Source of the DNA: Ruficoccus sp. ZRK36
Lineage (GTDB): Bacteria; Verrucomicrobiota; Verrucomicrobiia; Opitutales; Cerasicoccaceae
Assembly: GCF_019603315.1 (NCBI RefSeq)
Contig: NZ_CP080649.1
Span: 1,751,501 to 1,815,500 of the forward strand
Direction of reading: 5' to 3'
DNA length: 64,000 nt
Under the pieces are notes generated by a model. That model worked only from the letters and a program-made list of their open reading frames with translations. It made no database searches and was not told the origin of the DNA. The number at the start of each line of letters is the position of its first letter. Within the stretch, counting starts at the first letter, position 1. Positions 1 through 64,000 of the stretch are shown piece by piece. A program made the translations under genes and the position numbers.

Positions 1-194
1 TCGGCTCCATCGGTGGCCCGGCTGCTCTGCTGGCCAAGGAGAACATCAAGAAGGTCGAGCTGCTCGAATACCCGGAACTGGGTATGGAAGCCATCTGGAA
101 GATCGAAGTGGAAGACTTCCCGGCCTTCATCCTCGTGGACGATAAGGGCAACGACTTCTTCAAGCAGATCCAGGGCTGCAACGTCTGCCACTAA
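1..194 (+). CDS. class I fumarate hydratase, C-terminal fragment
   Basis: The window opens inside this gene, in frame from base 3, and 63 residues remain before TAA. The tail contains GSIGGPAAL, then [19 protein letters not shown] and [15 protein letters not shown], which is the highly conserved C-terminus of iron-sulfur class I fumarases (FumA/FumB type). These enzymes interconvert fumarate and malate in the TCA cycle in the cytoplasm. The last residues, CNVCH, carry two cysteines beyond the usual end; I cannot say if they have a role. The Fe-S ligands and start lie outside the window. A strong terminator follows about 55 bases later. Confidence 0.88.
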
Positions 195-248
195 GGCAGC
201 GAGAGGCCCCTCCAGAGCCGTCTGAGCACGGTTCTGATCCTATTTACA

Positions 249-279
249 ACGCCTCGGCCAATCCGGCCGGGGCGTTTTT
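249..279 (+). terminator. rho-independent terminator of the fumarase gene
   Basis: An ACGCC/CGGCC arm pairs with GGCCGGGGCGT across a short AAT(C) loop and is followed by a run of five T. It lies about 55 bases after the fumarase stop. Confidence 0.8.
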
Positions 280-452
280 GTGTCTAGTGGGGGAGGGTGG
301 CGCGAGTGGCGGTTGCGTGACTGAAAAGTGACTGTTGGTAAACGCCAAAACACCGCAATAACCCGCAAAAACCGCATTGTGCGCGCTGAGCGCCTTTGTC
401 TAAGAAATACCAGCACACGCGCATAACCTTCTGGATATAAGCACTTAGAACG

Positions 453-480
453 AAAAAAAAGCCCGCAAATGCGGGCTTTT
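453..480 (-). terminator. terminator of tRNA-Leu
   Basis: AAAAGCCCGCATTTGCGGGCTTTT read on the minus strand forms a perfect stem followed by a run of T. It starts a few bases after the CCA end of the tRNA-Leu gene, so it should end that transcript. The flanking A and T runs make it potentially bidirectional. Confidence 0.8.
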
Positions 481-485
481 AAAAG

Positions 486-570
486 TGGTGCTCAGGATGG
501 GACTCGAACCCATACACCTCTCGGCACCGCCCCCTCAAGACGGCGTGTCTACCAATTCCACCACCTGAGC
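486..570 (-). tRNA. tRNA-Leu (anticodon GAG)
   Basis: The minus strand gives an 85-nt tRNA with encoded CCA. The acceptor stem GCTCAGG pairs with CCTGAGC, followed by discriminator A. The D-arm has GGTGGAATTGGTAGAC. The anticodon loop is TTGAGGG (anticodon GAG, reading CUC/CUU). A long class II variable arm and the T-loop GTTCGAGTCC complete it. All of these are typical of leucine tRNAs. Confidence 0.95.
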
Positions 571-859
571 AGATCGTGTGAAATGAAGCAGAAAGAGAAA
601 ACGTGTTGCGGGAGCCTGCGCAACAAAAAACTTCATCTGTTTTCTGATTTCGTTCCAGCAAGGGTGCTTCGATGGTATGAAAAACGCTTTGAAAAGGCCA
701 AATCACCTTATTCCATGGGCACATCTTCCCTATAAAGCTTATTGCCATGGGTCCGTTTTTCCTCCTAGTGTGCGGTCTTTCGCTTGGAAACCCGACCCCA
801 TTGCCTGGACGGTAAACGCTACAAAACTTTTTCCTCTTCACATTCTCTGCTGCGGTAAC

Positions 860-2686
860 ATGGCTGGAACATCACAATCCGGTAAGGATGCGGACAACCC
901 CTCCGCTATTGACTTAAGCGAACTGCAGGACCTCAGTTTGGGGCCTGACTGGACGAGCGGTAAGTCCATCACGACGCATACGCGGGACCGTGGTCGTAAT
1001 GACCGTGGCCCTGCTGGCAAGCGTGGGGGACCTCCCTCCGCGCGCCGTGACCGCCGCCCGGCGCGTCCTCCCCGCGAAGGAGGCTCACGCGATGAGCGCG
1101 CCTCGCGCGACCAGCGTGGCGGGGGCAACCGTCGCCGTGACCGCCGTGAGGAAGCCGCCCCGCAGGAGGAGTACCAGCCGATCGTGGAGGTGCTTTTCTA
1201 TCCCGAGGATATTCCTTTCAAGGCCCTGTGCCACGCGATCAAGACCTCTTGCCGCACCTACGAACTTTTTGAGCTGGCCCGCCTGATCCTGAGCAAGCCC
1301 GAGCGCTATGTGACGGTGATGAAGCCGCTGCCCGGTATGCCCGGCTCGATCGAGCGCTTTGTGGTTTCCGTGCCAGACGGTCTGCCGTTCGAGTCCGAGG
1401 AGGCCGCGCTGAGCCACGTGATGGAGCAGCATCTGGATCGCTTTTTCACCACTGAAGAGGTTGAGATCGACCCGCCCAAGGGCTCGTTCCAGATCGTCAA
1501 TCGCTGCGGGGTGACCGGTGAGCTGTTGGGACCCCCCAACTACCACCGCTATCAGGCCCTGCTGGCTGAGCACCATGCCCGCCGCCTGCCGAATATGCCG
1601 TTTGAGCGTTTTCAGCAGAAGATCGAGGCGGTCAAGGAGCAGGAGGTCATCGATGCATGGCTGAAGAAAATGTCCTGCGTGACCCGCTTCAAGGTCATCT
1701 CCCCGCGTGAGGGTGAGCCTGAGGCTCTGGATGGGGTCGAGGCCGCAAAGCATTTCCTGCTGGCCAAGCGCCGCAGCGAGGTCGTCCGCGACTCCGAGCA
1801 GGTACGCCTCTCCGGCAAGCTTGTGGAAAAGCTCCCCGATGGCCCGATCGCCCGCTCGGTCAAGGCTGTGCACGAGCGTCAGCTGCGCTTCCCGCTGGAT
1901 ACGGCGAATAACCTGCGCGGCCGCCTGCGCCGGATGAACTTCACCATCTACAAGCGTGGCGCCAAGGGCGTTTCCTACGTCTGCGCGGTGAAGCGTGCCT
2001 TCCGTGAGCAGGGCAGTAACTTCTCCGAGTCCATTCAGGAACTGATCGATTTTATCGAGAACCACCAGAACATCAACGTCTCGGCACTGCCGGAGGCGTT
2101 CCTGGGGATCTCGCTCGACAAGACGGGGCCGCAGCCCCTGCCGCCTGAAAAGGCCCCGGCCATCGAAAAGGTGCCCGAGGAAGAGGCTGCGAAGATCGTC
2201 GAGGCTCATGAAAAGAGCCGTCTGGCTGAGCAGGAAGAAGAAGCCTCCGCCGAATCAGAAACTCCCGCTGCCGAGCCCGCCCCCGCTGCCGAGAAGAAAG
2301 CATTGAGCGCCGAGGATAAGCAGCTCCAGCAGCTTTTTGCCGATTTGCGTTGGCTGGTCGGTGAGGGCTACGTGACCGAGTTTGGCGACGGGAAGCTCTT
2401 CGCCAATCCGCCGGTGGCCGCTCCTGCTCCCAAGGCTGAGAAGCCTGCTCCGACCTCTGACGAGAAAGCGACTGAAGCCGCCTCCGAAGAAAAGCCTGCC
2501 GAGCCTGTAGCTGAGACCGCTGCCCCTGAAGCACCCGCTGCCAAGGAAGCCCCGGTAGAGGCTGCTGCCGAATCTGAGAGCCCGAAGTCCGAGGATGCTG
2601 AGTCTGTTGCGCCTGCGGCAGAGGTATCTGAGACCGAAGCTCCGTCGGAAGACCAGTCTGGCGAGGAAGATAAGCCCAAAGCCTGA
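860..2686 (+). CDS. conserved Arg-rich/acidic protein of unknown function
   Basis: This 608-residue protein has three parts. Residues 1-105 are a disordered, Arg/Gly/Asp-rich stretch with repeated RDRR and DRG motifs, as in RNA-binding tails. Residues of about 110-400 form a compact mixed domain starting near QPIVEVLFYPEDIPF and containing LPGMPGSIERFVVS. The last 170 residues are Glu/Ala/Pro-rich and low complexity. No enzymatic motif is visible. I recognise the architecture only as a conserved hypothetical protein of Opitutia-type genomes. The ATG at 860 is chosen because residues encoded upstream (from 677) look non-coding; no ribosome binding site decides it. It is a single gene between a tRNA and a convergent operon. 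An RNA-related role is inference from composition only. Confidence 0.8.
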   Translation: MAGTSQSGKDADNPSAIDLSELQDLSLGPDWTSGKSITTHTRDRGRNDRGPAGKRGGPPSARRDRRPARPPREGGSRDERASRDQRGGGNRRRDRREEAAPQEEYQPIVEVLFYPEDIPFKALCHAIKTSCRTYELFELARLILSKPERYVTVMKPLPGMPGSIERFVVSVPDGLPFESEEAALSHVMEQHLDRFFTTEEVEIDPPKGSFQIVNRCGVTGELLGPPNYHRYQALLAEHHARRLPNMPFERFQQKIEAVKEQEVIDAWLKKMSCVTRFKVISPREGEPEALDGVEAAKHFLLAKRRSEVVRDSEQVRLSGKLVEKLPDGPIARSVKAVHERQLRFPLDTANNLRGRLRRMNFTIYKRGAKGVSYVCAVKRAFREQGSNFSESIQELIDFIENHQNINVSALPEAFLGISLDKTGPQPLPPEKAPAIEKVPEEEAAKIVEAHEKSRLAEQEEEASAESETPAAEPAPAAEKKALSAEDKQLQQLFADLRWLVGEGYVTEFGDGKLFANPPVAAPAPKAEKPAPTSDEKATEAASEEKPAEPVAETAAPEAPAAKEAPVEAAAESESPKSEDAESVAPAAEVSETEAPSEDQSGEEDKPKA

Positions 2687-2774
2687 TCACTGACTCGGAC
2701 GCTTGATCGCTCTGTGACTCTCTACCCGCCAGGGGGAGGTTTTCCCGTCGCCCATTTTCGGGCGGTGTCTGGGA

Positions 2775-3230
2775 TTACGTCCCCGTGCTTTCGAGCCGGA
2801 CGGTGCGTACGCTGCCGCTCTCGAAGCTGAAGCGCAGCCGCCAGGCTTTACGGAGCCAGTAGGGCTCGAAGCGCTCGGGCCACTCGACGGCGAGCAGCCA
2901 GGGGGACTCAAGCAGATCCTCAAGCATCAACCCATCGGCGTCACCGCTCTGCTCCAGCCGGTAGGCATCCAGATGGATGAGCTGGCGCGTGCCGCGGTAG
3001 AGATTGTAGATGTTGTAGGTCGGGCTGGTGACGGGGCGCGTGATGCCGAGTCCTCCGGCCAAGCCGCTGATAAAGGTGGTCTTACCGGTGCCCAGGTCAC
3101 CGTAGAGGGCAAGCACGGTGTCTGCTGGTAAAAGCCCCGCCAGCTCGCTGCCCAGCTCGCGAGTCTCATCGCTGCTCTCACTGCGGACGCCTGCGCGGAG
3201 TCTCTCCAGAAATGCCGTGTCCATGCTCAT
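2775..3230 (-). CDS. tsaE: tRNA threonylcarbamoyladenosine biosynthesis ATPase TsaE
   Basis: This is a 151-residue P-loop ATPase that cycles the TsaB-TsaD complex during synthesis of the t6A37 modification in ANN-decoding tRNAs. It shows the Walker A motif GDLGTGKT (residues 44-51), the family motif SPTYNIYNLY, then HLDAYRL and VEWPERFE, in the standard order and at the standard length. Its start overlaps the thiL stop by four bases (ATGA), so it is the last gene of the pyr-CPBP-thiL operon. The other t6A genes are not in the window. Confidence 0.95.
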   Translation of the reverse strand: MSMDTAFLERLRAGVRSESSDETRELGSELAGLLPADTVLALYGDLGTGKTTFISGLAGGLGITRPVTSPTYNIYNLYRGTRQLIHLDAYRLEQSGDADGLMLEDLLESPWLLAVEWPERFEPYWLRKAWRLRFSFESGSVRTVRLESTGT

Positions 3231-4207
3231 TGGCCACTCAGGTGCTGATAGCCTCCATTCGGAAAAAGGGGCTTATCGGTCGCGTCGTCGATCATGTGGC
3301 CGGCGTCGTCGATGGAGTCGGCTTCCGCTACACGGCCGATCAGGCTCAGGGATAGTTCGAAGTCTTTTTTCCACGCCTCCATGAGGGGGGCTAGGTCCGT
3401 CTGCCCATCCAGGATGGTCAGCAGCTCATAGTCTTCTCCGTCGCAGCAGGCATGCTCCAGGGCGCTGAGGCCATCCTGCTCCGAGCGGGCATGAGCTGCG
3501 GCATCGATAGGGACAGAGGAAATGTCCAGCCGGGCACAGATGTCCGGATGCAGCATCGCGGTCAGGTCCTTGGCCAGGCCATCGGTAAGGTCCATCATCG
3601 CCTTGACCTCCGGGCGCGCGGCCAGCCACAGGCCTTCGTTCAGGCGAGGGACAAAGGCTGCGTGTTTACCCAGCAGGCTGCCGCCGAGACTTCCGGTGAC
3701 GGCGACATGGTCGCCGGGAGCGGCTCCGTGGCGAACCACCGGCCGCTCCGCCTCGCCGTAAAGGGTCAACGTCGCCGAGAAGCTACGGCCGTCGGTCGCG
3801 CTGATGTCACCCCCGACAATCTGGGTTTTGTAGGTCAGGGCGCAGACCTTCAGGCCGTTGAAAAACCGTTCCAGCCAGTTGAGCGAAACGTTGGGCGAAA
3901 GAATGAGCGAGACAACGGCGCTCACGGGGCGTCCACCCATGGCCGCGATGTCGCTGAGGTTGCGCTTGAGGAGCTTGGCGCCCGTCTGCTCCGGGGGCAG
4001 GCTATCGTCGAAGTGCCGCCCATAGACGACCGGGTCCACCGTTAGCAGCGGGCTGCCATGGGGCTGGGGTAGGACGGCGCAGTCGTCGCCCATACCGGCA
4101 GGAGGGGGCGGAGAGGCTGTGCCGAGCCAGCCGTTGATACACCGGATCAGAGCCCTTTCCCCCATACTGCCTACACATTGGACGGAACTATGGCTGAAAG
4201 GTGTCAT
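3227..4207 (-). CDS. thiL: thiamine-monophosphate kinase
   Basis: ThiL phosphorylates thiamine monophosphate to the active cofactor thiamine diphosphate. The protein has the family signature MGDDCAVLPQ, VDPVVYGRHFD, KLLKRNLSDIAAMGG, the Asp-rich VGGDISATDG segment and DLTDGLAKDL. The ATG at 4207 overlaps the stop of the preceding protease gene by four bases and gives 326 residues. A second ATG at 4165 (MGERALIRC) gives 312 residues and fits the usual N-terminus of the family better. Its stop overlaps the tsaE start, so translation is probably coupled on both sides. Confidence 0.93.
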   Translation of the reverse strand: MTPFSHSSVQCVGSMGERALIRCINGWLGTASPPPPAGMGDDCAVLPQPHGSPLLTVDPVVYGRHFDDSLPPEQTGAKLLKRNLSDIAAMGGRPVSAVVSLILSPNVSLNWLERFFNGLKVCALTYKTQIVGGDISATDGRSFSATLTLYGEAERPVVRHGAAPGDHVAVTGSLGGSLLGKHAAFVPRLNEGLWLAARPEVKAMMDLTDGLAKDLTAMLHPDICARLDISSVPIDAAAHARSEQDGLSALEHACCDGEDYELLTILDGQTDLAPLMEAWKKDFELSLSLIGRVAEADSIDDAGHMIDDATDKPLFPNGGYQHLSGQ

Positions 4208-5055
4208 ACAGGATTCGATTGGAGGATTTCAGGAGCGATCGCGAAGACCAGAAGGGTGTTCAGGTTGAAACAGGCATGCAGGGCGATGGGGACCAGGATC
4301 GAGCCAGAGCGTTCGTAGGAGCGCCCCAACAGCATCGCCAGTAAGAACAACGGCACGAATTGCAGCAGATTAAAGTGCATGAGGGCAAACACCAAGGAGC
4401 TCAATGTCAGCGCGACCAGCGGATGCAGGCGTCCCTTGAGGAAGCGGTAGAGCGCGCCGCGGAAGATCAGCTCCTCGACCACCGGGGCGATGATACCGGC
4501 CATGAGGACGACCAGCAGCCATTCGACGGGGCCGTCGAGCTTGCCCAACTGCTCAACCAGTGCCTGGTACGGGATTTGAGCAATCCACCCCAGATCCCGC
4601 AACCATGAGAGGATATGCCGCCAGATCAGACCCGTAAAGGTCAGCAGGGGTATCGCGGCCATGAAGTAGAACGCACCCGTACGCAGAGCGGTAGTGGTAC
4701 GCAGGCGGGCCGGGTTCAGCATCAGGGAGAATCCCTGGCTGTGCCGCATCGCTACCGCGAACAGCCCGAAGACGCCGACCTGTGCGGCCAGAAACTGGAA
4801 GACCGTCCCGTACGGCCACCGCGCTTGCTCACCCGCGAGCGAGGTAAATATCCGGTAGCCGATGTCTTGCCCCACCGCCTGGATGGCGAAGATGCCCAGA
4901 AAGAACGCGACGAACTCAAAGATGCGGATCCGCCAGGGCTCCAGCCCGTAGCCCTTGGTGCGCAGGTTGCGCTGGATGTCCAGCCCCAGGCAGATGCAGC
5001 CACCGACCAGCAGCAGCAGCGAGTAGGTGCTGGCAATGAGTTCGGGGGTCAACAT
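4204..5055 (-). CDS. CPBP family intramembrane metalloprotease
   Basis: This 283-residue multi-pass membrane protein of the CAAX protease/bacteriocin-processing (Abi, Rce1-like) family carries the diagnostic motifs near its C-terminus: EELIFRGALYRFL (EExxxR), FALMHFN (FxxxH) and ALHACFN (HxxxN). At least seven hydrophobic segments are evident. The ATG at 5055 is preferred; a TTG at 5067, directly abutting the pyrC stop, would add four residues. It sits between pyrC and thiL in an operon with tight spacing. Its substrate is unknown. Such proteases are often encoded with unrelated housekeeping genes, so the context gives no function. Confidence 0.9.
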   Translation of the reverse strand: MLTPELIASTYSLLLLVGGCICLGLDIQRNLRTKGYGLEPWRIRIFEFVAFFLGIFAIQAVGQDIGYRIFTSLAGEQARWPYGTVFQFLAAQVGVFGLFAVAMRHSQGFSLMLNPARLRTTTALRTGAFYFMAAIPLLTFTGLIWRHILSWLRDLGWIAQIPYQALVEQLGKLDGPVEWLLVVLMAGIIAPVVEELIFRGALYRFLKGRLHPLVALTLSSLVFALMHFNLLQFVPLFLLAMLLGRSYERSGSILVPIALHACFNLNTLLVFAIAPEILQSNPV

Positions 5056-5067
5056 GCCCTCGGTCAA

Positions 5068-6345
5068 TTAATTCAGGACGTTGCGCCCGTTGACAAAGGT
5101 GGCCTTGACCTTGCCGTGCAGGGTCTGGCCGAGCCAGGGCGAGTTGTGAGAGAGGCTTTGCAGGTTCTCCGCCGTGACGGTCCATGACGTCTCCGTGTCA
5201 AAAACGGTGATGTCCGCGTCCGCACCCTCGGAGAGCGTGCCTTTGGGCAGACCGATGACCTTGGCGGCCTTGTGCGTGAGGAAGCTGATGAGCTGCGGCA
5301 GACTGCAGTGGCCGGTCTTCACGAGGGTTTCCAGGCAGACCGAGAGCGCCGTCTCCAGGCCATTCATGCCGAAGGGCGCGTAGTCGAACTCGCGGTCCTT
5401 TTCCATCTCGGTATGCGGGGCATGCGCGGTGGCGATACAGTCGATCGTGCCGTCGCAGAGGGCTTCGATCAGGGCCTGGCGGTCCTCTTCGCTGCGCAGG
5501 GGCGGTACGGTCTTCAGATGGGTGTTGTAGTCCTTCAGGGCGGCGTCGGTGAGGGAAAGGTGCTGGGGGGTGACCTCAGCGCTGACGGGGATGCCCCGCT
5601 CCTTGGCGCGGCGGATGACGTCCACGCTGTAGGCAGAGGAAACCTGCTGGATGTGGATGCGCGCTCCGGAGTGGTGCGAGAGGATAACGTCGCGGCCGAC
5701 CATGATGTCCTCGGCGGCGCGGGGCATACCGCGCATGCCCAGACGCAGGGACCACTTGCCCTCGTGCATGACGCTCTTATCCGTCATGGCGGCGTCCTCG
5801 CAGTGGTCCAGCACGACGAGCCCAAACATCGCTGCGTACTCGAGTGCGCGGCGCATGATCTCGTTGTTCTGGATGCAGTGGCCGCCGTCGGTCACGGCAA
5901 CAACCCCGGCCTCCTTGAGGGAGCCGGTGGGGGCGAGCTTCTTACCCTCGCGCCCGGCTGTCAGGCAGCCGGTGGGGAATACGTTGACGACGGCATCGCG
6001 CTCAATGCGCTCGTTGATAAACTGGATGGTCCCGGCGTTGTCGGCAGGGGGCTTGGTGTTGGGCATGCAGACGATGCTGGTGTAGCCCCCGGCGGCAGCG
6101 GCGCGGGTGCCCGAGGCAATCGTCTCCTTGTGGCTGTCGCCGGGCTCGCGCAGGTGCACGTGCAGGTCCACAAAACCGGGGCTCACGATCATGCCTTTGG
6201 CGTCGAATACGGTGGCATTCTTGCGCTCGTCATCCGTTAGGGAGGCGGCGATTTTACCGTCGCGCACATAGAGATCGCCGGTTTCGTCGCGGTTGTTGGC
6301 GGGGTCGATGATGCGCCCGCCGCTGATGCAAAGGATTTCGCTCAT
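5068..6345 (-). CDS. pyrC: dihydroorotase
   Basis: This 425-residue enzyme of the amidohydrolase superfamily (class I dihydroorotase) makes dihydroorotate from carbamoyl-aspartate in pyrimidine synthesis. The metal-binding motif GFVDLHVHLREPG has H62 and H64. Further conserved segments are CMPNTKPP, VLDHCED, the His-containing ILSHHSGARIHIQQVS and CIATAHAPH with its catalytic Asp region nearby. The start ATG at 6345 overlaps the pyrB stop by four bases (ATGA). An upstream start at 6378 would run into pyrB and is less likely. Confidence 0.95.
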   Translation of the reverse strand: MSEILCISGGRIIDPANNRDETGDLYVRDGKIAASLTDDERKNATVFDAKGMIVSPGFVDLHVHLREPGDSHKETIASGTRAAAAGGYTSIVCMPNTKPPADNAGTIQFINERIERDAVVNVFPTGCLTAGREGKKLAPTGSLKEAGVVAVTDGGHCIQNNEIMRRALEYAAMFGLVVLDHCEDAAMTDKSVMHEGKWSLRLGMRGMPRAAEDIMVGRDVILSHHSGARIHIQQVSSAYSVDVIRRAKERGIPVSAEVTPQHLSLTDAALKDYNTHLKTVPPLRSEEDRQALIEALCDGTIDCIATAHAPHTEMEKDREFDYAPFGMNGLETALSVCLETLVKTGHCSLPQLISFLTHKAAKVIGLPKGTLSEGADADITVFDTETSWTVTAENLQSLSHNSPWLGQTLHGKVKATFVNGRNVLN

Positions 6346-7295
6346 TGGGCCGTGGAAAGAGACTGGGTGGAGGCGCACAGGTAGAGGGCGGCCATGCGGA
6401 CGGCGATGCCGTTGGTGACCTGGTCGAGGATGACGGAGCGGCTGGAGTCGGCCAGATCAGAGTCCAGCTCGACGCCGCGGTTGATCGGTCCGGGGTGCAT
6501 GATGATGGCCTCGGGCTTCAGCCAGGCGGCGCGGCGCTTGTTCAGGCCAAACATGCTCGTGTACTCGCCGAGGGAGGGGAAATGGGTGGAGGTCTGGCGC
6601 TCGTGCTGAATGCGCAGCAGCATGACGGCGTCCGCCCCGTCCAGGGCTTTTTTAAGGTCATGGCAGACGGTGACGCCCATTTCCTCAAACCCGTGGGGCA
6701 CGAGGGTGGAGGGGCCGGCCAGGGTGACATGTGCGCCGAGCTTTTGCAGGCACCAGATGTTGGAGCGAGCCACACGGCTGAAGAGGATGTCCCCGAGGAT
6801 GGTGATGCGCTTCCCGGTCAGGTCGGGGCCGATCTTTTCCCGCAGGGTGTAGGCATCGAGCAGGGCCTGGGTTGGGTGCTCATGGGCACCGTCACCGGCG
6901 TTGACGACGGGGATGTCGATAATCTCGCTCAGGTACTTGGCCGATCCGGCGGCCGAGTGCCGCATGATGATCATGTCCGCGCTCAGGGCCTGAATGTTTC
7001 GGGCCGTGTCGCGCAGGGTCTCCCCCTTGACGAGGCTGCTGGCATCCCCGGTGACGGTGATGACATCCGCGGACAGGCGGGTGGCGGCGATTTCAAAGGC
7101 CAGCCGCGTGCGCGTGCTGGGCTCCATGAACAGGTTAACGACGGTTACCCCCCTGAGGGAAGGTAGCTTTTTGACTGAACGGCCAAGGGTCGATTTGAAG
7201 TTCTCGGCAGTGGCAAAAAGAATGTCGAGCTCTTCGCGGGAAAGATCCTCGATCGCGATCAGGTCTTTACGGGTCCAGGCGGGCAAAGGCGTCAT
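6342..7295 (-). CDS. pyrB: aspartate carbamoyltransferase catalytic subunit
   Basis: PyrB condenses aspartate with carbamoyl phosphate, the committed step of pyrimidine synthesis. The 317-residue protein has the carbamoyl-phosphate motif FMEPSTRTR (residues 57-65), MRHSAAGSAKYL, HPTQALLD (140-147), ITILGDILFSRVARSN and the late loop HPGPINRGVELD. There is no pyrI gene beside it, which fits a Bacillus-like catalytic trimer rather than the E. coli holoenzyme. It overlaps pyrR upstream and pyrC downstream by four bases each. Confidence 0.96.
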   Translation of the reverse strand: MTPLPAWTRKDLIAIEDLSREELDILFATAENFKSTLGRSVKKLPSLRGVTVVNLFMEPSTRTRLAFEIAATRLSADVITVTGDASSLVKGETLRDTARNIQALSADMIIMRHSAAGSAKYLSEIIDIPVVNAGDGAHEHPTQALLDAYTLREKIGPDLTGKRITILGDILFSRVARSNIWCLQKLGAHVTLAGPSTLVPHGFEEMGVTVCHDLKKALDGADAVMLLRIQHERQTSTHFPSLGEYTSMFGLNKRRAAWLKPEAIIMHPGPINRGVELDSDLADSSRSVILDQVTNGIAVRMAALYLCASTQSLSTAQ

Positions 7296-7828
7296 GCTTG
7301 CAGAATTTCCACAGTGTCAAGCGACGGGTTTTCGGTGTCCAGTTTAACTTTCACTTTTTGCGCAGGGTCGGTGTCCAGCGGGAGTCCGGTGAAGTCCGGC
7401 TGCACGGGCAGGCGGCGTCCGCCTCGGTCGCACAGGACGGCCAGATAGACACGGGCCGGGCGACCGAGGTCAAATACCTCATTGAGGGCGGCGCGAACGG
7501 TGCGCCCGGAGTGGATGACATCGTCGGCCAGCACGACAGTCGCCCCCTCGATGGGGAAGGGCAGGTCGGTGCGGTCCTTGACGCTTGGGATCGGGTTGCT
7601 GCGGATGTCGTCGCGGTGAAAGGTGACGTTGACGCTTCCGACAGGTACCTCGTACCCGAGCTTGGCCGAGAGCGCGGTAGAAAGCTTGTGAGCGAAGGGG
7701 ATGCCGCCGTTGGCGATACCGATTAGGGCCAGATTTTTGACTGGGCCGGCAGCCTCGGCAATCTCCGCGCCCATGCGTTCGAGGGCCTCGCTGATACGTG
7801 CGGCCTCAATCGTGGTTTGGGTCTTCAT
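7292..7828 (-). CDS. pyrR: bifunctional pyr operon regulator / uracil phosphoribosyltransferase
   Basis: This 178-residue type I phosphoribosyltransferase has the PRPP-binding motif VVLADDVIHSGRT (residues 98-110) and the PyrR segment NVTFHRDDI. It is the first of the pyrR-pyrB-pyrC genes. Known PyrR proteins bind pyr mRNA leaders and cause attenuation when UMP is high. I see no anti-terminator/terminator pair in the 64 bases between this gene and the upstream protease gene, so the regulatory target, if any, may lie before the site-2 protease gene or act on translation. Confidence 0.92.
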   Translation of the reverse strand: MKTQTTIEAARISEALERMGAEIAEAAGPVKNLALIGIANGGIPFAHKLSTALSAKLGYEVPVGSVNVTFHRDDIRSNPIPSVKDRTDLPFPIEGATVVLADDVIHSGRTVRAALNEVFDLGRPARVYLAVLCDRGGRRLPVQPDFTGLPLDTDPAQKVKVKLDTENPSLDTVEILQA

Positions 7829-7892
7829 GCAATCGGGAGAGATTACGCCTCTTGTCTCACGTTGCGCAATGGCATTTTAAGACCCGAGCTCA

Positions 7893-8897
7893 TCAGTGTT
7901 GCGGAGGCAGAACCGGCGGCTGGGGAGGCGTGTTGGGGCCGCTGTAGGCCTGACCGTGGGCGCTGCTTCTGAACTGGCGGCGGGTGTGGGCGATGTGCAG
8001 CGCCCGATCAAAGAAGGCCGTCCGGACGGCTCCGACAAAGGAGTCCCCCTCGAAGACCGGGTAGAGGCGGTCGGCCTGGGACTTGAACAGCGGAGCGTAG
8101 AACTCCAGCGGCCAGACGGTTTGCAGGACGGGGGTGGTGCCGAGCAGCGGCTCAACTTCCTCCCAGCGGGCGGGCAGGGTGACGTCCGCGATGGTCAGCC
8201 CGGCGTAGGATTCGACCGTGCGCAGCTGGCGAAACTCCATTTCCCCGCCGATGATAATGAACGCGAAAAGCGCCACTGTCAGCGGGCTGTGCAGGTAAAA
8301 GGCCGCCCCGGCTATGGCGAGAATCCCGAGCACCTTACCCGTGTGGACCGCGATTTTGGTCGCTGTCAGGTAGTCGTAGCGCATGGCCAGCAGCGCTCGC
8401 AGCACGCGCCCGCCGTCCATCGGAAAGATGGGCAGCAAGTTAAACAGGCCCATGATGATGTTCCAGGCTATGAGCATGGTCAGGATCTCCAGCGGATGCA
8501 GGCTGAAGGGGTTGTAGCTGAAATAGCTCGGTACGCCCAACACCGCGAACAGTGCGCCCGCGATGAGGAAGTTGACCAGCGGCCCGGCAGCCGTGATGAT
8601 CAGCTCCTTGCGGGGCTCACGCGGGATGTGGCTAAACTGCGCCATGCCCCCGATGGGCAGCAGTAAAATGCGGGGGATGCGTACGCCGTAGCGCCGCGCA
8701 GCCAGGCAGTGCCCGTACTCGTGCATGAGTACGGAGGTGAAAATGAGCGCCGTAAAGATCATGCCGCCGGCGATTCCGGCCGGTCCGGCCTCCTGATAGC
8801 CCCACATGGCGACGAGCCCCAGTAGCAGCGCGAAGCTCGCATGCACCTCCACCTGGATGCCAAAGAGACGAAACAACTTGATTGACCACCTACGCAT
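7893..8897 (-). CDS. M50 family site-2-type zinc metalloprotease
   Basis: This is a 334-residue polytopic membrane protein of the site-2 protease group. The zinc site HEYGH (residues 59-63) lies in the second hydrophobic segment, and the second motif NLLPIFPMDGGRVLRALL supplies the Asp ligand (D161). The N-terminus MRRWSIKLFRLFGIQVEVH is typical of the short SpoIVFB-like class. The C-terminal 100 residues are soluble, end in a Pro-rich tail and show no recognisable CBS pair. The reading frame stays open much further upstream, but that part is antisense to the NtrC-type gene; the ATG at 8897 matches family starts. It lies 64 bases before pyrR and is divergent from the regulator. Confidence 0.93.
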   Translation of the reverse strand: MRRWSIKLFRLFGIQVEVHASFALLLGLVAMWGYQEAGPAGIAGGMIFTALIFTSVLMHEYGHCLAARRYGVRIPRILLLPIGGMAQFSHIPREPRKELIITAAGPLVNFLIAGALFAVLGVPSYFSYNPFSLHPLEILTMLIAWNIIMGLFNLLPIFPMDGGRVLRALLAMRYDYLTATKIAVHTGKVLGILAIAGAAFYLHSPLTVALFAFIIIGGEMEFRQLRTVESYAGLTIADVTLPARWEEVEPLLGTTPVLQTVWPLEFYAPLFKSQADRLYPVFEGDSFVGAVRTAFFDRALHIAHTRRQFRSSAHGQAYSGPNTPPQPPVLPPQH

Positions 8898-8960
8898 GTC
8901 CGCTAGAGCATGTATCTTTACCCCGGCCTCATCGGGCACGGGTGTAATAGTTATTATTCC

Positions 8961-10499
8961 ATGAGCAAAAAAAGTCCAGTCGTTCTGGTTATTGATGACG
9001 ATACCGAGATCCGCTACTCGCTGGAGCGCATCCTCTCGGCCCGCCAGTACCAGGTCGTTACCGCCGACAGCGGGGAAGAGGGCCTGAAGGTCGCCAAGGA
9101 GGTGAACCCGGTGGTCATCCTGCTGGATAACCGCATGGGCGGGATGAGCGGGATCGAGACCCTCCAGCACCTGCGCCACACCAGCCCGCAGGCCATGGTC
9201 ATCCTGATGACCGCCTTTGGGACAGCGCAGACCGCGATCGAGGCGATGAAGTTCGGGGCCTTCGACTACATCATCAAACCCTTTGACGTGAAAAAGATCC
9301 TCGGCCTCGTCGAGAAGGCCGTTTCGGCCTACGAGGATTCGCACCAGGAAAAGGAAGGCGTAGCCCCCGTCCTGAACTCCGAGGACTACAAGGAGGGCAT
9401 CGTTGGCTCCTCCGAGCCGATGCAGGAGGTGCTGAAGATCATCGGCCAGGTCGCCGCCAGTGATGCTACTGTCATGATCACTGGTGAGAGCGGGACCGGT
9501 AAGGAACTGGTCGCCCGCTGCATCTACCAGCACAGCCACCGCAACGGTAAGGCCTTTATCGCCGTCAACTGTGCGGCCATCCCCGAGAATCTGATCGAGA
9601 GCGAGCTGTTCGGGCACGAGAAGGGCTCCTTCACCGGGGCCACCGGCCAGCGCAAGGGCAAGTTCGAGCTTTGCGACGGGGGAACGATCTTTCTGGATGA
9701 AATCGGGGACATGTCGCCCCCGACACAGACCAAGATCCTCCGCGCCCTTCAGGAGGGTGAGATCCAGCGCGTCGGCGGGACCGATACGATCAAGGTCGAT
9801 GTGCGCCTGATTGCCGCCACCAACAAGGATCTGGAGCACATGGTTTCCGAGAACACTTTCCGTGAAGACCTCTACTACCGGTTGAATGTCTTCCGCATCC
9901 GCCTGCCCAGCCTGCGCGAGCGGCTGGAGGACATCCCGATGCTGGTCGAGTACATGCTCCAGAAGCTGGTCAAAGACCGCAAGGCGCGCGTCAGCCGTGT
10001 TTCCACGGATGCGCTGGCCATTCTCCAGGCCCACAACTGGCCCGGTAATGTCCGCGAGCTGGAGAACGTGATGTTCCGCAGCGCGGTCATCGCACAGGGC
10101 GACACGATCCTGCGTAAGGACCTGCCGACGGAGATCGTATCCGCCGTCGGGGATAAGGTGAAGCTTGCCGCGGTGCCATCCGAGGATGCTCCCGCTGAAG
10201 AGATCGAGGTCCGTGAGCCGGATCAGCCAGAGGCAATGGGAGCGCCCGCCGCCGTGCAGGAGCCGACCACGATCATTGCCGATACGCCTCCTCCGCCCAG
10301 CCCGGACGAAGCCTTTGATCTGGCCTTTGCGACCGCGCTGGAGCGCAACGACACAAATGTGCTCGTCGAGGTCGAAAAGGAAGTCATCCGCCGCGCCCTG
10401 TCGCATACGGGTGGTAACCAGGCCAAGGCCGCCAGCATCCTCGGCATCACCCGTGCGACTCTAAAGAAGCGCATGGACCAGTACGACATCACGGTCTGA
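8961..10499 (+). CDS. sigma-54-dependent NtrC-family response regulator
   Basis: This 512-residue protein has a receiver domain (acidic pocket at D11-D13, phospho-acceptor D56, K106), a sigma-54 AAA+ domain (Walker A GESGTGKE at 175-182, sigma-54 contact loop GSFTGA at 222-227, a variant of GAFTGA) and a C-terminal Fis-type helix-turn-helix ([20 protein letters not shown]). A linker of about 70 residues rich in Pro/Glu/Ala separates the last two. No partner histidine kinase is encoded nearby. The ATG at 8961 precedes the standard receiver start [14 protein letters not shown]; the longer frame from 8910 is unlikely. The targets are unknown. Confidence 0.93.
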
Positions 10500-10559
10500 G
10501 CCAGGGAGAGCCCTGCTGACCACCCATATCTTTCATTTAACTTTTCACTTTCATTACCC

Positions 10560-11706
10560 ATGACTATCGAACCCGAATTGCGCACCCTGATCGACGAAAT
10601 CACCAAGAGAGCCGGATACCTTTGGAGGTATCTTTGACGTCGAGGGTAAGCAGCAACGCATAGGCGAGCTGGAGCAGGAGATGGGTGCGCCCAGCTTCTG
10701 GGACAGCCAGGAAGCGGCCCAGAAGGTCATCGGTGAGTCCAACCTGCTCAAGAGCGCCATCAGCGGCATCGTCGGCTACAAGGCCAAGGTCGATGACATG
10801 AAGGCTCTCGCCGAGCTGGTCGAGGAGGCCGATGACGAAGAGGGCGAGGAGTTTGTAGGCGAACTGGCTGCGAGCGTCGAAGCTCTGCGCAAGGAGCTCG
10901 ACGAGATCGAGATCCAGTCCTTCCTCTCCGGCCCGATGGACCGCAACAACGCCATCCTCAGCATCCATGCCGGGGCGGGCGGGACCGAGTCCTGCGACTG
11001 GGCGGACATGCTCCTGCGCCAGTATACTCGCTGGGCCGAGCGCCGGGGCTTCACCGTCGAGGTGCTCGACATCGGTGCCGGTGAAGAAGCCGGGATCAAT
11101 AGCGCTTCGTTGCGCATTGTCGGCCCCTATGCCTACGGCTACTGCAAGGCCGAGCGCGGCGTGCACCGCCTTGTGCGTATCAGTCCCTTTGATGCGAATA
11201 AGCGCCGCCACACCTCTTTCTGCTCGGTGGACGTGATCGCCGAAGTCGCCGACGATATCGACATTGAGATCAACGATGATGACCTGCGCATCGACACCTA
11301 CCGCTCCAGCGGCAAGGGCGGTCAGCACGTCAACAAGACCGACTCGGCGGTGCGCATCACGCACTTGCCGACGAATATCGTCGTGCAGTGCCAGAACGAG
11401 CGCTCCCAGATCAAGAACAAAGCCAGCGCGATGAAGCAGCTCAAGAGCCGCCTCTACGAGTTTGAGGAGGACAAGAAGCGCTCCGAGATGGAAAAGTTTT
11501 ACGGCGAGAAGGGCGAAATCGGCTGGGGCAACCAGATCCGCAGCTATGTCTTCCAGCCGTACCAGATGGTGAAGGACCTGCGTACTGGCGTCGAAACCGG
11601 TAACATCCAGGCCGTGCAGGACGGCGATCTTGACGCCTTCATCCACGCCTGGCTCCGCGCCGGCTGCCCGACCTCCCGCAATAAAGACATCAAGATGGAC
11701 GATTAA
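10560..11706 (+). CDS. prfB: peptide chain release factor 2, with programmed +1 frameshift
   Basis: RF2 ends translation at UGA and UAA codons. The gene starts at ATG 10560, reads 25 codons and meets an in-frame TGA at 10635-10637. The site is GGAGG, then TAT CTT TGA C: an internal Shine-Dalgarno-like sequence just before the slippery CTT-TGA, as in classic autoregulated prfB genes. Shifting +1 continues as [22 protein letters not shown] to 11706, for about 381 residues in total. The body carries the SPF stop-codon recognition tripeptide ([15 protein letters not shown]) and the GGQ peptidyl-hydrolysis motif ([18 protein letters not shown]). Low RF2 should favour the shift and so raise RF2. 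Confidence 0.96.
10624..10638 (+). promoter_or_regulatory. RF2 recoding site
   Basis: GGAGG followed by TATCTTTGAC sits at the end of the zero-frame prfB segment. The SD-like GGAGG is placed three bases before the CTT codon, and UGA C is the poor-termination context of the known RF2 shift site. Without the shift the product would be only 25 residues. Confidence 0.95.
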
Positions 11707-11730
11707 CCGAAAGGCCGTTGTTCTATCCTT

Positions 11731-12468
11731 ATGCTCGGAAGCTACGATCTCGCCGTCGCCATCTATGGTGAGCAGCTGCACGCAGTCAACCGCAAGGGTA
11801 AGCGCGCCTCCGCGCCTTTGCCTGCTGGCTTCCCACTGGCTGGAGATCCGGTGGCACAGGATAAGGCGTTTCGCGAGATATTTAGGCGCGTCAGTAAACC
11901 GCTTCTTCCGCGTTTGTTCCTGATTCCGCCGAGAGTCGTGCTGGCGGCGAATATGGTCTCCGAGTTGCAGCGGCGGTTTTATAAGGAGTTAATGATTCAC
12001 GCCGGATGTCGCGAAATTCTGCTGCTGGAGGGCGGGATGGCCGTTGCTCTAGGCTCGTCGGACCAGGACGTCTTCAAAGGCGTGAAGCGGACCTACCTGT
12101 TGTGCGAGCCGGGGTGTCTGGAGTTGTACGCGATTGACGGTCCGAGCTGCGCACTTGCGGTCCGCGTGCAGGCCGAATCGTTTTTTCTTTCGCGACCGTT
12201 TCCGACACTTGTCCAAGAATGCGGAAATACGGGCTTTACTCACGAAGGCTTCCAGCGCCTTCGCGGTGAGCTGGATGCCCTGCGGGTTGAGAAATATCTG
12301 GAGGAAGGACTATTTGTGTGGTCAGCGCATGAGGTCGACAAGGAGACACTGGACTGGATTAGTCAGCTCAATGTGAGCACGCAGGTACTGAGCCCGGAGT
12401 GTATGCTTGATGGTGCGCAAGCGATTTTACCCGACCTGAAGGTCACGCTGGCGGTGAAACCTTCCTGA
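11731..12468 (+). CDS. degenerate MreB/actin-like protein
   Basis: This protein has 245 residues. The middle, RLFLIPPRVVLAANMVSELQ ... HAGCREILLLEGGMAVALGSSDQD, follows the MreB pattern '[42 protein letters not shown]' segment by segment. The N-terminus (YDLAVAIYGEQLHAVNRKG, then DPVAQDKAFREIFRRV) also fits the MreB opening. The nucleotide-phosphate motifs, however, are lost: no DLGT at the start, and no DIGGGTT after the interface. It is about 100 residues shorter than MreB. I infer an actin-fold relic or a non-polymerising partner. It follows prfB by 24 bases and may be co-transcribed. The similarity is judged by eye. Confidence 0.6.
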   Translation: MLGSYDLAVAIYGEQLHAVNRKGKRASAPLPAGFPLAGDPVAQDKAFREIFRRVSKPLLPRLFLIPPRVVLAANMVSELQRRFYKELMIHAGCREILLLEGGMAVALGSSDQDVFKGVKRTYLLCEPGCLELYAIDGPSCALAVRVQAESFFLSRPFPTLVQECGNTGFTHEGFQRLRGELDALRVEKYLEEGLFVWSAHEVDKETLDWISQLNVSTQVLSPECMLDGAQAILPDLKVTLAVKPS

Positions 12469-12574
12469 GGGGGCTCATTGCTTCCTTCATAAAAACACGC
12501 CGCTGACTTGCTGTGGGGCGGAAAAGGTTTTCCCTTTTCAGGTTTACTGATTATGGATGGAGCCCACCTTTGCC

Positions 12575-13993
12575 ATGCCTACGCTTGATTACCAGACCAT
12601 CAAGGCCTCGCTTGAGGCTCAACCGCTTTTCGAAGACAAGACCTGGCGCCTCTCGCCCGAGGCTTGGCCGTTGACGCCCGCTCAGCTTAAAGAGATCGAG
12701 CAGATCGGGCAGGCGTGCCGCGATTTTTACCTCGCCCTCGACATCCTCTACCGGCGCTCCTGGGAGGGGAAGAACCTCCTGCGCAACAAGGAACTCGTCG
12801 CCCCCTGGGTGGCTGACTACCTCGACCGCGGCAAGCCGATGCGTGTGATCGAGCATGCCCGCCACCCGCAGTTCAAGGGCTTTATGCCGCAGATTCTGCG
12901 GCCGGATCTGCTCCTGACGGAGGATGGCTTTGCGCTGACCGAGATGGACTCCGTCCCCGGTGGCATCGGGCTGACCGACTTTTTAAACGGCCTCTACGCC
13001 GGTGGCGAGGACGACGCTGTTATCGGCGGTGCTGACGGCATGCGTCAGAGCTTTTATCGTGCGCTGGCTGCGACCGCGCCGGATAAATCCGACCCGCTCA
13101 TTGCCGTGGTGGTCAGCGACGAAGCCGTCACCTACCGGCCCGAGTTTGAGTACCTCGCCGCGCGTCTGCGCGAGGAGGGTAAGCGTGTGTACGTCTACCA
13201 TCCGACGGACATTATGCCGCTGGGCAGGACGCTCTGCGTCAACGTGGACGGTAATCCTGAGCCGATCGACATCATTTACCGCTTCTTCGAGCTGTTCGAT
13301 CTGGGCAATGTTTCCACTGCGCAGTTTATTTTGGAAGCAGCCGAGAGCGGGGATGTCGTGGTGACGCCCCCGATGAAGGCCTTTCAGGAGGAGAAGCTGA
13401 ACCTCGCCCTGCTGCACCATCATGTGCTGGACGACTTCTGGCGCGAGAATCTGCCCAAGCGCTCCTACAAGACGCTGAAGAAAATCGTGCCGCACTCGTG
13501 GATCATGGACCCGGTGGAGCTGCCGCCGAACGCCGTGCTCGACGCTCCGCATGCGCAGGGTAAGCCCATTCGCCGTTGGGAAGAGCTTGGCGAAGCCACG
13601 CAAAAGGAGCGAAACCTGATTATCAAGGCCAGTGGTTTTCACGAGCTGGCCTGGGGGGCGCGCAGTGTCGTGCTCGGCTCGGATGTCTCCAAGGGCGACT
13701 GGCAGGAAGGCATCGCCAATGCGGTCGAGATGGCCGACTCCACGCTTCACGTGCTACAGGATTACCACAAGCCCAAGCGCACGCCACACCCGGTGTATAA
13801 CGAGGAGGGTAAGGCCTCTGCGATGGAGGGACGCCTGCGTTTGTGTCCGTTTTATATGATTGAGGGCGATGCCGTGTCTTTGAACGGGATACTCGCCACT
13901 TTTTGCCCGGCCGATAAGAAGATCATCCACGGGATGAGAGATGCCGCAATGTTGCCCTGTCGAGCCCTTCCTGCGGCTGATCGGGCAGGGTGA
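12575..13993 (+). CDS. conserved protein of unknown function
   Basis: This is a 472-residue cytoplasmic-looking protein without signal peptide. Striking conserved-looking patches are RVIEHARHPQFKGFMPQILRP, then LLLTEDGFALTEMDSVPGGIGLTDFL, VVVTPPMKAFQEEKL, NLIIKASGFHELAWGARSV and RLCPFYMI. The sequence 'ExDSVPGGIG' after a hydrophobic strand and the late IKASG patch recall ATP-grasp ligases, but I cannot assign the fold. ATGs at 12553 and 12557 precede the preferred start at 12575 (MPTLDYQTIK). A clear terminator follows at 14021. The gene stands alone between a 100-bp gap and that terminator. Confidence 0.75.
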   Translation: MPTLDYQTIKASLEAQPLFEDKTWRLSPEAWPLTPAQLKEIEQIGQACRDFYLALDILYRRSWEGKNLLRNKELVAPWVADYLDRGKPMRVIEHARHPQFKGFMPQILRPDLLLTEDGFALTEMDSVPGGIGLTDFLNGLYAGGEDDAVIGGADGMRQSFYRALAATAPDKSDPLIAVVVSDEAVTYRPEFEYLAARLREEGKRVYVYHPTDIMPLGRTLCVNVDGNPEPIDIIYRFFELFDLGNVSTAQFILEAAESGDVVVTPPMKAFQEEKLNLALLHHHVLDDFWRENLPKRSYKTLKKIVPHSWIMDPVELPPNAVLDAPHAQGKPIRRWEELGEATQKERNLIIKASGFHELAWGARSVVLGSDVSKGDWQEGIANAVEMADSTLHVLQDYHKPKRTPHPVYNEEGKASAMEGRLRLCPFYMIEGDAVSLNGILATFCPADKKIIHGMRDAAMLPCRALPAADRAG

Positions 13994-14020
13994 TTGCAAC
14001 GAAATTGTAACAGAGCAGTA

Positions 14021-14055
14021 AAGGCGCTTGGGCATTGGGCTTAAGCGCCTTTTTT
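14021..14055 (+). terminator. rho-independent terminator
   Basis: AAGGCGCTT pairs with AAGCGCCTT across a 13-base loop, followed by six T. It separates the gene ending at 13993 from the TonB cluster. Confidence 0.85.
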
Positions 14056-14169
14056 GCGTCCGCAATTGTTACAAAATTAGCCCTTCGTCACCCAACTTTA
14101 ACATTAGAAACCTAGTCAGGGCGGGCTTTTTTTGCTCAGTAGGCTGCTTTCCAAAACCTTTTTGCGTCT

Positions 14170-14937
14170 ATGAAGCTGAAGCCTATTTTTATGATCACGC
14201 TCTGCCTGGCAGCGACTCCGTTGCTCGGGCAGGATGCTTCGCCGGTTAAGCAGGCGAAGAGCAAGCTCGATAAGTGGGTCGAGACCCAGCAACTCATCTC
14301 GGAAGAGAAAAGCGACTGGACGGCAGAGCAAGTGTCGCTGGCCGATACCAAAGAACTTTTGCAGAAACAGCTCGAAGCCCTTGATGAGAAAATCAAGGAG
14401 ATGGAGGATACGGCGACTGAGGCCGATAACGAGCGCAACGATCTGCTGCTCCAGCGTGCTGGATACATGCGTGCGAATAAGAGCCTCGCGGAAACGATCA
14501 GTGGCCTGGAAAAGCGCCTGAAGGATCAGACCGCCTATTATCCGCAGCCACTGCTGGATATGGTTGATCCGCTGCTGGTGCGTATCCCCGAGAACCCGGA
14601 AGAGACGGATGCCTCTCTCGGCCAGCGCGTGCAGAACATCGTCGGGATTCTTTCCCAGGCGCAGAAGTTTAACAACATGATCACCTTCATCGGTGAGACA
14701 CAGGATGTCGAAGGCAGTGACAAGCAGGTGCAGGTCTGGACGTTCTACTGGGGATTGGGCGCAGCTTTCTATGTTGATGAGCTCGGCCACGTCGCCGGTT
14801 ACGGGATGCCCACTCCCGAGGGATGGGTCTTCACACAGGACGATAGCATCGCTGCTCGGGTGAGTAAGATGCGCGCCTACTACGAAAACACCGATCAGGA
14901 CATCAAGTTCGTTCCGGTTCCGGTAACGATCCAATAA
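14170..14937 (+). CDS. DUF3450 family periplasmic coiled-coil protein
   Basis: This 255-residue protein has a signal peptide (MKLKPIFMITLCLAATPLLGQ). Residues of about 25-125 form a long charged coiled coil (KSKLDKWVETQQLISEEK..., LQKQLEALDEKIKEMEDTA). A C-terminal domain with VWTFYWGLGAAFYVDELGHVAGYG is the hallmark of DUF3450. In Vibrio TonB2 clusters, a DUF3450 gene precedes the TtpC-type ExbB exactly as here. It is the first gene of a tightly spaced cluster running to at least 21442. Its role in TonB-dependent energy transfer is unproven; a periplasmic scaffold is inferred. Confidence 0.88.
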   Translation: MKLKPIFMITLCLAATPLLGQDASPVKQAKSKLDKWVETQQLISEEKSDWTAEQVSLADTKELLQKQLEALDEKIKEMEDTATEADNERNDLLLQRAGYMRANKSLAETISGLEKRLKDQTAYYPQPLLDMVDPLLVRIPENPEETDASLGQRVQNIVGILSQAQKFNNMITFIGETQDVEGSDKQVQVWTFYWGLGAAFYVDELGHVAGYGMPTPEGWVFTQDDSIAARVSKMRAYYENTDQDIKFVPVPVTIQ

Positions 14938-14958
14938 CTTTCAAGTTCTCAGCAAACC

Positions 14959-16350
14959 ATGAAATCTCTTTTTAAGACCTTCGCGGGGGCGCTACTCGCC
15001 TGTTGTGCCTGTCAGTTCGCCTCCGGCCAGGATATGAATCAAGTCCAGCAGAAAGTGGACGCCGACCTTAGCCGGTCACTCGCTGAGCTGTCCGAACTGC
15101 GCAGCCAAATTGCCGAAGAGAAGATTCCTCTCTCTAAGGAAATCAGCAGCCTGGAAGACCAGGTACTGAGCCGCCAGCGTGAGTACGATCGCTTGCTGAG
15201 AGCTCGCGACAGTCGCAACCTCGACCTTGATCAGCTCAAGAAGCAGGTGGACTCGATGGCCAAGTCCAACGAATACATCACCGGGCTGCTCAACGAATAC
15301 GTGCGTAACCTGGAAGCGCAGATCCCGATCAGCGAGTTTACCCGCTATGAAGACACGCTGAACAAAGCTAAATTTGCTCCCGGTAACACGAACCTCGATC
15401 AGGAGGAGAAGCTGGCCGCTCAGGTGCAGGCTCTCGATGTCGCCCTGGCGCGGATGGACGAGCTGATCGGCGGTTACACGTTCGAGGGGCAGGCACTTTC
15501 GCCCGACGGTATTCTTGAGGACGGTAAATTCCTCGTTCTGGGGCCGACGGTTTTCTTTGCCAGCAATGACGGACTGGTCGTGGGTCAGGCCGAAACTCAG
15601 GTCAATACTGCTGACCCCATCGTGGTTCAGTTGCCCGCTCAGTTTAATGCGGGGCTCTCTGAGTTGATCACCCAGGGTACCGGTACCCTGCCGGCTGACA
15701 CCACACTGGGCAAGGCCATCAAGGTCGAGCGCTCGAGCGACACCTTTGCCGAGCACATCGAAAAGGGCAGCTATGTGGGCTATGTCATCATCGGACTGGG
15801 CGTGGTAGCCTTGCTGTTGGGCTCGTTCAAGGTGATCGAGATTTCGAGCTTCAAGACCGCGTCTGTAAAGGATGTGCAGGACACGCTCGATCTCTTGGCT
15901 GAGGGTAAAACCGAGGAAGCCGAGGCGCGCGCCAATCAGGTCAAGGGAGTTGCCGGTGAAATGCTTGCCCGTGGAGCGGAGCACTCCAAGGAAAAGCGCG
16001 GTGTGATTGAGGAGCTGATGTATGAGCGCATCCTCAAATGCCGTCCGAACCTCGAACGTTTTCTTCCCTTCATCGCCCTGATTGCGGCAGCCGCTCCTCT
16101 TCTGGGGCTGCTGGGTACGGTTATCGGGATGATCCGCACCTTTAACCTCATCACGATCTTCGGTACCGGGGATGCACAGTCGCTCTCCAAGGGTATTTCT
16201 GAAGCGCTGGTGACGACGGAGCTCGGCCTCATCGTTGCCATCCCTGCACTGCTGCTGCATGGCGGTTTATCCCGCTTTGCCAAACGCAAGCTGGCTCAAC
16301 TGGAGCAGGCCGCCGTGGCCTTCCTCAACGGGCTTAGCCTGATCAAGTAG
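14959..16350 (+). CDS. MotA/TolQ/ExbB proton channel protein with long periplasmic domain (TtpC-like)
   Basis: This 463-residue protein is twice the size of plain ExbB. A signal peptide (to about residue 24, ...CQFASGQ) is followed by a coiled-coil periplasmic region of about 240 residues, then a transmembrane segment GYVIIGLGVVALLLGSF (about 273-290), a cytoplasmic stretch and the ExbB core with two helices, FIALIAAAAPLLGLLGTVIGMIRTF and ALVTTELGLIVAIPALLLHG. The APLLGLLGTV motif is the proton-channel signature. The layout equals TtpC of Vibrio TonB2 systems. It is followed after 10 bases by a second ExbB. Confidence 0.92.
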   Translation: MKSLFKTFAGALLACCACQFASGQDMNQVQQKVDADLSRSLAELSELRSQIAEEKIPLSKEISSLEDQVLSRQREYDRLLRARDSRNLDLDQLKKQVDSMAKSNEYITGLLNEYVRNLEAQIPISEFTRYEDTLNKAKFAPGNTNLDQEEKLAAQVQALDVALARMDELIGGYTFEGQALSPDGILEDGKFLVLGPTVFFASNDGLVVGQAETQVNTADPIVVQLPAQFNAGLSELITQGTGTLPADTTLGKAIKVERSSDTFAEHIEKGSYVGYVIIGLGVVALLLGSFKVIEISSFKTASVKDVQDTLDLLAEGKTEEAEARANQVKGVAGEMLARGAEHSKEKRGVIEELMYERILKCRPNLERFLPFIALIAAAAPLLGLLGTVIGMIRTFNLITIFGTGDAQSLSKGISEALVTTELGLIVAIPALLLHGGLSRFAKRKLAQLEQAAVAFLNGLSLIK

Positions 16351-16360
16351 GTACGCATCC

Positions 16361-16945
16361 ATGTGGGAAAAAATCATAGATATCTGGGACGGCGGAGGCT
16401 GGGTCATGATACCGCTGGCTCTGCTGGCGTTCATGACGTATGCGACCGCCTTTCAGGTGCTGCTTTATTTATTTACGACCAACTTGGGCAAAGTAAATGA
16501 AGAGGTCTGGAAGAAGTGGATCGATAATCCTGAAGAAGGCGAAGGCCGTGTCGGTGAGATTATCAAGTATGCCATGTTAGGGGAGGGGATGCAGAAGAAC
16601 ATCCGCCGTCGTTTCGATGAGGTTCGCCTGAGTGTGACCGGTATGATCGACCGCCGGGTGATCTTTATTTCTTCTCTCGTGGCGACTGCTCCACTGATGG
16701 GGCTACTGGGTACGGTTATCGGGATGCTCCTGACGTTCTACGGGATTTCTCAGTCCGGCGGAGCCGAGACGGCCGAGGTTGTGGCCGATGGTATTCGCAA
16801 GGCCCTGATCACGACACAGACCGGTCTCACGATCGCCCTGCCTGGCGTATTTATCGTTATGGTTATTCAACGCAAGAAGCACGCCCTGGAGGCCTGCCTC
16901 TCCCGCCTGGAGTCCATGGTCCTGACCGTGTCCAAAGCTACCTAG
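16361..16945 (+). CDS. exbB: ExbB-type proton channel protein
   Basis: This protein has 194 residues and three hydrophobic segments: near residues 13-38, ISSLVATAPLMGLLGTVIGMLLTFYG, and ALITTQTGLTIALPGVFIVMVI. It is a normal-length ExbB/TolQ that should form the pentameric stator around ExbD and use the proton motive force to energise TonB. The nucleotide stretch GGGCT(G/A)CTGGGTACGGTTATCGGGATG is nearly identical to that in the preceding gene, consistent with shared ancestry. An ExbD gene follows after 18 bases. Confidence 0.92.
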   Translation: MWEKIIDIWDGGGWVMIPLALLAFMTYATAFQVLLYLFTTNLGKVNEEVWKKWIDNPEEGEGRVGEIIKYAMLGEGMQKNIRRRFDEVRLSVTGMIDRRVIFISSLVATAPLMGLLGTVIGMLLTFYGISQSGGAETAEVVADGIRKALITTQTGLTIALPGVFIVMVIQRKKHALEACLSRLESMVLTVSKAT

Positions 16946-16963
16946 CTCCTACTTTTTAGTTGT

Positions 16964-17362
16964 ATGCCACGCCACAGAGTTATCGAGGAAGAAGCCGCGC
17001 CGGAGATCAACTTATCTCCGATGATCGACTGTATCTTTATCCTGCTGATCTTCTTTATCGTTACGACGGTCTTCGTCGAGGAAGTCGGTCTGGATGTGAA
17101 CAAGCCGCAGGCGGCCTCTTCTGTTTCCATTGAAGAAAATGACACCATCGAATTTCTGGTCACCGCCGATGGAGAGGTCCTCTACGAGGGCGAGGATATC
17201 GGAGTGAATGGTGTAGCCCCGAAGATCAAGCAGTTGATGGTCGGTGAAGATATTCCCGTCAGCATCAAGTGCGAGAAGAAGGGGCAGTTCGGAATGATGG
17301 CCAAGGTATATGCCGAGGCCGTGAATGCCGGAGCCGAGAACGTACACTACGTACCCAAATGA
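16964..17362 (+). CDS. exbD: ExbD/TolR family protein, first copy
   Basis: This 132-residue protein has a short cytoplasmic N-terminus and one transmembrane helix starting INLSPMIDCIFILLIFFIV, with the proton-carrying Asp in PMIDC; the rest is a periplasmic domain ending HYVPK. It is immediately followed by a paralogue at 17372. Their first 50 residues are almost the same while the periplasmic domains differ clearly (for example SIEENDTIEFLVTADGEVLY here against KLDKNSIQIAITADDRVIY). Confidence 0.93.
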   Translation: MPRHRVIEEEAAPEINLSPMIDCIFILLIFFIVTTVFVEEVGLDVNKPQAASSVSIEENDTIEFLVTADGEVLYEGEDIGVNGVAPKIKQLMVGEDIPVSIKCEKKGQFGMMAKVYAEAVNAGAENVHYVPK

Positions 17363-17371
17363 TTTTCAGCC

Positions 17372-17776
17372 ATGCCACGCGCTAGCATAACCGACGAGCA
17401 GGATACCGTAGCGGAGATTAATTTGTCTCCGATGATCGACTGTATCTTCATTCTGCTGATCTTTTTCATTGTTACAACGGTCTTCGTGGATGAAGCGGGG
17501 GTCGATGTGAACAAGCCCAATGTCGCGACATACCGGAAACTGGACAAAAACAGTATCCAGATAGCGATTACCGCTGACGACCGTGTGATCTATGGGGGTA
17601 AGGAAATCGGTGTTGGGGGCGTGGCTCCCCGCATCAAGCAAGCTCTCATCAAGGGCACGGTTCCGGTTAATGTCCAGTGTGATGAACGCGCCAGTGTGGA
17701 GACCTTCGACCGGGTCGTTACAGAGGCTAAGCTGGCTGGAGCCGCCGAGGTGAACTTCTCAGCACTCAAACGATAG
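17372..17776 (+). CDS. exbD: ExbD/TolR family protein, second copy
   Basis: This is a 134-residue paralogue of the preceding ExbD, with the same helix (INLSPMIDCIFILLIFFIV) and functional Asp, but a divergent periplasmic half containing GVGGVAPRIKQALIKG. It starts ten bases after its twin's stop and ends ten bases before tonB, so both should be made together. ExbD works as a dimer inside the ExbB pore; two co-expressed forms would allow a heterodimer. That is inference. Confidence 0.93.
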   Translation: MPRASITDEQDTVAEINLSPMIDCIFILLIFFIVTTVFVDEAGVDVNKPNVATYRKLDKNSIQIAITADDRVIYGGKEIGVGGVAPRIKQALIKGTVPVNVQCDERASVETFDRVVTEAKLAGAAEVNFSALKR

Positions 17777-17785
17777 GGCCTACGC

Positions 17786-18442
17786 ATGACGCAGATTTAT
17801 CATCCGTCGAAGACAAAGCCACGGCACGTTGTGCTCGGTCTACTTATCGGCGCTGTTTTTACCTTCATCGTTTTCCTGTTGGTGCCGCTTACGCAGTTCA
17901 TCGCTGAGGTTAAGCTGGAAGACGACGATATTGAGCAGATGGACATTGCCTTTACTCCGCCCGATGTCCTCGAAGTGGAGGAAGAACCACCGCCACCGAA
18001 GGAGGAGGAAGAGCCGCCTGAAATGGAGGAGACTCCAGACCTTTCTCTTGAGCAGCTGGAGCTGTCCTTGAACCCCGGCATGGGGGGGGACTTAGCGGGG
18101 GATTTCGCCTTACCCGGTATGGGTATCGGCAAAGCGGATTTGGACATCTCGTCTATCTTTGACCTGGACGATCTGGACAAGCAGCCGCGCGCCTTGAACC
18201 AGCCGCCACCACGATACCCGCGCGCCTTCATGCGTAAGAAGATCAGCGGTTTCGTTAAGCTGATGTTCGTCGTCGATGAAAATGGAAAAGTGCGAGACAT
18301 CGAAGTGCTCGAGTCCACGCACAAAGACTTTGCTGATGCGGCCGTCGAGGCTGTTAAACGCTGGAAATTTGAACCCGGAACCAAGAACGGGGAGAAGGTA
18401 CGCACCCGCGTACGCATCCCGATCCCATTTAATATAAAATGA
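17786..18442 (+). CDS. tonB: TonB energy transducer
   Basis: This 218-residue protein has an N-terminal membrane anchor (HVVLGLLIGAVFTFIVFLLVP), an acidic proline-rich linker with EEEPPPPKEEEEPPE (Pro-Glu instead of the common Pro-Lys repeats), and a C-terminal TonB fold: PPPRYPRAFMRKKISGFV, VDENGKVRDIEVLES, AAVEAVKRWKFEPGTKNG. It passes ExbB/ExbD energy to outer-membrane receptors, probably including the one at 21494. Its stop overlaps the start of the next TPR gene by four bases. Confidence 0.94.
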   Translation: MTQIYHPSKTKPRHVVLGLLIGAVFTFIVFLLVPLTQFIAEVKLEDDDIEQMDIAFTPPDVLEVEEEPPPPKEEEEPPEMEETPDLSLEQLELSLNPGMGGDLAGDFALPGMGIGKADLDISSIFDLDDLDKQPRALNQPPPRYPRAFMRKKISGFVKLMFVVDENGKVRDIEVLESTHKDFADAAVEAVKRWKFEPGTKNGEKVRTRVRIPIPFNIK

Positions 18443-19842
18443 ACAATAATCTGATGCTAAAAACCATCCTCGCGATGGCTCTCTGCAGCTTCGGCTCGGC
18501 TCTGGCTCAAGGGCAGGAGACTGAAACGGTGGTGGTGAGCGCAGCGCCAACTTCCGCCTATGCTCAGCAGTTCTGGAGCAACCCGGAATTCATCAAGCGT
18601 TTTCTGGGTAGCTATGGCTTTAACTCGCAGATAGAGCCCGAGGTCACCGACGACGAAGTCGAGCTGTTCCGTGACCTTGTGGAACTGATCCAGGTCGACC
18701 CGCAGGCGGCTGCACTCAAGCTGCAGGAGGAGATGGACGGCAACAGCAGCGCCGCGCTGAATTTCGTTTTGGCCAATTTGTATTTCCAGGACGGAGATTT
18801 GGACAACGCCGCGAAGTACTACTCGGTTGCGATCGAGAAATTCCCGGATTTCCGCCGTGCTCATAAGAATCTTGGGCTGCTCAAAATGCAGCAGCAGGAT
18901 CTGGCTGGTGCCGCTGAGCACCTGAGCCGTGCGATCGAGCTGGGTGATTATGATGGCCGTAACTACGGACTTCTGGGCTATTGCTACATCGACAGCGAGG
19001 ATTACGTCGCCGCCGAGTCAGCCTACCGGACAGCAATCCTTCAGGAGCCGAAAGTTAATGACTGGAAGCTCGGTCTGGCTCAGGCTCTGCTCGGGCAGGA
19101 AGAATATTCCGAGGCTCATGCGCTTTTCCAGAGCCTGATTGAGGCTGACCCGACTAACGCTGACCTGTGGCTTTATCAGGTTAATACCGCCCTGGGGATG
19201 GACCGCGCACGTGAGGCTGCGGTCAATATCGAGGTCGTGCGCCGCCTTGGCGGTGTCAAGCCCTCCAGCCTGAAGCTGCTCGGTGATGTCTACATGAGCC
19301 TGCGCATCTACGACAACGCGGTTGAGGTATACGAGGAGCTTCTGAGCCAGGACGAAAAGGGGCAGTATAAGGACGCAGGGATGCGGACCGCCAAGTATCT
19401 GACCATGGCTGGACGGAGCGAACAGGCGTCCATGCTGATCGAAACGGTTGAAACCCGCTATCCCGATTTGACCGAAGATGATCAGATCGAGCTGCTGCTC
19501 CTCAAGGCACAGGTCGCGCGCAAGGAGGGTAATGATGAGCAGGCCAAGCAGGCCTTTGCTGATATCGTTGAGCGTGATCCGCTCAATGGTGAAGCTCTCA
19601 TGGAGCTGGCCTCCTATGAGCAGGGCGCTGGCAACACCGCCAAAGCGATGTTCCTCTACGAAAACGCGGCAAAGGTCGACGGTTTCGAATTCAAGGCCCT
19701 CTTAAGCCAGGCTCGTATCAAGGTTAGCGAGCGCAAGTTTGACGAGGCGATCCCCCTTCTGCGCACAGCTCTGCAGTACAAGGATGACGAGCGTGTGGCT
19801 CAATTCCTGGAGCGTGTCGAGCGCGCCGCGAAAAATACCTGA
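18439..19842 (+). CDS. periplasmic tetratricopeptide-repeat protein of the TonB2-like cluster
   Basis: This 467-residue protein has a signal peptide (MLKTILAMALCSFGSALAQG). From about residue 95 to the end it is an array of TPR helices (for example ALNFVLANLYFQDGDLDNA, AHKNLGLLKMQQQDLAGA, KLLGDVYMSLRIYDNA). Vibrio TonB2 clusters carry a TPR gene in the same place after tonB. Translation is coupled to tonB through ATGA. It is probably a scaffold at the cell wall or for receptors; this is inference. Confidence 0.9.
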   Translation: MNNNLMLKTILAMALCSFGSALAQGQETETVVVSAAPTSAYAQQFWSNPEFIKRFLGSYGFNSQIEPEVTDDEVELFRDLVELIQVDPQAAALKLQEEMDGNSSAALNFVLANLYFQDGDLDNAAKYYSVAIEKFPDFRRAHKNLGLLKMQQQDLAGAAEHLSRAIELGDYDGRNYGLLGYCYIDSEDYVAAESAYRTAILQEPKVNDWKLGLAQALLGQEEYSEAHALFQSLIEADPTNADLWLYQVNTALGMDRAREAAVNIEVVRRLGGVKPSSLKLLGDVYMSLRIYDNAVEVYEELLSQDEKGQYKDAGMRTAKYLTMAGRSEQASMLIETVETRYPDLTEDDQIELLLLKAQVARKEGNDEQAKQAFADIVERDPLNGEALMELASYEQGAGNTAKAMFLYENAAKVDGFEFKALLSQARIKVSERKFDEAIPLLRTALQYKDDERVAQFLERVERAAKNT

Positions 19843-19878
19843 GTCCTGTTTCTTCCACTCCTGGCGAATCTCGAACCA

Positions 19879-20658
19879 ATGAAACGACTGTTCAGAATAG
19901 GCTCTATGATGATGGTACTTCCCTGTGCCATCATGAGCGGTCTGTCGGCTTTCGGTTCCTTGAGTGAGCATTCACCTTTCCTTCCTCCTGGTCACAACGA
20001 AACGAAGCCGCTGCCAAGCACTGCTAAGGCTCGTACGCCTGTATCGACGATGCCCAATTTGACGCTACGTGGCGTGATGCAACTGGGCGGACGCGAAATG
20101 CTGAGCATTCAGAACGAAAGTAGCGGGAAGTCTGAGTGGGTGGAAGTGAATGGCCATGCGATGGGCGTCAATGTCATTGCCTACGACTCCAGACAGCGCT
20201 GTGCGACACTGATGTATCAAGGCCAACGGGTACAGCTCTCGATGGCAGATATGGAGGAGCCTTCTCCCTCTACAGTGTTCCGGGGGCAATTGAGTCAGCA
20301 AGAGGTCCAAGCATCTTCGTCCTCATCCATGACGAATGCAGTGGGCCCCGGTGAGACCGGCACGATCGCATTCGAGAAACTCAACCCTCGTTTGCGCGCC
20401 TTGTACCTGCGTGGCGATCATGCTGATGACTTGCGTAGAGCAGGCGTGCGTGGTGGCCCAGGGCAAAACAAACAATCGCAGTCGTCTGAATCTCAGGTGG
20501 CAGAGCTCGTCGCGCAGGAGAGGCAGAATGCCATGAGCGCACAAAGTGCACCGCGTCAGAAGAAGAACCCCACGGTTTTCACACAGCCAACCATCAACAA
20601 CGCACTCACTGCCGCTGAAAAAGCGTTAAGGCGACAACAACTGGGTTACAATGAATAA
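19879..20658 (+). CDS. secreted protein of unknown function
   Basis: This 259-residue protein has a hydrophobic N-terminal signal (about residues 1-28). A beta-rich domain around residues 55-120 (LRGVMQLGGREMLSIQNESSG ... WVEVNGHAMGVNVIAYD) has the rhythm of small SH3-like or GspC-type domains, but I cannot name it. The last 100 residues are Gln/Ser-rich and probably disordered. It starts 36 bases after the TPR gene and overlaps the next gene by eight bases, so it is likely part of the TonB cluster. Confidence 0.75.
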   Translation: MKRLFRIGSMMMVLPCAIMSGLSAFGSLSEHSPFLPPGHNETKPLPSTAKARTPVSTMPNLTLRGVMQLGGREMLSIQNESSGKSEWVEVNGHAMGVNVIAYDSRQRCATLMYQGQRVQLSMADMEEPSPSTVFRGQLSQQEVQASSSSSMTNAVGPGETGTIAFEKLNPRLRALYLRGDHADDLRRAGVRGGPGQNKQSQSSESQVAELVAQERQNAMSAQSAPRQKKNPTVFTQPTINNALTAAEKALRRQQLGYNE

Positions 20659-21442
20659 AGAATTGCTCATCATTATGGCAGCGATTGCCTTGGGCGCTTC
20701 ATCTGTCCGGGCGGCATCGACACCAGAATACGAGGTCTTTTCGGAGTATTGGCCACAGCGAGTGGAAATGACCGAGGCTTTGAAGCTGGATAACGGTACC
20801 CAGTTGAAGGCCGGTCAGGGCTTTATCCTGATCCGGGTGCAAGATGGTAAACTGCTGGCCGACTTTGGCCATAAGGGGCTCCAATACATTGATCCGGGTC
20901 TGACGGATTTTAAGGAGCAGTACGCCAGAAATCTCCATGAAAGAACATGGGACAATCCTGGCAATACGACGTCTGTTCTGGGGCGGACGTGTTTCATGCC
21001 CGATACCATGAAGCAATGTCAGCCCGATCAGTTGGATTCCTATGACTTTGTGTTGCTGGTCTATGTAGATGTGGGGGCAGAGGGAACGGCCGAAATCATC
21101 GATTCCGTAAACGCTATTTCAAATCGTGTCGAGATGCCTCAGGCACAGACCGCCGTTGTCATCATCCCTCTGGATGAAACCAAGGAGGAACTCAAAGAGG
21201 ACCTGGCCAAGAGCGATATAAGCCAGCCCGTTATGTTTCAGTTCCTGGCTGAGGGCTATCGAATCTCATTTGATCATCATCCCGAGAAAACACCCGCCGT
21301 ACTGCTAGATAAAAATGGTCGTGTGTTGAAGTCCTTCCGGCTGGAGGAGGTCCTGGATAAGCCAACCTTTGTCTCGAAGGTTTATGCGGCGGAGCAAGCT
21401 CAGCGAGCCGAGCGCTCTGCTCCCCAAAGGGAAAGTATGTAG
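20651..21442 (+). CDS. secreted protein with possible thioredoxin-like fold
   Basis: This 263-residue protein has a clear signal peptide ending near SVRA. Residues 130-240 alternate strands and helices, and TPAVLLDKNGRVLKSFRLEEVL resembles the last strands and cis-Pro region of thioredoxin-like proteins. No CXXC is present at the expected place; the two visible cysteines are in GRTCFMPDTMKQC, ten residues apart, so a redox role is doubtful. It overlaps the preceding gene by eight bases and is the last gene before the receptor. Confidence 0.72.
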   Translation: MNKELLIIMAAIALGASSVRAASTPEYEVFSEYWPQRVEMTEALKLDNGTQLKAGQGFILIRVQDGKLLADFGHKGLQYIDPGLTDFKEQYARNLHERTWDNPGNTTSVLGRTCFMPDTMKQCQPDQLDSYDFVLLVYVDVGAEGTAEIIDSVNAISNRVEMPQAQTAVVIIPLDETKEELKEDLAKSDISQPVMFQFLAEGYRISFDHHPEKTPAVLLDKNGRVLKSFRLEEVLDKPTFVSKVYAAEQAQRAERSAPQRESM

Positions 21443-21493
21443 CTCGCAACTGCGGGACGTGAACGCGTACCGCCTCGAAATTTTACATCGGCT

Positions 21494-24400
21494 ATGAATT
21501 GCTACTTCATATTTATTTCCAACTGCTGTGCCCGCTACGGGAGGCGAATGGCTGCATGGGCGGCCATGGCTCTGCTGGGCTGCCTGTGCTCTTATGCGCA
21601 GGATACCGGTGACGATCAAAATCTGGATCCGCAAGCAGCGGGTACGGGCACTGTCCAGGGTTCAGTGATAGATTCAGCAACAGGGGAGGCCGTGCCGTCG
21701 GTAGCGGTTGTCCTGGAATGGCCAGATGAAGCTGGTCGTGAGCTTTCGAACGAAGTTGATCGCAAGAAGACTGTGCTGACGGATGAGCAGGGCGCCTACG
21801 AGATCAAGGACCTGCCTGCTGGTACCTACAACCTCAAGATGATCAAGGCCGGGTATGAAGTGGGTACCCTGCGGCAGGTCAAGGTCGAACCCGGTAAAGA
21901 CACAGAGTCCAACTTTGCGCTGCTGCCCAAGAAGGCCGAGATGAGCGATGACATCTTTGACCTGGAAGCCTTTGAAGTGACCGCCGAAAGCTATGGCGAG
22001 GGGAGCCAGGACTGGCTGAGTAATTTGAAACAGGAGTCGACCGGCTCGATTGACTTTCTCTCTGTTGAGGATTTTGCGAAGTTTGGTGGGACGGACTTGT
22101 CTGATATTGTCCAGCGTATCCCTGGTGTCACCGTTGTCGAAGGTCAGTTCGCGGTGGTGCGTGGTCTTGGTGACCGCTACAACAGTACGCTCGTAAACGG
22201 TCTGCCGGTGCCCAGTCCGGACCCTGTCCGCCAAGGTCTCCAGCTCGACCTGTTCCCGACCTCGATCATGTCGAGTGTGGTGACGCAAAAAACATTTATG
22301 CCGGATATGCCGAGTAACTCGTCGGGGGCCGGATTTAATTTGATCACGAAGAGCTATCCGGAAGAGACGACTGTGTTCTTCAAGGCCGGTGTCCGCTTTA
22401 ACTCAAATTCTCAGGAAACTTTTTTGAGCAACCCAGAGGCCGGGATGGCCGATAACTTTGCGAACGGCGTTAAGGAGCGGCCGAGTGCGCCCTCTCCGGG
22501 GCCTTCGGCGGAGGTGCGTGCGCAGACTTCGCGTCAAATCGTTCCCGTGACTGGTAAGGCTCCAATCGGATTGTCCTTCGAGGCTGGCGCGGGCTCTACC
22601 ATCGAAGTGGGGGGGCGTAAGTTGGGCCTGGTGTTTTCTTCGGCTTACAACAGCTCCTACGATACCCAGTTTGGGGAGCAGCAGGACCGCTATGCTACCA
22701 ATAGTACGTACCGGATCGTTCCTCCCGGCTTTCCGGGGCCGACCTTCTTTGGGGATCCTGGATCTCTTTTTGAGAACGAGTTGTGGGCCAGTGGCCTGCA
22801 CTATGATATGACGACTTCTGAGGCTCAGGTTCAGATTGGCATTCTCGCTGGAGTCGGGTACGAGTTGGATAAGGACGGGGATAACCGCGTTGATTTCACC
22901 TTCCTGTTCAGCCAGACTGGAACGGACTTTGTTCAGACAGCCGAAAATGGCTACCTGCCGAGTGGTTATAGCCAGGGGACTACCGGTAACCCCGATACCG
23001 ACCGTGGGTTCGGGGACCCGACTGCAGGTGGCCTGGTCAATAATATCGTGGGGCGTGACGGTAACAATACCCTCACCGTAAATACGAATACGATCTCCTA
23101 CGAGCAGCGTAACCTGCAGATATACCAACTCAGCGGTGATCACACCTTGAACGAGTTGGACGACCTGCACGTTAGCTGGGGGGCCACCATCTCCTCGACA
23201 GAGAGCAAGACTCCGCATGAAACCGTAACGAACTACCTGTATGATAACGGTACTGGCCCGACATCAGAAGGCTACCTGTATGCCCGGCCCAGCTCGATCG
23301 GTACGGATGAAGCATTTTTGACCGAAACATGGAGAAACATCACCGAAGACCTCTATGGGGCACGGATGGATTTTGATTACAATTGGGAGGATCCGTATTC
23401 AGACTTTCTGTTCGGCAAACTCCTCAGTGGTATTTTCTGGAGTAAGTCGACGCGTGATACCGAGCAGGTAGATACGGTCTTTTACGGGACCACGAATAAT
23501 GTGCGCTATGATACTGAGCAGGAAGTCGTAGATGCGATTCTGTCGAGTGCTTCCACCAGCGCCGCAGTTAATAATGCCTTCGCGTTGAACACACGTGACG
23601 ACATAGCCGGCTATGTTTCGATGGACATTAACATCACCGACTCGTTTAAGATTTCGGGGGGTGGGAGATTTGGGAACCTGCAGATCACCTCACAGGGGGA
23701 CTCTAACTACTCCCCGACGGTGACACTGGCTGACTTTCTGAACTCCAAAGGCCTTGGTAATCCTGATATCCGCAATGGCTCATTGTTGGGCTTTGAGACG
23801 CTTCCCAATGACAGCCAGTCTCTCATCCTGATTCAACAGCAGTTGGATGCAGGAGGAGAGATTAACCGAACGTTTGGCCTTCCGGCAGCCAGCTTTGCCT
23901 GGGATATCACCGATGAGGTCGTGCTACGCGGCGGCTATAGCCAGACCATCGCCCAGCCTTCATTTCGAGAGCTTTCACCGATATTTTCGCGTGAGCTGGG
24001 GACGGGGGATACCGTGGTTGGTAATCCGCTGCTGCAGCTATCCGATGTGGAAAGCTTTGACCTGCGACTGGAGTACAACTTCCGCCCCGGAAGCACGGTC
24101 TCTGTGAGTGGTTTTTATAAGACGATTGAAAATCCAATCGAGCAGATCGTCCTGCTTGATCCAGGCGGTGGTAACTCTGTGGTAAGCTTTTTTAACAACC
24201 CAAATACGGCAACTGTTCGTGGGGTTGAGTTCGATTTTCAGACCTCGATGGACTTCATCGCTGAAGAACTGGCCTATTTTTCCTTTGGGGCGAATTTTAC
24301 CTACATCGATGCCTGGGTGCCGTATTCAGACAACGTTCTGGCAACTTACTTTACCGGCGTGCCGGGTACGAATGTCTCGGGACCGTATGTCGGGGATGAC

Positions 24401-24787
24401 GGCCCACCTCTGGGGAATAACGACCTGCCTTCGAAGCGTCGTCTCTTTGACCAGCCCGAGTACATCGCCAATGCGAACATTACCTACAATAACCCGGATT
24501 GGGGCTCGGCGATTACTCTGTCGGTCTACACGCAAAGCGACGTGCTGACGGCTGTTGGTTCCGGTACCAATAACAGTGTGGACCAGTATACGGCAGCGTT
24601 TTATCAGCTGGACCTTACTTTCAGTCAGGAGCTTACGGAAAATATGCAGCTGAGCTTTCGCGTGACGAATCTCACGGATACCACGCGGTCCATTATTTAT
24701 GCGCCTGATCAACTGGATAACACGGAGACCCGCCAGAGCTACAAGCTCGGTCAGAGCTACTCGATTTCCCTCAAGTACACCTTCTGA
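21494..24787 (+). CDS. TonB-dependent outer-membrane receptor with N-terminal regulatory-like domain
   Basis: This protein has 1097 residues. A signal peptide ends near CSYAQD. Residues of about 50-140 are a carboxypeptidase-regulatory-like beta-sandwich (VQGSVIDSATGEAVPSVAVV, YEIKDLPAGTYNLKMIKAGYE). The plug follows (DIVQRIPGVTVVEGQFAVVRGLGDRYN, LVNGLPVPSPDPVRQG), then a 22-strand barrel with frequent aromatic turns and the canonical terminal strand YSISLKYTF. A second Met (residue 19, 21548) could also be the start. It lies directly after the TonB cluster and just before a secreted beta-helix gene. The substrate is unknown. Confidence 0.93.
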   Translation: MNCYFIFISNCCARYGRRMAAWAAMALLGCLCSYAQDTGDDQNLDPQAAGTGTVQGSVIDSATGEAVPSVAVVLEWPDEAGRELSNEVDRKKTVLTDEQGAYEIKDLPAGTYNLKMIKAGYEVGTLRQVKVEPGKDTESNFALLPKKAEMSDDIFDLEAFEVTAESYGEGSQDWLSNLKQESTGSIDFLSVEDFAKFGGTDLSDIVQRIPGVTVVEGQFAVVRGLGDRYNSTLVNGLPVPSPDPVRQGLQLDLFPTSIMSSVVTQKTFMPDMPSNSSGAGFNLITKSYPEETTVFFKAGVRFNSNSQETFLSNPEAGMADNFANGVKERPSAPSPGPSAEVRAQTSRQIVPVTGKAPIGLSFEAGAGSTIEVGGRKLGLVFSSAYNSSYDTQFGEQQDRYATNSTYRIVPPGFPGPTFFGDPGSLFENELWASGLHYDMTTSEAQVQIGILAGVGYELDKDGDNRVDFTFLFSQTGTDFVQTAENGYLPSGYSQGTTGNPDTDRGFGDPTAGGLVNNIVGRDGNNTLTVNTNTISYEQRNLQIYQLSGDHTLNELDDLHVSWGATISSTESKTPHETVTNYLYDNGTGPTSEGYLYARPSSIGTDEAFLTETWRNITEDLYGARMDFDYNWEDPYSDFLFGKLLSGIFWSKSTRDTEQVDTVFYGTTNNVRYDTEQEVVDAILSSASTSAAVNNAFALNTRDDIAGYVSMDINITDSFKISGGGRFGNLQITSQGDSNYSPTVTLADFLNSKGLGNPDIRNGSLLGFETLPNDSQSLILIQQQLDAGGEINRTFGLPAASFAWDITDEVVLRGGYSQTIAQPSFRELSPIFSRELGTGDTVVGNPLLQLSDVESFDLRLEYNFRPGSTVSVSGFYKTIENPIEQIVLLDPGGGNSVVSFFNNPNTATVRGVEFDFQTSMDFIAEELAYFSFGANFTYIDAWVPYSDNVLATYFTGVPGTNVSGPYVGDDGPPLGNNDLPSKRRLFDQPEYIANANITYNNPDWGSAITLSVYTQSDVLTAVGSGTNNSVDQYTAAFYQLDLTFSQELTENMQLSFRVTNLTDTTRSIIYAPDQLDNTETRQSYKLGQSYSISLKYTF

Positions 24788-24795
24788 GGAAGTCT

Positions 24796-24813
24796 TTGTC
24801 ACACAAATGTAAT
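24796..24813 (+). promoter_or_regulatory. possible Pho-box-like direct repeat
   Basis: TTGTCAC, then ACAA, then ATGTAAT has the 7-4-7 spacing of PhoB boxes (consensus CTGTCAT/AAAA/CTGTCAT), about 70 bases before the beta-helix gene. The second half-site is weak, so this is only suggestive. Confidence 0.25.
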
Positions 24814-24881
24814 AAAGACGCAATCAAACTGCCACCTGCTTCGTGGATAATGGCCACTCATTTCACTAACCCATTACATAC

Positions 24882-26459
24882 ATGACTAACAAACTCTACG
24901 TCTACGCTCTGAGTACATTTGCCGCTGTGGCTGGTCTCCAGGCCCAAACGGTTTTGGACCAAAACCTGCCGCAGATCGACCTCGTCGGTACTAACTACGA
25001 AATTAACGCTGACCTGACTCTCAACCTGGCCGGTAGCCCTTATATCCTTGAGGGTACGACCATTGTGACTGCTGGTCACACGCTCACGATCGAGCCTGGT
25101 GTTATCGTTCGCGGTCAGCCCGAAGTTGTTGAAAACTCGGACATCCCCGGTAGCCTGATCGTCGCTCGTGGCGCTACCATCGATGCTGAAGGCACCGTCT
25201 CCGATCCGATCATCTTCACGACCGCCGCCACCCCGTCCCGCACACGTTGGACGTCTGGCGCCTTCCTTGATTCCGATCCGGCCGGCAGCCCGCTGCCTCC
25301 TACGGATGGCACTAATGATAATGTCGCTCTGTGGGGTGGTGTGGTTCTGCTCGGTTATGCACCGACCAACCTCGGCTACAACTCTGACACATCTGTCAGC
25401 GGTGAAGGTACGATTGAAGGTTTCGGTCAGACCGGTGAGAACTTCACCTACGGTGGCCGCAATCCGAACGACAGCTCCGGTACGCTCAAGTACGTCTCCA
25501 TCCGCCACACGGGTAACTCCATCAAGGAAGGTGACGAAGTGCAGGGCCTGACCATCGGTGCTGTCGGCATGGGCACGCAGCTCGAGTACATCGACATCTA
25601 CTGCTCCAGTGACGACGGTATCGAAATCTTCGGTGGTACGTCCGCTCTCAAGTACATCATGATCAGCTACGCTGCTGACGATGGCCTCGACCTCGACCAG
25701 GGCTACTGCGGCTACATCCAGTTCGCCTTTATCCTTGGTAATGGCCTGACCAACTCGGCTGGTGGCCTCGGTCCGAACAGCCTCGCTGAGTGGGACGGTG
25801 ACGACGGCTCCGACACCATCGACGGCGCTCCCTTCGCCCACCCGACCTTCTACAACTTCACCTTCTTCGGTACGGGTACGGCTTCCATCAACTATGAAGA
25901 CCAGATCGCTTTCCGCCTGCGTAACTCCTTCGGTGGCGACCTGTACAATAGTGTGATCGCCTTCATCCCGCAGATCGACATCCTGTCGATCCAGACCCAG
26001 GGCAACACCTACGCCACTGGTGCTGGCTACCCGAGCCCCGCTCCGAGTGCTCAGGTCCAGGCTGGTACGCTCAACATCGCCGGTACCCTCTGGTGGGATG
26101 TGTCTGGCAACGACGCTACTGCCATCGCTGACAGCGCCATCGGTACGGACATTCTCCAGAACAACCTCGGTGGTCTTGCTCCCGGTGCCAGCAACAATGT
26201 CGTCGGCACCAACCCGTACTTCGCCGGTTCCGGTCTCGTGGCTGACGCCAACGACCAGTCCGCTACTAACGGCCTGAACCCGGTTCCGTACGTCGGCGTC
26301 TCCCCGGCCCCGATCGCCTACACCAACGTGTTCTTCGACAAGGTTGACTACATCGGTGCTTTCGAAAACAGCGCTGAAAAGCCCCTGTGGACCACCGGTT
26401 GGACCGCTATGAACATCCGTGAAGTCCTCGTCGACAACGGTAACGGCGACACCCTGTAA
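24882..26459 (+). CDS. secreted right-handed beta-helix protein paired with the TonB receptor
   Basis: This 525-residue protein has a signal peptide (MTNKLYVYALSTFAAVAGLQA). The repeat rhythm YILEGTTIVTAGHTLTIEPG, VSIRHTGNS, EYIDIYCSSDDGIEIFGGTSALKYI and MISYAADDGLDLDQGY indicates a parallel beta-helix surface protein. No lipobox and no PEP-CTERM or other sorting signal is seen. Codon use is strongly biased (GGT, CGT, CTC, AAC favoured), suggesting high expression. It follows the receptor by 94 bases. Similar proteins are found next to TonB receptors in this group as far as I recall; a role in binding substrate for the receptor is inference. Confidence 0.82.
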   Translation: MTNKLYVYALSTFAAVAGLQAQTVLDQNLPQIDLVGTNYEINADLTLNLAGSPYILEGTTIVTAGHTLTIEPGVIVRGQPEVVENSDIPGSLIVARGATIDAEGTVSDPIIFTTAATPSRTRWTSGAFLDSDPAGSPLPPTDGTNDNVALWGGVVLLGYAPTNLGYNSDTSVSGEGTIEGFGQTGENFTYGGRNPNDSSGTLKYVSIRHTGNSIKEGDEVQGLTIGAVGMGTQLEYIDIYCSSDDGIEIFGGTSALKYIMISYAADDGLDLDQGYCGYIQFAFILGNGLTNSAGGLGPNSLAEWDGDDGSDTIDGAPFAHPTFYNFTFFGTGTASINYEDQIAFRLRNSFGGDLYNSVIAFIPQIDILSIQTQGNTYATGAGYPSPAPSAQVQAGTLNIAGTLWWDVSGNDATAIADSAIGTDILQNNLGGLAPGASNNVVGTNPYFAGSGLVADANDQSATNGLNPVPYVGVSPAPIAYTNVFFDKVDYIGAFENSAEKPLWTTGWTAMNIREVLVDNGNGDTL

Positions 26460-26513
26460 GATCTGAAGAAGTTTTTCTAGAAGATCTATACTCTGCTAAT
26501 TCTATAATACACA

Positions 26514-26546
26514 ACTGCCGTCGGGGTAAATCCCCCGGCGGCAGTC
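26514..26546 (+). terminator. strong GC hairpin between the beta-helix and PEP-CTERM genes
   Basis: CTGCCGTCGGGG pairs with CCCCCGGCGGCAG over a TAAAT loop. No T run follows (it is followed by TCC and an A run), so it may be an attenuator or an mRNA-stabilising 3' end rather than a simple terminator. It ends 16 bases before the PEP-CTERM start codon. Confidence 0.6.
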
Positions 26547-26562
26547 CAAAAAAACAACAAGC

Positions 26563-27324
26563 ATGAAAAAGTTTATAGTTGCCGCAGCCCTTCTAAGCGT
26601 GGCTGCCTCTTATTCGAGCGCTGCTCTGCTTGTCGGTGGATGGTCATTTTCCGACAGCTTGCAGACGAACTCCACATTTACCAGCGATGTGACTGACATG
26701 ACCGGTGCTACTATCTACATGGATGGTACAAACGGTTCGGACAGTTTCCAGCAGGCCGAGTTCCCTCCCGGTGCTCAGCAGATCGTCGGTGATAATGTCG
26801 CTCAGAACACGGATATCCTCAGCCGCCCGACGGTCGGTGATAACTATGCGCAGATGAGCAACTCCCCCGCCAAGAGCCTGCTCTTTGTGGATAACACCTA
26901 CTTCGGTAACGAGCGTGACGCTAACGGCCTGAGCTTCGTCATTGCTGCTGATGCTCTGAACACGGGTTACTACACGGACATCACGCTGAGCTACGGCGCT
27001 GCCCTGCTGAACTCGGCCGGCTCGACGACCATCACTTGGGAGATCAGCTACACTGGTGCTACCAGCGGTTTTGAGCAGACTGTTGCTCTGACCACGACCA
27101 CCGCCCTCTCCAGTGGCGGTGAGCTGGAATCCACTAGCTTTACCGGCTCCGGGACGCAGTTCTGGATCAAGGGTACCCTGAGCGATGTGACTGAAGGGAA
27201 TGCCTTCCTGGTGGACAACCTCCAGGTCTACGGTAACGCTGTTCCGGAACCCTCGACCTACGCCGCTATCGCCGGTGGTCTGGCCCTGGCCTTCGTGGCC
27301 CTGCGTCGCCGCCTGCGCAAGTAA
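26563..27324 (+). CDS. PEP-CTERM sorting domain protein
   Basis: This 253-residue secreted protein has a signal peptide (MKKFIVAAALLSVAASYSSA), a Ser/Thr/Gly-rich beta body, and a C-terminal PEP-CTERM tripartite tail: VPEPSTYAAIAG, a hydrophobic helix, then the basic cluster RRRLRK. Such tails are cleaved by an exosortase (EpsH family) and often mark exopolysaccharide-associated proteins. No exosortase gene is in the window. The gene is flanked by a hairpin upstream and a strong terminator downstream. Confidence 0.93.
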   Translation: MKKFIVAAALLSVAASYSSAALLVGGWSFSDSLQTNSTFTSDVTDMTGATIYMDGTNGSDSFQQAEFPPGAQQIVGDNVAQNTDILSRPTVGDNYAQMSNSPAKSLLFVDNTYFGNERDANGLSFVIAADALNTGYYTDITLSYGAALLNSAGSTTITWEISYTGATSGFEQTVALTTTTALSSGGELESTSFTGSGTQFWIKGTLSDVTEGNAFLVDNLQVYGNAVPEPSTYAAIAGGLALAFVALRRRLRK

Positions 27325-27347
27325 GCGTATCGGTTACTGCTTTAAAC

Positions 27348-27380
27348 AAAAGCGCCTCCCAAACGGGAGGCGCTTTTTTT
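27348..27380 (+). terminator. rho-independent terminator of the PEP-CTERM gene
   Basis: AAAAGCGCCTCCC pairs perfectly with GGGAGGCGCTTTT across AAAC and is followed by a T run. It lies 24 bases after the stop. Confidence 0.92.
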
Positions 27381-27491
27381 GGCGTTTCGTGCCGAAGAGT
27401 ATCTGAGCCGAATCGCCTACGGGTAGGGCTCCGCGCGGTTATTATGGTGCGTCGGGGCCGATTGCCCTATGTCGAGCTTCAGGGGCCGCTT

Positions 27492-28277
27492 TTAACTGGC
27501 CGGCGTCGGTACTGCGATGGAGGCTAGGTCGAGAACCGTATAGCTGATTTTGCCGGCGTTGAGGGCCTGCATATCGTCGAGCTGACCATGGGGGACGGGC
27601 TCGCGCTCGACCTTGTTGAAGTGGAAGTGGTTCTCCCCGGTACGCGCGAACAGGGAATGCATCGGCATGGGGGAGGGGATGGTACGGACGACCTCGGTGT
27701 CTGCGTAGGTGCGCTTGGGGAAGTTGATGTTGTGGACCGTCGGCGAGGTCGGACGCTGCCCGGTGACGGCCAGGGCCAGCTCCACGCCCTGCACGGCCGA
27801 GCATTTGACGGACTCAGCCATTTCGCCTTCGGCCTGACCGTTTTTCTGGCGGATAGCCTCAAAGTCCACCTGCGGGATTACGTGCGAGAACGCCACGGCG
27901 GGCAGCCCCCAGAACGCCCCCTCCATGGCGCCTGCAACGGTACCAGAGGACAGGATAAGCGGCAGGCAGGCGTTGTAGCCCAGGTTGATGCCGGAGCAGA
28001 CGACGTCGGGCTTACGGTCGCCCATGAGGTGCCCGAGCGCGATGTTGACGCAGTCGCTCGGCGTGCCGTCCAGCGCGTAAGCGGGGCAGTGCAGCCCGGC
28101 GACCTCGGCCATATCAATCTGGCGGCGGCGGCTCATGGCGCGGCCGATCCAGCTCTGTTCGCCCATAGGGGCGGCTACGAAAACATCAAATTTGTCGAGC
28201 ATCGCCTCGACCAGTACCCGCAGGAACCAGGAGTCGATGCCGTCGTCGTTTGTGATCAGTGCAAGCGGTTTGGACAT
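27492..28277 (-). CDS. surE: 5'/3'-nucleotidase SurE
   Basis: This 261-residue survival protein of the SurE family hydrolyses nucleoside monophosphates and short polyphosphates. The opening ALITNDDGIDS holds the metal-binding NDD. VAAPMGEQSWIG, YALDGTPSDCVNIAL and CSGINLGYNACLPLILSSGTVAGAMEG are the other conserved blocks. ATG 28277 (MSKPLAL) is the natural start; nine upstream codons also stay open. The CACAGAG-type repeat begins 24 bases before the start codon. Confidence 0.94.
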   Translation of the reverse strand: MSKPLALITNDDGIDSWFLRVLVEAMLDKFDVFVAAPMGEQSWIGRAMSRRRQIDMAEVAGLHCPAYALDGTPSDCVNIALGHLMGDRKPDVVCSGINLGYNACLPLILSSGTVAGAMEGAFWGLPAVAFSHVIPQVDFEAIRQKNGQAEGEMAESVKCSAVQGVELALAVTGQRPTSPTVHNINFPKRTYADTEVVRTIPSPMPMHSLFARTGENHFHFNKVEREPVPHGQLDDMQALNAGKISYTVLDLASIAVPTPAS

Positions 28278-28300
28278 GGAAATAGTAATAATAGAATAAG

Positions 28301-28325
28301 CCACAGAGTCACAGAGAGCGCAGAG
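28301..28325 (+). repeat. CACAGAG-type interspersed repeat, copy 1
   Basis: CCACAGAGTCACAGAGAGCG(CAGAG) just upstream of surE resembles ACCGCAGAGACGCAAAGACG(CAGAG) at 38132-38156, in the same orientation, and both follow an AT-rich ATAATA/ATAATT stretch. Confidence 0.6.
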
Positions 28326-28409
28326 TCTATTCTTCAGGAAGGCCTTGGCGTCCTGTGGTGGTAAAGGAAAAGGGTAGTCTCAACTTTTATTAAGAGTGTC
28401 GCAACCCAC

Positions 28410-28441
28410 AAAAAATCCCGGCTCCTTGCGGAACCGGGACT
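28410..28441 (-). terminator. terminator downstream of pnp
   Basis: On the minus strand GTCCCGGTTCC pairs with GGAGCCGGGAT across GCAA, followed by six T. It is about 100 bases after the pnp stop, beyond the palindrome array. Confidence 0.85.
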
Positions 28442-28488
28442 TGTTAAATGGATGTTGCCTGTGGGCTGGCAGTGTCCCATTCAGGATA

Positions 28489-28542
28489 GGCGCGTAGCGC
28501 CGTAAGGGCGGAGCCCTTCAATGCCACTAGGTGCAACCTAGT
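28489..28542. repeat. array of three perfect short palindromes at the 3' end of pnp
   Basis: Three perfect stems with three-base loops follow each other: GGCGC-GTA-GCGCC (28489-28501), AAGGGC-GGA-GCCCTT (28504-28518) and ACTAGGT-GCA-ACCTAGT (28526-28542). The last contains the pnp stop codon. A similar array is at 38254-38361. Confidence 0.85.
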
Positions 28543-30772
28543 CGCGGGGGCGGCGGTCGCCACGGCCACCACGCCCACGATCGCCACCACGGCCACGGCC
28601 GCCACGGTCACCACCGGAGCGTTCGGGCTTGGGCTTGGGCTCGTAGGGGATGCCCTGGGCTTCAGCGAGAGCGGCGCGGCGGCTCAGGCGAACCTTGCCG
28701 CGGTCGTCACGACCGATGCACTTGACGACGATCTCGTCGCCAACCTTGCAGACGTCCTCGACCTTTTCGACGCGGAAGTCGGCCAGCTCGGAAACGTGGA
28801 CGAGGCCTTCCTGGCCGGGCAGACATTCGACGAAGGCGCCAAACTCCTTGGTGGAGCGGACGATACCCTTGTAGGTCTTACCTTCTTCGATTTCAGCCGT
28901 GACCATTTCGACTTCCTTGACGGCGCGGGCCATGCTTTCGCCATCGGTGGCGAAGACGAAGACCTTACCGCTGTTGTCCTCGGCGATATCGAGCTGGGCA
29001 CCGGTGATTTCGGTGATGCGCTTGATGTTCTTACCGCCGGGGCCGATGAGCATGCCGATCTTTTCCGGGTCGATCTGGAGGGTTTCAATACGCGGGGCGT
29101 ATTCCTTCAGCTCGCTGTTCGGAGTGGCGATGGCTTCGGTGATGAAACCGAGGATCTGGTCGCGGGCAATCTTGTTGCGCTTGACGGCTTCCTTGGCGAT
29201 CTCGAAGGGCAGGCCCTGGATCTTCAGGTCGAGCTGGAAGCCCGTGATGCCTTCGGAGGTGCCGCAGATCTTGAAGTCCATGTCGCCGAAGTGGTCCTCG
29301 GCGCCGAGGATGTCCGTCAGGATGACGTGCTGGTTGATCGTGCCGCTTTCGTCAGTCTTGGTGACGAGGCCGCAGGAGATACCGGCAACCGGGGCGGTGA
29401 TCGGCACACCGGCGTCCATCAGGGCGAGGGTACCACCACAGACGGAGGCCATGGAGGTCGAGCCGTTGGACTCCATGATGTCGGAGACCACGCGGATGGC
29501 GTAGGGGAACTCGTCCTCAGCGGGGAGCACGGGCAGGAGCGAACGCTCAGCCAGGGCACCGTGGCCGATTTCACGACGGCCGGGGCCGGTGAAGCGGCCG
29601 CACTCGCCGACGGAGAAGGGCGGGAAGTTGTAGTGCAGGATGAACGACTTCGAGCGGGGACCGCCGGTGAGGCCGTCGAGATCCTGGGTGTCACGGCTGG
29701 TACCGAGCGTGATGTTAACGACGCTCTGGGTTTCACCGCGCTGGAAGAGGGCTGAACCGTGGACGCGCGGGAGCACGTCGGTTTCGCAGAGGATCGGACG
29801 CAGGTCTTCAGGACCGCGGCCGTCAACACGCTTGCCGGAGTCGAGGATGTTCTGGCGGTAGACTTCCTCCTGGAGGACTTCAAAGGCCATGGAGATCTGG
29901 TTCTCGTCGAACTCTTCTTCGCCGACCTTTTCCTTTACGAACTCGGAGCAGGCATCCTTGAGGGCATTAACAGCGGCCTCGCGGTCCTGCTTCTTGTCCT
30001 GGAAAACGGCTTCGGAGAGCTTACCAGCGGTCTGCTCGCGGCACATTTCGAGGATCTCGGGCTTGGCGTTGTGCAGCTCGAATTCCTTCTTGGTCTTGGC
30101 GACCTGGGCGGCGAGGTCCTTCTGGGCGGCGATGATGGGCTGAATGGCCTGATGGGCGAACTCCAGAGCGGCGACGAAGCGGTCGTCCTCCATCTGGTCG
30201 GCCGAGCCTTCGATCATCATCATTTCCTTTTCGTTACCGACGTAGATGAGGTCCAGGGTGGACTCGAACATCTGCTCGTTGGTCGGGTTGACGACGAACT
30301 CGCCGTCGATCTCGCCGAGGCGGACGCAGCCGATGGGGCCGTTCCACGGTACATCGGAGCACATCAGGGCGGCGGAGGCGCCGTTGACCATGAGGACGTC
30401 CGGCTCGTTAACGAGGTCGGTCGTCATCAGGATACCGATGACCTGTACTTCATTCAGGAAGCCCTTGGGGAAAAGCGGGCGCAGGGGGCGGTCGCAAAGG
30501 CGCGAGGTCAGGATTTCCTTTTCGGAGGGGCGTCCTTCACGCTTGAAGTACCCACCCGGGAAACGCCCGGCAGCGGAGAACTTTTCGCGGTAGTCGACCG
30601 TAAGGGGGAAGAAGTCCTGGCCGGGCCGCATCGTGGTGGCGGCGGTGGCACTGACGAAAACTTCCGTTTCCCCCAGGGAGATAGTGACGGCGCCGCTGGC
30701 CTGCTTGGCGATGGTGCCCGTCGAGATAGTGATTCCGAGGTCACCAGCGGTGACCGAGTATTTTTGCTTCAT
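28538..30772 (-). CDS. pnp: polyribonucleotide nucleotidyltransferase (PNPase)
   Basis: This 744-residue phosphorolytic 3'-5' exoribonuclease is a core of mRNA turnover. Two RNase PH domains are visible ([20 protein letters not shown] and [14 protein letters not shown] in the first; [11 protein letters not shown] and [15 protein letters not shown] in the second), followed by a KH domain with [20 protein letters not shown] and an S1 domain ([16 protein letters not shown]...GLVHVSEL). The C-terminal tail is [10 protein letters not shown]-rich, a common addition for RNA binding. ATG 30772 (MKQKYSV) is chosen; the open frame upstream is non-coding leader. It lies downstream of rpsO as in many bacteria. 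Confidence 0.97.
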
Positions 30773-30896
30773 TGGGATTCGTTTTGGATTACGGGATATG
30801 CCGGGGACGGATCGGACGTCGTAGCGCCGGCATGACGCTATTTGTTCGGAGTGCAGCACGGCTCATTGAGTCGCGGCGCCTCCCGAAAGTGGGTTA

Positions 30897-30930
30897 TAAA
30901 AAAGCCGCCCGAGTTAACCACTGGGCGGCC
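30897..30930 (-). terminator. terminator/attenuator between rpsO and pnp
   Basis: Read on the minus strand, GCCGCCC pairs with GGGCGGC over a 12-base loop and runs into six T. It lies right after the rpsO stop and before pnp, as in E. coli, so pnp may get read-through or have its own promoter. Confidence 0.85.
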
Positions 30931-30939
30931 TTTGCTGGA

Positions 30940-31206
30940 CTAGCGGCGCAGACCGAGGCGACCGATGATCTCGTTATACTTATCGAGCTGGGTACGCTTC
31001 AGGTAGTTCAGGAGTTTTCTGCGGCGCGAAGTCATCGCGATCAGCCCGCGGCGCGAGTGGAAGTCCTTCCGGTGCGTGCGCAGGTGGTTGGTGAGGTGGG
31101 TGACGCGGGCGGTCAGAAGCGCGATCTGCACTTCACATGAGCCGGTATCCTTGTCGTGTACCTTGTATTCTTCGATGACTTTGTTTTTGTCTACAGCTTC
31201 AGCCAT
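30940..31206 (-). CDS. rpsO: 30S ribosomal protein S15
   Basis: This 88-residue primary 16S rRNA-binding protein is full length: [39 protein letters not shown], and [25 protein letters not shown]. The start is the ATG at 31206 (MAEAVDK); upstream open codons belong to the leader. S15 usually controls its own mRNA through a leader structure, and the leader here contains a clear hairpin (31291-31308). Confidence 0.96.
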
Positions 31207-31290
31207 ATTGATGTTTTTCGATTGCACGGCTGCCAGGACCGCCTCGCAGGAGGGGCCGTATCCCCAGCCACTCGCCGGAGATACCGTTAA

Positions 31291-31308
31291 CAGCACCCGG
31301 AGGTGCTG
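31291..31308 (-). promoter_or_regulatory. hairpin in the rpsO leader
   Basis: CAGCAC pairs with GTGCTG around CTCCGG, 85-100 bases upstream of the rpsO start on the minus strand. It is a candidate part of an S15 autoregulatory leader; the specific S15-binding junction could not be identified. Confidence 0.35.
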
Positions 31309-31482
31309 GGCCGCGGAAGCGGACGAACGAGCCGTCGGCTTCTAACGCAAAGGCAAGGAGCATGTGGTTTTAGCGGAGACTTTCAAGGACAATCTTACCC
31401 ACCTTTATACCGCCTTTTGGGGCCGTCTACGCCCGTGATAATATTTTATCATTTAGGCTCAGGCCCGCTGGGGGGTAGCAAA

Positions 31483-31510
31483 GCGGGCCGTCTGCGTGCC
31501 GACGACCCGC
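31483..31510. repeat. TGCGTGCC-loop hairpin, copy 1
   Basis: GCGGGCCGTC, loop TGCGTGCC, GACGACCCGC; nine of ten base pairs form. It matches the copy at 31738 with the same loop. Confidence 0.75.
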
Positions 31511-31605
31511 CCGCTAGCCGTGATGCCATGAAAGTGCTATCACGGGATAGCTTGTCTTAAGATGCTTTCAGGGGTTTAGATATTCCAAGAAATCTAATCC
31601 TGGTT

Positions 31606-31646
31606 CTGCGGCCCACCTCGTCACTCTTATTGAAGGTGGGCCGCAG
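31606..31646. repeat. 13-bp perfect inverted repeat
   Basis: CTGCGGCCCACCT at 31606-31618 pairs exactly with AGGTGGGCCGCAG at 31634-31646, with a 15-base loop. Confidence 0.8.
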
Positions 31647-31736
31647 AGGGGAGTGCAACTCATCTAACTGTGTTGCTTTGGGGTATGTCTCTCTCTCGCT
31701 TACAGGGGTAGTCAGAGTCGTCTTCGGTAGCGCGGG

Positions 31737-31766
31737 AGCGGGCCGCCTGCGTGCCGGCGGCCCGCT
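31737..31766. repeat. TGCGTGCC-loop hairpin, copy 2
   Basis: AGCGGGCCGCC, loop TGCGTGCC, GGCGGCCCGCT; all 11 pairs form. The loop is identical to copy 1, and the stem differs at a few positions. Confidence 0.8.
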
Positions 31767-32095
31767 TGCCAGCGTGGGTCAGCCTGGGAGCTGAAACCGC
31801 ACTGGCGAGATTCCCTAGAACCTAGACGGTATGCGGGATGTCATTCTGGATCTTTGGGGTTCGGGGTAGGGGTTGAAGAGCCTTTTAGGAGGGGGAGTCT
31901 TAATTGGCTCTATGCCTGATTATATCGGTATGATTAGACACTCTTTAAGAGTGATTTAGGAAAAATTATCACATGCAAATAGATTGCAGTTTAAGCCCCC
32001 TGCGGAGCCTGAGATACCCCCGTCCAGTCGGGGGACTTTTCACAGAGCATTTGCCGTCGTATGATAGGCCTTCGAAGGGCCCTAAGTGCCTGCGA

Positions 32096-32527
32096 TCAAC
32101 CGTTGAGAATCGCGATCTCGTTAATCGTGTGGCAGCCGGGCAGACGGTGGATCTGGCGCAGGATACGGTGCTGGTTGAACTGCAGCTCCTGGCGAATGAC
32201 GGGGCTCCCGGCGAGGATGATCAGCTTGCGGCCATTGGCGATGCGCTGCGGACGGCAACGGTGTGCGGTGCGTTCGCCCACGATCTCCTTCCAGTGCTGC
32301 ATGATCACGTCCTCGATGTTGTCCTGGCCGATCTGGTGACGCTCCAGCAGGACCTCGACCAGATTGTCGAGCGAGGTGGTTCTGCGCATCTTGGCCCGCG
32401 AGCGGCTGCCGGGAATCCCGCGCAGGCTGGCGATCAGATCTTCAATGTCGGGCCGGAAATGCACAGCCCCTACGCAAGCGCATTTCGGCTCACTCTGCAA
32501 GACTTGCCGCCAGTTCCGGTAAACCAT
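32096..32527 (-). CDS. DUF721 / DciA-like protein
   Basis: This 143-residue protein has the DUF721 core: W(K)EIVGERTAHRCRPQRIANGRKLIIL, SPVIRQELQF and ILRQIHRLPG. In many bacteria this domain occurs in DciA, the ancestral loader or operator of the replicative helicase DnaB; family members are also described as possible RNA-binding proteins. Start ATG 32527 (MVYRNWRQVL) overlaps the 3' end of the upstream HAD gene by 38 bases; the longer frame up to 32629 is antisense-like and doubtful. The two genes are likely co-transcribed. Confidence 0.8.
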   Translation of the reverse strand: MVYRNWRQVLQSEPKCACVGAVHFRPDIEDLIASLRGIPGSRSRAKMRRTTSLDNLVEVLLERHQIGQDNIEDVIMQHWKEIVGERTAHRCRPQRIANGRKLIILAGSPVIRQELQFNQHRILRQIHRLPGCHTINEIAILNG

Positions 32528-33200
32528 CCATACGCGGAACGCCGGGAGTGGGCTCGCCCCGCTCGTTGACGAAGGCTGACTTCTTCCCCACCTGCACCAC
32601 GCGCCATCCGGCGTTGAGCGCCCCGGCAATGTCCTCGTGCGGGGTGTCTCCGATATGCAGCAAATGCTCCGGGGCTACCCCGAGTGCCTGCTCGGCGGCG
32701 GCAAACATCTCACGGCGTGGCTTCCCTGCTCCGACGACGCTGGAGAGGATGACGGCGTCAAAGTACACGTCCAGCTCCAGGGCCTTCAGTAGTCCCAGCA
32801 GGCGCTCGTCATTGTTCGAGAGGATGCCCAGCCGGTAACCACGCTCGCGCAGCAGACCCAGAATCTCGTGCACACCGGGAAGCATCCGCCAGCTGGTGGG
32901 CCGCGCGTAGCCGAGCCATAGTTCCTCGAAAAGCTCGGGGAGCGTTTCCGGCGGGCACAGGCCCTCGAAGGTTAGCTCGACGATCTGACTCCAGCCCTCA
33001 CGGTTGAGGATACCTCCGCGCGGCCCGGCATTGACCTGCTTAAAGGCCCGTACGAAGCGCCGCTGAAGCTCGGTGGAGTCCGCATGGTGCCCAAACAGTG
33101 CCAGAGCGGCTGCATAGGTCTCGCCCACGGAGGGGTGGGGGTCCAGCAGAGTACCCGCCACGTCGAAGGTGATGGCGCGGATGTTTTCAAAAATACTCAT
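32490..33200 (-). CDS. HAD family hydrolase
   Basis: This is a 236-residue haloacid-dehalogenase-like phosphatase. Motif I is ITFDVAGTLLD (nucleophile Asp; DVAGT instead of the common DxDGT, so the second Asp is replaced by Ala). Motif II is GILSNND, motif III has the Lys in GAGKPRREMF, and motif IV is LLHIGDTPHEDIAGALNAG. The cap is of the helical C1 type. The substrate is unknown. The replaced acid/base residue may lower phosphatase activity or point to a dehalogenase-like or REG-2-like subgroup, which often lacks it. Confidence 0.88.
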   Translation of the reverse strand: MSIFENIRAITFDVAGTLLDPHPSVGETYAAALALFGHHADSTELQRRFVRAFKQVNAGPRGGILNREGWSQIVELTFEGLCPPETLPELFEELWLGYARPTSWRMLPGVHEILGLLRERGYRLGILSNNDERLLGLLKALELDVYFDAVILSSVVGAGKPRREMFAAAEQALGVAPEHLLHIGDTPHEDIAGALNAGWRVVQVGKKSAFVNERGEPTPGVPRMDGLPELAASLAE

Positions 33201-33260
33201 CGTAAAAAGAATACTTGGAGGTCCATTGGTGCCGCAGGGGGCAGCTTCAAAGACGCTCCT

Positions 33261-34427
33261 TTAATACCCAACCGACTGAATGACCTCGCGGAAGTTCTCC
33301 ACGCTGACCATCCGGGCGTAGGCGTGGAGCTGTGGGGTGAAGGTGTCGCGCCACTGCGGGTAGGTGCCGAATATCTCGGTCAGGACGCGGAGCAGATCAG
33401 TCTCGTTCTGGTCCTTGAAGGTGAAGCCGAGCTGATGGTTCTCCACGGTCTTACCGATCAGGTGATGGTCGCTGGCCAGTACGGGGCGCTCGGCCAGAGC
33501 GGACTGGGAGAGCAGGTTGGCCACGCCGTAGTGCCCGAGGTAGGGGATGGTGACGAGGTCCGAGGCGCGCAGGCAGTCGGCCTCTTCCTGGCTGGAAATG
33601 TAGTAGTTGAGCACCTTGCCCTTGCCGGATTTTTCCAGCCGTTCCAGGGCGGGGAGCCACTCGGCATCGGCGGGTTGGCGTCCGGCCACCACGAGGCGGT
33701 AGTCCGTCGCAGGCGGGAGTTTTTCCAGTGCCTTGAGTAAAAGGTGCAGTCCCTTACGGCGGGCGCCGAGCCCGTAGTGCAGGAGTACGGGGACGTCGGC
33801 GGGCAGACCGAGACGCTCGCGGGCTTCCTCGCGCGGGGCGGTAAACTCCCCCTCGGCTGGGCACGGACAGTAGTGGAACTTCGTGCGAAACTTCTCCAGG
33901 GTGGGGCGACCGATGAGGGTGTCATCGAGCAGGAAGACGTGCTTGAAGAGTCCGGCCTTATCGAGGCGGGAGAAGCCGATCTTTTTGCTCAGGTTGCGCG
34001 GAGACAGGCCCGGCTCCAGGAAGCGCGGGCGGTGGTAGATGCCGGAGAGGCCGCAGCGGATGGCCTTGAGCGGGTTGGACCCGAGAGCGGCAGTGCGCAG
34101 GAGCTTCGAGCCAAACTCATCGAGGCTGTTAACGAAAACCGCGTCGGGCTGTACTTGCTCATAGGCGTGAAGCAGGGCGGGGATGGCCGCGCCGCCGTGG
34201 AGCTCGCCGTCCTCGCCATAGAGGCTGATGAAGCGGCTGCGCTCGGCGATGTGCGGGTGCTTCTCGGTAAGGATTTTCAGGGCCTTGTTCTCGCGCAGGT
34301 CGGCGGCCACGGTGACCGTGTAGCCCTTGTCGGCGAGAGCCTCGACGATGAGGCCGGTCCAGAGCATGTGGTGCCCTTCCGTGCGGGGCTCGAAGAAGAG
34401 AATGTGGGTGCCGTTGGGCTCACTCAT
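33261..34427 (-). CDS. glycosyltransferase, GT4-like (GT-B fold)
   Basis: This protein has 388 residues. The N-terminal half starts THILFFEPRTEGHHMLWTGLIVEALADKG. The C-terminal half has LLHYGLGARRKGLHLLLKALEKL, LVVAGRQPAD, a DLVTIPYLGHYGVANLLSQSALAERPV stretch in place of the family EX7E motif, and a typical nucleotide-sugar region. Its stop lies 60 bases before the HAD gene. Its start (ATG 34427) overlaps the end of the next glycosyltransferase by eight bases, so both belong to one minus-strand operon starting at 36224. Confidence 0.85.
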   Translation of the reverse strand: MSEPNGTHILFFEPRTEGHHMLWTGLIVEALADKGYTVTVAADLRENKALKILTEKHPHIAERSRFISLYGEDGELHGGAAIPALLHAYEQVQPDAVFVNSLDEFGSKLLRTAALGSNPLKAIRCGLSGIYHRPRFLEPGLSPRNLSKKIGFSRLDKAGLFKHVFLLDDTLIGRPTLEKFRTKFHYCPCPAEGEFTAPREEARERLGLPADVPVLLHYGLGARRKGLHLLLKALEKLPPATDYRLVVAGRQPADAEWLPALERLEKSGKGKVLNYYISSQEEADCLRASDLVTIPYLGHYGVANLLSQSALAERPVLASDHHLIGKTVENHQLGFTFKDQNETDLLRVLTEIFGTYPQWRDTFTPQLHAYARMVSVENFREVIQSVGY

Positions 34428-35217
34428 GGGGAGGTTCCTGCGCGCGGACAAACTTGGCCTCGTAGATCTTACTGTAGCGGTAGAACGTGGCAAAGGCCTG
34501 GAAGAACGCGATGTAAAAGCCCGGGAACCCGTCGAGGAACCCGCGCCGGATGAAGTAGGCGCGGAAAAAGCGCCAGAAAGAGCGGAAGATCACCGGGAAG
34601 GTGTGCCAGTGCTTGGTTTTGGCCGCCTTGCGTTCGGCGAAGATGTCCCCGAAGTAGGCGATCTTGCTGGCCTGGTGGTTGAGGTCACGGAAGCTGAAGT
34701 GGAGCAGGTCACCGTCGAGTTTACGGGCTTGCCCGTCGAGCTCGATTTTGTCGTGCTCACGGCTGCCGGTCCAGCGGCCCTTGCCGTTGCGGAACAGGCG
34801 CAGGCTGTGGTCCGGGTACCAGTCCCCGTGGGTGATCCAGCGCCCGAGGAACCAGACCTTGCGGGGAAAATACGCTCCATTAAACGCCGGATCATCGGCC
34901 TCGACAAAGGCGCGGATGGAGGCGGCGAGCTTTTCGGAAACGACTTCGTCCGAGTCGATACACAGGACCCAGGGCAGGGTGGCCTTGGAGAGAGCGATGG
35001 CCTTCTGGTCACGGTGACCGTGCCAGGGCTCTTCGTAGAGGGTGGCGCCGTACTCGTCGCGGGCGATGGCCTCGGTGCCGTCGGTGCAGTCGTTGTGGAC
35101 GAGCACGATCTCGCTGGCCAGGTCCTTGACGCTGTCCAGACAGCGCCGGATGCGGTCGGCCTCGTTACTGGCGATCACGCACACGCTGAGCGGAAGTTTT
35201 TGCGGGGCAGTCGTCAT
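34420..35217 (-). CDS. GT2 glycosyltransferase of the LPS-core WaaE/KdtX type
   Basis: This 265-residue protein has a GT-A fold. LSVCVIASNEADRIRRCLDSVKDLASEIVLV, then WHGHRDQKAIALSKATLPWVLCID with SDE (DxD-like metal site), WYPDHSLRLFRNGKG and LHFSFRDLNHQ are the hallmarks of the LPS inner-core beta-1,4-glucosyltransferase group. Start ATG 35217 overlaps the upstream GT9 stop by four bases. It probably transfers a hexose to the heptose/KDO core in the cytoplasm; the exact sugar is unknown. Confidence 0.88.
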   Translation of the reverse strand: MTTAPQKLPLSVCVIASNEADRIRRCLDSVKDLASEIVLVHNDCTDGTEAIARDEYGATLYEEPWHGHRDQKAIALSKATLPWVLCIDSDEVVSEKLAASIRAFVEADDPAFNGAYFPRKVWFLGRWITHGDWYPDHSLRLFRNGKGRWTGSREHDKIELDGQARKLDGDLLHFSFRDLNHQASKIAYFGDIFAERKAAKTKHWHTFPVIFRSFWRFFRAYFIRRGFLDGFPGFYIAFFQAFATFYRYSKIYEAKFVRAQEPPHE

Positions 35218-36224
35218 CGGGCAAGCATCTCCAGGGCGGTTTCGCAGGCTTGGGCGACGGAAATGCCGTCCAGGCAGCGCTGGGGCTGGGCGCAGGTGTG
35301 CAGGTGTCCGGAGCAGGGGCAGAGACCGCCCTGCAGGTGGCGGTTGGCGGGTCCGAGCGGAGCCCAGCGACTGGCCGCGCTCGGGCCGAAAAGCCCCAGC
35401 GTGGGCACACCCAGTCCGGCGGCAATGTGTAGCGGGGCGGTGTCGGGCGAGATAAAGAGCCGGGCTCGGGCCACGGTGGCGATAAAGAGATCGAGCGTGG
35501 CGAAGCGGGGCAGGATGTTCGCCTGAGGATCGGCCTGGCGCAGCTCGTCGAGCAGGGCCTGCTCGCGTTCGCTCGGCCCGGCGGTGAAGGCCACCGGATG
35601 CCCGGCGGCGGAAAGTTGCTGGCCGAGCTCGGCCCAGCGGGTGGCGGGCCATTCCTTTTTCGGCTGACTGGTCGAGAGGTGGCACAGGACGGTTCCCGCG
35701 GGCAGGAGTTGCTCGGCTTCAGGGGAGGGGGCCGGGGCTGCCAGATGCGGGACGCATTCCTCGGCCAAGAAGGGTACGTCCCAGCCGCTGAGGACATGAG
35801 CATCGCGCACGACCTCGTGGCGGGTCAGATCGAGCTCCTCGACCGTGGTGCTGTAGCACCACTTGCGGCCCGCAAAGCCCTTCGGCGCGAAAACCCCGAG
35901 GCGCTCCTTTGCGCCGATCAGGCGGCTGACGATAGCCCCGCGGTCGTTACCCACGAAGTCCACCGAGCGGTCAAACTTCTCCGCGCGTAGCTGGCGGATC
36001 TGGGGCCAGCAGGCGCTGAGGCGCACTTTTCCCCGGGTGCGCGGAAAGCTCCAGACCCGGTCAATCCAGTCCAGCCCTTGCAGAAAGGGGGCGGCCTCGG
36101 CGGCGACCAGCACATGCAGCTCGGCCTCGGGCCATTGACGCCGGAGCATGCGCAGTGACGGAAGCATGATAATTACGTCACCAAGATACTTGAACTTAAT
36201 GGCGAGAATCTTCAGCTTCTTCAC
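35214..36224 (-). CDS. GT9 heptosyltransferase-like glycosyltransferase
   Basis: This 336-residue protein has the ADP-heptose:LPS heptosyltransferase pattern: KILAIKFKYLGDVIIMLPSLRMLRRQWP at the start, CHLSTSQPKKEWPATRWAELG in the middle, and ARLFISPDTAPLHIAAGLGVPTLGLFGPS near the end. The tail has a cysteine cluster (CPCSGHLHTCAQPQRC) also seen in other GT9 members. It is the first gene of the minus-strand operon to 33261, and it starts back to back with another GT9 gene on the plus strand. Confidence 0.9.
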   Translation of the reverse strand: MKKLKILAIKFKYLGDVIIMLPSLRMLRRQWPEAELHVLVAAEAAPFLQGLDWIDRVWSFPRTRGKVRLSACWPQIRQLRAEKFDRSVDFVGNDRGAIVSRLIGAKERLGVFAPKGFAGRKWCYSTTVEELDLTRHEVVRDAHVLSGWDVPFLAEECVPHLAAPAPSPEAEQLLPAGTVLCHLSTSQPKKEWPATRWAELGQQLSAAGHPVAFTAGPSEREQALLDELRQADPQANILPRFATLDLFIATVARARLFISPDTAPLHIAAGLGVPTLGLFGPSAASRWAPLGPANRHLQGGLCPCSGHLHTCAQPQRCLDGISVAQACETALEMLAR

Positions 36225-37269
36225 GGTGAATGTGGTTTCTGATAGCCCGGATGCGGCGCATTTTTATGAAAAGATCAGGCAGGCTCGCAAGGTGCTGGTG
36301 CTCGATCTGGGTTTTCTGGGTGATACCGTCCAACTGATACCCGCCTGCCGCCGTATCAGGCAAGCACTTCCTGAGGCCGAGCTGCACGTGATGGTGGCCG
36401 ACCACATCAAGGCTGTGCTGCGGCTGACCCCGTGGATCGACCGCGTGTGGGGTTATCCGCGCTTTCCGAAGTCCGAGAGCCTGCTCAAGGACCTGCCCCG
36501 TGTGAAGCAGCTGAGACGGGGAAAATTTGACGCCGTTATCAACCTCAACGGCTCGGACCGCTCCAGTATCCTGACCGCTCTCAGCGGCGCGAAGCACCGG
36601 CTAGGGCGCGTCCCCCCGAAGCCCGCGCTGTTCTGGAAGTGGTGCTTCACGGACTGGGTGTACGCTCCATTTGGGCAAATGCCGGTCTGGCAGGCCCGCT
36701 GGAATTGCCTCGATGGGGCCGGGTTTCCGCAGGCGGAGCCGGACTTCGGGGCGGAAATCCCGGCTGAGGTCCGGGCGTCGGCAGCGGAAAAGCTGGGCGA
36801 GGCGGGCGAGTACCTGCACATCAGCCCCTTTACTACGCTCGACTATAAGGAGCTGCCCATCCCGCAGTTGGCGGCATTTTTGAACCAACTCAACGCCGAG
36901 TCCGGGCGGCGACTGGTTATCTCCTGCGCTCCCAACGAGCGCGAATGCGGCAAGCTGCGTGAACTGCGTGCAGCGTTGAATTTCGAGCCATGGCGGGTCT
37001 TTGACGGGAGCCTCTCGCTGCTGGAGGTGGCCGCCGCTATCGCCGGGGCACAGCTGCACATCGGGGGTGACTCCGGGGCCATGCACCTGGCTGTGATGAT
37101 GGATACGCCGACCTTTACCTGGTTCCGGCGCTACGATAACCTCGTCGAGTGGATGCCCACCGGCGAAAAGCACTGGCAAGTCATCGGCGAAGCCAGTGAG
37201 CAGGGCCTGCAAGGCATTACGCCCGAAGCCATGCTGGAAAAGGCGCGGGAGGCGCTGGCCGTATTATGA
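36199..37269 (+). CDS. GT9 heptosyltransferase-like glycosyltransferase
   Basis: This protein has about 356 residues. KVLVLDLGFLGDTVQLIPACRRIRQALPEAELHVMV, INLNGSDRSSILTALSGAKHRLG and LHIGGDSGAMHLAVMMDTPTFTWF are GT9 features. The start is uncertain: the frame is open from 36148, but the divergent GT9 begins at 36224. ATG 36199 (MARIFSF) would overlap it by 26 bases, and a GTG at 36226 would avoid overlap. Its stop overlaps the next gene by four bases. Confidence 0.88.
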   Translation: MARIFSFFTVNVVSDSPDAAHFYEKIRQARKVLVLDLGFLGDTVQLIPACRRIRQALPEAELHVMVADHIKAVLRLTPWIDRVWGYPRFPKSESLLKDLPRVKQLRRGKFDAVINLNGSDRSSILTALSGAKHRLGRVPPKPALFWKWCFTDWVYAPFGQMPVWQARWNCLDGAGFPQAEPDFGAEIPAEVRASAAEKLGEAGEYLHISPFTTLDYKELPIPQLAAFLNQLNAESGRRLVISCAPNERECGKLRELRAALNFEPWRVFDGSLSLLEVAAAIAGAQLHIGGDSGAMHLAVMMDTPTFTWFRRYDNLVEWMPTGEKHWQVIGEASEQGLQGITPEAMLEKAREALAVL

Positions 37270-38096
37270 AGTTTAGTGTCGTCACCCCTTGTTTCAATGC
37301 CATGCGTTTCCTGCCGGATACGGTGGCCTCGGTGCGCCATGCGCTGGCCGGGCGCGACTACGAGCACGTGGTCGCCGATGGTGGCAGCACAGACGGAACG
37401 GTGGACTTTCTGCGTGATCAGCCGGACCTCAACTGGCGCTCTGAGCCGGACGGCGGCATGTACGAGGCGCTGAACAAGGCCGTCTCGCGGGCCAGCGGAG
37501 AGGTCATCGGCCACCTCAATACCGACGAGCAGTACAACCGGGCGGGCTTGCAGGCGGCGCTGGACATTTTTGAGAGTGACCCGTCTGTCGATGCGGTCTT
37601 TAGCCCCACCGTGATGGTCGATGCCGAGGGGGAGTTTATCCAGCTGTTTAAGCAGGTGGTGGTGCCTCGTGTGATCGACACGCATTGGCATATGCCCGTG
37701 CAGTCCTGCTCGCTGCTCTACCGTCGGCGCTGCTGGGAGCGCGAGCCCTACGATACCTCCTACCGACTGGTGGCCGACCATGTGTGGTTCCGGCACCAGA
37801 TGGAGCGCGGGATGAAGCTGGCCTGCGTGCCCGAGCCGATCGGTATCTTTACCTGGCACGCGGATAACCTTAGCAGCTCCGAGGGCAAGACCTCGGGCGA
37901 GGACGCGCTGGCCGACATCGACCGCAAGTCCATGCGCATCAAGCTGGCCAAGGACACCTACCGGCTGCGCAAGTGGTTGGCCGGAGGCTACAAGCCTACG
38001 CCGGTGCGCTACGAGCAGTTTCATCAAGGGAAGCTGGAAACGCACACCGTAGAGCGCCCCTGCCTGAAGGTCCGTCGTGACCTGCGCGGGGGCTAG
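37266..38096 (+). CDS. GT2 family glycosyltransferase
   Basis: This is a 276-residue GT-A enzyme. FSVVTPCFNAMRFLPDTVASV, HVVADGGSTDGTVDFL, SEPDGGMYEALNKAVSRASGEVIGHLNTDE (DxD-like NTDE) and LLYRRRCWE form the usual order of WcaA/WcaE-type transferases. It is translationally coupled to the preceding GT9 (TATGA overlap). It adds a sugar to a surface glycan; the donor is unknown. Confidence 0.9.
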   Translation: MKFSVVTPCFNAMRFLPDTVASVRHALAGRDYEHVVADGGSTDGTVDFLRDQPDLNWRSEPDGGMYEALNKAVSRASGEVIGHLNTDEQYNRAGLQAALDIFESDPSVDAVFSPTVMVDAEGEFIQLFKQVVVPRVIDTHWHMPVQSCSLLYRRRCWEREPYDTSYRLVADHVWFRHQMERGMKLACVPEPIGIFTWHADNLSSSEGKTSGEDALADIDRKSMRIKLAKDTYRLRKWLAGGYKPTPVRYEQFHQGKLETHTVERPCLKVRRDLRGG

Positions 38097-38131
38097 TGTG
38101 CTGTTACCGAAGTTCGTGGTATAATTATTTC

Positions 38132-38156
38132 ACCGCAGAGACGCAAAGACGCAGAG
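38132..38156 (+). repeat. CACAGAG-type interspersed repeat, copy 2
   Basis: It has ACCGCAGAGACGCAAAGACG followed by CAGAG, matching the copy at 28301 in sequence style, orientation and AT-rich left flank. Confidence 0.65.
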
Positions 38157-38253
38157 CGGTCTCTGGCAGTATGAGGGCTTTTGTACATTTTGTGGCCCTG
38201 TTCGTTAATGAATATTGGACTCGTGTGGGGGGCCTTTTCTTTTGGATGCTTCT

Positions 38254-38298
38254 CTTGGATCACTGCTTTCCAGCAACGCTGGAAAGCAGTGATCCAAG
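38254..38298. repeat. 21-bp perfect palindrome with AAC loop
   Basis: The arm at 38254-38274 (CTTGGATCACTG...CCAGC) is exactly complementary to 38278-38298, with only AAC between. It is far beyond a normal terminator in perfection, and no T run follows on either strand. Confidence 0.9.
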
Positions 38299-38301
38299 AT
38301 G

Positions 38302-38361
38302 CGATGCGGTAGCATCGAAAGTGCAGGCTGTGCCTGCCGCGGGTTTGAGGGCGCGTAGCCC
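38302..38361. repeat. three further short hairpins
   Basis: CGATGC-GGTA-GCATCG (38302-38317), GCAGGC-TGT-GCCTGC (38323-38337) and GGGC-GCGTA-GCCC (38349-38361). The last shares the GGCGCGTAGC core with the array beside pnp. Confidence 0.75.
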
Positions 38362-38366
38362 CAAAA

Positions 38367-39545
38367 TCAAGTGTCCAGCGCGGTCCGCATCTGCTCGGCA
38401 AAGGCGCGGACGTCGATCTCGTGGACGCAGCGCGGGACCGGGTAGGGGCACTCCCAGTCGCAGCCGTAACAGGGGAGGCGGTGATGGAGCCAGACCTGGC
38501 GGGCTGAGCGCGTCCAGGGTCCCCACTGGCCGAATTGGCCCCCTGCCAACACGATGAAGGCGCGTTTGTCCAGGGCGGTGGCGAGGTGGGCGGTAAAGGT
38601 ATCGGTGCTGACCACCGCGTGCGCCTGGCCGACCTGCTCGACGAAGGCTTTCAGGCTGGCCCGGCAGGAGACCTCGGTTTTCAGGTCGGGACGCTTTTCG
38701 CGCAGAAACGCTGCCAGCTCCGTAAGTTTGTTTTCCTGGGAGGGGCTACCGCAGAGACGAAGCAGGTCGATGCGGTCCGCAGTAAAGGGAGCGACGAGCT
38801 GAAGGAGTAGCTCGGGCGGGATGTCGCGGATCGGCTCGGAGCCCAGAGGAGATACGATCAGGGTCGCGTTCGTATCCTCAGGGGCTGGCATTTGCGGGAG
38901 GAGGGCCTCGACATTCGCTGGGGCGGGTGAGATCTGCGAGAGCACCGCCAGGTGGCGGTACAGTTCGGTCGGCTGCGTGGGGGTTGTAGGGGGTGTAAAT
39001 ACCAGCGGCTTCAGCCACCCGGATTCGCTCTTGCGTAGCCAGTCTTCGTCCTGACTGGAGGGCAGGGCGAGGGCGTGAATGCTTTTCGCCTGTATCCAGC
39101 TCAAACAAAGTGAAAAGAAGTCGCTGCGCTGGTGGCGCAGGCAGATGAGCTCGTCGCAGGCGATGGCACTGAGTTGAGCGCGGATCTTAGCGCATTTTTC
39201 CTGTTCCTTGCGCGGCCGACAGTCAAAGGGGATGGCGAGTCGGGGAAACCCCGGCAGAAGTATCTCTGCCAGGGGCTCTGCCACCTCGGAGACGATGAGC
39301 AGGCACTGCTCAGGAGGATGATTACCACAGGCCGCGCGGATACTGGCCGATGACAGTAGCAGGTCGCCCAGGCGGTCGGGCTTGAAGATCACCCGTTTAT
39401 ACGCACGCGTAGCTTCAGCACCGGGCATGTGCCCACGCAGCCTGTTATAGGCCCGTTGGCTTTTGATTCTTCTCAACCACTTCACAGCGTTCAGGATGCG
39501 CCCGTAAAAGGCGCTGGCTGCGCCGGGCAGTTCAGGTCGCAGCAT
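38367..39545 (-). CDS. GT9-like glycosyltransferase
   Basis: This protein has 392 residues. VIFKPDRLGDLLLSSASIRAA corresponds to the GT9 opening, and QAHAVVSTDTFTAHLATALDKRAFIVLAGG to the closing donor-binding region. The tail has a cysteine-rich patch, LPCYGCDWECPYPVPRC, ending in VRAFAEQMRTALDT. Here an N-terminal extension of about 50 residues is basic. The ATG at 39545 (MLRPELPG) is preferred to a TTG at 39569. It is transcribed alone, and its 3' end abuts the palindrome array. Confidence 0.82.
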   Translation of the reverse strand: MLRPELPGAASAFYGRILNAVKWLRRIKSQRAYNRLRGHMPGAEATRAYKRVIFKPDRLGDLLLSSASIRAACGNHPPEQCLLIVSEVAEPLAEILLPGFPRLAIPFDCRPRKEQEKCAKIRAQLSAIACDELICLRHQRSDFFSLCLSWIQAKSIHALALPSSQDEDWLRKSESGWLKPLVFTPPTTPTQPTELYRHLAVLSQISPAPANVEALLPQMPAPEDTNATLIVSPLGSEPIRDIPPELLLQLVAPFTADRIDLLRLCGSPSQENKLTELAAFLREKRPDLKTEVSCRASLKAFVEQVGQAHAVVSTDTFTAHLATALDKRAFIVLAGGQFGQWGPWTRSARQVWLHHRLPCYGCDWECPYPVPRCVHEIDVRAFAEQMRTALDT

Positions 39546-39738
39546 CCGTAGCCAGTGCCCCCGAGGCAAGTCAATTACTCAAACGGGATAAGACTGGCAG
39601 GTTGGACTGGATTTTTAGATCATCCGGGCTTAGCTTCCTACCTTCTCTTTTCTGTCTCATCGCGCCTATCATGCATCTTCCCGGATTGGCTGAAGTGGGT
39701 TGAGGGGATGAAAAGGGGCCGCGTTAAAAAGGACATCC

Positions 39739-40650
39739 ATGGAGACCATCGTAGCAGTTTTTTCTTACAAACGGGCAGATAAGCTCCGGGCCGTTCTGGA
39801 CGCCCTGAAGGGGCAGTCGATCGACAAAGTTTATCATTTTTGCGATGGGGCACGGACACCGGCCGACCAGGAGGCCGTCGAGGAAAACCGCCGTCTAGTG
39901 CAGGCTTTCGATCCCGGCTGCCCGCAGGAGGTTGTCCTGCGCGAGAAAAACCTCGGCCTTGCGGCAAATCTCGTGGGTGGGCTCAACTACGTCTTTGAGC
40001 GGCATGAGACGGCAATCATCCTGGAGGATGATATTGTTCCGAGGCCGGGCTTCTTTGAGTATATGAGCAGCGCGTTAGAGCGTTTTTCGGACCGTAAAGA
40101 CATCTTCTCCGTCTCTGCCGCCCATGAACTCAAAGGCTACCCTGGGGAGTTGCCGGAGCTGTTTCTGAGTCGACGTTTTTTCTGCTGGGGGTGGGCCAGC
40201 TGGGCGGACCGCTGGCAGGCGATCAGCGAGGATGTTACCGCTGGGGTCATCCCCTACAAAAAGTATTGGGAGGTGCCCAGGCATAGTGGTGGTGACTTTC
40301 CGTGGTTGGTCAGGAGTCATTACCTGGGCCGAAATGCTAACCTGTGGGCTTTCAAGGTTGCCCTTCATACCATGTCACGAGAGTGGACGCATGTCTGCTG
40401 CCGTGATATCCTGGTGGACAACATTGGTTTCGACGGCACGGGTGAGAATTGCCCGGAGGATGCCGAAGCTTTGGCATCTGCGACCATGCCTGCGCACCGG
40501 GTCGATGATATGCCCGAGCCGGAGACTTCACCGCTGATTGATGCAGCTGTGGCCGCGGCTCATGTGGTCGATGAGGGGAGCCATTGCAAGCGTCTCCGGC
40601 GCCGGCTATCCTACTACTTTATGCGGCTTATGGGCTCCGGGAACGCTTGA
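39739..40650 (+). CDS. glycosyltransferase with GNT-I/GT2-like domain
   Basis: This protein has 303 residues. IVAVFSYKRADKLRAVLDAL, VVLREKNLGLAANLVGGLNYVF and AIILEDDIVPRPGFFEYM (an EDD metal-binding motif as in N-acetylglucosaminyltransferase I-like enzymes), then FFCWGWASWADRW, are diagnostic of this group, common in surface polysaccharide clusters. It begins at ATG 39739 and converges on the methyltransferase at 40660 with only nine bases between stops. Confidence 0.87.
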   Translation: METIVAVFSYKRADKLRAVLDALKGQSIDKVYHFCDGARTPADQEAVEENRRLVQAFDPGCPQEVVLREKNLGLAANLVGGLNYVFERHETAIILEDDIVPRPGFFEYMSSALERFSDRKDIFSVSAAHELKGYPGELPELFLSRRFFCWGWASWADRWQAISEDVTAGVIPYKKYWEVPRHSGGDFPWLVRSHYLGRNANLWAFKVALHTMSREWTHVCCRDILVDNIGFDGTGENCPEDAEALASATMPAHRVDDMPEPETSPLIDAAVAAAHVVDEGSHCKRLRRRLSYYFMRLMGSGNA

Positions 40651-40659
40651 GCAGAGTGC

Positions 40660-41463
40660 TCAAACCAGATGCTCCCGGGCGAACTCTGCGTCCGGTATTG
40701 TCCGACTTCCGAACTGTTTACGGTACCGCTTGCACCGCTTAGCCGATGAGCGGCGAATCTTTTTCAGGAGTCTCTTGCTGGTCGGCTCCTTGGAGAAAAG
40801 ATGGATGTCGTAGTCGCTGCAAAAATGGTAGCCAAATGCCTGACCTAAGCGCCTGAGGCTTTCCTCAGTGTAGAATGCAACGTGTTGACCATCGTCCAGA
40901 AAATACCACCAGTCTGGGTCCTGACCGGTGTATAGGCATGTGCTGAAGAACACATACTCCGGGTCGAAGGCAAAGATTTCCTTGAAGTCCGTCATCGGGT
41001 CAGGGAAATGCTCGGCCACCTCAAAGGCCGTGATCATGCGTGGCTTTGTCCCGGCGGGTAGCCGGTCTGCTTCAAACCCAATCGCAAAAACATTGGAGGC
41101 GTACCGGTCATAATAATGGTAGTTCATACCATAGTCCCGGCATATTCGGACCATCATCCCAGTCCCTGCTCCGAAGTCCAGGCAGGGCTCGTCCCCACCG
41201 ATCCCCAGCTTGTCCGCGAGGGCGACCGTCAGCTGTCCCATCCCCAGTGAGCGAGATACCATCCCTGTGTCCGGGGCGAAGGATAACTGTGCATAAGCCT
41301 CCTCCAGCCAGTACGGTGGCTCTGTTTGCACATGCCCACATTCCGGGCACTTATAGAACGCCACCGGATATTTCTTTACCAATTGTTTCTGGAAAAAGAA
41401 ATGGGTGCTTGAGCCACAGATACGACAGTTCGTTGTGGCGTCTGTTGGGTGATGAGTAGTGAT
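40660..41463 (-). CDS. class I SAM-dependent methyltransferase with N-terminal zinc ribbon; start codon missing
   Basis: The coding-like sequence begins with a split zinc ribbon (CRIC ... CPEC) followed by a SAM fold: CLDFGAGTGMMVRICRDYG, MITAFEVAEHFPDPMTDF and a YFLDDGQHVAFYTEESL segment. The region with the first CXXC has no ATG, GTG or TTG in frame: the nearest upstream ATG (41520) is followed at codon 13 by TAA (41482-41484). The possible starts are a rare ATC at 41463 or an internal TTG at 41382, which would cut off half of the zinc ribbon. The gene may therefore be broken or use a non-standard start. Methylation of a sugar in the glycan cluster is the likely job. Confidence 0.8.
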   Translation of the reverse strand: MTTHHPTDATTNCRICGSSTHFFFQKQLVKKYPVAFYKCPECGHVQTEPPYWLEEAYAQLSFAPDTGMVSRSLGMGQLTVALADKLGIGGDEPCLDFGAGTGMMVRICRDYGMNYHYYDRYASNVFAIGFEADRLPAGTKPRMITAFEVAEHFPDPMTDFKEIFAFDPEYVFFSTCLYTGQDPDWWYFLDDGQHVAFYTEESLRRLGQAFGYHFCSDYDIHLFSKEPTSKRLLKKIRRSSAKRCKRYRKQFGSRTIPDAEFAREHLV

Positions 41464-41557
41464 AGGGGCGTCCGGTTGATTTTAGATGTTTTTCGCTCTG
41501 CGAATCCTGGATAATTTCATTATCAAATGATGTGACGGAGCCAACAAAAAATGCGTG

Positions 41558-42514
41558 TCAGCCGGCCGGGTTTTCCCAGTAGCCCTGAGAGTAAAGATCG
41601 TCAACGGGCTGGAAGTCCTCCAGTCTTAGCGTCTGCGATTCCTGGGTGATCTCGTAGCGGGGGATGCCAGCGATAAAGGCGCTCCAGTGATTGAAGGTCG
41701 AAGGCGGGCCCATGACATAGTCGCACACGCTCAGTGCGTACAAATCACCGGTGAGCGACCCGGGGCCGGGCTTCCAGTCAACCCCGGGAAAGGCATCGGT
41801 GGGTATGGGTTCATCTGAGCAGGCAATGAACGTCGCCTTACGCCCGCCCAGGTTGCTCACGAGCGACTTGGCGAGTTGGGCGTATTGATCCAACGAGAAG
41901 TAAAACTCGCCGCCTCCGAACTCTCTGTAGTCGCCGCGCCGGATATGGACGCCGACTAGAATGTCTTCGGCCTCGGCTCGTACCTGCTCGAGGTATTGAC
42001 GCTCCGCGTTGCTGGGCTTGAGGGCGAGAAGTTCCTGCAACTGTGCACGGTGCTTTTGCAGGATGGCAGGATGGCAGTAAGTGTAAAAGCTTGGCAGGAG
42101 CGTCAGTCGGCAGTTGAAAACAGCAGCCAGTGACTCCGGAGAGGATAGCAGGAGCGGTTCGGCCTTGGTTCCTTCAAGGATTTGGCAGCGCAACAGTCGC
42201 TGTAAAAAGGGGGACTTGAGAGTCCAGTCCAATATCTTTCTCTGAAGCCGACGCCAATGCTTGCGGATCGGGTGCCCGGCATAGTGGACCAGGCTGGTGT
42301 CATAACTCTCCAGGCTGTAGAGCTTGACTCTAAAGCCGTACTCCAGGGCTGTGGCCAGCGTATACGCTGTGCACTGGAGGCGGTTCCCGAAGCGGCCACT
42401 TCGGCTGATCATGGCTACCGTCGGGCGCTTGAAGCGCCGTTTTTCCGCAGGGAGGCTGGGGATTTGTCGAGGGTCTCTGCGCACGGAGGGTGGTTCTGGA
42501 GTCGGAGATTGCAT
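41558..42514 (-). CDS. GT11-like (alpha-1,2-fucosyltransferase family) glycosyltransferase
   Basis: This 318-residue protein carries SRSGRFGNRLQCTAYTLATAL at the N-terminus (GT11 pattern GGLGNQxFQ) and VGVHIRRGDYREFGGG, the donor-binding HxRRGDY motif of alpha-1,2-fucosyltransferases. FIACSDEPIP and VCDYVMGPPSTFNHWSAFI complete the GT-B core. The acceptor is unknown, and GDP-fucose synthesis genes are not in the window. ATG 42514 is the natural start (MQSPTPEP). Eleven bases separate it from the upstream gene. Confidence 0.85.
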   Translation of the reverse strand: MQSPTPEPPSVRRDPRQIPSLPAEKRRFKRPTVAMISRSGRFGNRLQCTAYTLATALEYGFRVKLYSLESYDTSLVHYAGHPIRKHWRRLQRKILDWTLKSPFLQRLLRCQILEGTKAEPLLLSSPESLAAVFNCRLTLLPSFYTYCHPAILQKHRAQLQELLALKPSNAERQYLEQVRAEAEDILVGVHIRRGDYREFGGGEFYFSLDQYAQLAKSLVSNLGGRKATFIACSDEPIPTDAFPGVDWKPGPGSLTGDLYALSVCDYVMGPPSTFNHWSAFIAGIPRYEITQESQTLRLEDFQPVDDLYSQGYWENPAG

Positions 42515-42525
42515 GTTGGGCCTCT

Positions 42526-43428
42526 CTATGCCCAGTCCGGAAGGGTGCGCTTGAGCAACCAACGCTTGAAGCCGGTGACGGGCCCTGCGGGGGCTGGCCA
42601 CGGATTGAAAGAGCGCATGCGTTTCTTGGCGGGCCCCTGAAAGTGCAACATCAGCGCAGGGATGACCTCGCCGCTGTCCTCGCGCTTGAGGGTGGGGACG
42701 AGCCTGCCGTCCTGTTGTTCCCAGCGCACGCACTTCACCGTGCGCCGTCCGGCTTTAGCACTGACGAAGCCATCGGGCACGTGTATGTTAATATCCAAGT
42801 ACCCGGCGCAGGAGATTTTGTCGTACTGCTGGCCGTCTTGCCCGGAGGAGATGTACTCGTAGAAGAGCTGCATTTCGCCGAGGGTTTTGAGCTGCTTCTT
42901 CTTGCGGGCCTCATCGTGGAGGCGCTGTGCGTTCGCGAGGTACTCTTCGTCGGTATACCGGCTCAGGATGTGGTCGAGGAAGCCGTCCAGCGGCCCCCGA
43001 ATGACCGAGAAGTGCGGCGACCAACCGCAGCAGTACAGATGCTTATCACCGAGTTGGGCCAGGAAGGGGCTGACATCCCCGAAAACCATGACATCGCTGT
43101 CGACCAGGAAGAGCGTGCGCCCGCCCAGTTCCTGGCGCAGGGTTTCGAGCATATACCAGCGCTCCAGCACGAAGCGTTCGTAGAACTCGTCAAAGACGGA
43201 GATGTGGCGGTAGCTCTTTTTGAAGCGTTCCAGTTTCTCCGAGGGTAGAGAGGCAAAACTCCGGCACTCGACCTGGTATTCATCTTTCCAGTCTGGAGTA
43301 TGTTCACTGACTAGAATAATCCCGGCTTCGGGGTTCGAGCTGCGCACGCTTTCGACCGCGAAGCGCAGGTACTTCGGGAGTCGACCATAATGAAAGAATA
43401 CGAAACTGGGGGGCTGAGCGGTTTCCAC
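42526..43428 (-). CDS. putative glycosyltransferase (GT-A, DxD)
   Basis: This protein has 300 residues. FVFFHYGRLPKYLRFAVESVR is followed by GGRTLFLVDSDVMVFGDVSPF, a DxD nucleotide-sugar/metal motif, and LTGEMQL/DKISCAG-like acceptor regions without a family name I can give. The start is a GTG at 43428. It lies upstream of the GT11 gene and belongs to the same minus-strand group as the similar protein at 44569. Confidence 0.7.
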   Translation of the reverse strand: METAQPPSFVFFHYGRLPKYLRFAVESVRSSNPEAGIILVSEHTPDWKDEYQVECRSFASLPSEKLERFKKSYRHISVFDEFYERFVLERWYMLETLRQELGGRTLFLVDSDVMVFGDVSPFLAQLGDKHLYCCGWSPHFSVIRGPLDGFLDHILSRYTDEEYLANAQRLHDEARKKKQLKTLGEMQLFYEYISSGQDGQQYDKISCAGYLDINIHVPDGFVSAKAGRRTVKCVRWEQQDGRLVPTLKREDSGEVIPALMLHFQGPAKKRMRSFNPWPAPAGPVTGFKRWLLKRTLPDWA

Positions 43429-43569
43429 GGTATAGCCTGGGTGGGTCTGTTTAGGTCCATCGGGCAGTCCCGAATAGATTAAACTGAGGTATCATGAATT
43501 CGGGCCGGATGGGGTCAATGGCATATTGGGTAGCTCCAAGACAGTGAACAAAGCCCCGCTTCGCCCGCT

Positions 43570-44469
43570 TTACCAGTAGCAGCCGTCTTCTACCACGCCG
43601 ATTTTGGAGGGGCGTTCGTCCCCGCTGGGAGTGACCCAGTGCTCATTGATGTACGGGGTAAAGGGCGTGTCAGCCTCCGCCCAACGTTTCCCGGTGACTC
43701 CGAACCATGCCTGTGTCGATCCGCCCAGATGAATGCCGATCTTACCCTGCTGTTTGGCATGTGTGCACAGGGGCATGGACCAGGCACCAGCCCCTACGAG
43801 CATAACGTCGTAATCGATGGTGTCCATCTGTGCTTTGAGCGCATCAAGTGCACTGAACCAGTCTGGGTACTGTGGTTCATCAAGCATGTAGGAATAGAGG
43901 GGGACCTTGAGGCCCTTGATCTCGAACTCCGGCAATACCGTGTGGGGGTGGCGTTCCCAGATCAGTTCGCGTTTGCGGTATTGCTGTATGATGCTCTCGC
44001 AGAAGGGCGAGACCACGAGCACGCGCTTACCGGCCAGCTCTTCCGTCCAGGGCGTATACTCCACTCGGTTGATGCAATCGAGCCCGCGAAAGGGGATCAG
44101 AGTGGCTTGAGGGACGTATTTGGTGAGGATATTCTCTTCGCCCTTGTTATACCAGGCGATCAGCATGTCCGCCTCGGGTAGTATCTCCCGGTAGAGCCGC
44201 ACCATCCGGTAGAAGATATCCTTACGCATGGGGTAGACGCCGGAAAGCTCGTACAGAGTTTTTCCTGGGCGCTTCCAGCTCAGGTTATAAGGAAAAGGCG
44301 GGCGGAACCACCGCTCGGCGAAACGCAGGCACTTACACTCGGTGCCGCCAATTTTACCAATGACTGCCGGTGTGGAGGATGAGATCGTATCCCGTATGCG
44401 TGCGATGGCGTCCTCAACACTCAAGAGCGTGCGACCTGCATAAGACTGTGGAGCGGCTGGTTGTGTCAT
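43570..44469 (-). CDS. polysaccharide cluster protein, possible GT-D-like glycosyltransferase
   Basis: This protein has 299 residues. The order VIGKIGGTECKCLRFAERW near residue 36, then KRVLVVSPFCESIIQQYRK and DVMLVGAGAWSMPLCTHAKQQGKIGIHLGGSTQAWFGVTGKRW recalls the DUF1792/GT-D fold seen in glycan clusters, where the last part forms a nucleotide-binding lobe. I do not see the exact DUF1792 metal motif, so the name is tentative. It is separated from both neighbours by about 100 bases. Confidence 0.6.
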   Translation of the reverse strand: MTQPAAPQSYAGRTLLSVEDAIARIRDTISSSTPAVIGKIGGTECKCLRFAERWFRPPFPYNLSWKRPGKTLYELSGVYPMRKDIFYRMVRLYREILPEADMLIAWYNKGEENILTKYVPQATLIPFRGLDCINRVEYTPWTEELAGKRVLVVSPFCESIIQQYRKRELIWERHPHTVLPEFEIKGLKVPLYSYMLDEPQYPDWFSALDALKAQMDTIDYDVMLVGAGAWSMPLCTHAKQQGKIGIHLGGSTQAWFGVTGKRWAEADTPFTPYINEHWVTPSGDERPSKIGVVEDGCYW

Positions 44470-44568
44470 GGGTTGTTGTATGCGGTTGCTTCAGAAAACG
44501 GTGCTCTGCCCCCGGGCGCAAACCAAACTTACCGTGAGAGTACCCATACGTGGGACGGGAAGTCCTGC

Positions 44569-45504
44569 TTAAAAGGGGAGCTTTTTACGTAGCTTGCGGG
44601 CGTATTTGTGTAGGGTAAACGAGCGTCGGTTTCTTTTCCAATCCCTGACGATCGCCGGGTCGCTCAAGCGTACCCAATCTTTCATCTGCCATTTAGCTTT
44701 GCCTCCGCAATGGAGCCCCAGAAAGGGAATCTTTTCTCCATCCTCAAGCCAAAGGCCGTATGGGCGTCCATTTTCCCAGTAAAGGCGAACGAGGCCATCC
44801 TGCATCTCCCAGCCTGTCTCGACGCCCATATTGTGGTCGATGGCCTGCTGCCCTCGATACTCGGAGGGGCAGGTATTCAGGACGCGGTCCCGGTTACGCT
44901 CATAGAGCAGCCCGATGGCTATCATTTCCGTGACGGCGGCCGGGTTGTGAGGATTGCTATCGCCCCCGTGCTTGAGATAGTCCTCGTCGAGCTCACGACT
45001 CAGAGAGCTTGGCTCAAACATCTCGCGCATGATGTCCACCATTTGGTCCAGCAGCGTGACATCCTGAAGCAGCGAAAGGGCTCCTGTCGCTGTGATCAGC
45101 CCTGTCTGTGCGCGGCTCACCGTGAGCCCCCAGGGGGCCAACTCGGTCCGTAGCTCAACCAGGTCACCAAAGATAAGCACGTCGGTGTCTATGATGAAGC
45201 AGCTCTCCAGCTCATGCGCTTTGATAAAATCACGCATGAAGGCCCACTTCTGAAAGCAGAAACGCAGCCACTCCGCATGCCGGGGCACCGGGTTGCGGTG
45301 GCGATAAAGCTCTCCGATCTCCCTGGCCGTCTGGAAATAGTCGCTGTAGGCGTAGTGCTCGACGCCCTTATAGTACCGGTTTATGTCGTCTCCCAGCAGG
45401 ATGAGCCGAGAGTCCGGGTTGGACTGTCGGGCCTGGGCAATCGTGTGAGAGATATAAAAGCTGTCGCCCTGGTGGGGGATCAGGATGGCTGGAGCCGAAG
45501 GCAT
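44569..45504 (-). CDS. putative glycosyltransferase (DxD)
   Basis: This 311-residue protein has AILIPHQGDSFYISHTIAQARQSNPDSRLILLGDD at the start and CFIIDTDVLIFGDLVEL (DxD) in the centre, plus a His-containing FLGLHCGGKAKWQMKDW near the end that may bind metal or product. The C-terminus is basic (KYARKLRKKLPF), suggesting membrane contact. It starts three bases after the ABC transporter stop and so is probably co-transcribed with it. Confidence 0.7.
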   Translation of the reverse strand: MPSAPAILIPHQGDSFYISHTIAQARQSNPDSRLILLGDDINRYYKGVEHYAYSDYFQTAREIGELYRHRNPVPRHAEWLRFCFQKWAFMRDFIKAHELESCFIIDTDVLIFGDLVELRTELAPWGLTVSRAQTGLITATGALSLLQDVTLLDQMVDIMREMFEPSSLSRELDEDYLKHGGDSNPHNPAAVTEMIAIGLLYERNRDRVLNTCPSEYRGQQAIDHNMGVETGWEMQDGLVRLYWENGRPYGLWLEDGEKIPFLGLHCGGKAKWQMKDWVRLSDPAIVRDWKRNRRSFTLHKYARKLRKKLPF

Positions 45505-45507
45505 CGT

Positions 45508-47265
45508 TTAGGATTGGTTGGTGACAAGCTTCTGGAAGACAGGAGAGGTCAGCATCAGTTCTTCATGGGTGCCAGAAGCCACGATTTTCCCGCCGTCAAA
45601 GACCAACAGTCGCTCGGCGTGTTTGAAGGTGCTGCGGCGGTGCGCGATGGTGATGACCGTGCGATTTTTGACGAGTTTATCGATCGCTGACTGGATGCAG
45701 GCCTCGCTCTCGGCGTCCAGCGCAGAGGTCGCTTCGTCGAGCAAGAGAATCGGTGCGTCTCTGAGGATCGCGCGTGCGATGGCGATACGCTGTTTCTGGC
45801 CCCCTGAGAGCAGGCGACCGTTTTCGCCGCAGGATGTGTTATAGCCTTCCTTGAAGTCGCTGATGAAATCGTGGGCGTAGGCTTCGCGGGCCGCCTGCAT
45901 GACTTCCTCGTCGGTGGCGCCTGGCCGACCTAGACGAATGTTCTCTAAGAGCGAAATATTAAAGAGCACCGGGTGCTGCGATACCAGGGCGATCTGATTG
46001 CGCAGGTCTGCGAGGCGCATGTCCTGACTGGCAATATCGTCGATCTGGATGGTGCCCGAAGTCGGATCGTAGAGCCGGGGTATCAGCTTCATGAACGTGG
46101 ACTTACCCGAGCCACTTGGGCCGACCAATGCGCAGTGCTGGCCAGCCGGGATGGTCACGCTGATATCTTCCAGCACCGGGGTGTCCACTTTATACTCAAA
46201 GGATACATTCTCGAAGGTTACGCTCCCCCGGACTTTATTGACTGTGACGGGGTTCTCCGGGTCCGTTATCGGGTTTTCCAGTTGGAGTGTCTGCTCCAGA
46301 CGGTCGAAGGAGGCGTGGGAGCTGTGGAAATTGTTTACGATGTTCAGGATCTTCTTGAGCGGATCCAGCGTCATGTAGAGGGCGAATCCCAACCCGGCAA
46401 ACGTACCATAGTCGATGTTGGAATAGTACGCATACAAAAACAAACCTGCGATGATCGTGATGGACATGATCTCCATGATCGGGTTCTGCATGCGCTGGTA
46501 CTTGATCATCTTGAGCTCGTTCTGGATGTATTTATCCATCTCGATATTGTAGAACATGCGCTGCTGGTCTTCGAGGTTGAAGGCCCGGACCTCTTGCACC
46601 GCATCCAGGTTTTCCTTCGTCATCTGAGTCATCGAGGCGTAGCTCTCTTGGAGTTGCTTGCCCCGTCTCTTCAGCTTTTTGCGCAGCAATATCACCGGGA
46701 TGGCGAAGCAGAAGGCTGCTGCGATAAACCCCAGAAAGAACGCGGTCTCACGGCTATCCCAAGAGAGGTAAACCAGGGCACTGATCCCCGATATCATGAT
46801 GAACGGCTGCCGTAGTAACTCGGTGAGTACCTCCATCACCACGGTTTGCACGCGGCCGGTATCGCTGCCGATACGCGTCAGCGTGTCTCCGGTTGAACGG
46901 CTGTCAAAATACGAAATCGGCAGTTGCTGGAGCTTATGAAAGATATCGTTGCGCAACTGCTTCATGCTGCGCCAGCTGCAGATGCTCATCAGGTAGGAGC
47001 TGAAGAAGTTACTGATGCCACGGATCGCAAAAACCAGCGGTAGCAACGCAGCTACGCCGATAATTTTCCAGGTCTCAACCTCGATCGCTTCCTTACCGGC
47101 CTCGTGAAGGAAATTCTTGATGACTTTTTCCGTGATGACGGGCAGCCCGAAGCCGCTGAGCACGCTATAAATAAGCCCACATGTAAAAGCCACGGCAAAG
47201 AGCTTCCAATGCGGTCTTATGTATCTGCTGTATTTGAGTATATGCTTGAACACAATTAACTGCAA
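45508..47265 (-). CDS. MsbA-like ABC exporter (fused permease and ATPase)
   Basis: This 585-residue type I half-transporter has six transmembrane helices in residues 1-320, then an ATPase with Walker A GPSGSGKST near residue 380, signature LSGGQKQRIAIARAIL, Walker B ILLLDEATSALD and the H-loop IAHRRST. MsbA-type pumps flip lipid-linked glycans or lipid A across the inner membrane; its place inside the glycosyltransferase cluster supports a glycolipid substrate. The first codon is TTG at 47265 or GTG at 47253 (VFKHILKYSRY). Confidence 0.92.
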   Translation of the reverse strand: MQLIVFKHILKYSRYIRPHWKLFAVAFTCGLIYSVLSGFGLPVITEKVIKNFLHEAGKEAIEVETWKIIGVAALLPLVFAIRGISNFFSSYLMSICSWRSMKQLRNDIFHKLQQLPISYFDSRSTGDTLTRIGSDTGRVQTVVMEVLTELLRQPFIMISGISALVYLSWDSRETAFFLGFIAAAFCFAIPVILLRKKLKRRGKQLQESYASMTQMTKENLDAVQEVRAFNLEDQQRMFYNIEMDKYIQNELKMIKYQRMQNPIMEIMSITIIAGLFLYAYYSNIDYGTFAGLGFALYMTLDPLKKILNIVNNFHSSHASFDRLEQTLQLENPITDPENPVTVNKVRGSVTFENVSFEYKVDTPVLEDISVTIPAGQHCALVGPSGSGKSTFMKLIPRLYDPTSGTIQIDDIASQDMRLADLRNQIALVSQHPVLFNISLLENIRLGRPGATDEEVMQAAREAYAHDFISDFKEGYNTSCGENGRLLSGGQKQRIAIARAILRDAPILLLDEATSALDAESEACIQSAIDKLVKNRTVITIAHRRSTFKHAERLLVFDGGKIVASGTHEELMLTSPVFQKLVTNQS

Positions 47266-47362
47266 TCTCTGCCTTCGGGCCTTTCAAAGGCAACCCAAAT
47301 CTCCCGACGCAGATGGTTGGCAAGAGGCTCATTCCCCCCCTCTGGTAGATGAATTTCAGGTA

Positions 47363-48220
47363 TTACTGTAGCTTGAGGAGGTAGTCGCCGTACCCGCTTT
47401 TGGCGTATTGTTGGGCGAGGTCGGCGAGTTGGTCTCTGGAAATGTAGCCCATGCGCCAGGCGACCTCCTCGATGCATCCGATTTTAGTCCCTTGGCGCTC
47501 CTCGATCACGCGTACAAAGGTGGAGGCCTCGTTCAGCGAGGCGAAGGTCCCGGTATCCAGCCAGGCGATGCCTCTGTTAAACGGGCGCACATTCAGGCAT
47601 CCCTGCCCCAGGTAGGCGTTGATGACAGAGGTGATCTCGTATTCGCCCCGGGCTGACGGCTGGACGGACTTAGCGATATCACAGACCTGCTCATCAAAGA
47701 AATACAGGCCCGGAATCGCGTAATTGCTCTTGGGGTGGGGTGGTTTTTCCTCGATGGAGAGGGTCTTCCCGTCGGCTGAGAACTCTACCACGCCGTATCG
47801 CTCTGGATCTTTGACCGGCGCGGCGAAGATCGTGCAGCCGGGATTTTTTGACTGTTGACGAAGCATTCCCCCAAAGCCGGACCCATAGAAGATATTGTCA
47901 CCCAAAATGAGGGCGGCTTTCTCTCCGGCCAAAAAGTCTTCCCCGATCACAAAGGCTTGAGCCAGACCATCGGGGGCCGCCTGCTCGGCGTAGCTGAATG
48001 AACAGCCTAATTTTGCTCCGTCTCCCAGTAGGGCTTCGAAACTGGCCCGGTCCTGCGGCGTGGTAATGAAAAGAATCTCCCGGATGCCCGCCAGCATCAG
48101 GACGGAGAGCGGGTAGTAGATCATCGGCTTATCGTAAACCGGGATGAGCTGCTTCGAAATCGCCAGCGTGATCGGGTGCAGACGCGTGCCGGACCCTCCT
48201 GCCAGGATAATGCCTTTCAT
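47363..48220 (-). CDS. rmlA: glucose-1-phosphate thymidylyltransferase
   Basis: This 285-residue enzyme makes dTDP-glucose. Motifs: [37 protein letters not shown] (nucleotide and sugar-phosphate binding), [27 protein letters not shown] and [10 protein letters not shown]. It is followed (in transcription order) by the ABC exporter 97 bases on and preceded by rmlB. rmlC and rmlD are not in the window, so the final dTDP-sugar (rhamnose or another deoxysugar) cannot be stated. Confidence 0.95.
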
Positions 48221-48301
48221 TGTCTGTTAATGGTAGGGGGACGTATCGGGCTGACTCAAGCCGCAATACTGGACCCCGGCTGAATATAAATCTCCGCCCA
48301 G

Positions 48302-49369
48302 TTATGCGCGCCGGGTGTCGAGGCCGAGTCGATTCAGTTGGTACTCTCCACTCAGGATGTGTTCCCACCAGGTTCGGTTGTCCAGGTACCATTGGACGGT
48401 TTTGCGCAGGCCGGAGGTCAGACTTTCTGTCGGAGACCAGTCCAGCTCACGCTGGATCTTACGTGAATCGATGGCATACCGCAGGTCGTGCCCCGGACGC
48501 TCTTCGACGAACGAGATCAGGCTCTCGTAGCTCTTGCCGTCGGGGGCAGGCTGAAGCTCGTCGAGGAGCTGGCAGAGCATTTTGACCAGGTCGATGTTCC
48601 GGCATTCGCTATTGCCCCCGATGTTGTAGGTCTCACCGGGCTTGCCGTGCTGCCAGGCTTTCCAGAGCGCCCGGCAGTGGTCACCCACATAGAGCCAGTC
48701 GCGGACATTCTCCCCCTTGCCGTAGACGGGGATGGGCTCTCCCTTGAGGCACTTGAGGATGGCGACCGGGATGAGCTTTTCCGGAAACTGGTAGGGGCCG
48801 TAATTGTTTGAGCAGTTTGTGACGATCACCGGCAGCCCATAGGTGTGGTGCCAGGCGTGTGCCAGATGGTCAGAGGCGGCCTTGCTGGCAGAGTAGGGGG
48901 AACGCGGCTGATAGGCCGTCGTTTCGCTGAAGGCCGGATCGCTGGGGCCGAGGGAGCCGTAAACCTCGTCTGTGGAGACGTGCAGGAAGCGGAACTGCCC
49001 GCGCTTACTCTCGGTGAGGCTGTGGTAGTGCTCCAAGGCTCCTTGCAGGAGGTTATAAGTGCCCAGGATGTTCGTCTGGATAAACTGATCGGGGCCGTCG
49101 ATCGAGCGGTCCACATGGGACTCGGCAGCCAGATGCAGGACGCCATCGGGCTGATGCTCGGCGAACAGCTTGCGTACAGCACTGGCGTCGCACAGGTCGG
49201 TCTGGCAAAAGGTGTAGTTGGGCCGGTCTTTGATGTCGGCCAGAGATTCCAGGTTGCCCGCGTAGGTGAGCTTGTCGACATTGACTACGTGCACCTCTGG
49301 TTGCGTAACCAGATACCTGACCAGATTTGAGCCGATGAAACCTGCTCCGCCAGTGAGGAGTAACTTCAT
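48302..49369 (-). CDS. rmlB: dTDP-glucose 4,6-dehydratase
   Basis: This is a 355-residue extended short-chain dehydrogenase. [19 protein letters not shown] binds [15 protein letters not shown] carries the catalytic Asp-Glu pair, and [15 protein letters not shown] the YxxxK pair. ATG 49369 is the normal start (MKLLLTGG); a longer frame to 49399 is non-coding. It forms dTDP-4-keto-6-deoxyglucose from the RmlA product, and the two genes are 81 bases apart. Confidence 0.95.
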
Positions 49370-49558
49370 GATGTTGAGTTGTGCGGCAAGCTGTGTCATG
49401 GCCGCCCGGTTATGCCGTTAACGCATGAACGAGGGGCCGGGAGGTCGTTGCTGTTCACCCTCTCACATTTGGGCACGCAGAGGCAAGGGCGCAATGCTGG
49501 TGCCCTGCGCGAATCTCTTGCCAGCGGTTGGGCCTGCAACCCTCGCCGAGTGGTCCGT

Positions 49559-51397
49559 TTAGTCGCGCTTCATGCGCTTGGTGATCTTGCGGCGCATCTC
49601 GGAGTCGAGGATACGCTTGCGCAGGCGCAGGTGGTGCGGGGTGACCTCTACCAGCTCGTCGGCGGCGATGTACTCGATCGCACGCTCCAGCGAGAAGCGG
49701 ATGGGCGGGGCCAGCTGGACATTTTTGTCGTTCCCGGAGGAGCGCATGTTGTCGAGGTGCTTGGCCTTGCAGGGGTTGACCGGGAGGTCTTCCTTACGGG
49801 GGCATTCGCCCACGATCTGGCCGTTGTAAATATCCTCACCGGGGGCGACGAAGAGCTTGCCGCGCGCCTGGATGATGTCGAGGGAGTAGGGCATACTCGT
49901 GCCCGTTTCCATCGAGACGAGGGTACCGGTCTGGCGGGTGACGATCTCGCCGCTGCGCGGGCGATACTCCAGGAACATATGTGAGCACACGCCGTGGCCG
50001 CTGGTCAGGGTGACCAGATCGCTCTCAAAGCCGATCAGCCCGCGGGTGGAAATCTCCGCCTCGACGGTGACGCCTGCCGCATGGTGCTCCATGTTCGTGA
50101 TCTGGGCCTTGCGGTTGGAGAGGTTCTCCATGACCGAGCCGAGCATGTCCTCGGGGACTTCGACCCAGACCTGCTCGTAAGGCTCGCATGTGGTGCCGTC
50201 GATTTCTTTATAAAGCACGGTCGGGCGCGAGGCCATGACCTCGTAGCCTTCACGGCGCATGGTCTCCAGCAGCACGGCGATCTGCATCGCTCCACGGGCT
50301 GCGACGAGGAAGCGCGTGCCCTCGTCGGTGTCTCGGACCTGGATGGAAATGTTACTCTTGGTCTCGCGGATGAGGCGCTCGCGGATTTGGCGCGAGGTCA
50401 CCTTCTTGCCGTCTTTACCGGCCAGCGGACCGTCATTGACGTGAAATTCCATCTCGATCGTGGCCGGGTCAATGGTCACAAACGGCATGGGCTCGGCTTC
50501 CTTTTCGGCGGCGAGGGTGTCCCCGATGTCGATCTCTTCAAAGCCAGCGATGCCCACGATGTCGCCTGCACCCATGGTCTCGACAGGGGTCACCCCGAGG
50601 CCGGTGAAGCGGATGAGCTTGGTGATCTTGATGCGCTGGCGTTCGCCGTTTTTGCGCAGAGCGTAAATGGTGTCACCGTTGGAAACTGTGCCCGAGAGGA
50701 TACGGCCGATGGCCAGGCGCCCGACGAAGTCGTCCCAGTCGATATTCGAGACCAGCATGCGGAACTCGCCCTCCTCGACCTGCGGGGCCGGGACGTGCTC
50801 GACGATCGTTTCAAAGAGGTCGGTCATGTTCTCGCGCGGGCCGTCCAGCTTGTTGTCGGCCCAGCCGTTCTTGGCCGAGGCATAGAGGAAGGGGGCGTTG
50901 AACTGGTCTTCGGAGGCCTCCAGATCGAGGAATAGCTCCAGCACCTTGTCGTGCACCCAGTCGGCGCGTGAAGTCTCGCGGTCCACTTTGTTGATCACGC
51001 AAATGGTCTTCAGGCCGTGGCCGAGGGCCTTGCGGAGCACCCAGCGGGTCTGGGCCTGCGGGCCGCCCACGGCGTCGGTGAGCAGCAGCACACCGTCCAC
51101 CATCTTCATCACGCGCTCAACCTCGGCACCGAAGTCCGCGTGCCCTGGCGTGTCCACGATATTAATCGTGTAGCCGTTCCACTGGATGGCGGTGTTCTTG
51201 GCCTTGATGGTGATGCCCTTTTCGCGCTCGAGGTCCATGCTGTCCATGGCGCGCTCGGGGACGGCCTGGTTCTCGCGATAGGTGCCAGCTTGTTGCAGCA
51301 GACAGTCCACCAGGGTGGTCTTACCGTGGTCGACGTGTGCGATGATTGCGATATTGCGGATCTTTTCCGCTGTTGCGAGGGTGGCCGTGGCGCTCAT
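49559..51397 (-). CDS. typA: ribosome-associated GTPase TypA/BipA
   Basis: This 612-residue translation-factor-family GTPase acts on 50S assembly and stress adaptation. G1 is AHVDHGKTT (residues 20-28), G2 lies in the EKGITIKAKNTAI segment, G3 is DTPGHADF and G4 is NKVDR. The C-terminal part has VEVPEDMLGSVMENLSNRKAQITNMEHH and RGLIGFESDLVTLTSGHGVCSHMF, typical of BipA. ATG 51397 (MSATATLATAEKIRN) is chosen; the open frame upstream to 51469 is unlikely. Confidence 0.96.
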   Translation of the reverse strand: MSATATLATAEKIRNIAIIAHVDHGKTTLVDCLLQQAGTYRENQAVPERAMDSMDLEREKGITIKAKNTAIQWNGYTINIVDTPGHADFGAEVERVMKMVDGVLLLTDAVGGPQAQTRWVLRKALGHGLKTICVINKVDRETSRADWVHDKVLELFLDLEASEDQFNAPFLYASAKNGWADNKLDGPRENMTDLFETIVEHVPAPQVEEGEFRMLVSNIDWDDFVGRLAIGRILSGTVSNGDTIYALRKNGERQRIKITKLIRFTGLGVTPVETMGAGDIVGIAGFEEIDIGDTLAAEKEAEPMPFVTIDPATIEMEFHVNDGPLAGKDGKKVTSRQIRERLIRETKSNISIQVRDTDEGTRFLVAARGAMQIAVLLETMRREGYEVMASRPTVLYKEIDGTTCEPYEQVWVEVPEDMLGSVMENLSNRKAQITNMEHHAAGVTVEAEISTRGLIGFESDLVTLTSGHGVCSHMFLEYRPRSGEIVTRQTGTLVSMETGTSMPYSLDIIQARGKLFVAPGEDIYNGQIVGECPRKEDLPVNPCKAKHLDNMRSSGNDKNVQLAPPIRFSLERAIEYIAADELVEVTPHHLRLRKRILDSEMRRKITKRMKRD

Positions 51398-51630
51398 AGA
51401 AATCTGAATAAAGCGCGCCAAGGTGACAGCTTTCCGGCAAATAGCGAGCCCGGAGTTGGGCGGACGCAAAACACCGTCCGCCCCCGATTCGTGGTCATTT
51501 TAGGGTCGATGAGGTGTTGCTGGCATCAACCCTCTAATCGGCAGTGGCTTACGGGATTGTTCTAAAAGCTTGGGATATTTATGCCACCGTGAGGTTGTTT
51601 GGGGCGACAAGCGTAATTTCTTTTTGTCGC

Positions 51631-52113
51631 TCAGTCGTCAGTCAGGCGCTTTTGCAGATCCCAGTCCTTGATCGCCTTCATCTGTTCTTTCGTTCCTATG
51701 TAGAGACTCCCGCATCCCTTCGTATAGGGGTTGCCGTTAGCGATCGGATAAAAACCCAGGTGCAGATAACCCTCGGCTGGGATCTTGATCCGCAGCTCAA
51801 AGGGGCCACTGCCACTCTCAAGGTAAAGCTTCTGGCCGGTCTTCAGCTGTGTCTTTCCATCGCCACGGGTCTGGGTGACGGTCAGTAGCATGATCGCCTC
51901 CTGGTGACTCTCCAGCTGGTAGTGCCCGCGTACGACGACTACGTCGCCCGGCTCGAAGTCCCCCCGCGTGGCGTAAACCTCCTCGATCTCGACGTGGTCC
52001 CCCTCCAGAAATGCGCTTGGCCCCAGCGTGTAGGGAACCTCGTGGATGACGACCTCGGCCCGCAGCAGAGACAGGCCTGCACATAGAATCAGCAGGGGTA
52101 GGAGGGCTTTCAT
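51631..52113 (-). CDS. small secreted protein of unknown function
   Basis: This 160-residue protein has a signal peptide (MKALLPLLILCAGLSLLRA). The mature part is beta-rich: VVIHEVPYTLGPSAFLEGDHVEIEEVYA, VVRGHYQLESHQEAIMLLTVTQ, KLYLESGSGPFELRIKI, then a GCGSLYIGTKEQM loop. The pattern 'long beta strands with ESGSGPFEL' suggests a single Ig-like or jelly-roll domain, with no family name. ATG 52113 was chosen over the more upstream 52152 because the signal peptide begins there. No partner is evident. Confidence 0.75.
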   Translation of the reverse strand: MKALLPLLILCAGLSLLRAEVVIHEVPYTLGPSAFLEGDHVEIEEVYATRGDFEPGDVVVVRGHYQLESHQEAIMLLTVTQTRGDGKTQLKTGQKLYLESGSGPFELRIKIPAEGYLHLGFYPIANGNPYTKGCGSLYIGTKEQMKAIKDWDLQKRLTDD

Positions 52114-52245
52114 AGCCCGAGTCTGGCCTTGTCCCGTGAGGGTGTCAATCAAGCTGAGCGAAGCGGCTGATCGAGGCTCGCCTTATGCGTATGTGTGCGT
52201 GGGGTCTTACTGGACTTTGACCGGTGATATTAAGAGAAAATTAGG

Positions 52246-53355
52246 ATGCGTAGAGAACTCAAGACTCAGGCCGATCCTGTTTCCGGTATCGAGGTGACAC
52301 AGCTCACGGATTACCGTGGGCACAGCCACCATCTGTATTTTACGAATCCGGGATGGTACGATGACGGCAAAAAGCTGCTCTTCGCATCGGACCGTGAGAA
52401 CCGCAGAAACCTCTTTGGGCTGGATCTGAAAAGCGGCGACATCGAGCAGCTCACGGATCTGGATGAGCACTACCGGAGCTTTCTCTCGGTCTGCGTCAAC
52501 CCCGTGCGCCCGGAGGCTTACTACCGGGACCGGGAGGGCTTTTACGCGCTTGATCTGCACACCGGCAAGAGCCGCCAGATTTACCACATCGACGGGGACT
52601 GGAGGCTCCACATGAGTAACTGCGACGCCAGCGGCGAGTATGTGTATGTCGGTATTTTTCATGACCCGCACAAGCTCTCCGAGCAGGGCTTTACGACCTT
52701 TGTGCAGATGTGGGAGTCCCGCCCCCTGAGCCGCATCGTCCAGATCGCCTGCCAGACCGGGGAGAGCCGGGTCATTTACGAAAAGGACTGCTGGACCGGG
52801 CACCTGAATACCTCTCCGACCCGCCCTGAGCTTATCAGCTTCTGCTACGAAGGCCCCTGGGACAAGGTGGGGCAGCGCATCTGGATCATGAATGTCGTCA
52901 CCGGTAAAATTCATCCCCTGCGGCCTGTGACGGGTGAGGAGATGATCGGCCATGAGTACTGGTATGCCGACGGCGAGCACATCGGGTATCACGGGCATAA
53001 GCGCCCCGGCCTGGCCATGCTCGGTTTTATCCGCTACGACAATACCGACCAGTGCGATACGGACTTCCCGACGGGGGGCAACACCGGGCACATCTTTTCA
53101 CTGGATGACCAGTTAATCGTCGGCGACGGGGACGGTCTGATTAAATGCTGGCGGCGTGAGGGTGATGGCTACTCCAAGCCCCGCATCATCTGCTCGCATG
53201 ATTCCGGTTTGCGGTTTCAGATCACCCACCCGCATCCCCGTATCTCCCCCGATGGCCGCAGCATTATCTTCACCTCTGACCGCACCAGCTACGGCAACCT
53301 ATACCGCGTACCGGTTCCGCCCTTCGAGGAGCTGGAGGAGTACGTTCAGCCCTAA
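52246..53355 (+). CDS. oligogalacturonate lyase (PL22 family)
   Basis: This 369-residue seven-bladed beta-propeller enzyme cleaves short pectin oligomers to 4-deoxy-L-threo-5-hexosulose uronate in the cytoplasm. Visible family blocks: TQLTDYRGHSHHLYFTNPGWYDDGKKLLFASDRENR, FVQMWESRPLSRIVQ, CWTGHLNTSPTRPELISFCYEGPW, IGHEYWYADGEHIGYHG and THPHPRISPDGRSIIFTSDR, with the conserved histidines that hold the Mn site. No signal peptide is seen. The gene is alone beside a tRNA gene; other pectin genes are absent from the window. Confidence 0.92.
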   Translation: MRRELKTQADPVSGIEVTQLTDYRGHSHHLYFTNPGWYDDGKKLLFASDRENRRNLFGLDLKSGDIEQLTDLDEHYRSFLSVCVNPVRPEAYYRDREGFYALDLHTGKSRQIYHIDGDWRLHMSNCDASGEYVYVGIFHDPHKLSEQGFTTFVQMWESRPLSRIVQIACQTGESRVIYEKDCWTGHLNTSPTRPELISFCYEGPWDKVGQRIWIMNVVTGKIHPLRPVTGEEMIGHEYWYADGEHIGYHGHKRPGLAMLGFIRYDNTDQCDTDFPTGGNTGHIFSLDDQLIVGDGDGLIKCWRREGDGYSKPRIICSHDSGLRFQITHPHPRISPDGRSIIFTSDRTSYGNLYRVPVPPFEELEEYVQP

Positions 53356-53648
53356 GCGAGCGGGGGGCATCCCATGCAGCGATATAGGCGTGGGCCATGA
53401 CTGCCCTGCCAATTGTCAGCATCGGGCCAGCTTATTCTGGGAATAACCCTACGCATCTGCCTGTTGGGTAAATCGCTGGAGGTGCCATCATAGAGTGGCT
53501 CATCACACGGCTTTGCAGAGAATGTGCGAATGCCGATATCCCACTTGACGAGTGCCCGGTGAGAGCTAGTATGCGCCCCAGATTGGCAAATGTCACTCGC
53601 GTGAACGACCGGCCCTCTGCGCCACGTTACGCCATGTTTCGCCAGCAT

Positions 53649-53724
53649 GCCGGGTTAGCTCAGTTGGTAGAGCAACTGATTTGTAATCAGTAGGTCGTCG
53701 GTTCGACTCCGTCCCCCGGCTCCA
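53649..53724 (+). tRNA. tRNA-Thr (anticodon TGT)
   Basis: 76 nt with encoded CCA. Cloverleaf: acceptor GCCGGGT/CCCCGGC, D-arm GCTC..GAGC, anticodon stem ACTGA/TCAGT with loop TTTGTAA (anticodon TGT), T-loop TTCGACT. Two pairs do not form: 7:66 (T-C) in the acceptor stem and 50:64 (T-T) in the T-stem. The gene is probably functional but is weaker than usual; it is the left neighbour of an accessory region. Confidence 0.85.
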
Positions 53725-53838
53725 CTTTTCTCAAGCGGTTTTCGCTGATAAGCAGGGGCTTACGAGATGTTTGGGTATATGGGCCGAGTCTCATCCAGTC
53801 TCAATAAATTTCGCCCAGTCTCGAAAAACCCCCTGTTT

Positions 53839-53862
53839 TTGGGCAACTATTTGGGCAACTAT
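53839..53862 (+). repeat. 12-bp tandem repeat
   Basis: TTGGGCAACTAT occurs twice in direct succession, 115 bases after the tRNA-Thr. Three CAGTCTC/GAGTCTC-like motifs lie just before it (53788-53822). No gene is visible in 53725-53920. Confidence 0.7.
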
Positions 53863-53920
53863 TTTTGAGCTTTTCAGACCTGTTTCGGACGGATAGTCCT
53901 CATGGTAGTAATCCTGCCCG

Positions 53921-54406
53921 ATGAGCGCTGCCCCGAAGTACGATCCCAACAACGAGATTTTTGTCCGACGTGAGGACTTTGACCGTGTCTTTTTGAAGGC
54001 CATCCCCAAGGCGACATTCCACCGCTGGGTCAGTGAAGGTAAGATCAAGAAGGCCCGGGACCTGGAGGGGTGGTACCTGCTGAACAAAACGCTCGTACAC
54101 CAAGGGATGGAGCCAGTGGACGTCGAGGAGTTCCGACAGGAGCGGCAGGAGGTGCCCCAGGGCCTAAAGAACAGCCAGTTACTTTACATCGCCGTCCTGC
54201 AATCCGACGCCGCCTTCGAGATATTATCCCCACCGCGTTTTAAACTTCCCGGCACACTGACCCCGGAAGAGGTCGGCAAAATCCAAATCCTGAAGGCCGA
54301 ACACCTGAAGGTCATGGACCTTTACACGGAACGGTCCGAGCGCATCATCTACCGGCATGGTTTCCTGGATGCCCTGGATGCGGCAGCTTTCGTTGATCGA
54401 GAATAA
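53921..54406 (+). CDS. small protein with HTH-like N-terminus, possible mobile-element gene
   Basis: This 161-residue protein of unknown family has an N-terminus IFVRREDFDRVFLKAIPKATFHRWVSEGKIKKARDLEG that has the outline of a winged-helix DNA-binding segment (as in excisionase-like or MerR-like domains); the rest is helical and charged. The last 51 bases, plus the stop and nine bases more, are duplicated at 61418-61477. It lies 197 bases after tRNA-Thr. I infer a recombination- or element-related gene; no homolog name can be given. Confidence 0.7.
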   Translation: MSAAPKYDPNNEIFVRREDFDRVFLKAIPKATFHRWVSEGKIKKARDLEGWYLLNKTLVHQGMEPVDVEEFRQERQEVPQGLKNSQLLYIAVLQSDAAFEILSPPRFKLPGTLTPEEVGKIQILKAEHLKVMDLYTERSERIIYRHGFLDALDAAAFVDRE

Positions 54407-54415
54407 GTGGTAGGG
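54356..54415 (+). repeat. 60-bp direct repeat, left copy (island boundary)
   Basis: The 3' end of the HTH-like gene and its stop. It matches 61418-61477 at 58 of 60 positions; the differences are C/G after CGTTGAT and A/C after GTGGT. Confidence 0.95.
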
Positions 54416-54796
54416 GCTTGGGATGCGTCCCTAGGATATCTTCAGATATAATCCATGGCTATCATCATGGGATGGCCTTCATGCTGTGGCATCTGGGCGG
54501 TACTTCGGCTCCGAACTCTGCATGGTTGCTTAGGGCTTGTGCTGGAAACCCAGAACACAGCAGCGTCACCTGTCGTATCCATTTTGAGTAATGCTTTGCT
54601 CTATAGTTAGAACATAATGTGTATTGTCTCAGGTGAGCTGTTTTCGTAAATGATGGTGCCGTAGATGTGGTAATGAATACCCCAACATCCAGGCCGGATG
54701 ACGATGCTTGTGCTGTCTATTGAAAACAGGGCAAGGCAAGTATTACTTGCGCACAGACGCTTTCCCATAAAATCAAACCCTAAGACCATACTATCA
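54416..54796. other. 380 bp gap at the left edge of the island
   Basis: No gene is visible. It contains the 18-nt motif TTGCTCTATAGTTAGAAC at 54596-54613, which recurs upstream of the prepilin-like gene. Confidence 0.7.
54596..54613 (+). promoter_or_regulatory. shared 18-nt motif, copy 1
   Basis: TTGCTCTATAGTTAGAAC, identical at 17 of 18 positions to 57021-57038. It contains the palindromic CTATAG core. It lies about 185 bases upstream of the PEP-CTERM gene and could be an operator or promoter element. Confidence 0.45.
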
Positions 54797-55657
54797 ATGA
54801 AGAACAAAGCCCTAACCCTTGCACTGTTTTCCTGTGTTGTTTGCACCGCTGGCTTCGGCCAATGGACGTCCCAGCTCTCCGACAACTTCGACAGCTACAG
54901 CTTCGGAGATCAGCCGGGTGGCTACTGGTACAACTCCAGCGCCACGACGGATACTGGCGCAAACTCCCTCGTGACCAATCAGGACGGGGGTACCAGCTCC
55001 ACCAATGTGACGCTGCCAGCCAATAACCTCGGAGGCGGCAATGCCCTCTATTTCTTTGACACTTCTGGCGGGGCTACGCGTGCGGCGATGAATGTCAGCT
55101 CCACAGGTAGCAACTTTGATGTCGTGCGGGTAAGCTTCGACTTCAGCCTTCCGACCATTGTCAGTGGTACATCGACCTTTGGTGTAATCACGCTGACCAG
55201 CGCTGATAACACTAATTTTTCCAGCAGTAGCGACCGGGCTGTCTCGATCAGTGTGAAAAACGATGGCCAACTGGTCTGGAGTGGCGGCAGCCATACGCTG
55301 AGTAACCCGAGCAGTGCGCATTCGCTCTCGATCGTGGCCAATGGTACGGACGCCGACTATTCCTATGCTGCTCTTGATGGTAGCGGGACGAGCACCATCT
55401 CCAGCTACAGCTTCGACCTTTACGTCGACGATGCGCTGATCAAAACATCTATCGCATTCTCTACCGATTCGGTTGAGCTGGGACGCTTTGGGTTTACGAC
55501 ATTTGGCGGGGCACAGGGAGACTTCATGATTGATAACCTGGAGATGTACTCTGCCGCAATCCCCGAGGCCTCCACCATGATGCTGCTCGCGCTGAGTCTG
55601 GGGGTGCTCCCGATGGCGTTGCGCTATCGGGCCCGCCGGAAGTCGCGTACGAATTAG
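54797..55657 (+). CDS. PEP-CTERM-like secreted protein
   Basis: This 286-residue protein has a signal peptide (MKNKALTLALFSCVVCTAGFGQ), a Ser/Thr/Gly-rich jelly-roll-like body (TSQLSDNFDSYSFGDQPGG..., RVSFDFSLP, DFMIDNLEMYS), and a C-terminal sorting tail IPEASTMMLLALSLGVLPMAL followed by RARRKSRTN. PEA replaces PEP, a frequent variant of the exosortase signal in this phylum. The start ATG 54797 is decided by the signal peptide. It is the first gene of the repeat-flanked island. Confidence 0.88.
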   Translation: MKNKALTLALFSCVVCTAGFGQWTSQLSDNFDSYSFGDQPGGYWYNSSATTDTGANSLVTNQDGGTSSTNVTLPANNLGGGNALYFFDTSGGATRAAMNVSSTGSNFDVVRVSFDFSLPTIVSGTSTFGVITLTSADNTNFSSSSDRAVSISVKNDGQLVWSGGSHTLSNPSSAHSLSIVANGTDADYSYAALDGSGTSTISSYSFDLYVDDALIKTSIAFSTDSVELGRFGFTTFGGAQGDFMIDNLEMYSAAIPEASTMMLLALSLGVLPMALRYRARRKSRTN

Positions 55658-55679
55658 TAAAATCATTGGGGATATACTG

Positions 55680-55716
55680 AGGTGTAGGCGCTCCCGTGCC
55701 AGGAGTACCTGCACCT
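55680..55716. repeat. long hairpin after the PEP-CTERM-like gene
   Basis: AGGTGTAGG pairs with CCTGCACCT (one T-G pair) and inside it CTCC with GGAG. No T run follows. It may protect the 3' end of the mRNA or end transcription in another way. Confidence 0.65.
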
Positions 55717-55754
55717 GATGAAGGGGACATCCGTAAAGTCTCTGTTGTGGTTGT

Positions 55755-55798
55755 GTGCCCGCGTGTGAGGATTATTGGGTTTTTCCTCACCCGGGCAC
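55755..55798. repeat. second long hairpin upstream of the LacI gene
   Basis: GTGCCCG pairs with CGGGCAC, and inside it GTGAGG with CCTCAC, with a T-rich loop. It lies 130 bases before the LacI gene. The rest of 55658-55927 shows nothing recognisable beyond these two hairpins. Confidence 0.65.
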
Positions 55799-55927
55799 GC
55801 GAGGGTTGAGAAGACTTTCAGGACGAAATAACCTCGATCGCATAGATGCGCCTGCGTTGCTGCAGGTTAGCCTCTTTGTACTTTATTGTTCGCGTATCGG
55901 GCGAAGAAAACTCATTTTGCGCGAAGA

Positions 55928-56962
55928 GTGAAACGCGTTACCCTTAAGGATGTCGCCCAGGAGGCGGGGCTTCATGTCACCTCGGTGTCCATGGCCATGC
56001 GGAACCATCCGCGTATCTCATCGGCCACTCGGGAGCGGGTTCAGGCGATTGCCAAGCGTATGGGCTATTGTCCGGATCCGGTTTTGTCTGCACTGAATGC
56101 CTATCGCCATAGTAAGCAGCGGCCCGCCTATCAGGCGACGCTGGCCTGGATCAACGACGGACCCCACCGGCCAGAGAATGAAATGCCGTGGTGGTACAGC
56201 GATTACTTTGTCAGTGCGCAGGAGCGTGCCCAGGAGCTGGGCTACAAGCTTGAGGAGTACTGTATCCCGGACCTGAAGATGGACGGCGTCGGCATCTCCC
56301 GTATGCTGAGCAGCCGGAACATTCCGGGGATCATTATTGCTCCCCTGCCACTGGGGCGCACGCATACCATCGACCTGAAGTGGGACCGTTTCTCTGCGCT
56401 CGCTATCGGGTACTCCCTGATCCGTCCACGCCTGCATGTTGTGACTAATCACCACTACCTGACGATGCAGGAGGTCATTACAAAGCTGCGTTCCCTGGGC
56501 TATGAGCGTGTGAGCCTCGTTTGCTGTCACGATAATGATCGCCGGGTCAACTACGCCTATACGGCCATGCACTGGGTGGATTATTATCAGCAGCCGACTT
56601 CACGCCGAGTGCCGCCCTTGATGTTCAAAGAGGCGTTGCCCACGCAAGAGAAGCTTTTGCGTTGGTATGAACGCTATAAGCCCACTGCTGTGATCTGCAA
56701 TGACCAGAAGATTACCCAGATGTTTGTCGATCTCGGCATTATGCCAGGGCGGGACATTGCTGTTGCCAGTGCGCGTGCGAGTAATCCGCCTGGCGAGCGG
56801 GTCCATGCCGGAATGGATCAGAACGGCCATTCCATCGGTTCGCTGTCTGTGGATATTTTGGTTGGGATGATGCAGCGTAACGAGCGCGGTATCCCTGCTG
56901 TGCCAAATGTGACGATGGTAAACAGTCAGTGGGTCTCTGGCTGGACTGTGAAGGAAGATTGA
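55928..56962 (+). CDS. LacI-family transcriptional regulator
   Basis: This protein has 344 residues. The N-terminal HTH is VTLKDVAQEAGLHVTSVSMAMRN with HPRISSATRERVQAIAKRMGYCPDP as hinge. The C-terminal part is a periplasmic-binding-protein-like sensor (GIIIAPLP, GYERVSLVCCHDN, AVICNDQKITQMFVDLGIMPGRDIAV). The start is a GTG at 55928, matching standard LacI N-termini; a TTG-initiated longer frame from 55886 is unlikely. It lies in the island before the prepilin-like and CAZyme-like genes and is the natural candidate for their sugar-responsive control. Confidence 0.92.
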   Translation: MKRVTLKDVAQEAGLHVTSVSMAMRNHPRISSATRERVQAIAKRMGYCPDPVLSALNAYRHSKQRPAYQATLAWINDGPHRPENEMPWWYSDYFVSAQERAQELGYKLEEYCIPDLKMDGVGISRMLSSRNIPGIIIAPLPLGRTHTIDLKWDRFSALAIGYSLIRPRLHVVTNHHYLTMQEVITKLRSLGYERVSLVCCHDNDRRVNYAYTAMHWVDYYQQPTSRRVPPLMFKEALPTQEKLLRWYERYKPTAVICNDQKITQMFVDLGIMPGRDIAVASARASNPPGERVHAGMDQNGHSIGSLSVDILVGMMQRNERGIPAVPNVTMVNSQWVSGWTVKED

Positions 56963-57020
56963 TTCTCCTGTCCCTGGCAGTGCGTGCAATGCGTAGCTAT
57001 TGGGAGCATATGTCTCCTTG

Positions 57021-57038
57021 TTGCTCTATAGATAGAAC
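57021..57038 (+). promoter_or_regulatory. shared 18-nt motif, copy 2
   Basis: TTGCTCTATAGATAGAAC, 46 bases before the start of the prepilin-like gene. One base differs from 54596-54613. Here the core extends to the palindrome TCTATAGA. Confidence 0.45.
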
Positions 57039-57083
57039 TATGGAGTGTTTGCTGGGGTTGATGACCGGAGACATATTGAATGC

Positions 57084-57758
57084 ATGCTTAGTACCCGTCG
57101 TTACCCCCTGTGGCGAGGATTCACCCTGATTGAGCTTTTGGCAGTTATCGCTATTATGGCGGTCTTGATGGCGATTCTCATCCCGATGGGCCGCAGTGTG
57201 CGCGCAGCAGCCGATGATGCGGGATGCGCTTCAAACCTGAGACAGATCGGTACGGCCGTTCAGCTCTATGTAAACGAAAACTCCGGCTACCTGCCGGGGC
57301 CATCATGGTCGGCGATCTCGGTGCAGTACAGCCCCCGTGCTGATATTCAAAACACCACTTACGGGATCCGCTATAATCTGTTTACGCACTTGGTCCCTTA
57401 TTTAAGTCACCTTTCGCAGACAGGTGCCCGTACCTACGAGGAACTCGCGTGTCCGGGCTGGCGGAGGGAAGCCACTGACTTAACCAAGCCCTGCTACATC
57501 GCCCAAGACACCTTGCGCGATAGTAAGGGCGTTACTTTCCGCCCATGGGGTAATGCGGGATCCGGTGAGGCGCCGAGCGAATCCGTTTACCAGATCGAGT
57601 CGCCGTCCAGCACATGGGCAATCCGCGATGTGGATAAAGGTAATTTCTCGAATACATCCTCCTCTTACTATTCCAGTTTGCCGGACAGGCCTGTTCATGG
57701 TGATCACCGGAATGTCCTCTACTTCGACTGGCATGTTGGCTCAGTGGATGCAGACTAA
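57084..57758 (+). CDS. prepilin-like protein with N-terminal methylation motif
   Basis: This 224-residue protein has a short basic leader and the type IV prepilin motif RGFTLIELLAVIAIMAVLMAILIP, with Glu at position 5 of the mature form. The C-terminus contains HRNVLYFDWHVGSVDAD, related to the H-X9-DG pattern of DUF1559-type prepilin-like proteins of Planctomycetes, Lentisphaerae and Verrucomicrobiota. In these phyla such genes often sit beside LacI regulators and carbohydrate enzymes. ATG 57084 (MLSTRRYPLWRG) is the proper start. Its function is unknown; surface or pseudopilus assembly is inferred. Confidence 0.88.
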   Translation: MLSTRRYPLWRGFTLIELLAVIAIMAVLMAILIPMGRSVRAAADDAGCASNLRQIGTAVQLYVNENSGYLPGPSWSAISVQYSPRADIQNTTYGIRYNLFTHLVPYLSHLSQTGARTYEELACPGWRREATDLTKPCYIAQDTLRDSKGVTFRPWGNAGSGEAPSESVYQIESPSSTWAIRDVDKGNFSNTSSSYYSSLPDRPVHGDHRNVLYFDWHVGSVDAD

Positions 57759-57789
57759 GCCTACTCCTTGAATACGAAAATTTGAATCC

Positions 57790-58407
57790 ATGACCTGCGC
57801 TAAAACTTATCCCTCATTCTTCTATTTGAAACGTGTGCTGATGGCTGGTCTGATGCTGGCTGGCACCACTATGCTGCATGCCTCTGACGATCTGATCGAG
57901 AACGGCACTTTCGAGCACGGAAAGAGCAATTGGCGTATCTATATCCCTGACGGTAATGATGGGGTCGGCGCGCAGTTCGACATCACGCAGGAAGCACAGG
58001 ACGGCGTTGTTTCTTCCGTAGCCTGTCTCAAGTCGACAGAGACAGCCCGCTTTTGCATCAGCCAAAAGAAAACACCTACGCTGGAACCGGGGCGGTATCG
58101 CCTCCAGGCTCGTGTACGTGCCGGGGATGACTTTGAGCCTAAGAAATGGACGCCGGGTTTTGTGGTGCGGCTGACGCAGAAGTTCAAGGATGGACGCAAA
58201 CCCGTTCACGTCTTTGTTAACTGGAAAGGACAAAAATCCACTTCGATCAAATTCCCGGGTCAAGACCCTCTGCCAACGTCATGGACGACGATAGAGGTCG
58301 TGCTTGGTGTCGATGATACTACTCGCGACGTTAGCCTCGACTTCTTTATCTGGGAGGGGAAGGGGAGCGTTTATCTGGATGATGTTTCGCTGGTTCGCCT
58401 CGACTAG
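57790..58407 (+). CDS. secreted carbohydrate-binding-like protein
   Basis: This 205-residue protein has a signal region (VLMAGLMLAGTTMLHA). The mature part starts DDLIENGTFEHGKSNWRIYIPDG and ends GSVYLDDVSLVRLD; this start and end are the standard frame of CBM4/CBM9-like jelly-roll modules (N-G-x-F-E ... W, then VYLDDVSL). It has no catalytic domain. The stop is directly followed by the start region of the lyase gene, so it may act as a binding partner for it. Confidence 0.8.
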   Translation: MTCAKTYPSFFYLKRVLMAGLMLAGTTMLHASDDLIENGTFEHGKSNWRIYIPDGNDGVGAQFDITQEAQDGVVSSVACLKSTETARFCISQKKTPTLEPGRYRLQARVRAGDDFEPKKWTPGFVVRLTQKFKDGRKPVHVFVNWKGQKSTSIKFPGQDPLPTSWTTIEVVLGVDDTTRDVSLDFFIWEGKGSVYLDDVSLVRLD

Positions 58408-58419
58408 TTGGATTTTACC

Positions 58420-60372
58420 ATGTTTGCCATGAAAACCCCCATCTCCTACATGTGTCTGACCGTTGTCTCTTTGTTGATTACGGCTGCCTGCTCAAGGCCA
58501 TCCGTGGAGGTGCCTGCCTCCTCTGAAGGCGCGGCTTCCTCAGTCGCTATCGATAATGCTTCGGCAGATGTGTCCTCCCAGGTTCCGCTCTTGCTCTCGG
58601 GCGAACGGCTCTCTCATATCCGCGAGCAGGCTCGTCAGGACCCCTTGCTGGAGGAGGTGCTGGAAATGTTGCGATCGGTGGGTGAGGCTAACCTTGAAGA
58701 GCCGCCGATTGGCCCCCTGGAAAAATCGCCGGAGTTGCAGCAATGCCGTCGCGCTTCCAGCCGTTTGCTGACGAATGCCTTTCTCTATCGACTGGATGGC
58801 GATGAGCGCTACCTCTACCGCACGCGTGAGAACCTGTTGCAGGTCTGCGACTGGCCGGACTGGAACCCCCGCAAATTTCTCTGTGAGGGTGAGACGGCCT
58901 TTGCCGTAGCCGTTACGTATTCGTGGATCGCAGACAAGCTGTCGGAAGAAGACGCGGCCACCATCAAGGCTGCGCTCTACGACAATCTTCTCAGGGATGC
59001 CCCGCAGTATTACTCGCGTACGCCGATCAAGGGGCTGAACTGGCACGCTTTCGGAGAGAGTGCCAAGACCATCAATAACTGGAACTTTATCTGTAACGCG
59101 GGCTTCCTCGCCGCGGCGATTGTTTTGCAGAGTGATTACCCCGAGCTGTCGGGGCAGGTGATTACGGATGTGGGAGAATCGTTGCCGCTGGCAATGGTCA
59201 ACTACGCGCCGGATGGTATCTGGCCAGAGGGCCCCGTGTACTGGCACTATGGGACGGGCTATCTGGTCAATACTCTTGAGTTGCTTCATCAACAGGGCGG
59301 CCAGGCGGCTGTCGTCGAGGAGAAGCTGGTGCAGATGTCGGGCTTTGCCAACACGCTGGACTACATCCTCAATGCTTTTGGCCCGAGCGGAGTGGCATTT
59401 AATTATGCCGACTGTAAGCCCGTGCCGGAGTATCGTGGCAATATCTTTAACCATCTGTGGCTGGCCAAACGCTTTCAGCGTAGCGATACGCTGCCACTGC
59501 TCAGGGACATCGTCAAAAAACGGCTCGATGCCTCTACGGGTATGGATTGGTCCCGGGATGGTCGCCCGCTACTCTTTTCGGCACTGTATTTCCCGAGCGA
59601 GCAGAAGCAGGGGGCCGAAACACAACTGCCGCTGGATATCTTTATGGATGGAAACACCGAGTTGGTGGTCATGCGCTCGGACGATGGGCCTGAGCCGATG
59701 TGGGCTGCTCTCAAGGGCGGGTTTAATGGACTGCCTCACGGGCATCTCGACCTGGGCTCATTTGTGCTGGAGTCGCAGGGCGTACGCTGGGCTCAGGATC
59801 TCGGCCCAGAGGCTTATCTGCCCGGCTATTGGCAGGACCAAAACGGCGGCTCGCGTTGGGAGTTTTACCGGACGAATAATCGCAGCCACAGCACGCTGAC
59901 ACTGGGTGATGCACTACAGGATGCTAACGCACAGGCAGAGGTCGTGGAATTCTCCTCAATGCCGGATGAAGTCTCGGCTACGATTGATCTGTCGGCGGTT
60001 TATCCGGGGCAGGTAGACAGCCTGACGCGTACGCTCACGATGTGGCGATCTGCGAGTGACGATGATAATTCACCACCTGAGTTGCTGGTCGAAGATACCT
60101 TCGAGGGGCTGAGAGGTGGCACAGAAGTGACGTGGCGTATGATGACGCAGGCTCAGGCTCGTATTGCGGAGGATGGCCGATCAGTCGTCTTGGAGCAGGC
60201 AGGAAAGTCGTTGCGGCTGGAAATCGTTGAAGGCGATGCCTCCGCGCAGTTTTCGCTGCGTCCGGCCATCCCACCGACCATGCTTGAAGATCCCAATGAG
60301 GGCTATTCTGAGTTGCTTATTAAGTGGACGCCGACCGAGGATAACGAAGTGCTCGGTGTGAGCATCCGGTAG
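58420..60372 (+). CDS. heparinase II/III-family polysaccharide lyase, lipoprotein
   Basis: This protein has about 650 residues. The signal ends in a lipobox (LLITAAC), so it is probably membrane-anchored. Residues 90-400 form an alpha/alpha-toroid with NWHAFGESAKTINNWNFICNAGFL, YAPDGIWPEGPVYWHYGTGYLV and GPSGVAFNYADCKP, all typical of heparinase II/III-like and alginate-lyase-like enzymes. The C-terminal beta-sandwich has GGFNGLPHGHLDLGSFVLE, where the His/Asp take part in metal or substrate binding. ATG 58420 is preferred to a TTG at 58408. The substrate (uronic-acid polysaccharide) is not determined. Confidence 0.87.
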   Translation: MFAMKTPISYMCLTVVSLLITAACSRPSVEVPASSEGAASSVAIDNASADVSSQVPLLLSGERLSHIREQARQDPLLEEVLEMLRSVGEANLEEPPIGPLEKSPELQQCRRASSRLLTNAFLYRLDGDERYLYRTRENLLQVCDWPDWNPRKFLCEGETAFAVAVTYSWIADKLSEEDAATIKAALYDNLLRDAPQYYSRTPIKGLNWHAFGESAKTINNWNFICNAGFLAAAIVLQSDYPELSGQVITDVGESLPLAMVNYAPDGIWPEGPVYWHYGTGYLVNTLELLHQQGGQAAVVEEKLVQMSGFANTLDYILNAFGPSGVAFNYADCKPVPEYRGNIFNHLWLAKRFQRSDTLPLLRDIVKKRLDASTGMDWSRDGRPLLFSALYFPSEQKQGAETQLPLDIFMDGNTELVVMRSDDGPEPMWAALKGGFNGLPHGHLDLGSFVLESQGVRWAQDLGPEAYLPGYWQDQNGGSRWEFYRTNNRSHSTLTLGDALQDANAQAEVVEFSSMPDEVSATIDLSAVYPGQVDSLTRTLTMWRSASDDDNSPPELLVEDTFEGLRGGTEVTWRMMTQAQARIAEDGRSVVLEQAGKSLRLEIVEGDASAQFSLRPAIPPTMLEDPNEGYSELLIKWTPTEDNEVLGVSIR

Positions 60373-60400
60373 TCATTCAATCGATTGTTTTGGTTTAGGG

Positions 60401-61114
60401 ATGTGCTTTTCAAAAGTAGTCCGGGGCGTGCTATCTGTAGCCGCGGTGCCACTCATCCCGTCTGCCTTGTCGGGTGACATTTACGAGGTCGGCGGTCGCG
60501 ATTATTGTGTGGAGTGGAGGCTGAATGAGACCTTTGACTCGGATGGCTGGGCGAGTCGTTGGACGGTGGAAAGCCAGGGTTCAACGGTCGTTGCCGAGGA
60601 GGGGATGCTACGTATTCGCCGTAACGGTGTTGATAAGGCGACGGGAGGGGTGACGGTGTGGTACGATGAGGATTTGCCGAAAAATGTTCTCATCGTCGTC
60701 GATGCCTCAACGGCACCGGGAGATCATGCCTGTAATCTGAACTTCTTCATCCATGCAAGCGAAGCTGACGGTAGCCCACTGATCTATGGGCGCAGTGCTG
60801 AGTATAAACTATACCATGAGATTCCGAACTACCTCTTTACGCTGACGGGAGGGTTTATGGACGGGTGGGCTCGGGGTCGCCGTAATCCGGGCTTTGTGCT
60901 GGTGCACGAAGACAAAAGTATCCGCGTTGAATCGGGCCAGCGCTACGAGATCACCATAGTTGTCGATGACGGCCAACTGAGCTATTACCTGAATGGAAAG
61001 TTGATTCACCGCTACGTGGATGAGGATCCTCTTCCGGGAGGGCGTTTGGGTCTAAGAAGTTGGTTTTCGGATATAGACTTCGATCGGATACGGATCGCAG
61101 CCATCGTAGAATAA
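60401..61114 (+). CDS. secreted jelly-roll protein (DUF1961/DUF6250-like)
   Basis: This 237-residue protein has a signal-like N-terminus. Then follows a concanavalin-type fold: VEWRLNETFDSDGWASRWTVES, NFFIHASEADGSPL, RYEITIVVDDGQLSYYLNGKLIHRY and GGRLGLRSWFSDIDFDRIRI. Proteins of this kind accompany polysaccharide lyases and hydrolases; some are called DUF1961 (as YesU in Bacillus) or DUF6250. Last intact gene of the island, 28 bases after the lyase. Confidence 0.75.
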   Translation: MCFSKVVRGVLSVAAVPLIPSALSGDIYEVGGRDYCVEWRLNETFDSDGWASRWTVESQGSTVVAEEGMLRIRRNGVDKATGGVTVWYDEDLPKNVLIVVDASTAPGDHACNLNFFIHASEADGSPLIYGRSAEYKLYHEIPNYLFTLTGGFMDGWARGRRNPGFVLVHEDKSIRVESGQRYEITIVVDDGQLSYYLNGKLIHRYVDEDPLPGGRLGLRSWFSDIDFDRIRIAAIVE

Positions 61115-61159
61115 GGGCAGTATTCAGATCTAAAAACTTGGTACAACTGCTATTCATCA

Positions 61160-61350
61160 CTCCGATGCCCAACGTAAAAGCTCGGAGTTCTCCTTCTCCA
61201 AGTCGCGTAGCCTCACGTCCAAGCCGCCATACTTCCGCTTGTAGCGGTGATACGTCGCCCGTGCTCGCGGCAGGCTTCTTCTAAGTTTAGAGCTTCGCTT
61301 GCGCGAAGGGTACGGATAATCTCTTCGGTGCTTCGTCTTCCTCGTTTCAT
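61160..61350 (-). pseudogene. IS3-family transposase OrfA relic
   Basis: On the minus strand ATG 61350 begins MKRGRRSTEEIIRTLRASEALNLEEACREHG, the usual helix-turn-helix start of IS3 OrfA. Then the frame shifts by one and continues as ATYHRYKRKYGGLDV, LRDLEKENSEL, the leucine-zipper part. A few codons are lost at the join, the sequence breaks off near LLRWA, and no OrfB follows. It is a decayed, non-functional copy. Confidence 0.85.
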
Positions 61351-61398
61351 CCTCGAATATCTGTCATTTGACAGAAAATCATTTCATTAACAATGGAC

Positions 61399-61411
61399 CG
61401 GTTTTGAGAGG
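61399..61411 (+). repeat. 13-bp direct repeat, left copy
   Basis: CGGTTTTGAGAGG, repeated at 61916-61928. Confidence 0.75.
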
Positions 61412-61417
61412 CTCAGA

Positions 61418-61477
61418 CATGGTTTCCTGGATGCCCTGGATGCGGCAGCTTTCGTTGATGGAGAATAAGTGGTCGGG
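61418..61477 (+). repeat. 60-bp direct repeat, right copy (island boundary)
   Basis: Second copy of the 3' end of the HTH-like gene of 53921-54406 (58 of 60 identical), including its stop codon. The rest of the gene is absent; upstream sequence is unrelated. Confidence 0.95.
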
Positions 61478-61669
61478 AGCTGGTAGGGGAGAGAGGAAGT
61501 AACCCTGTATTCGCTATCATGAAACGACATATCATCGGGCACATAACAGCCCTCTGCGCCGACTTTTTTGACCTCGTTGGCGTAAATCACGCAGAAAACA
61601 AAAACGAACGTGCACCTGGAGTACCCTGAAATCCGGGGGAGGGGATCGATTTGGGGTCAAATCCTAGTG

Positions 61670-61910
61670 GGCTTAGAAAAGGTATTTATTTCTTAAATTG
61701 CTTATTGATAGGTGTTTAAGTAGTTTTTTCTTGTTATGCTGTGTTTGGGCGAGTGTTTTCGCTTACTAATATTTAGCAAAAAATTATGCGCAAAATTCTA
61801 CTAAGGGGTGAATTGCGGGCGATAAGTAGGTGTTATTGACGCTTAATAGTAACTATTTTTCCCAAAAACAGGCCTTATTATTCTTATTGCTACTAAGACT
61901 GACCTTATTG
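61670..61910. other. AT-rich block
   Basis: It is clearly poorer in G+C than the neighbourhood, with many TTATT, TTAAT and CTTATTG patterns. No open frame of note. It could be a foreign segment or a former regulatory or attachment region. Confidence 0.6.
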
Positions 61911-61915
61911 GGAAT

Positions 61916-61928
61916 CGGTTTTGAGAGG
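61916..61928 (+). repeat. 13-bp direct repeat, right copy
   Basis: CGGTTTTGAGAGG, the same as at 61399-61411; the two bracket about 500 bases that hold the right 60-bp repeat and the AT-rich block. Confidence 0.75.
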
Positions 61929-62138
61929 TAGCCCGACGAGGGGGTGGGGCGTTTTTTGAGGAGGGCTGAAATGTGTCCCCCCTGAGGGATATTCAGGTGT
62001 AAACTATGGTTGTCATTGAGGCTATGTTAAATGCCCACATTCAGAATATGACTATTTATTATTGTTTTAGAATGTGCTCAGTCCTATGAAATTTAGGCAG
62101 GAATATGGATTGATGAGCGTTACTAGTGCAGTACACTC

Positions 62139-62366
62139 ATGGCACATTACTGCACAGTTAGACTTGAGGCCCGCCTCATGGCCTTCGCCATCGTTTTCGA
62201 CGAGTGGCTCGCGGAAGGAAAAGTCCGCGGCTACGCCGAACTGACCGCGATCAGTGGTATGGACCGTTCCGACGTCACCCACATCATGAACCTGCGCCTA
62301 CTGGAACCGGAGAAGCAGGAGCGGCGGCTCGGGATTCGCCTTGAAGCAGGAACCGGTTGTCCGTAG
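62139..62366 (+). CDS. small HTH protein of serine-recombinase-neighbour type
   Basis: This protein has 75 residues (or 62 from ATG 62178). The segment KVRGYAELTAISGMDRSDVTHIMNLRLLEPEKQE is the 'LAxxxGVTRARVTQIMNLLxLxPxIQE' helix-turn-helix typical of short proteins encoded beside site-specific serine recombinases in many bacteria. It is probably the remaining part of an element: no recombinase is seen in the window. It starts inside the inverted repeat 62126-62155 and ends 60 bases before fic. Confidence 0.6.
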   Translation: MAHYCTVRLEARLMAFAIVFDEWLAEGKVRGYAELTAISGMDRSDVTHIMNLRLLEPEKQERRLGIRLEAGTGCP

Positions 62367-62425
62367 CGTGTCTCTATACTTGTGAATGGCAAATACCGCA
62401 GTCTTGAAATCAGGATGGAGTAAGC

Positions 62426-63073
62426 ATGAGTGTAGGCAAGTATCAAACCTCTGCGGGAATTGAGGGCGAATACCAGCCCGGTTCCCGAAAGCGTGTCCTT
62501 CGCAATTTATTGGGCATTACCAGCAAGCAGGCCATGGACGAGGCGGAATTCGAGGCTCTGATCGGCGTTCAAGACTGCTATTTGGATGGGGTGACGGAAG
62601 ATACTGTTTTCACTGCGAATCTATTGCGTCAAATGCACAGGGAGTGGTTGGGGAGCATTTATGAGTGGGCAGGGAGCTATCGAACGGTGGAAATGTCGAA
62701 GGCCGGCTTTACGTGGCCCCCTGCTTTTCGCGTTGCGGCCAACATGGAGAGCTTCGAAAGGGATATCCTTCGGAAGATGACACCGTTTCGGCTGGAGGGT
62801 CTTGATGCCGGATGCGTTGCCTTGGCCCAAGTGCATGCCGAATTTCTATTGATCCATCCTTTCCGCGAAGGCAACGGTCGAATGGCTCGCTGGTTGACGG
62901 ATTTGATGTGCCTGCAGGCAGGTTTGCCGCAACCCGAATACGGGTTCGTGGGGCGAGGAAGCCGCCAGAACCAACAGGCTTACCTCCAAGGCGTCATTCG
63001 TGGGTATGAGCAAGATTACCGCGCCTTGGCGGATTTTTTCCAGAAGTCCTTGGAGCGAAGCACCACCCGGTGA
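62426..63073 (+). CDS. Fic family protein with N-terminal inhibitory motif
   Basis: This 215-residue Fic/Doc-fold protein has the catalytic loop HPFREGNGR (residues 144-152), complete, with the flap region YRTVEMSKAGFTW before it. At the N-terminus S9-A-G-I-E13-G14 matches the inhibitory motif (S/T)xxxE(G/N), so it looks like a self-inhibited (class II-like) enzyme, which typically AMPylates proteins. There is no wHTH tail. The target is unknown. It lies in accessory DNA 60 bases after a small HTH gene, which could be a partner. Confidence 0.9.
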   Translation: MSVGKYQTSAGIEGEYQPGSRKRVLRNLLGITSKQAMDEAEFEALIGVQDCYLDGVTEDTVFTANLLRQMHREWLGSIYEWAGSYRTVEMSKAGFTWPPAFRVAANMESFERDILRKMTPFRLEGLDAGCVALAQVHAEFLLIHPFREGNGRMARWLTDLMCLQAGLPQPEYGFVGRGSRQNQQAYLQGVIRGYEQDYRALADFFQKSLERSTTR

Positions 63074-63264
63074 TTGCGAGGCAAACGCAAACCTTCAAAA
63101 ACGGAGGACTCGTAGGTGCGCCGCTCCAACAGAGAGCGAATCTCCGCAACAGAGTGCACCGCTAGGTGGGGATTGGACTGGCGAAGCGACGGCATGATTT
63201 TCCCACAAATATAAGGCATCCTTTTCCAATCGTCAACCGGAATAGCCCGTGATGGAGAGGGCAT
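63016..63264 (-). CDS. possible small protein, convergent with fic
   Basis: This is an open frame of 82 codons on the minus strand that overlaps the 3' end of fic by 58 bases. The composition is protein-like (VDDWKRMPYICGKIMPSLRQ), but there is no known motif, and the overlap makes a real gene doubtful. Confidence 0.2.
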   Translation of the reverse strand: MPSPSRAIPVDDWKRMPYICGKIMPSLRQSNPHLAVHSVAEIRSLLERRTYESSVFEGLRLPRNHRVVLRSKDFWKKSAKAR

Positions 63265-63336
63265 TTCTGGGGGGTAGAAAAAATGTTCGTTCTTCTGCGT
63301 GGGCGTTATTCGAGGATTCCGGGGTACCCCTGCAAT

Positions 63337-64000
63337 TTACAGGCTTTTGGTATATTTGCATTTCGGATACGCCGAGCAACCGAGAAAGGAGTTGCCTGCG
63401 TTTTTACCACTCCTGGCGGTTCTGACGACTAATGCTTTTCCGCATTTGGGGCAGACGGTTGTGGAGGCATGACGGCTCTCCAGCGATTGCAGATGTGCCC
63501 GACGAGTGAGGGTGGGGTCGTTCCGCAGGCCGGTCAGATATCCCAAGGCCAGGGATGCTTCTTCGGCGCTCACGATCAGTTCGCGGAAACTCTTAATGTA
63601 GGGAACCAGGCCCCGGTTCATGACATTGGCGGGCATTTCGGTTTTGAAGGTGCATTCCCCGATGAAAAACACGACGGAGAGGAAACGGTCTTCCGGCAAC
63701 CCCCATAGATGCGCTCAGGCACTTGATGTGTCGATAATTCTGGTGCAGGGGATTTTGAAAGCTGGATTTTTTGCCGTAAAGTGATTGTGTCCACTTGGCC
63801 TGCTTCTCCCCGCCGAAGATCCAGCCGGAATAGTTTTTCGTCTCAATGACAAAGATGCCGACCCGGGAAACAATGACATGGTCGATTTGCGTAGTGCCGT
63901 TAGTGGAGGGGGCGATCACGTCATGAAAACGCGGATAGCACTGCTTATCGAGCGTCGCCCAAATCCCAAGAGAAGTCATTTTCTCACCAAGCCAGCCTTT
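63337..64000 (-). pseudogene. NERD-domain protein with zinc ribbon, frameshifted, 5' end outside window
   Basis: Reading from the right edge, KGWLGEKMTSLGIW is followed by TTQIDHVIVSRVGIFVIETKNYSGWI, the nuclease-related domain. The frame then breaks in the run of five C at 63700-63704 (plus strand). With four C, the text would go on as MGLPEDRFLSVVFFIGECTF, and the second frame indeed runs through MPANVMNRGLVPYIKSF to the C-terminal topoisomerase-type zinc ribbon CPKCGKALVVRTARSG ... FLGCSAYPKCKYTKSL. The break is a single base, either a real mutation, a variable tract or a reading error. Confidence 0.85.

Follow-up and report, generated by a model that had tools for sequence, protein, structure and literature searches.

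A 60-bp direct repeat in Ruficoccus sp. ZRK36 as probable whole and IS-truncated copies of the end piece of larger tRNA-bounded islands

The stretch of DNA analysed here (the window; 64,000 bp, C1:1751501-1815500) belongs to the 3.76-Mb genome of Ruficoccus sp. ZRK36. In it, a tRNA-Thr gene is followed by a motif array, a small gene coding for a helix-turn-helix (HTH)-like protein, a block of cargo genes and the relic of an insertion sequence (Table 1). The last bases of the small gene and its immediate downstream sequence are repeated directly on the far side of the block, with 58 of 60 bases identical in pairwise alignment, and the repeat is beyond chance, as its first 42 bases (up to three mismatches allowed) occur twice in the window and in none of 100 shuffles. 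A previous sequence-only reading of this DNA had reported the repeat with its two differences, the absence of the remainder of the gene from the right copy and a tRNA-Thr near the left end, and all of these have been confirmed, the tRNA being identified by ARAGORN as tRNA-Thr(TGT).

Table 1. Features of the tRNA-Thr locus (window coordinates)
Feature	Position	Strand	Basis or remark
tRNA-Thr(TGT), integration target	53649..53724	+	ARAGORN
attL-type repeat, tRNA-Thr anticodon loop to 3' end plus 7 bp	53680..53731	+	blastn, alignment
Candidate arm-type sites: three AGTCTC (53787, 53797, 53817) and two TTGGGCAACT decamers 12 bp apart (53839, 53851)	53787..53860	+	motif scan
161-aa HTH-like protein, tRNA-proximal island gene, proposed excisionase/directionality factor	53921..54406	+	
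Left repeat copy	54356..54415	+	clear homology to Pro copy stops at 54415
Polysaccharide-degradation cargo: PEP-CTERM-like, LacI, prepilin-like, CBM4_9-like, heparinase II/III, DUF6250	54416..61130	+	
IS3-family relic	61160..61419	-	outer end (TGTCTGAGCC...) at 61419, OrfA start codon at 61350; inner limit approximate
Right repeat copy	61418..61477	+	3' end of second, IS3-truncated end-gene copy
Second end module continued	61478..62050	+	61416-62050 93.6% to C1:973147-973782, intact module at tRNA-Pro

The six cargo genes largely carry the labels that had been proposed for them. Pfam matches were obtained for LacI (PF00356), N_methyl prepilin (PF07963), Hepar_II_III_C (PF07940) and DUF6250/3-keto-disaccharide hydrolase; the CBM_4_9 match falls slightly below its curated cut-off, and the PEP-CTERM-like protein, so labelled by eye, has no Pfam match at E 0.01. 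None of the six genes matched a recombinase family in Pfam, the IS3 relic at the edge being the sole item of that kind in the 7-kb block. As a unit, the block was not found in nine other genomes of the family; among the ten genomes including its own, matches away from the locus are short (the longest of 584 bases), and the heparinase homologues are distant only (identity ≤40%).

The relic at the right edge of the block is about 260 bp long, with a disrupted reading frame, and is truncated on its inner (cargo) side, so that the second end of the element has been lost. Its earlier attribution to IS3 is supported by the 31 leading residues of the broken frame, 24 of which are identical to those of an OrfA from another genome of the family. 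This OrfA and a similar one from a second family genome match HTH_Tnp_1 (PF01527), and the two relic pieces scanned directly gave no relevant Pfam match. Taken together, the relic OrfA appears to be of the HTH_Tnp_1 type, which fits the IS3 family. The element thus shares with that family an OrfA start like an HTH_Tnp_1 protein and a TG-type terminus, and differs in that here only a broken relic is left. A terminus TG(T/C)CTGAGCC with unrelated flanks is common to four of the eight IS copies compared (the one in the window, one elsewhere in the genome and one each in the relatives G001 and G002), while the remaining four have diverged further there. Because these four copies share the terminus in unrelated surroundings, the IS end has been placed at 61419, and the CA with which the right "repeat" opens is therefore part of the IS; the 60-bp repeat is real, although its extent as originally given includes these two bases.

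The origin of the two copies is better understood from their relatives. When 53740-54500 was searched in the same genome, seven places were found, of which one was the window itself and another the right copy already known; two more were near-full copies, and the remaining three were fragments. The near-full copies (96-97%; C1:3236332-3235704 and C1:972574-973208) are located directly after tRNA-Lys(CTT) and tRNA-Pro(TGG), respectively, and the modules at the three sites (Thr, Lys, and Pro) are 96-98% identical to each other. In both the Lys and Pro copies, the gene stop is followed by the sequence that lies downstream of the right window copy (637 aligned bases for Pro; 226 bases at 94.7% for Lys), and for this reason the right copy has been read as the tail of a second module. 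Among the copies compared, this post-gene sequence is shared only by Lys, Pro and window-right. Full paralogs with the downstream sequence of the right copy argue against the earlier proposal that the 60-bp repeats bound a 7-kb element. Within the 60 bp, identities are 59/60 for right and Pro, 58/60 for right and left, 57/60 for left and Pro, 56/60 for Pro and Lys, 55/60 for right and Lys, and 53/60 for left and Lys. The right copy is marginally closer to the Pro copy than to the left one, a gap (59/60 versus 58/60) that is too small alone to settle descent.

The homology of the left copy stops nine bases past the stop codon in comparison with the Pro copy and four bases past it in comparison with the Lys copy. 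Copies from five relatives also lose similarity near the stop codon, within about 20 bases, and the left boundary is therefore taken as the usual switch to island-specific sequence in this family. Strict local scoring of the sequence from 54416/54417 onward against the Pro downstream sequence detected no similarity, as the score was equalled in 220 of 300 shuffles. A further comparison, aimed at residual similarity, used several scoring schemes: none was high at 150 bases, and one of three was mildly so at 200 bases (22 of 400 shuffles). At 260 bases, high scores came from two of the three (14 and 9 of 400 shuffles, and 2 and 4 of 400 real stretches of the window) and not from the third (70 of 400). 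If this residual similarity is real, the left module once continued into a diverged relative of the Pro downstream sequence. A gapped reading made by eye, in which the left copy lacks 11 bp, extends the homology to 54416; the aligner did not choose it.

The 161-aa protein has no match in Pfam, PHROG or NCBIfam, no relatives of it were found among viral contigs, and its fold model is poor (pLDDT 62). Its position beside the tRNA makes this family-less protein a candidate excisionase or directionality factor. A profile built from seven copies of the end gene was used to search 223 genomes of the order, themselves sampled from a larger group, and matched nine of them in 19 rows that correspond to 18 places, one gene being split in two rows. 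Two of these places begin at a contig edge; at 15 of the 16 with upstream sequence, ARAGORN located a tRNA upstream on the same strand (nine of ten when the six places that had fed the profile are set aside). At the sixteenth place, G002 C35, where the gene has an internal stop, a tRNA-like 3' half is seen upstream by eye. At 14 places, the distance from the tRNA to the start of the match is 182-239 bases; at the Met place, where the match is only partial, it is 494 bases. The tRNAs concerned are Lys(CTT) at three places, Thr(TGT) at two, Pro(TGG) at four, and Pro(CGG), Ala(GGC), Ala(CGC), Val(TAC), Asn(GTT) and Met(CAT) at one each, so that nine anticodons would be targeted, one of them doubtful.

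Motif arrays similar to that of the window are found upstream of most of the relatives' end-gene copies. There are eight exact occurrences of the decamer TTGGGCAACT in the three regions (250 kb; three at Lys, two at Pro and three at Thr), always within about 150 bp of an end of one of the three islands described below. Of these, six are arranged in pairs, set 12 bp apart, on the tRNA side. The remaining two, one at Lys and one at Thr, are found between the integrase and the right repeat, both with an imperfect partner 12 bp away, and the integrase side of Pro has a pair that is imperfect. For Lys and Pro, the imperfect partners were read by eye. With one mismatch allowed, the decamer occurs 9, 12 and 13 times in all, inside and outside the islands. 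The AGTCTC/TTGGGCAACT array is proposed to contain arm-type sites, to which the integrase might bind.

A second repeat of this locus involves the tRNA itself. The 3' part of the tRNA-Thr (53680-53731) has an identical copy (52/52) at C1:1853160-1853211, 48 kb away and outside the window, adjoined by a gene for a 465-aa integrase. Equivalent arrangements exist at the other two sites, with a 53/53 repeat at C1:3219658-3219710 adjoining a 466-aa integrase in the case of tRNA-Lys, and a 54/55 repeat at C1:1037202-1037256 adjoining an integrase that shares 80% identity with that of the Thr island in the case of tRNA-Pro. Another example is Cerasicoccus maritimus (G009), where the 3' end of a tRNA-Thr at 27659-27584 of its contig recurs at 2816-2772 (45/45), and the integrase at this repeat shares 70% identity with that of the Lys island. 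The resulting islands measure about 48 kb (Thr), 16.7 kb (Lys), 64.7 kb (Pro) and 24.8 kb (C. maritimus). Contigs of six relatives were scanned and C. maritimus was the only one with an att-type repeat, four of the other five contigs being cut at contig ends or partly fetched; in G003, no tRNA 3'-end repeat was present in the 35 kb fetched. The 465- and 466-aa proteins match the phrog_1 integrase (1.1e-26 and 5.9e-29) and, far below their cut-offs, XerC/XerD models; in Pfam, the Lys protein falls just below the cut-off of Phage_integrase and the Thr protein has no match. At the island ends, a predicted tyrosine integrase is thus placed beside an att repeat, and the duplicated tRNA 3' ends, one of them next to the integrase, are likely the boundaries of the element, better than the 60-bp repeats, the right copy of which is cut by the IS end.

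The Thr and Pro islands have blocks of 8.75 kb (97.6% identical), 3.8 kb (92.8%) and 2.8 kb (98%) in common, and these lie in the same order in both. In one or other of the three islands, the genes recognised include those for Fic and NERD proteins, a Ser/Thr kinase, type I restriction HsdM/S/R, a GmrSD protein, a BT4734/DUF5906 primase-helicase-like protein, an N6/N4 methylase, a LacI regulator, a pyruvyl transferase and a SASA esterase, together with a sigma-factor-like protein whose match is under the cut-off. Beyond the right repeat of the Thr island, another module begins (82% identical to that of the window over 283 bp, including the tRNA part), and two module fragments lie beyond the right end of the Lys island; because of these remnants, tandem insertion must have occurred here. 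An empty tRNA-Thr site was sought by means of the left neighbour gene in ten family genomes, of which only Ruficoccus sp. ZRK36 itself reached E 1e-50.

We regard it as reasonably probable that the window contains the tRNA-Thr end of the 48-kb integrative island, probably made of two islands of the same family in tandem, and that an IS3 insertion and a deletion produced the 60-bp repeat. Each island would comprise a tRNA 3' end, a module (arm-type sites and the 161-aa gene), variable cargo, a tyrosine integrase and a second tRNA 3' end, a layout that is present for Thr, Pro and Lys in this genome and once in C. maritimus. The integrase would recombine the two tRNA-end repeats, perhaps with the 161-aa protein aiding excision. 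At the Thr site, the left module would be whole and followed by the polysaccharide cargo of the first island; an IS3 element would have entered the end gene of the second island about 50 bp before its end, and a later deletion would have taken out the distal end of the first island together with the rest of the second module and the greater part of the IS3. The polysaccharide cargo would thereby have been fused to the IS3 stump, leaving an accidental overlap of about 60 bp. The module copies, the downstream match, the IS terminus, the tRNA repeats, the placement of TTGGGCAACT and the remnants speak for this reading. Against it, the overlap of about 60 bp must be a coincidence, no trace of an integrase or right att site of the first island was seen between 54416 and 61419, and the comparison of the sequence past the left copy with the Pro downstream sequence gave mixed scores. 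Moreover, the left and right halves read as one interrupted module, and the order of the Thr/Pro blocks fits a single insertion too.

These last points are precisely those favouring insertion in one step, that is, a 7-kb block with an IS3 end that entered an intact module and duplicated about 60 bp, either by replication-type repair or by a single crossover of a circle carrying the stretch. The two halves would complete one module as in the Pro copy, the shared blocks follow in the order of the Pro island, and a single event suffices, fewer than for tandem insertion and deletion. Nevertheless, IS3 insertion duplicates just a few target bases, which makes a 60-bp duplication unusual; no recombinase was recognised in the 7 kb; the IS end lying exactly at the joint is left without reason; and the right copy is, as weak evidence, slightly nearer to Pro than to the left copy. 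This route is consequently unlikely, and less likely than tandem insertion followed by deletion. A variant of the latter involves homologous recombination between sister islands and then loss, for example when an excised Pro- or Lys-type island crosses into the Thr island through the shared module. The near-identity of the three modules and the 8.75 kb common to the Thr and Pro islands would permit it, although no junction separates it from site-specific tandem insertion, and we consider it quite improbable. Finally, a stand-alone 7-kb mobile island with the 60-bp repeats as attachment sites, the main proposal of the sequence-only reading, is suggested by direct repeats flanking a block near a tRNA and is very improbable, since two full paralogs exist of the gene whose 3' end forms the repeat, the block stops on its right side at an IS terminus, no integrase was recognised inside, the tRNA 3'-end repeats elsewhere are better att sites and the block was not found as a unit in nine other family genomes. 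This candidate is largely refuted, no recombinase having been recognised among the six genes of the block and the repeat copies not deriving from its own integration; what stands of that proposal is tRNA-Thr as the integration site and the involvement of two copies of the gene.

The repeat is probably one whole and one IS-truncated copy of the end piece of larger tRNA islands, a finding mostly ordinary as to its kind, although the family of islands seems not to have been described before, no account of it having been found in the open-access literature searched. We tentatively suggest a new island family in the Cerasicoccus family and some relatives within the order, with a constant end module, eight or nine tRNA anticodons as targets (apparently through changes of integrase and att core) and cargo for polysaccharide degradation and defence. 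In Verrucomicrobiota, larger islands defined by sequence would in this way take the place of a doubtful 7-kb "island". The 161-aa gene next to the tRNA and the paired TTGGGCAACT sites can serve as markers for finding more of them, and suggest how glycan-degradation genes and restriction systems travel between tRNA sites. In addition, three sister islands with different tRNA targets in one genome would allow the study of changes in target choice.

Islands and integrative mobilizable elements (IMEs) with tyrosine integrases are commonly bounded by tRNA 3'-end repeats, with the integrase at one att site and an excisionase of the AlpA/Xis type at the other. The putative integrative islands described here show the same repeats, an integrase beside one att site and a small HTH-like protein beside the other, but their 161-aa protein is family-less. 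Tycheposons of Prochlorococcus are also tRNA-directed islands with a tyrosine recombinase and variable cargo, and resemble the present ones in these general features. A further example is the ssrA islands of Dehalococcoides (vcr-GI), which are arranged in tandem at the single tmRNA gene, are bounded by direct repeats of the 3' end of this RNA gene, and combine an integration module at the attL edge, serine recombinases and swapped cargo (PMC3146451). The same logic of tandem islands, 3'-end repeats, conserved module and exchanged cargo would apply to Ruficoccus sp. ZRK36, although the present islands have a tyrosine integrase at the end away from the tRNA, carry a small HTH-like gene next to the tRNA and make use of several tRNA genes.

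The Thr and Pro islands of Ruficoccus sp. ZRK36, situated at tRNA-Thr and tRNA-Pro, have in common a block of 8.75 kb at 97.6% identity, whose genes include one for a Ser/Thr kinase and one for a sigma-factor-like protein. The Thr island also carries type I restriction HsdM/S/R, a GmrSD-type protein and a 505-aa IS66-like transposase (assigned by eye), adjoined by a second IS3 relic.

In both the Thr and the Lys island, remnants of the end module (proposed arm-type sites plus the HTH-like end gene) lie beyond the tRNA-end repeat on the right, as signs of tandem insertion. In the window, the second module remnant, which includes the tail of an IS3-truncated copy of the end gene, is closely followed on its right by a 75-aa ORF similar to a portion of a phage recombinase (phrog_14161, E 1.8e-6), and a Fic/DOC protein (PF02661) also lies to its right. 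Elsewhere on the contig, a 74-bp piece including part of GGCGTAAATCACGCC is 92% identical to the sequence downstream of the end gene, with tRNA-Gly(TCC) ~270 bp ahead of it; the piece is possibly the remnant of another island.

Coordinates of the features (C1, contig of the genome; L018 and L036, local stretches)
Feature	Position
Common block, Thr island	C1:1815758-1824509
Common block, Pro island	C1:991394-1000121
Restriction genes and transposase, Thr island	L018 4843-16374
Module remnant beyond Thr right repeat	C1:1853160-1853500
Module remnants beyond Lys right repeat	C1:3213381-3213533, 3219353-3219416
75-aa ORF	window 62139-62366
Fic/DOC protein	window 62426-63073
74-bp piece	C1:1456626-1456699 (L036 1501-1574)
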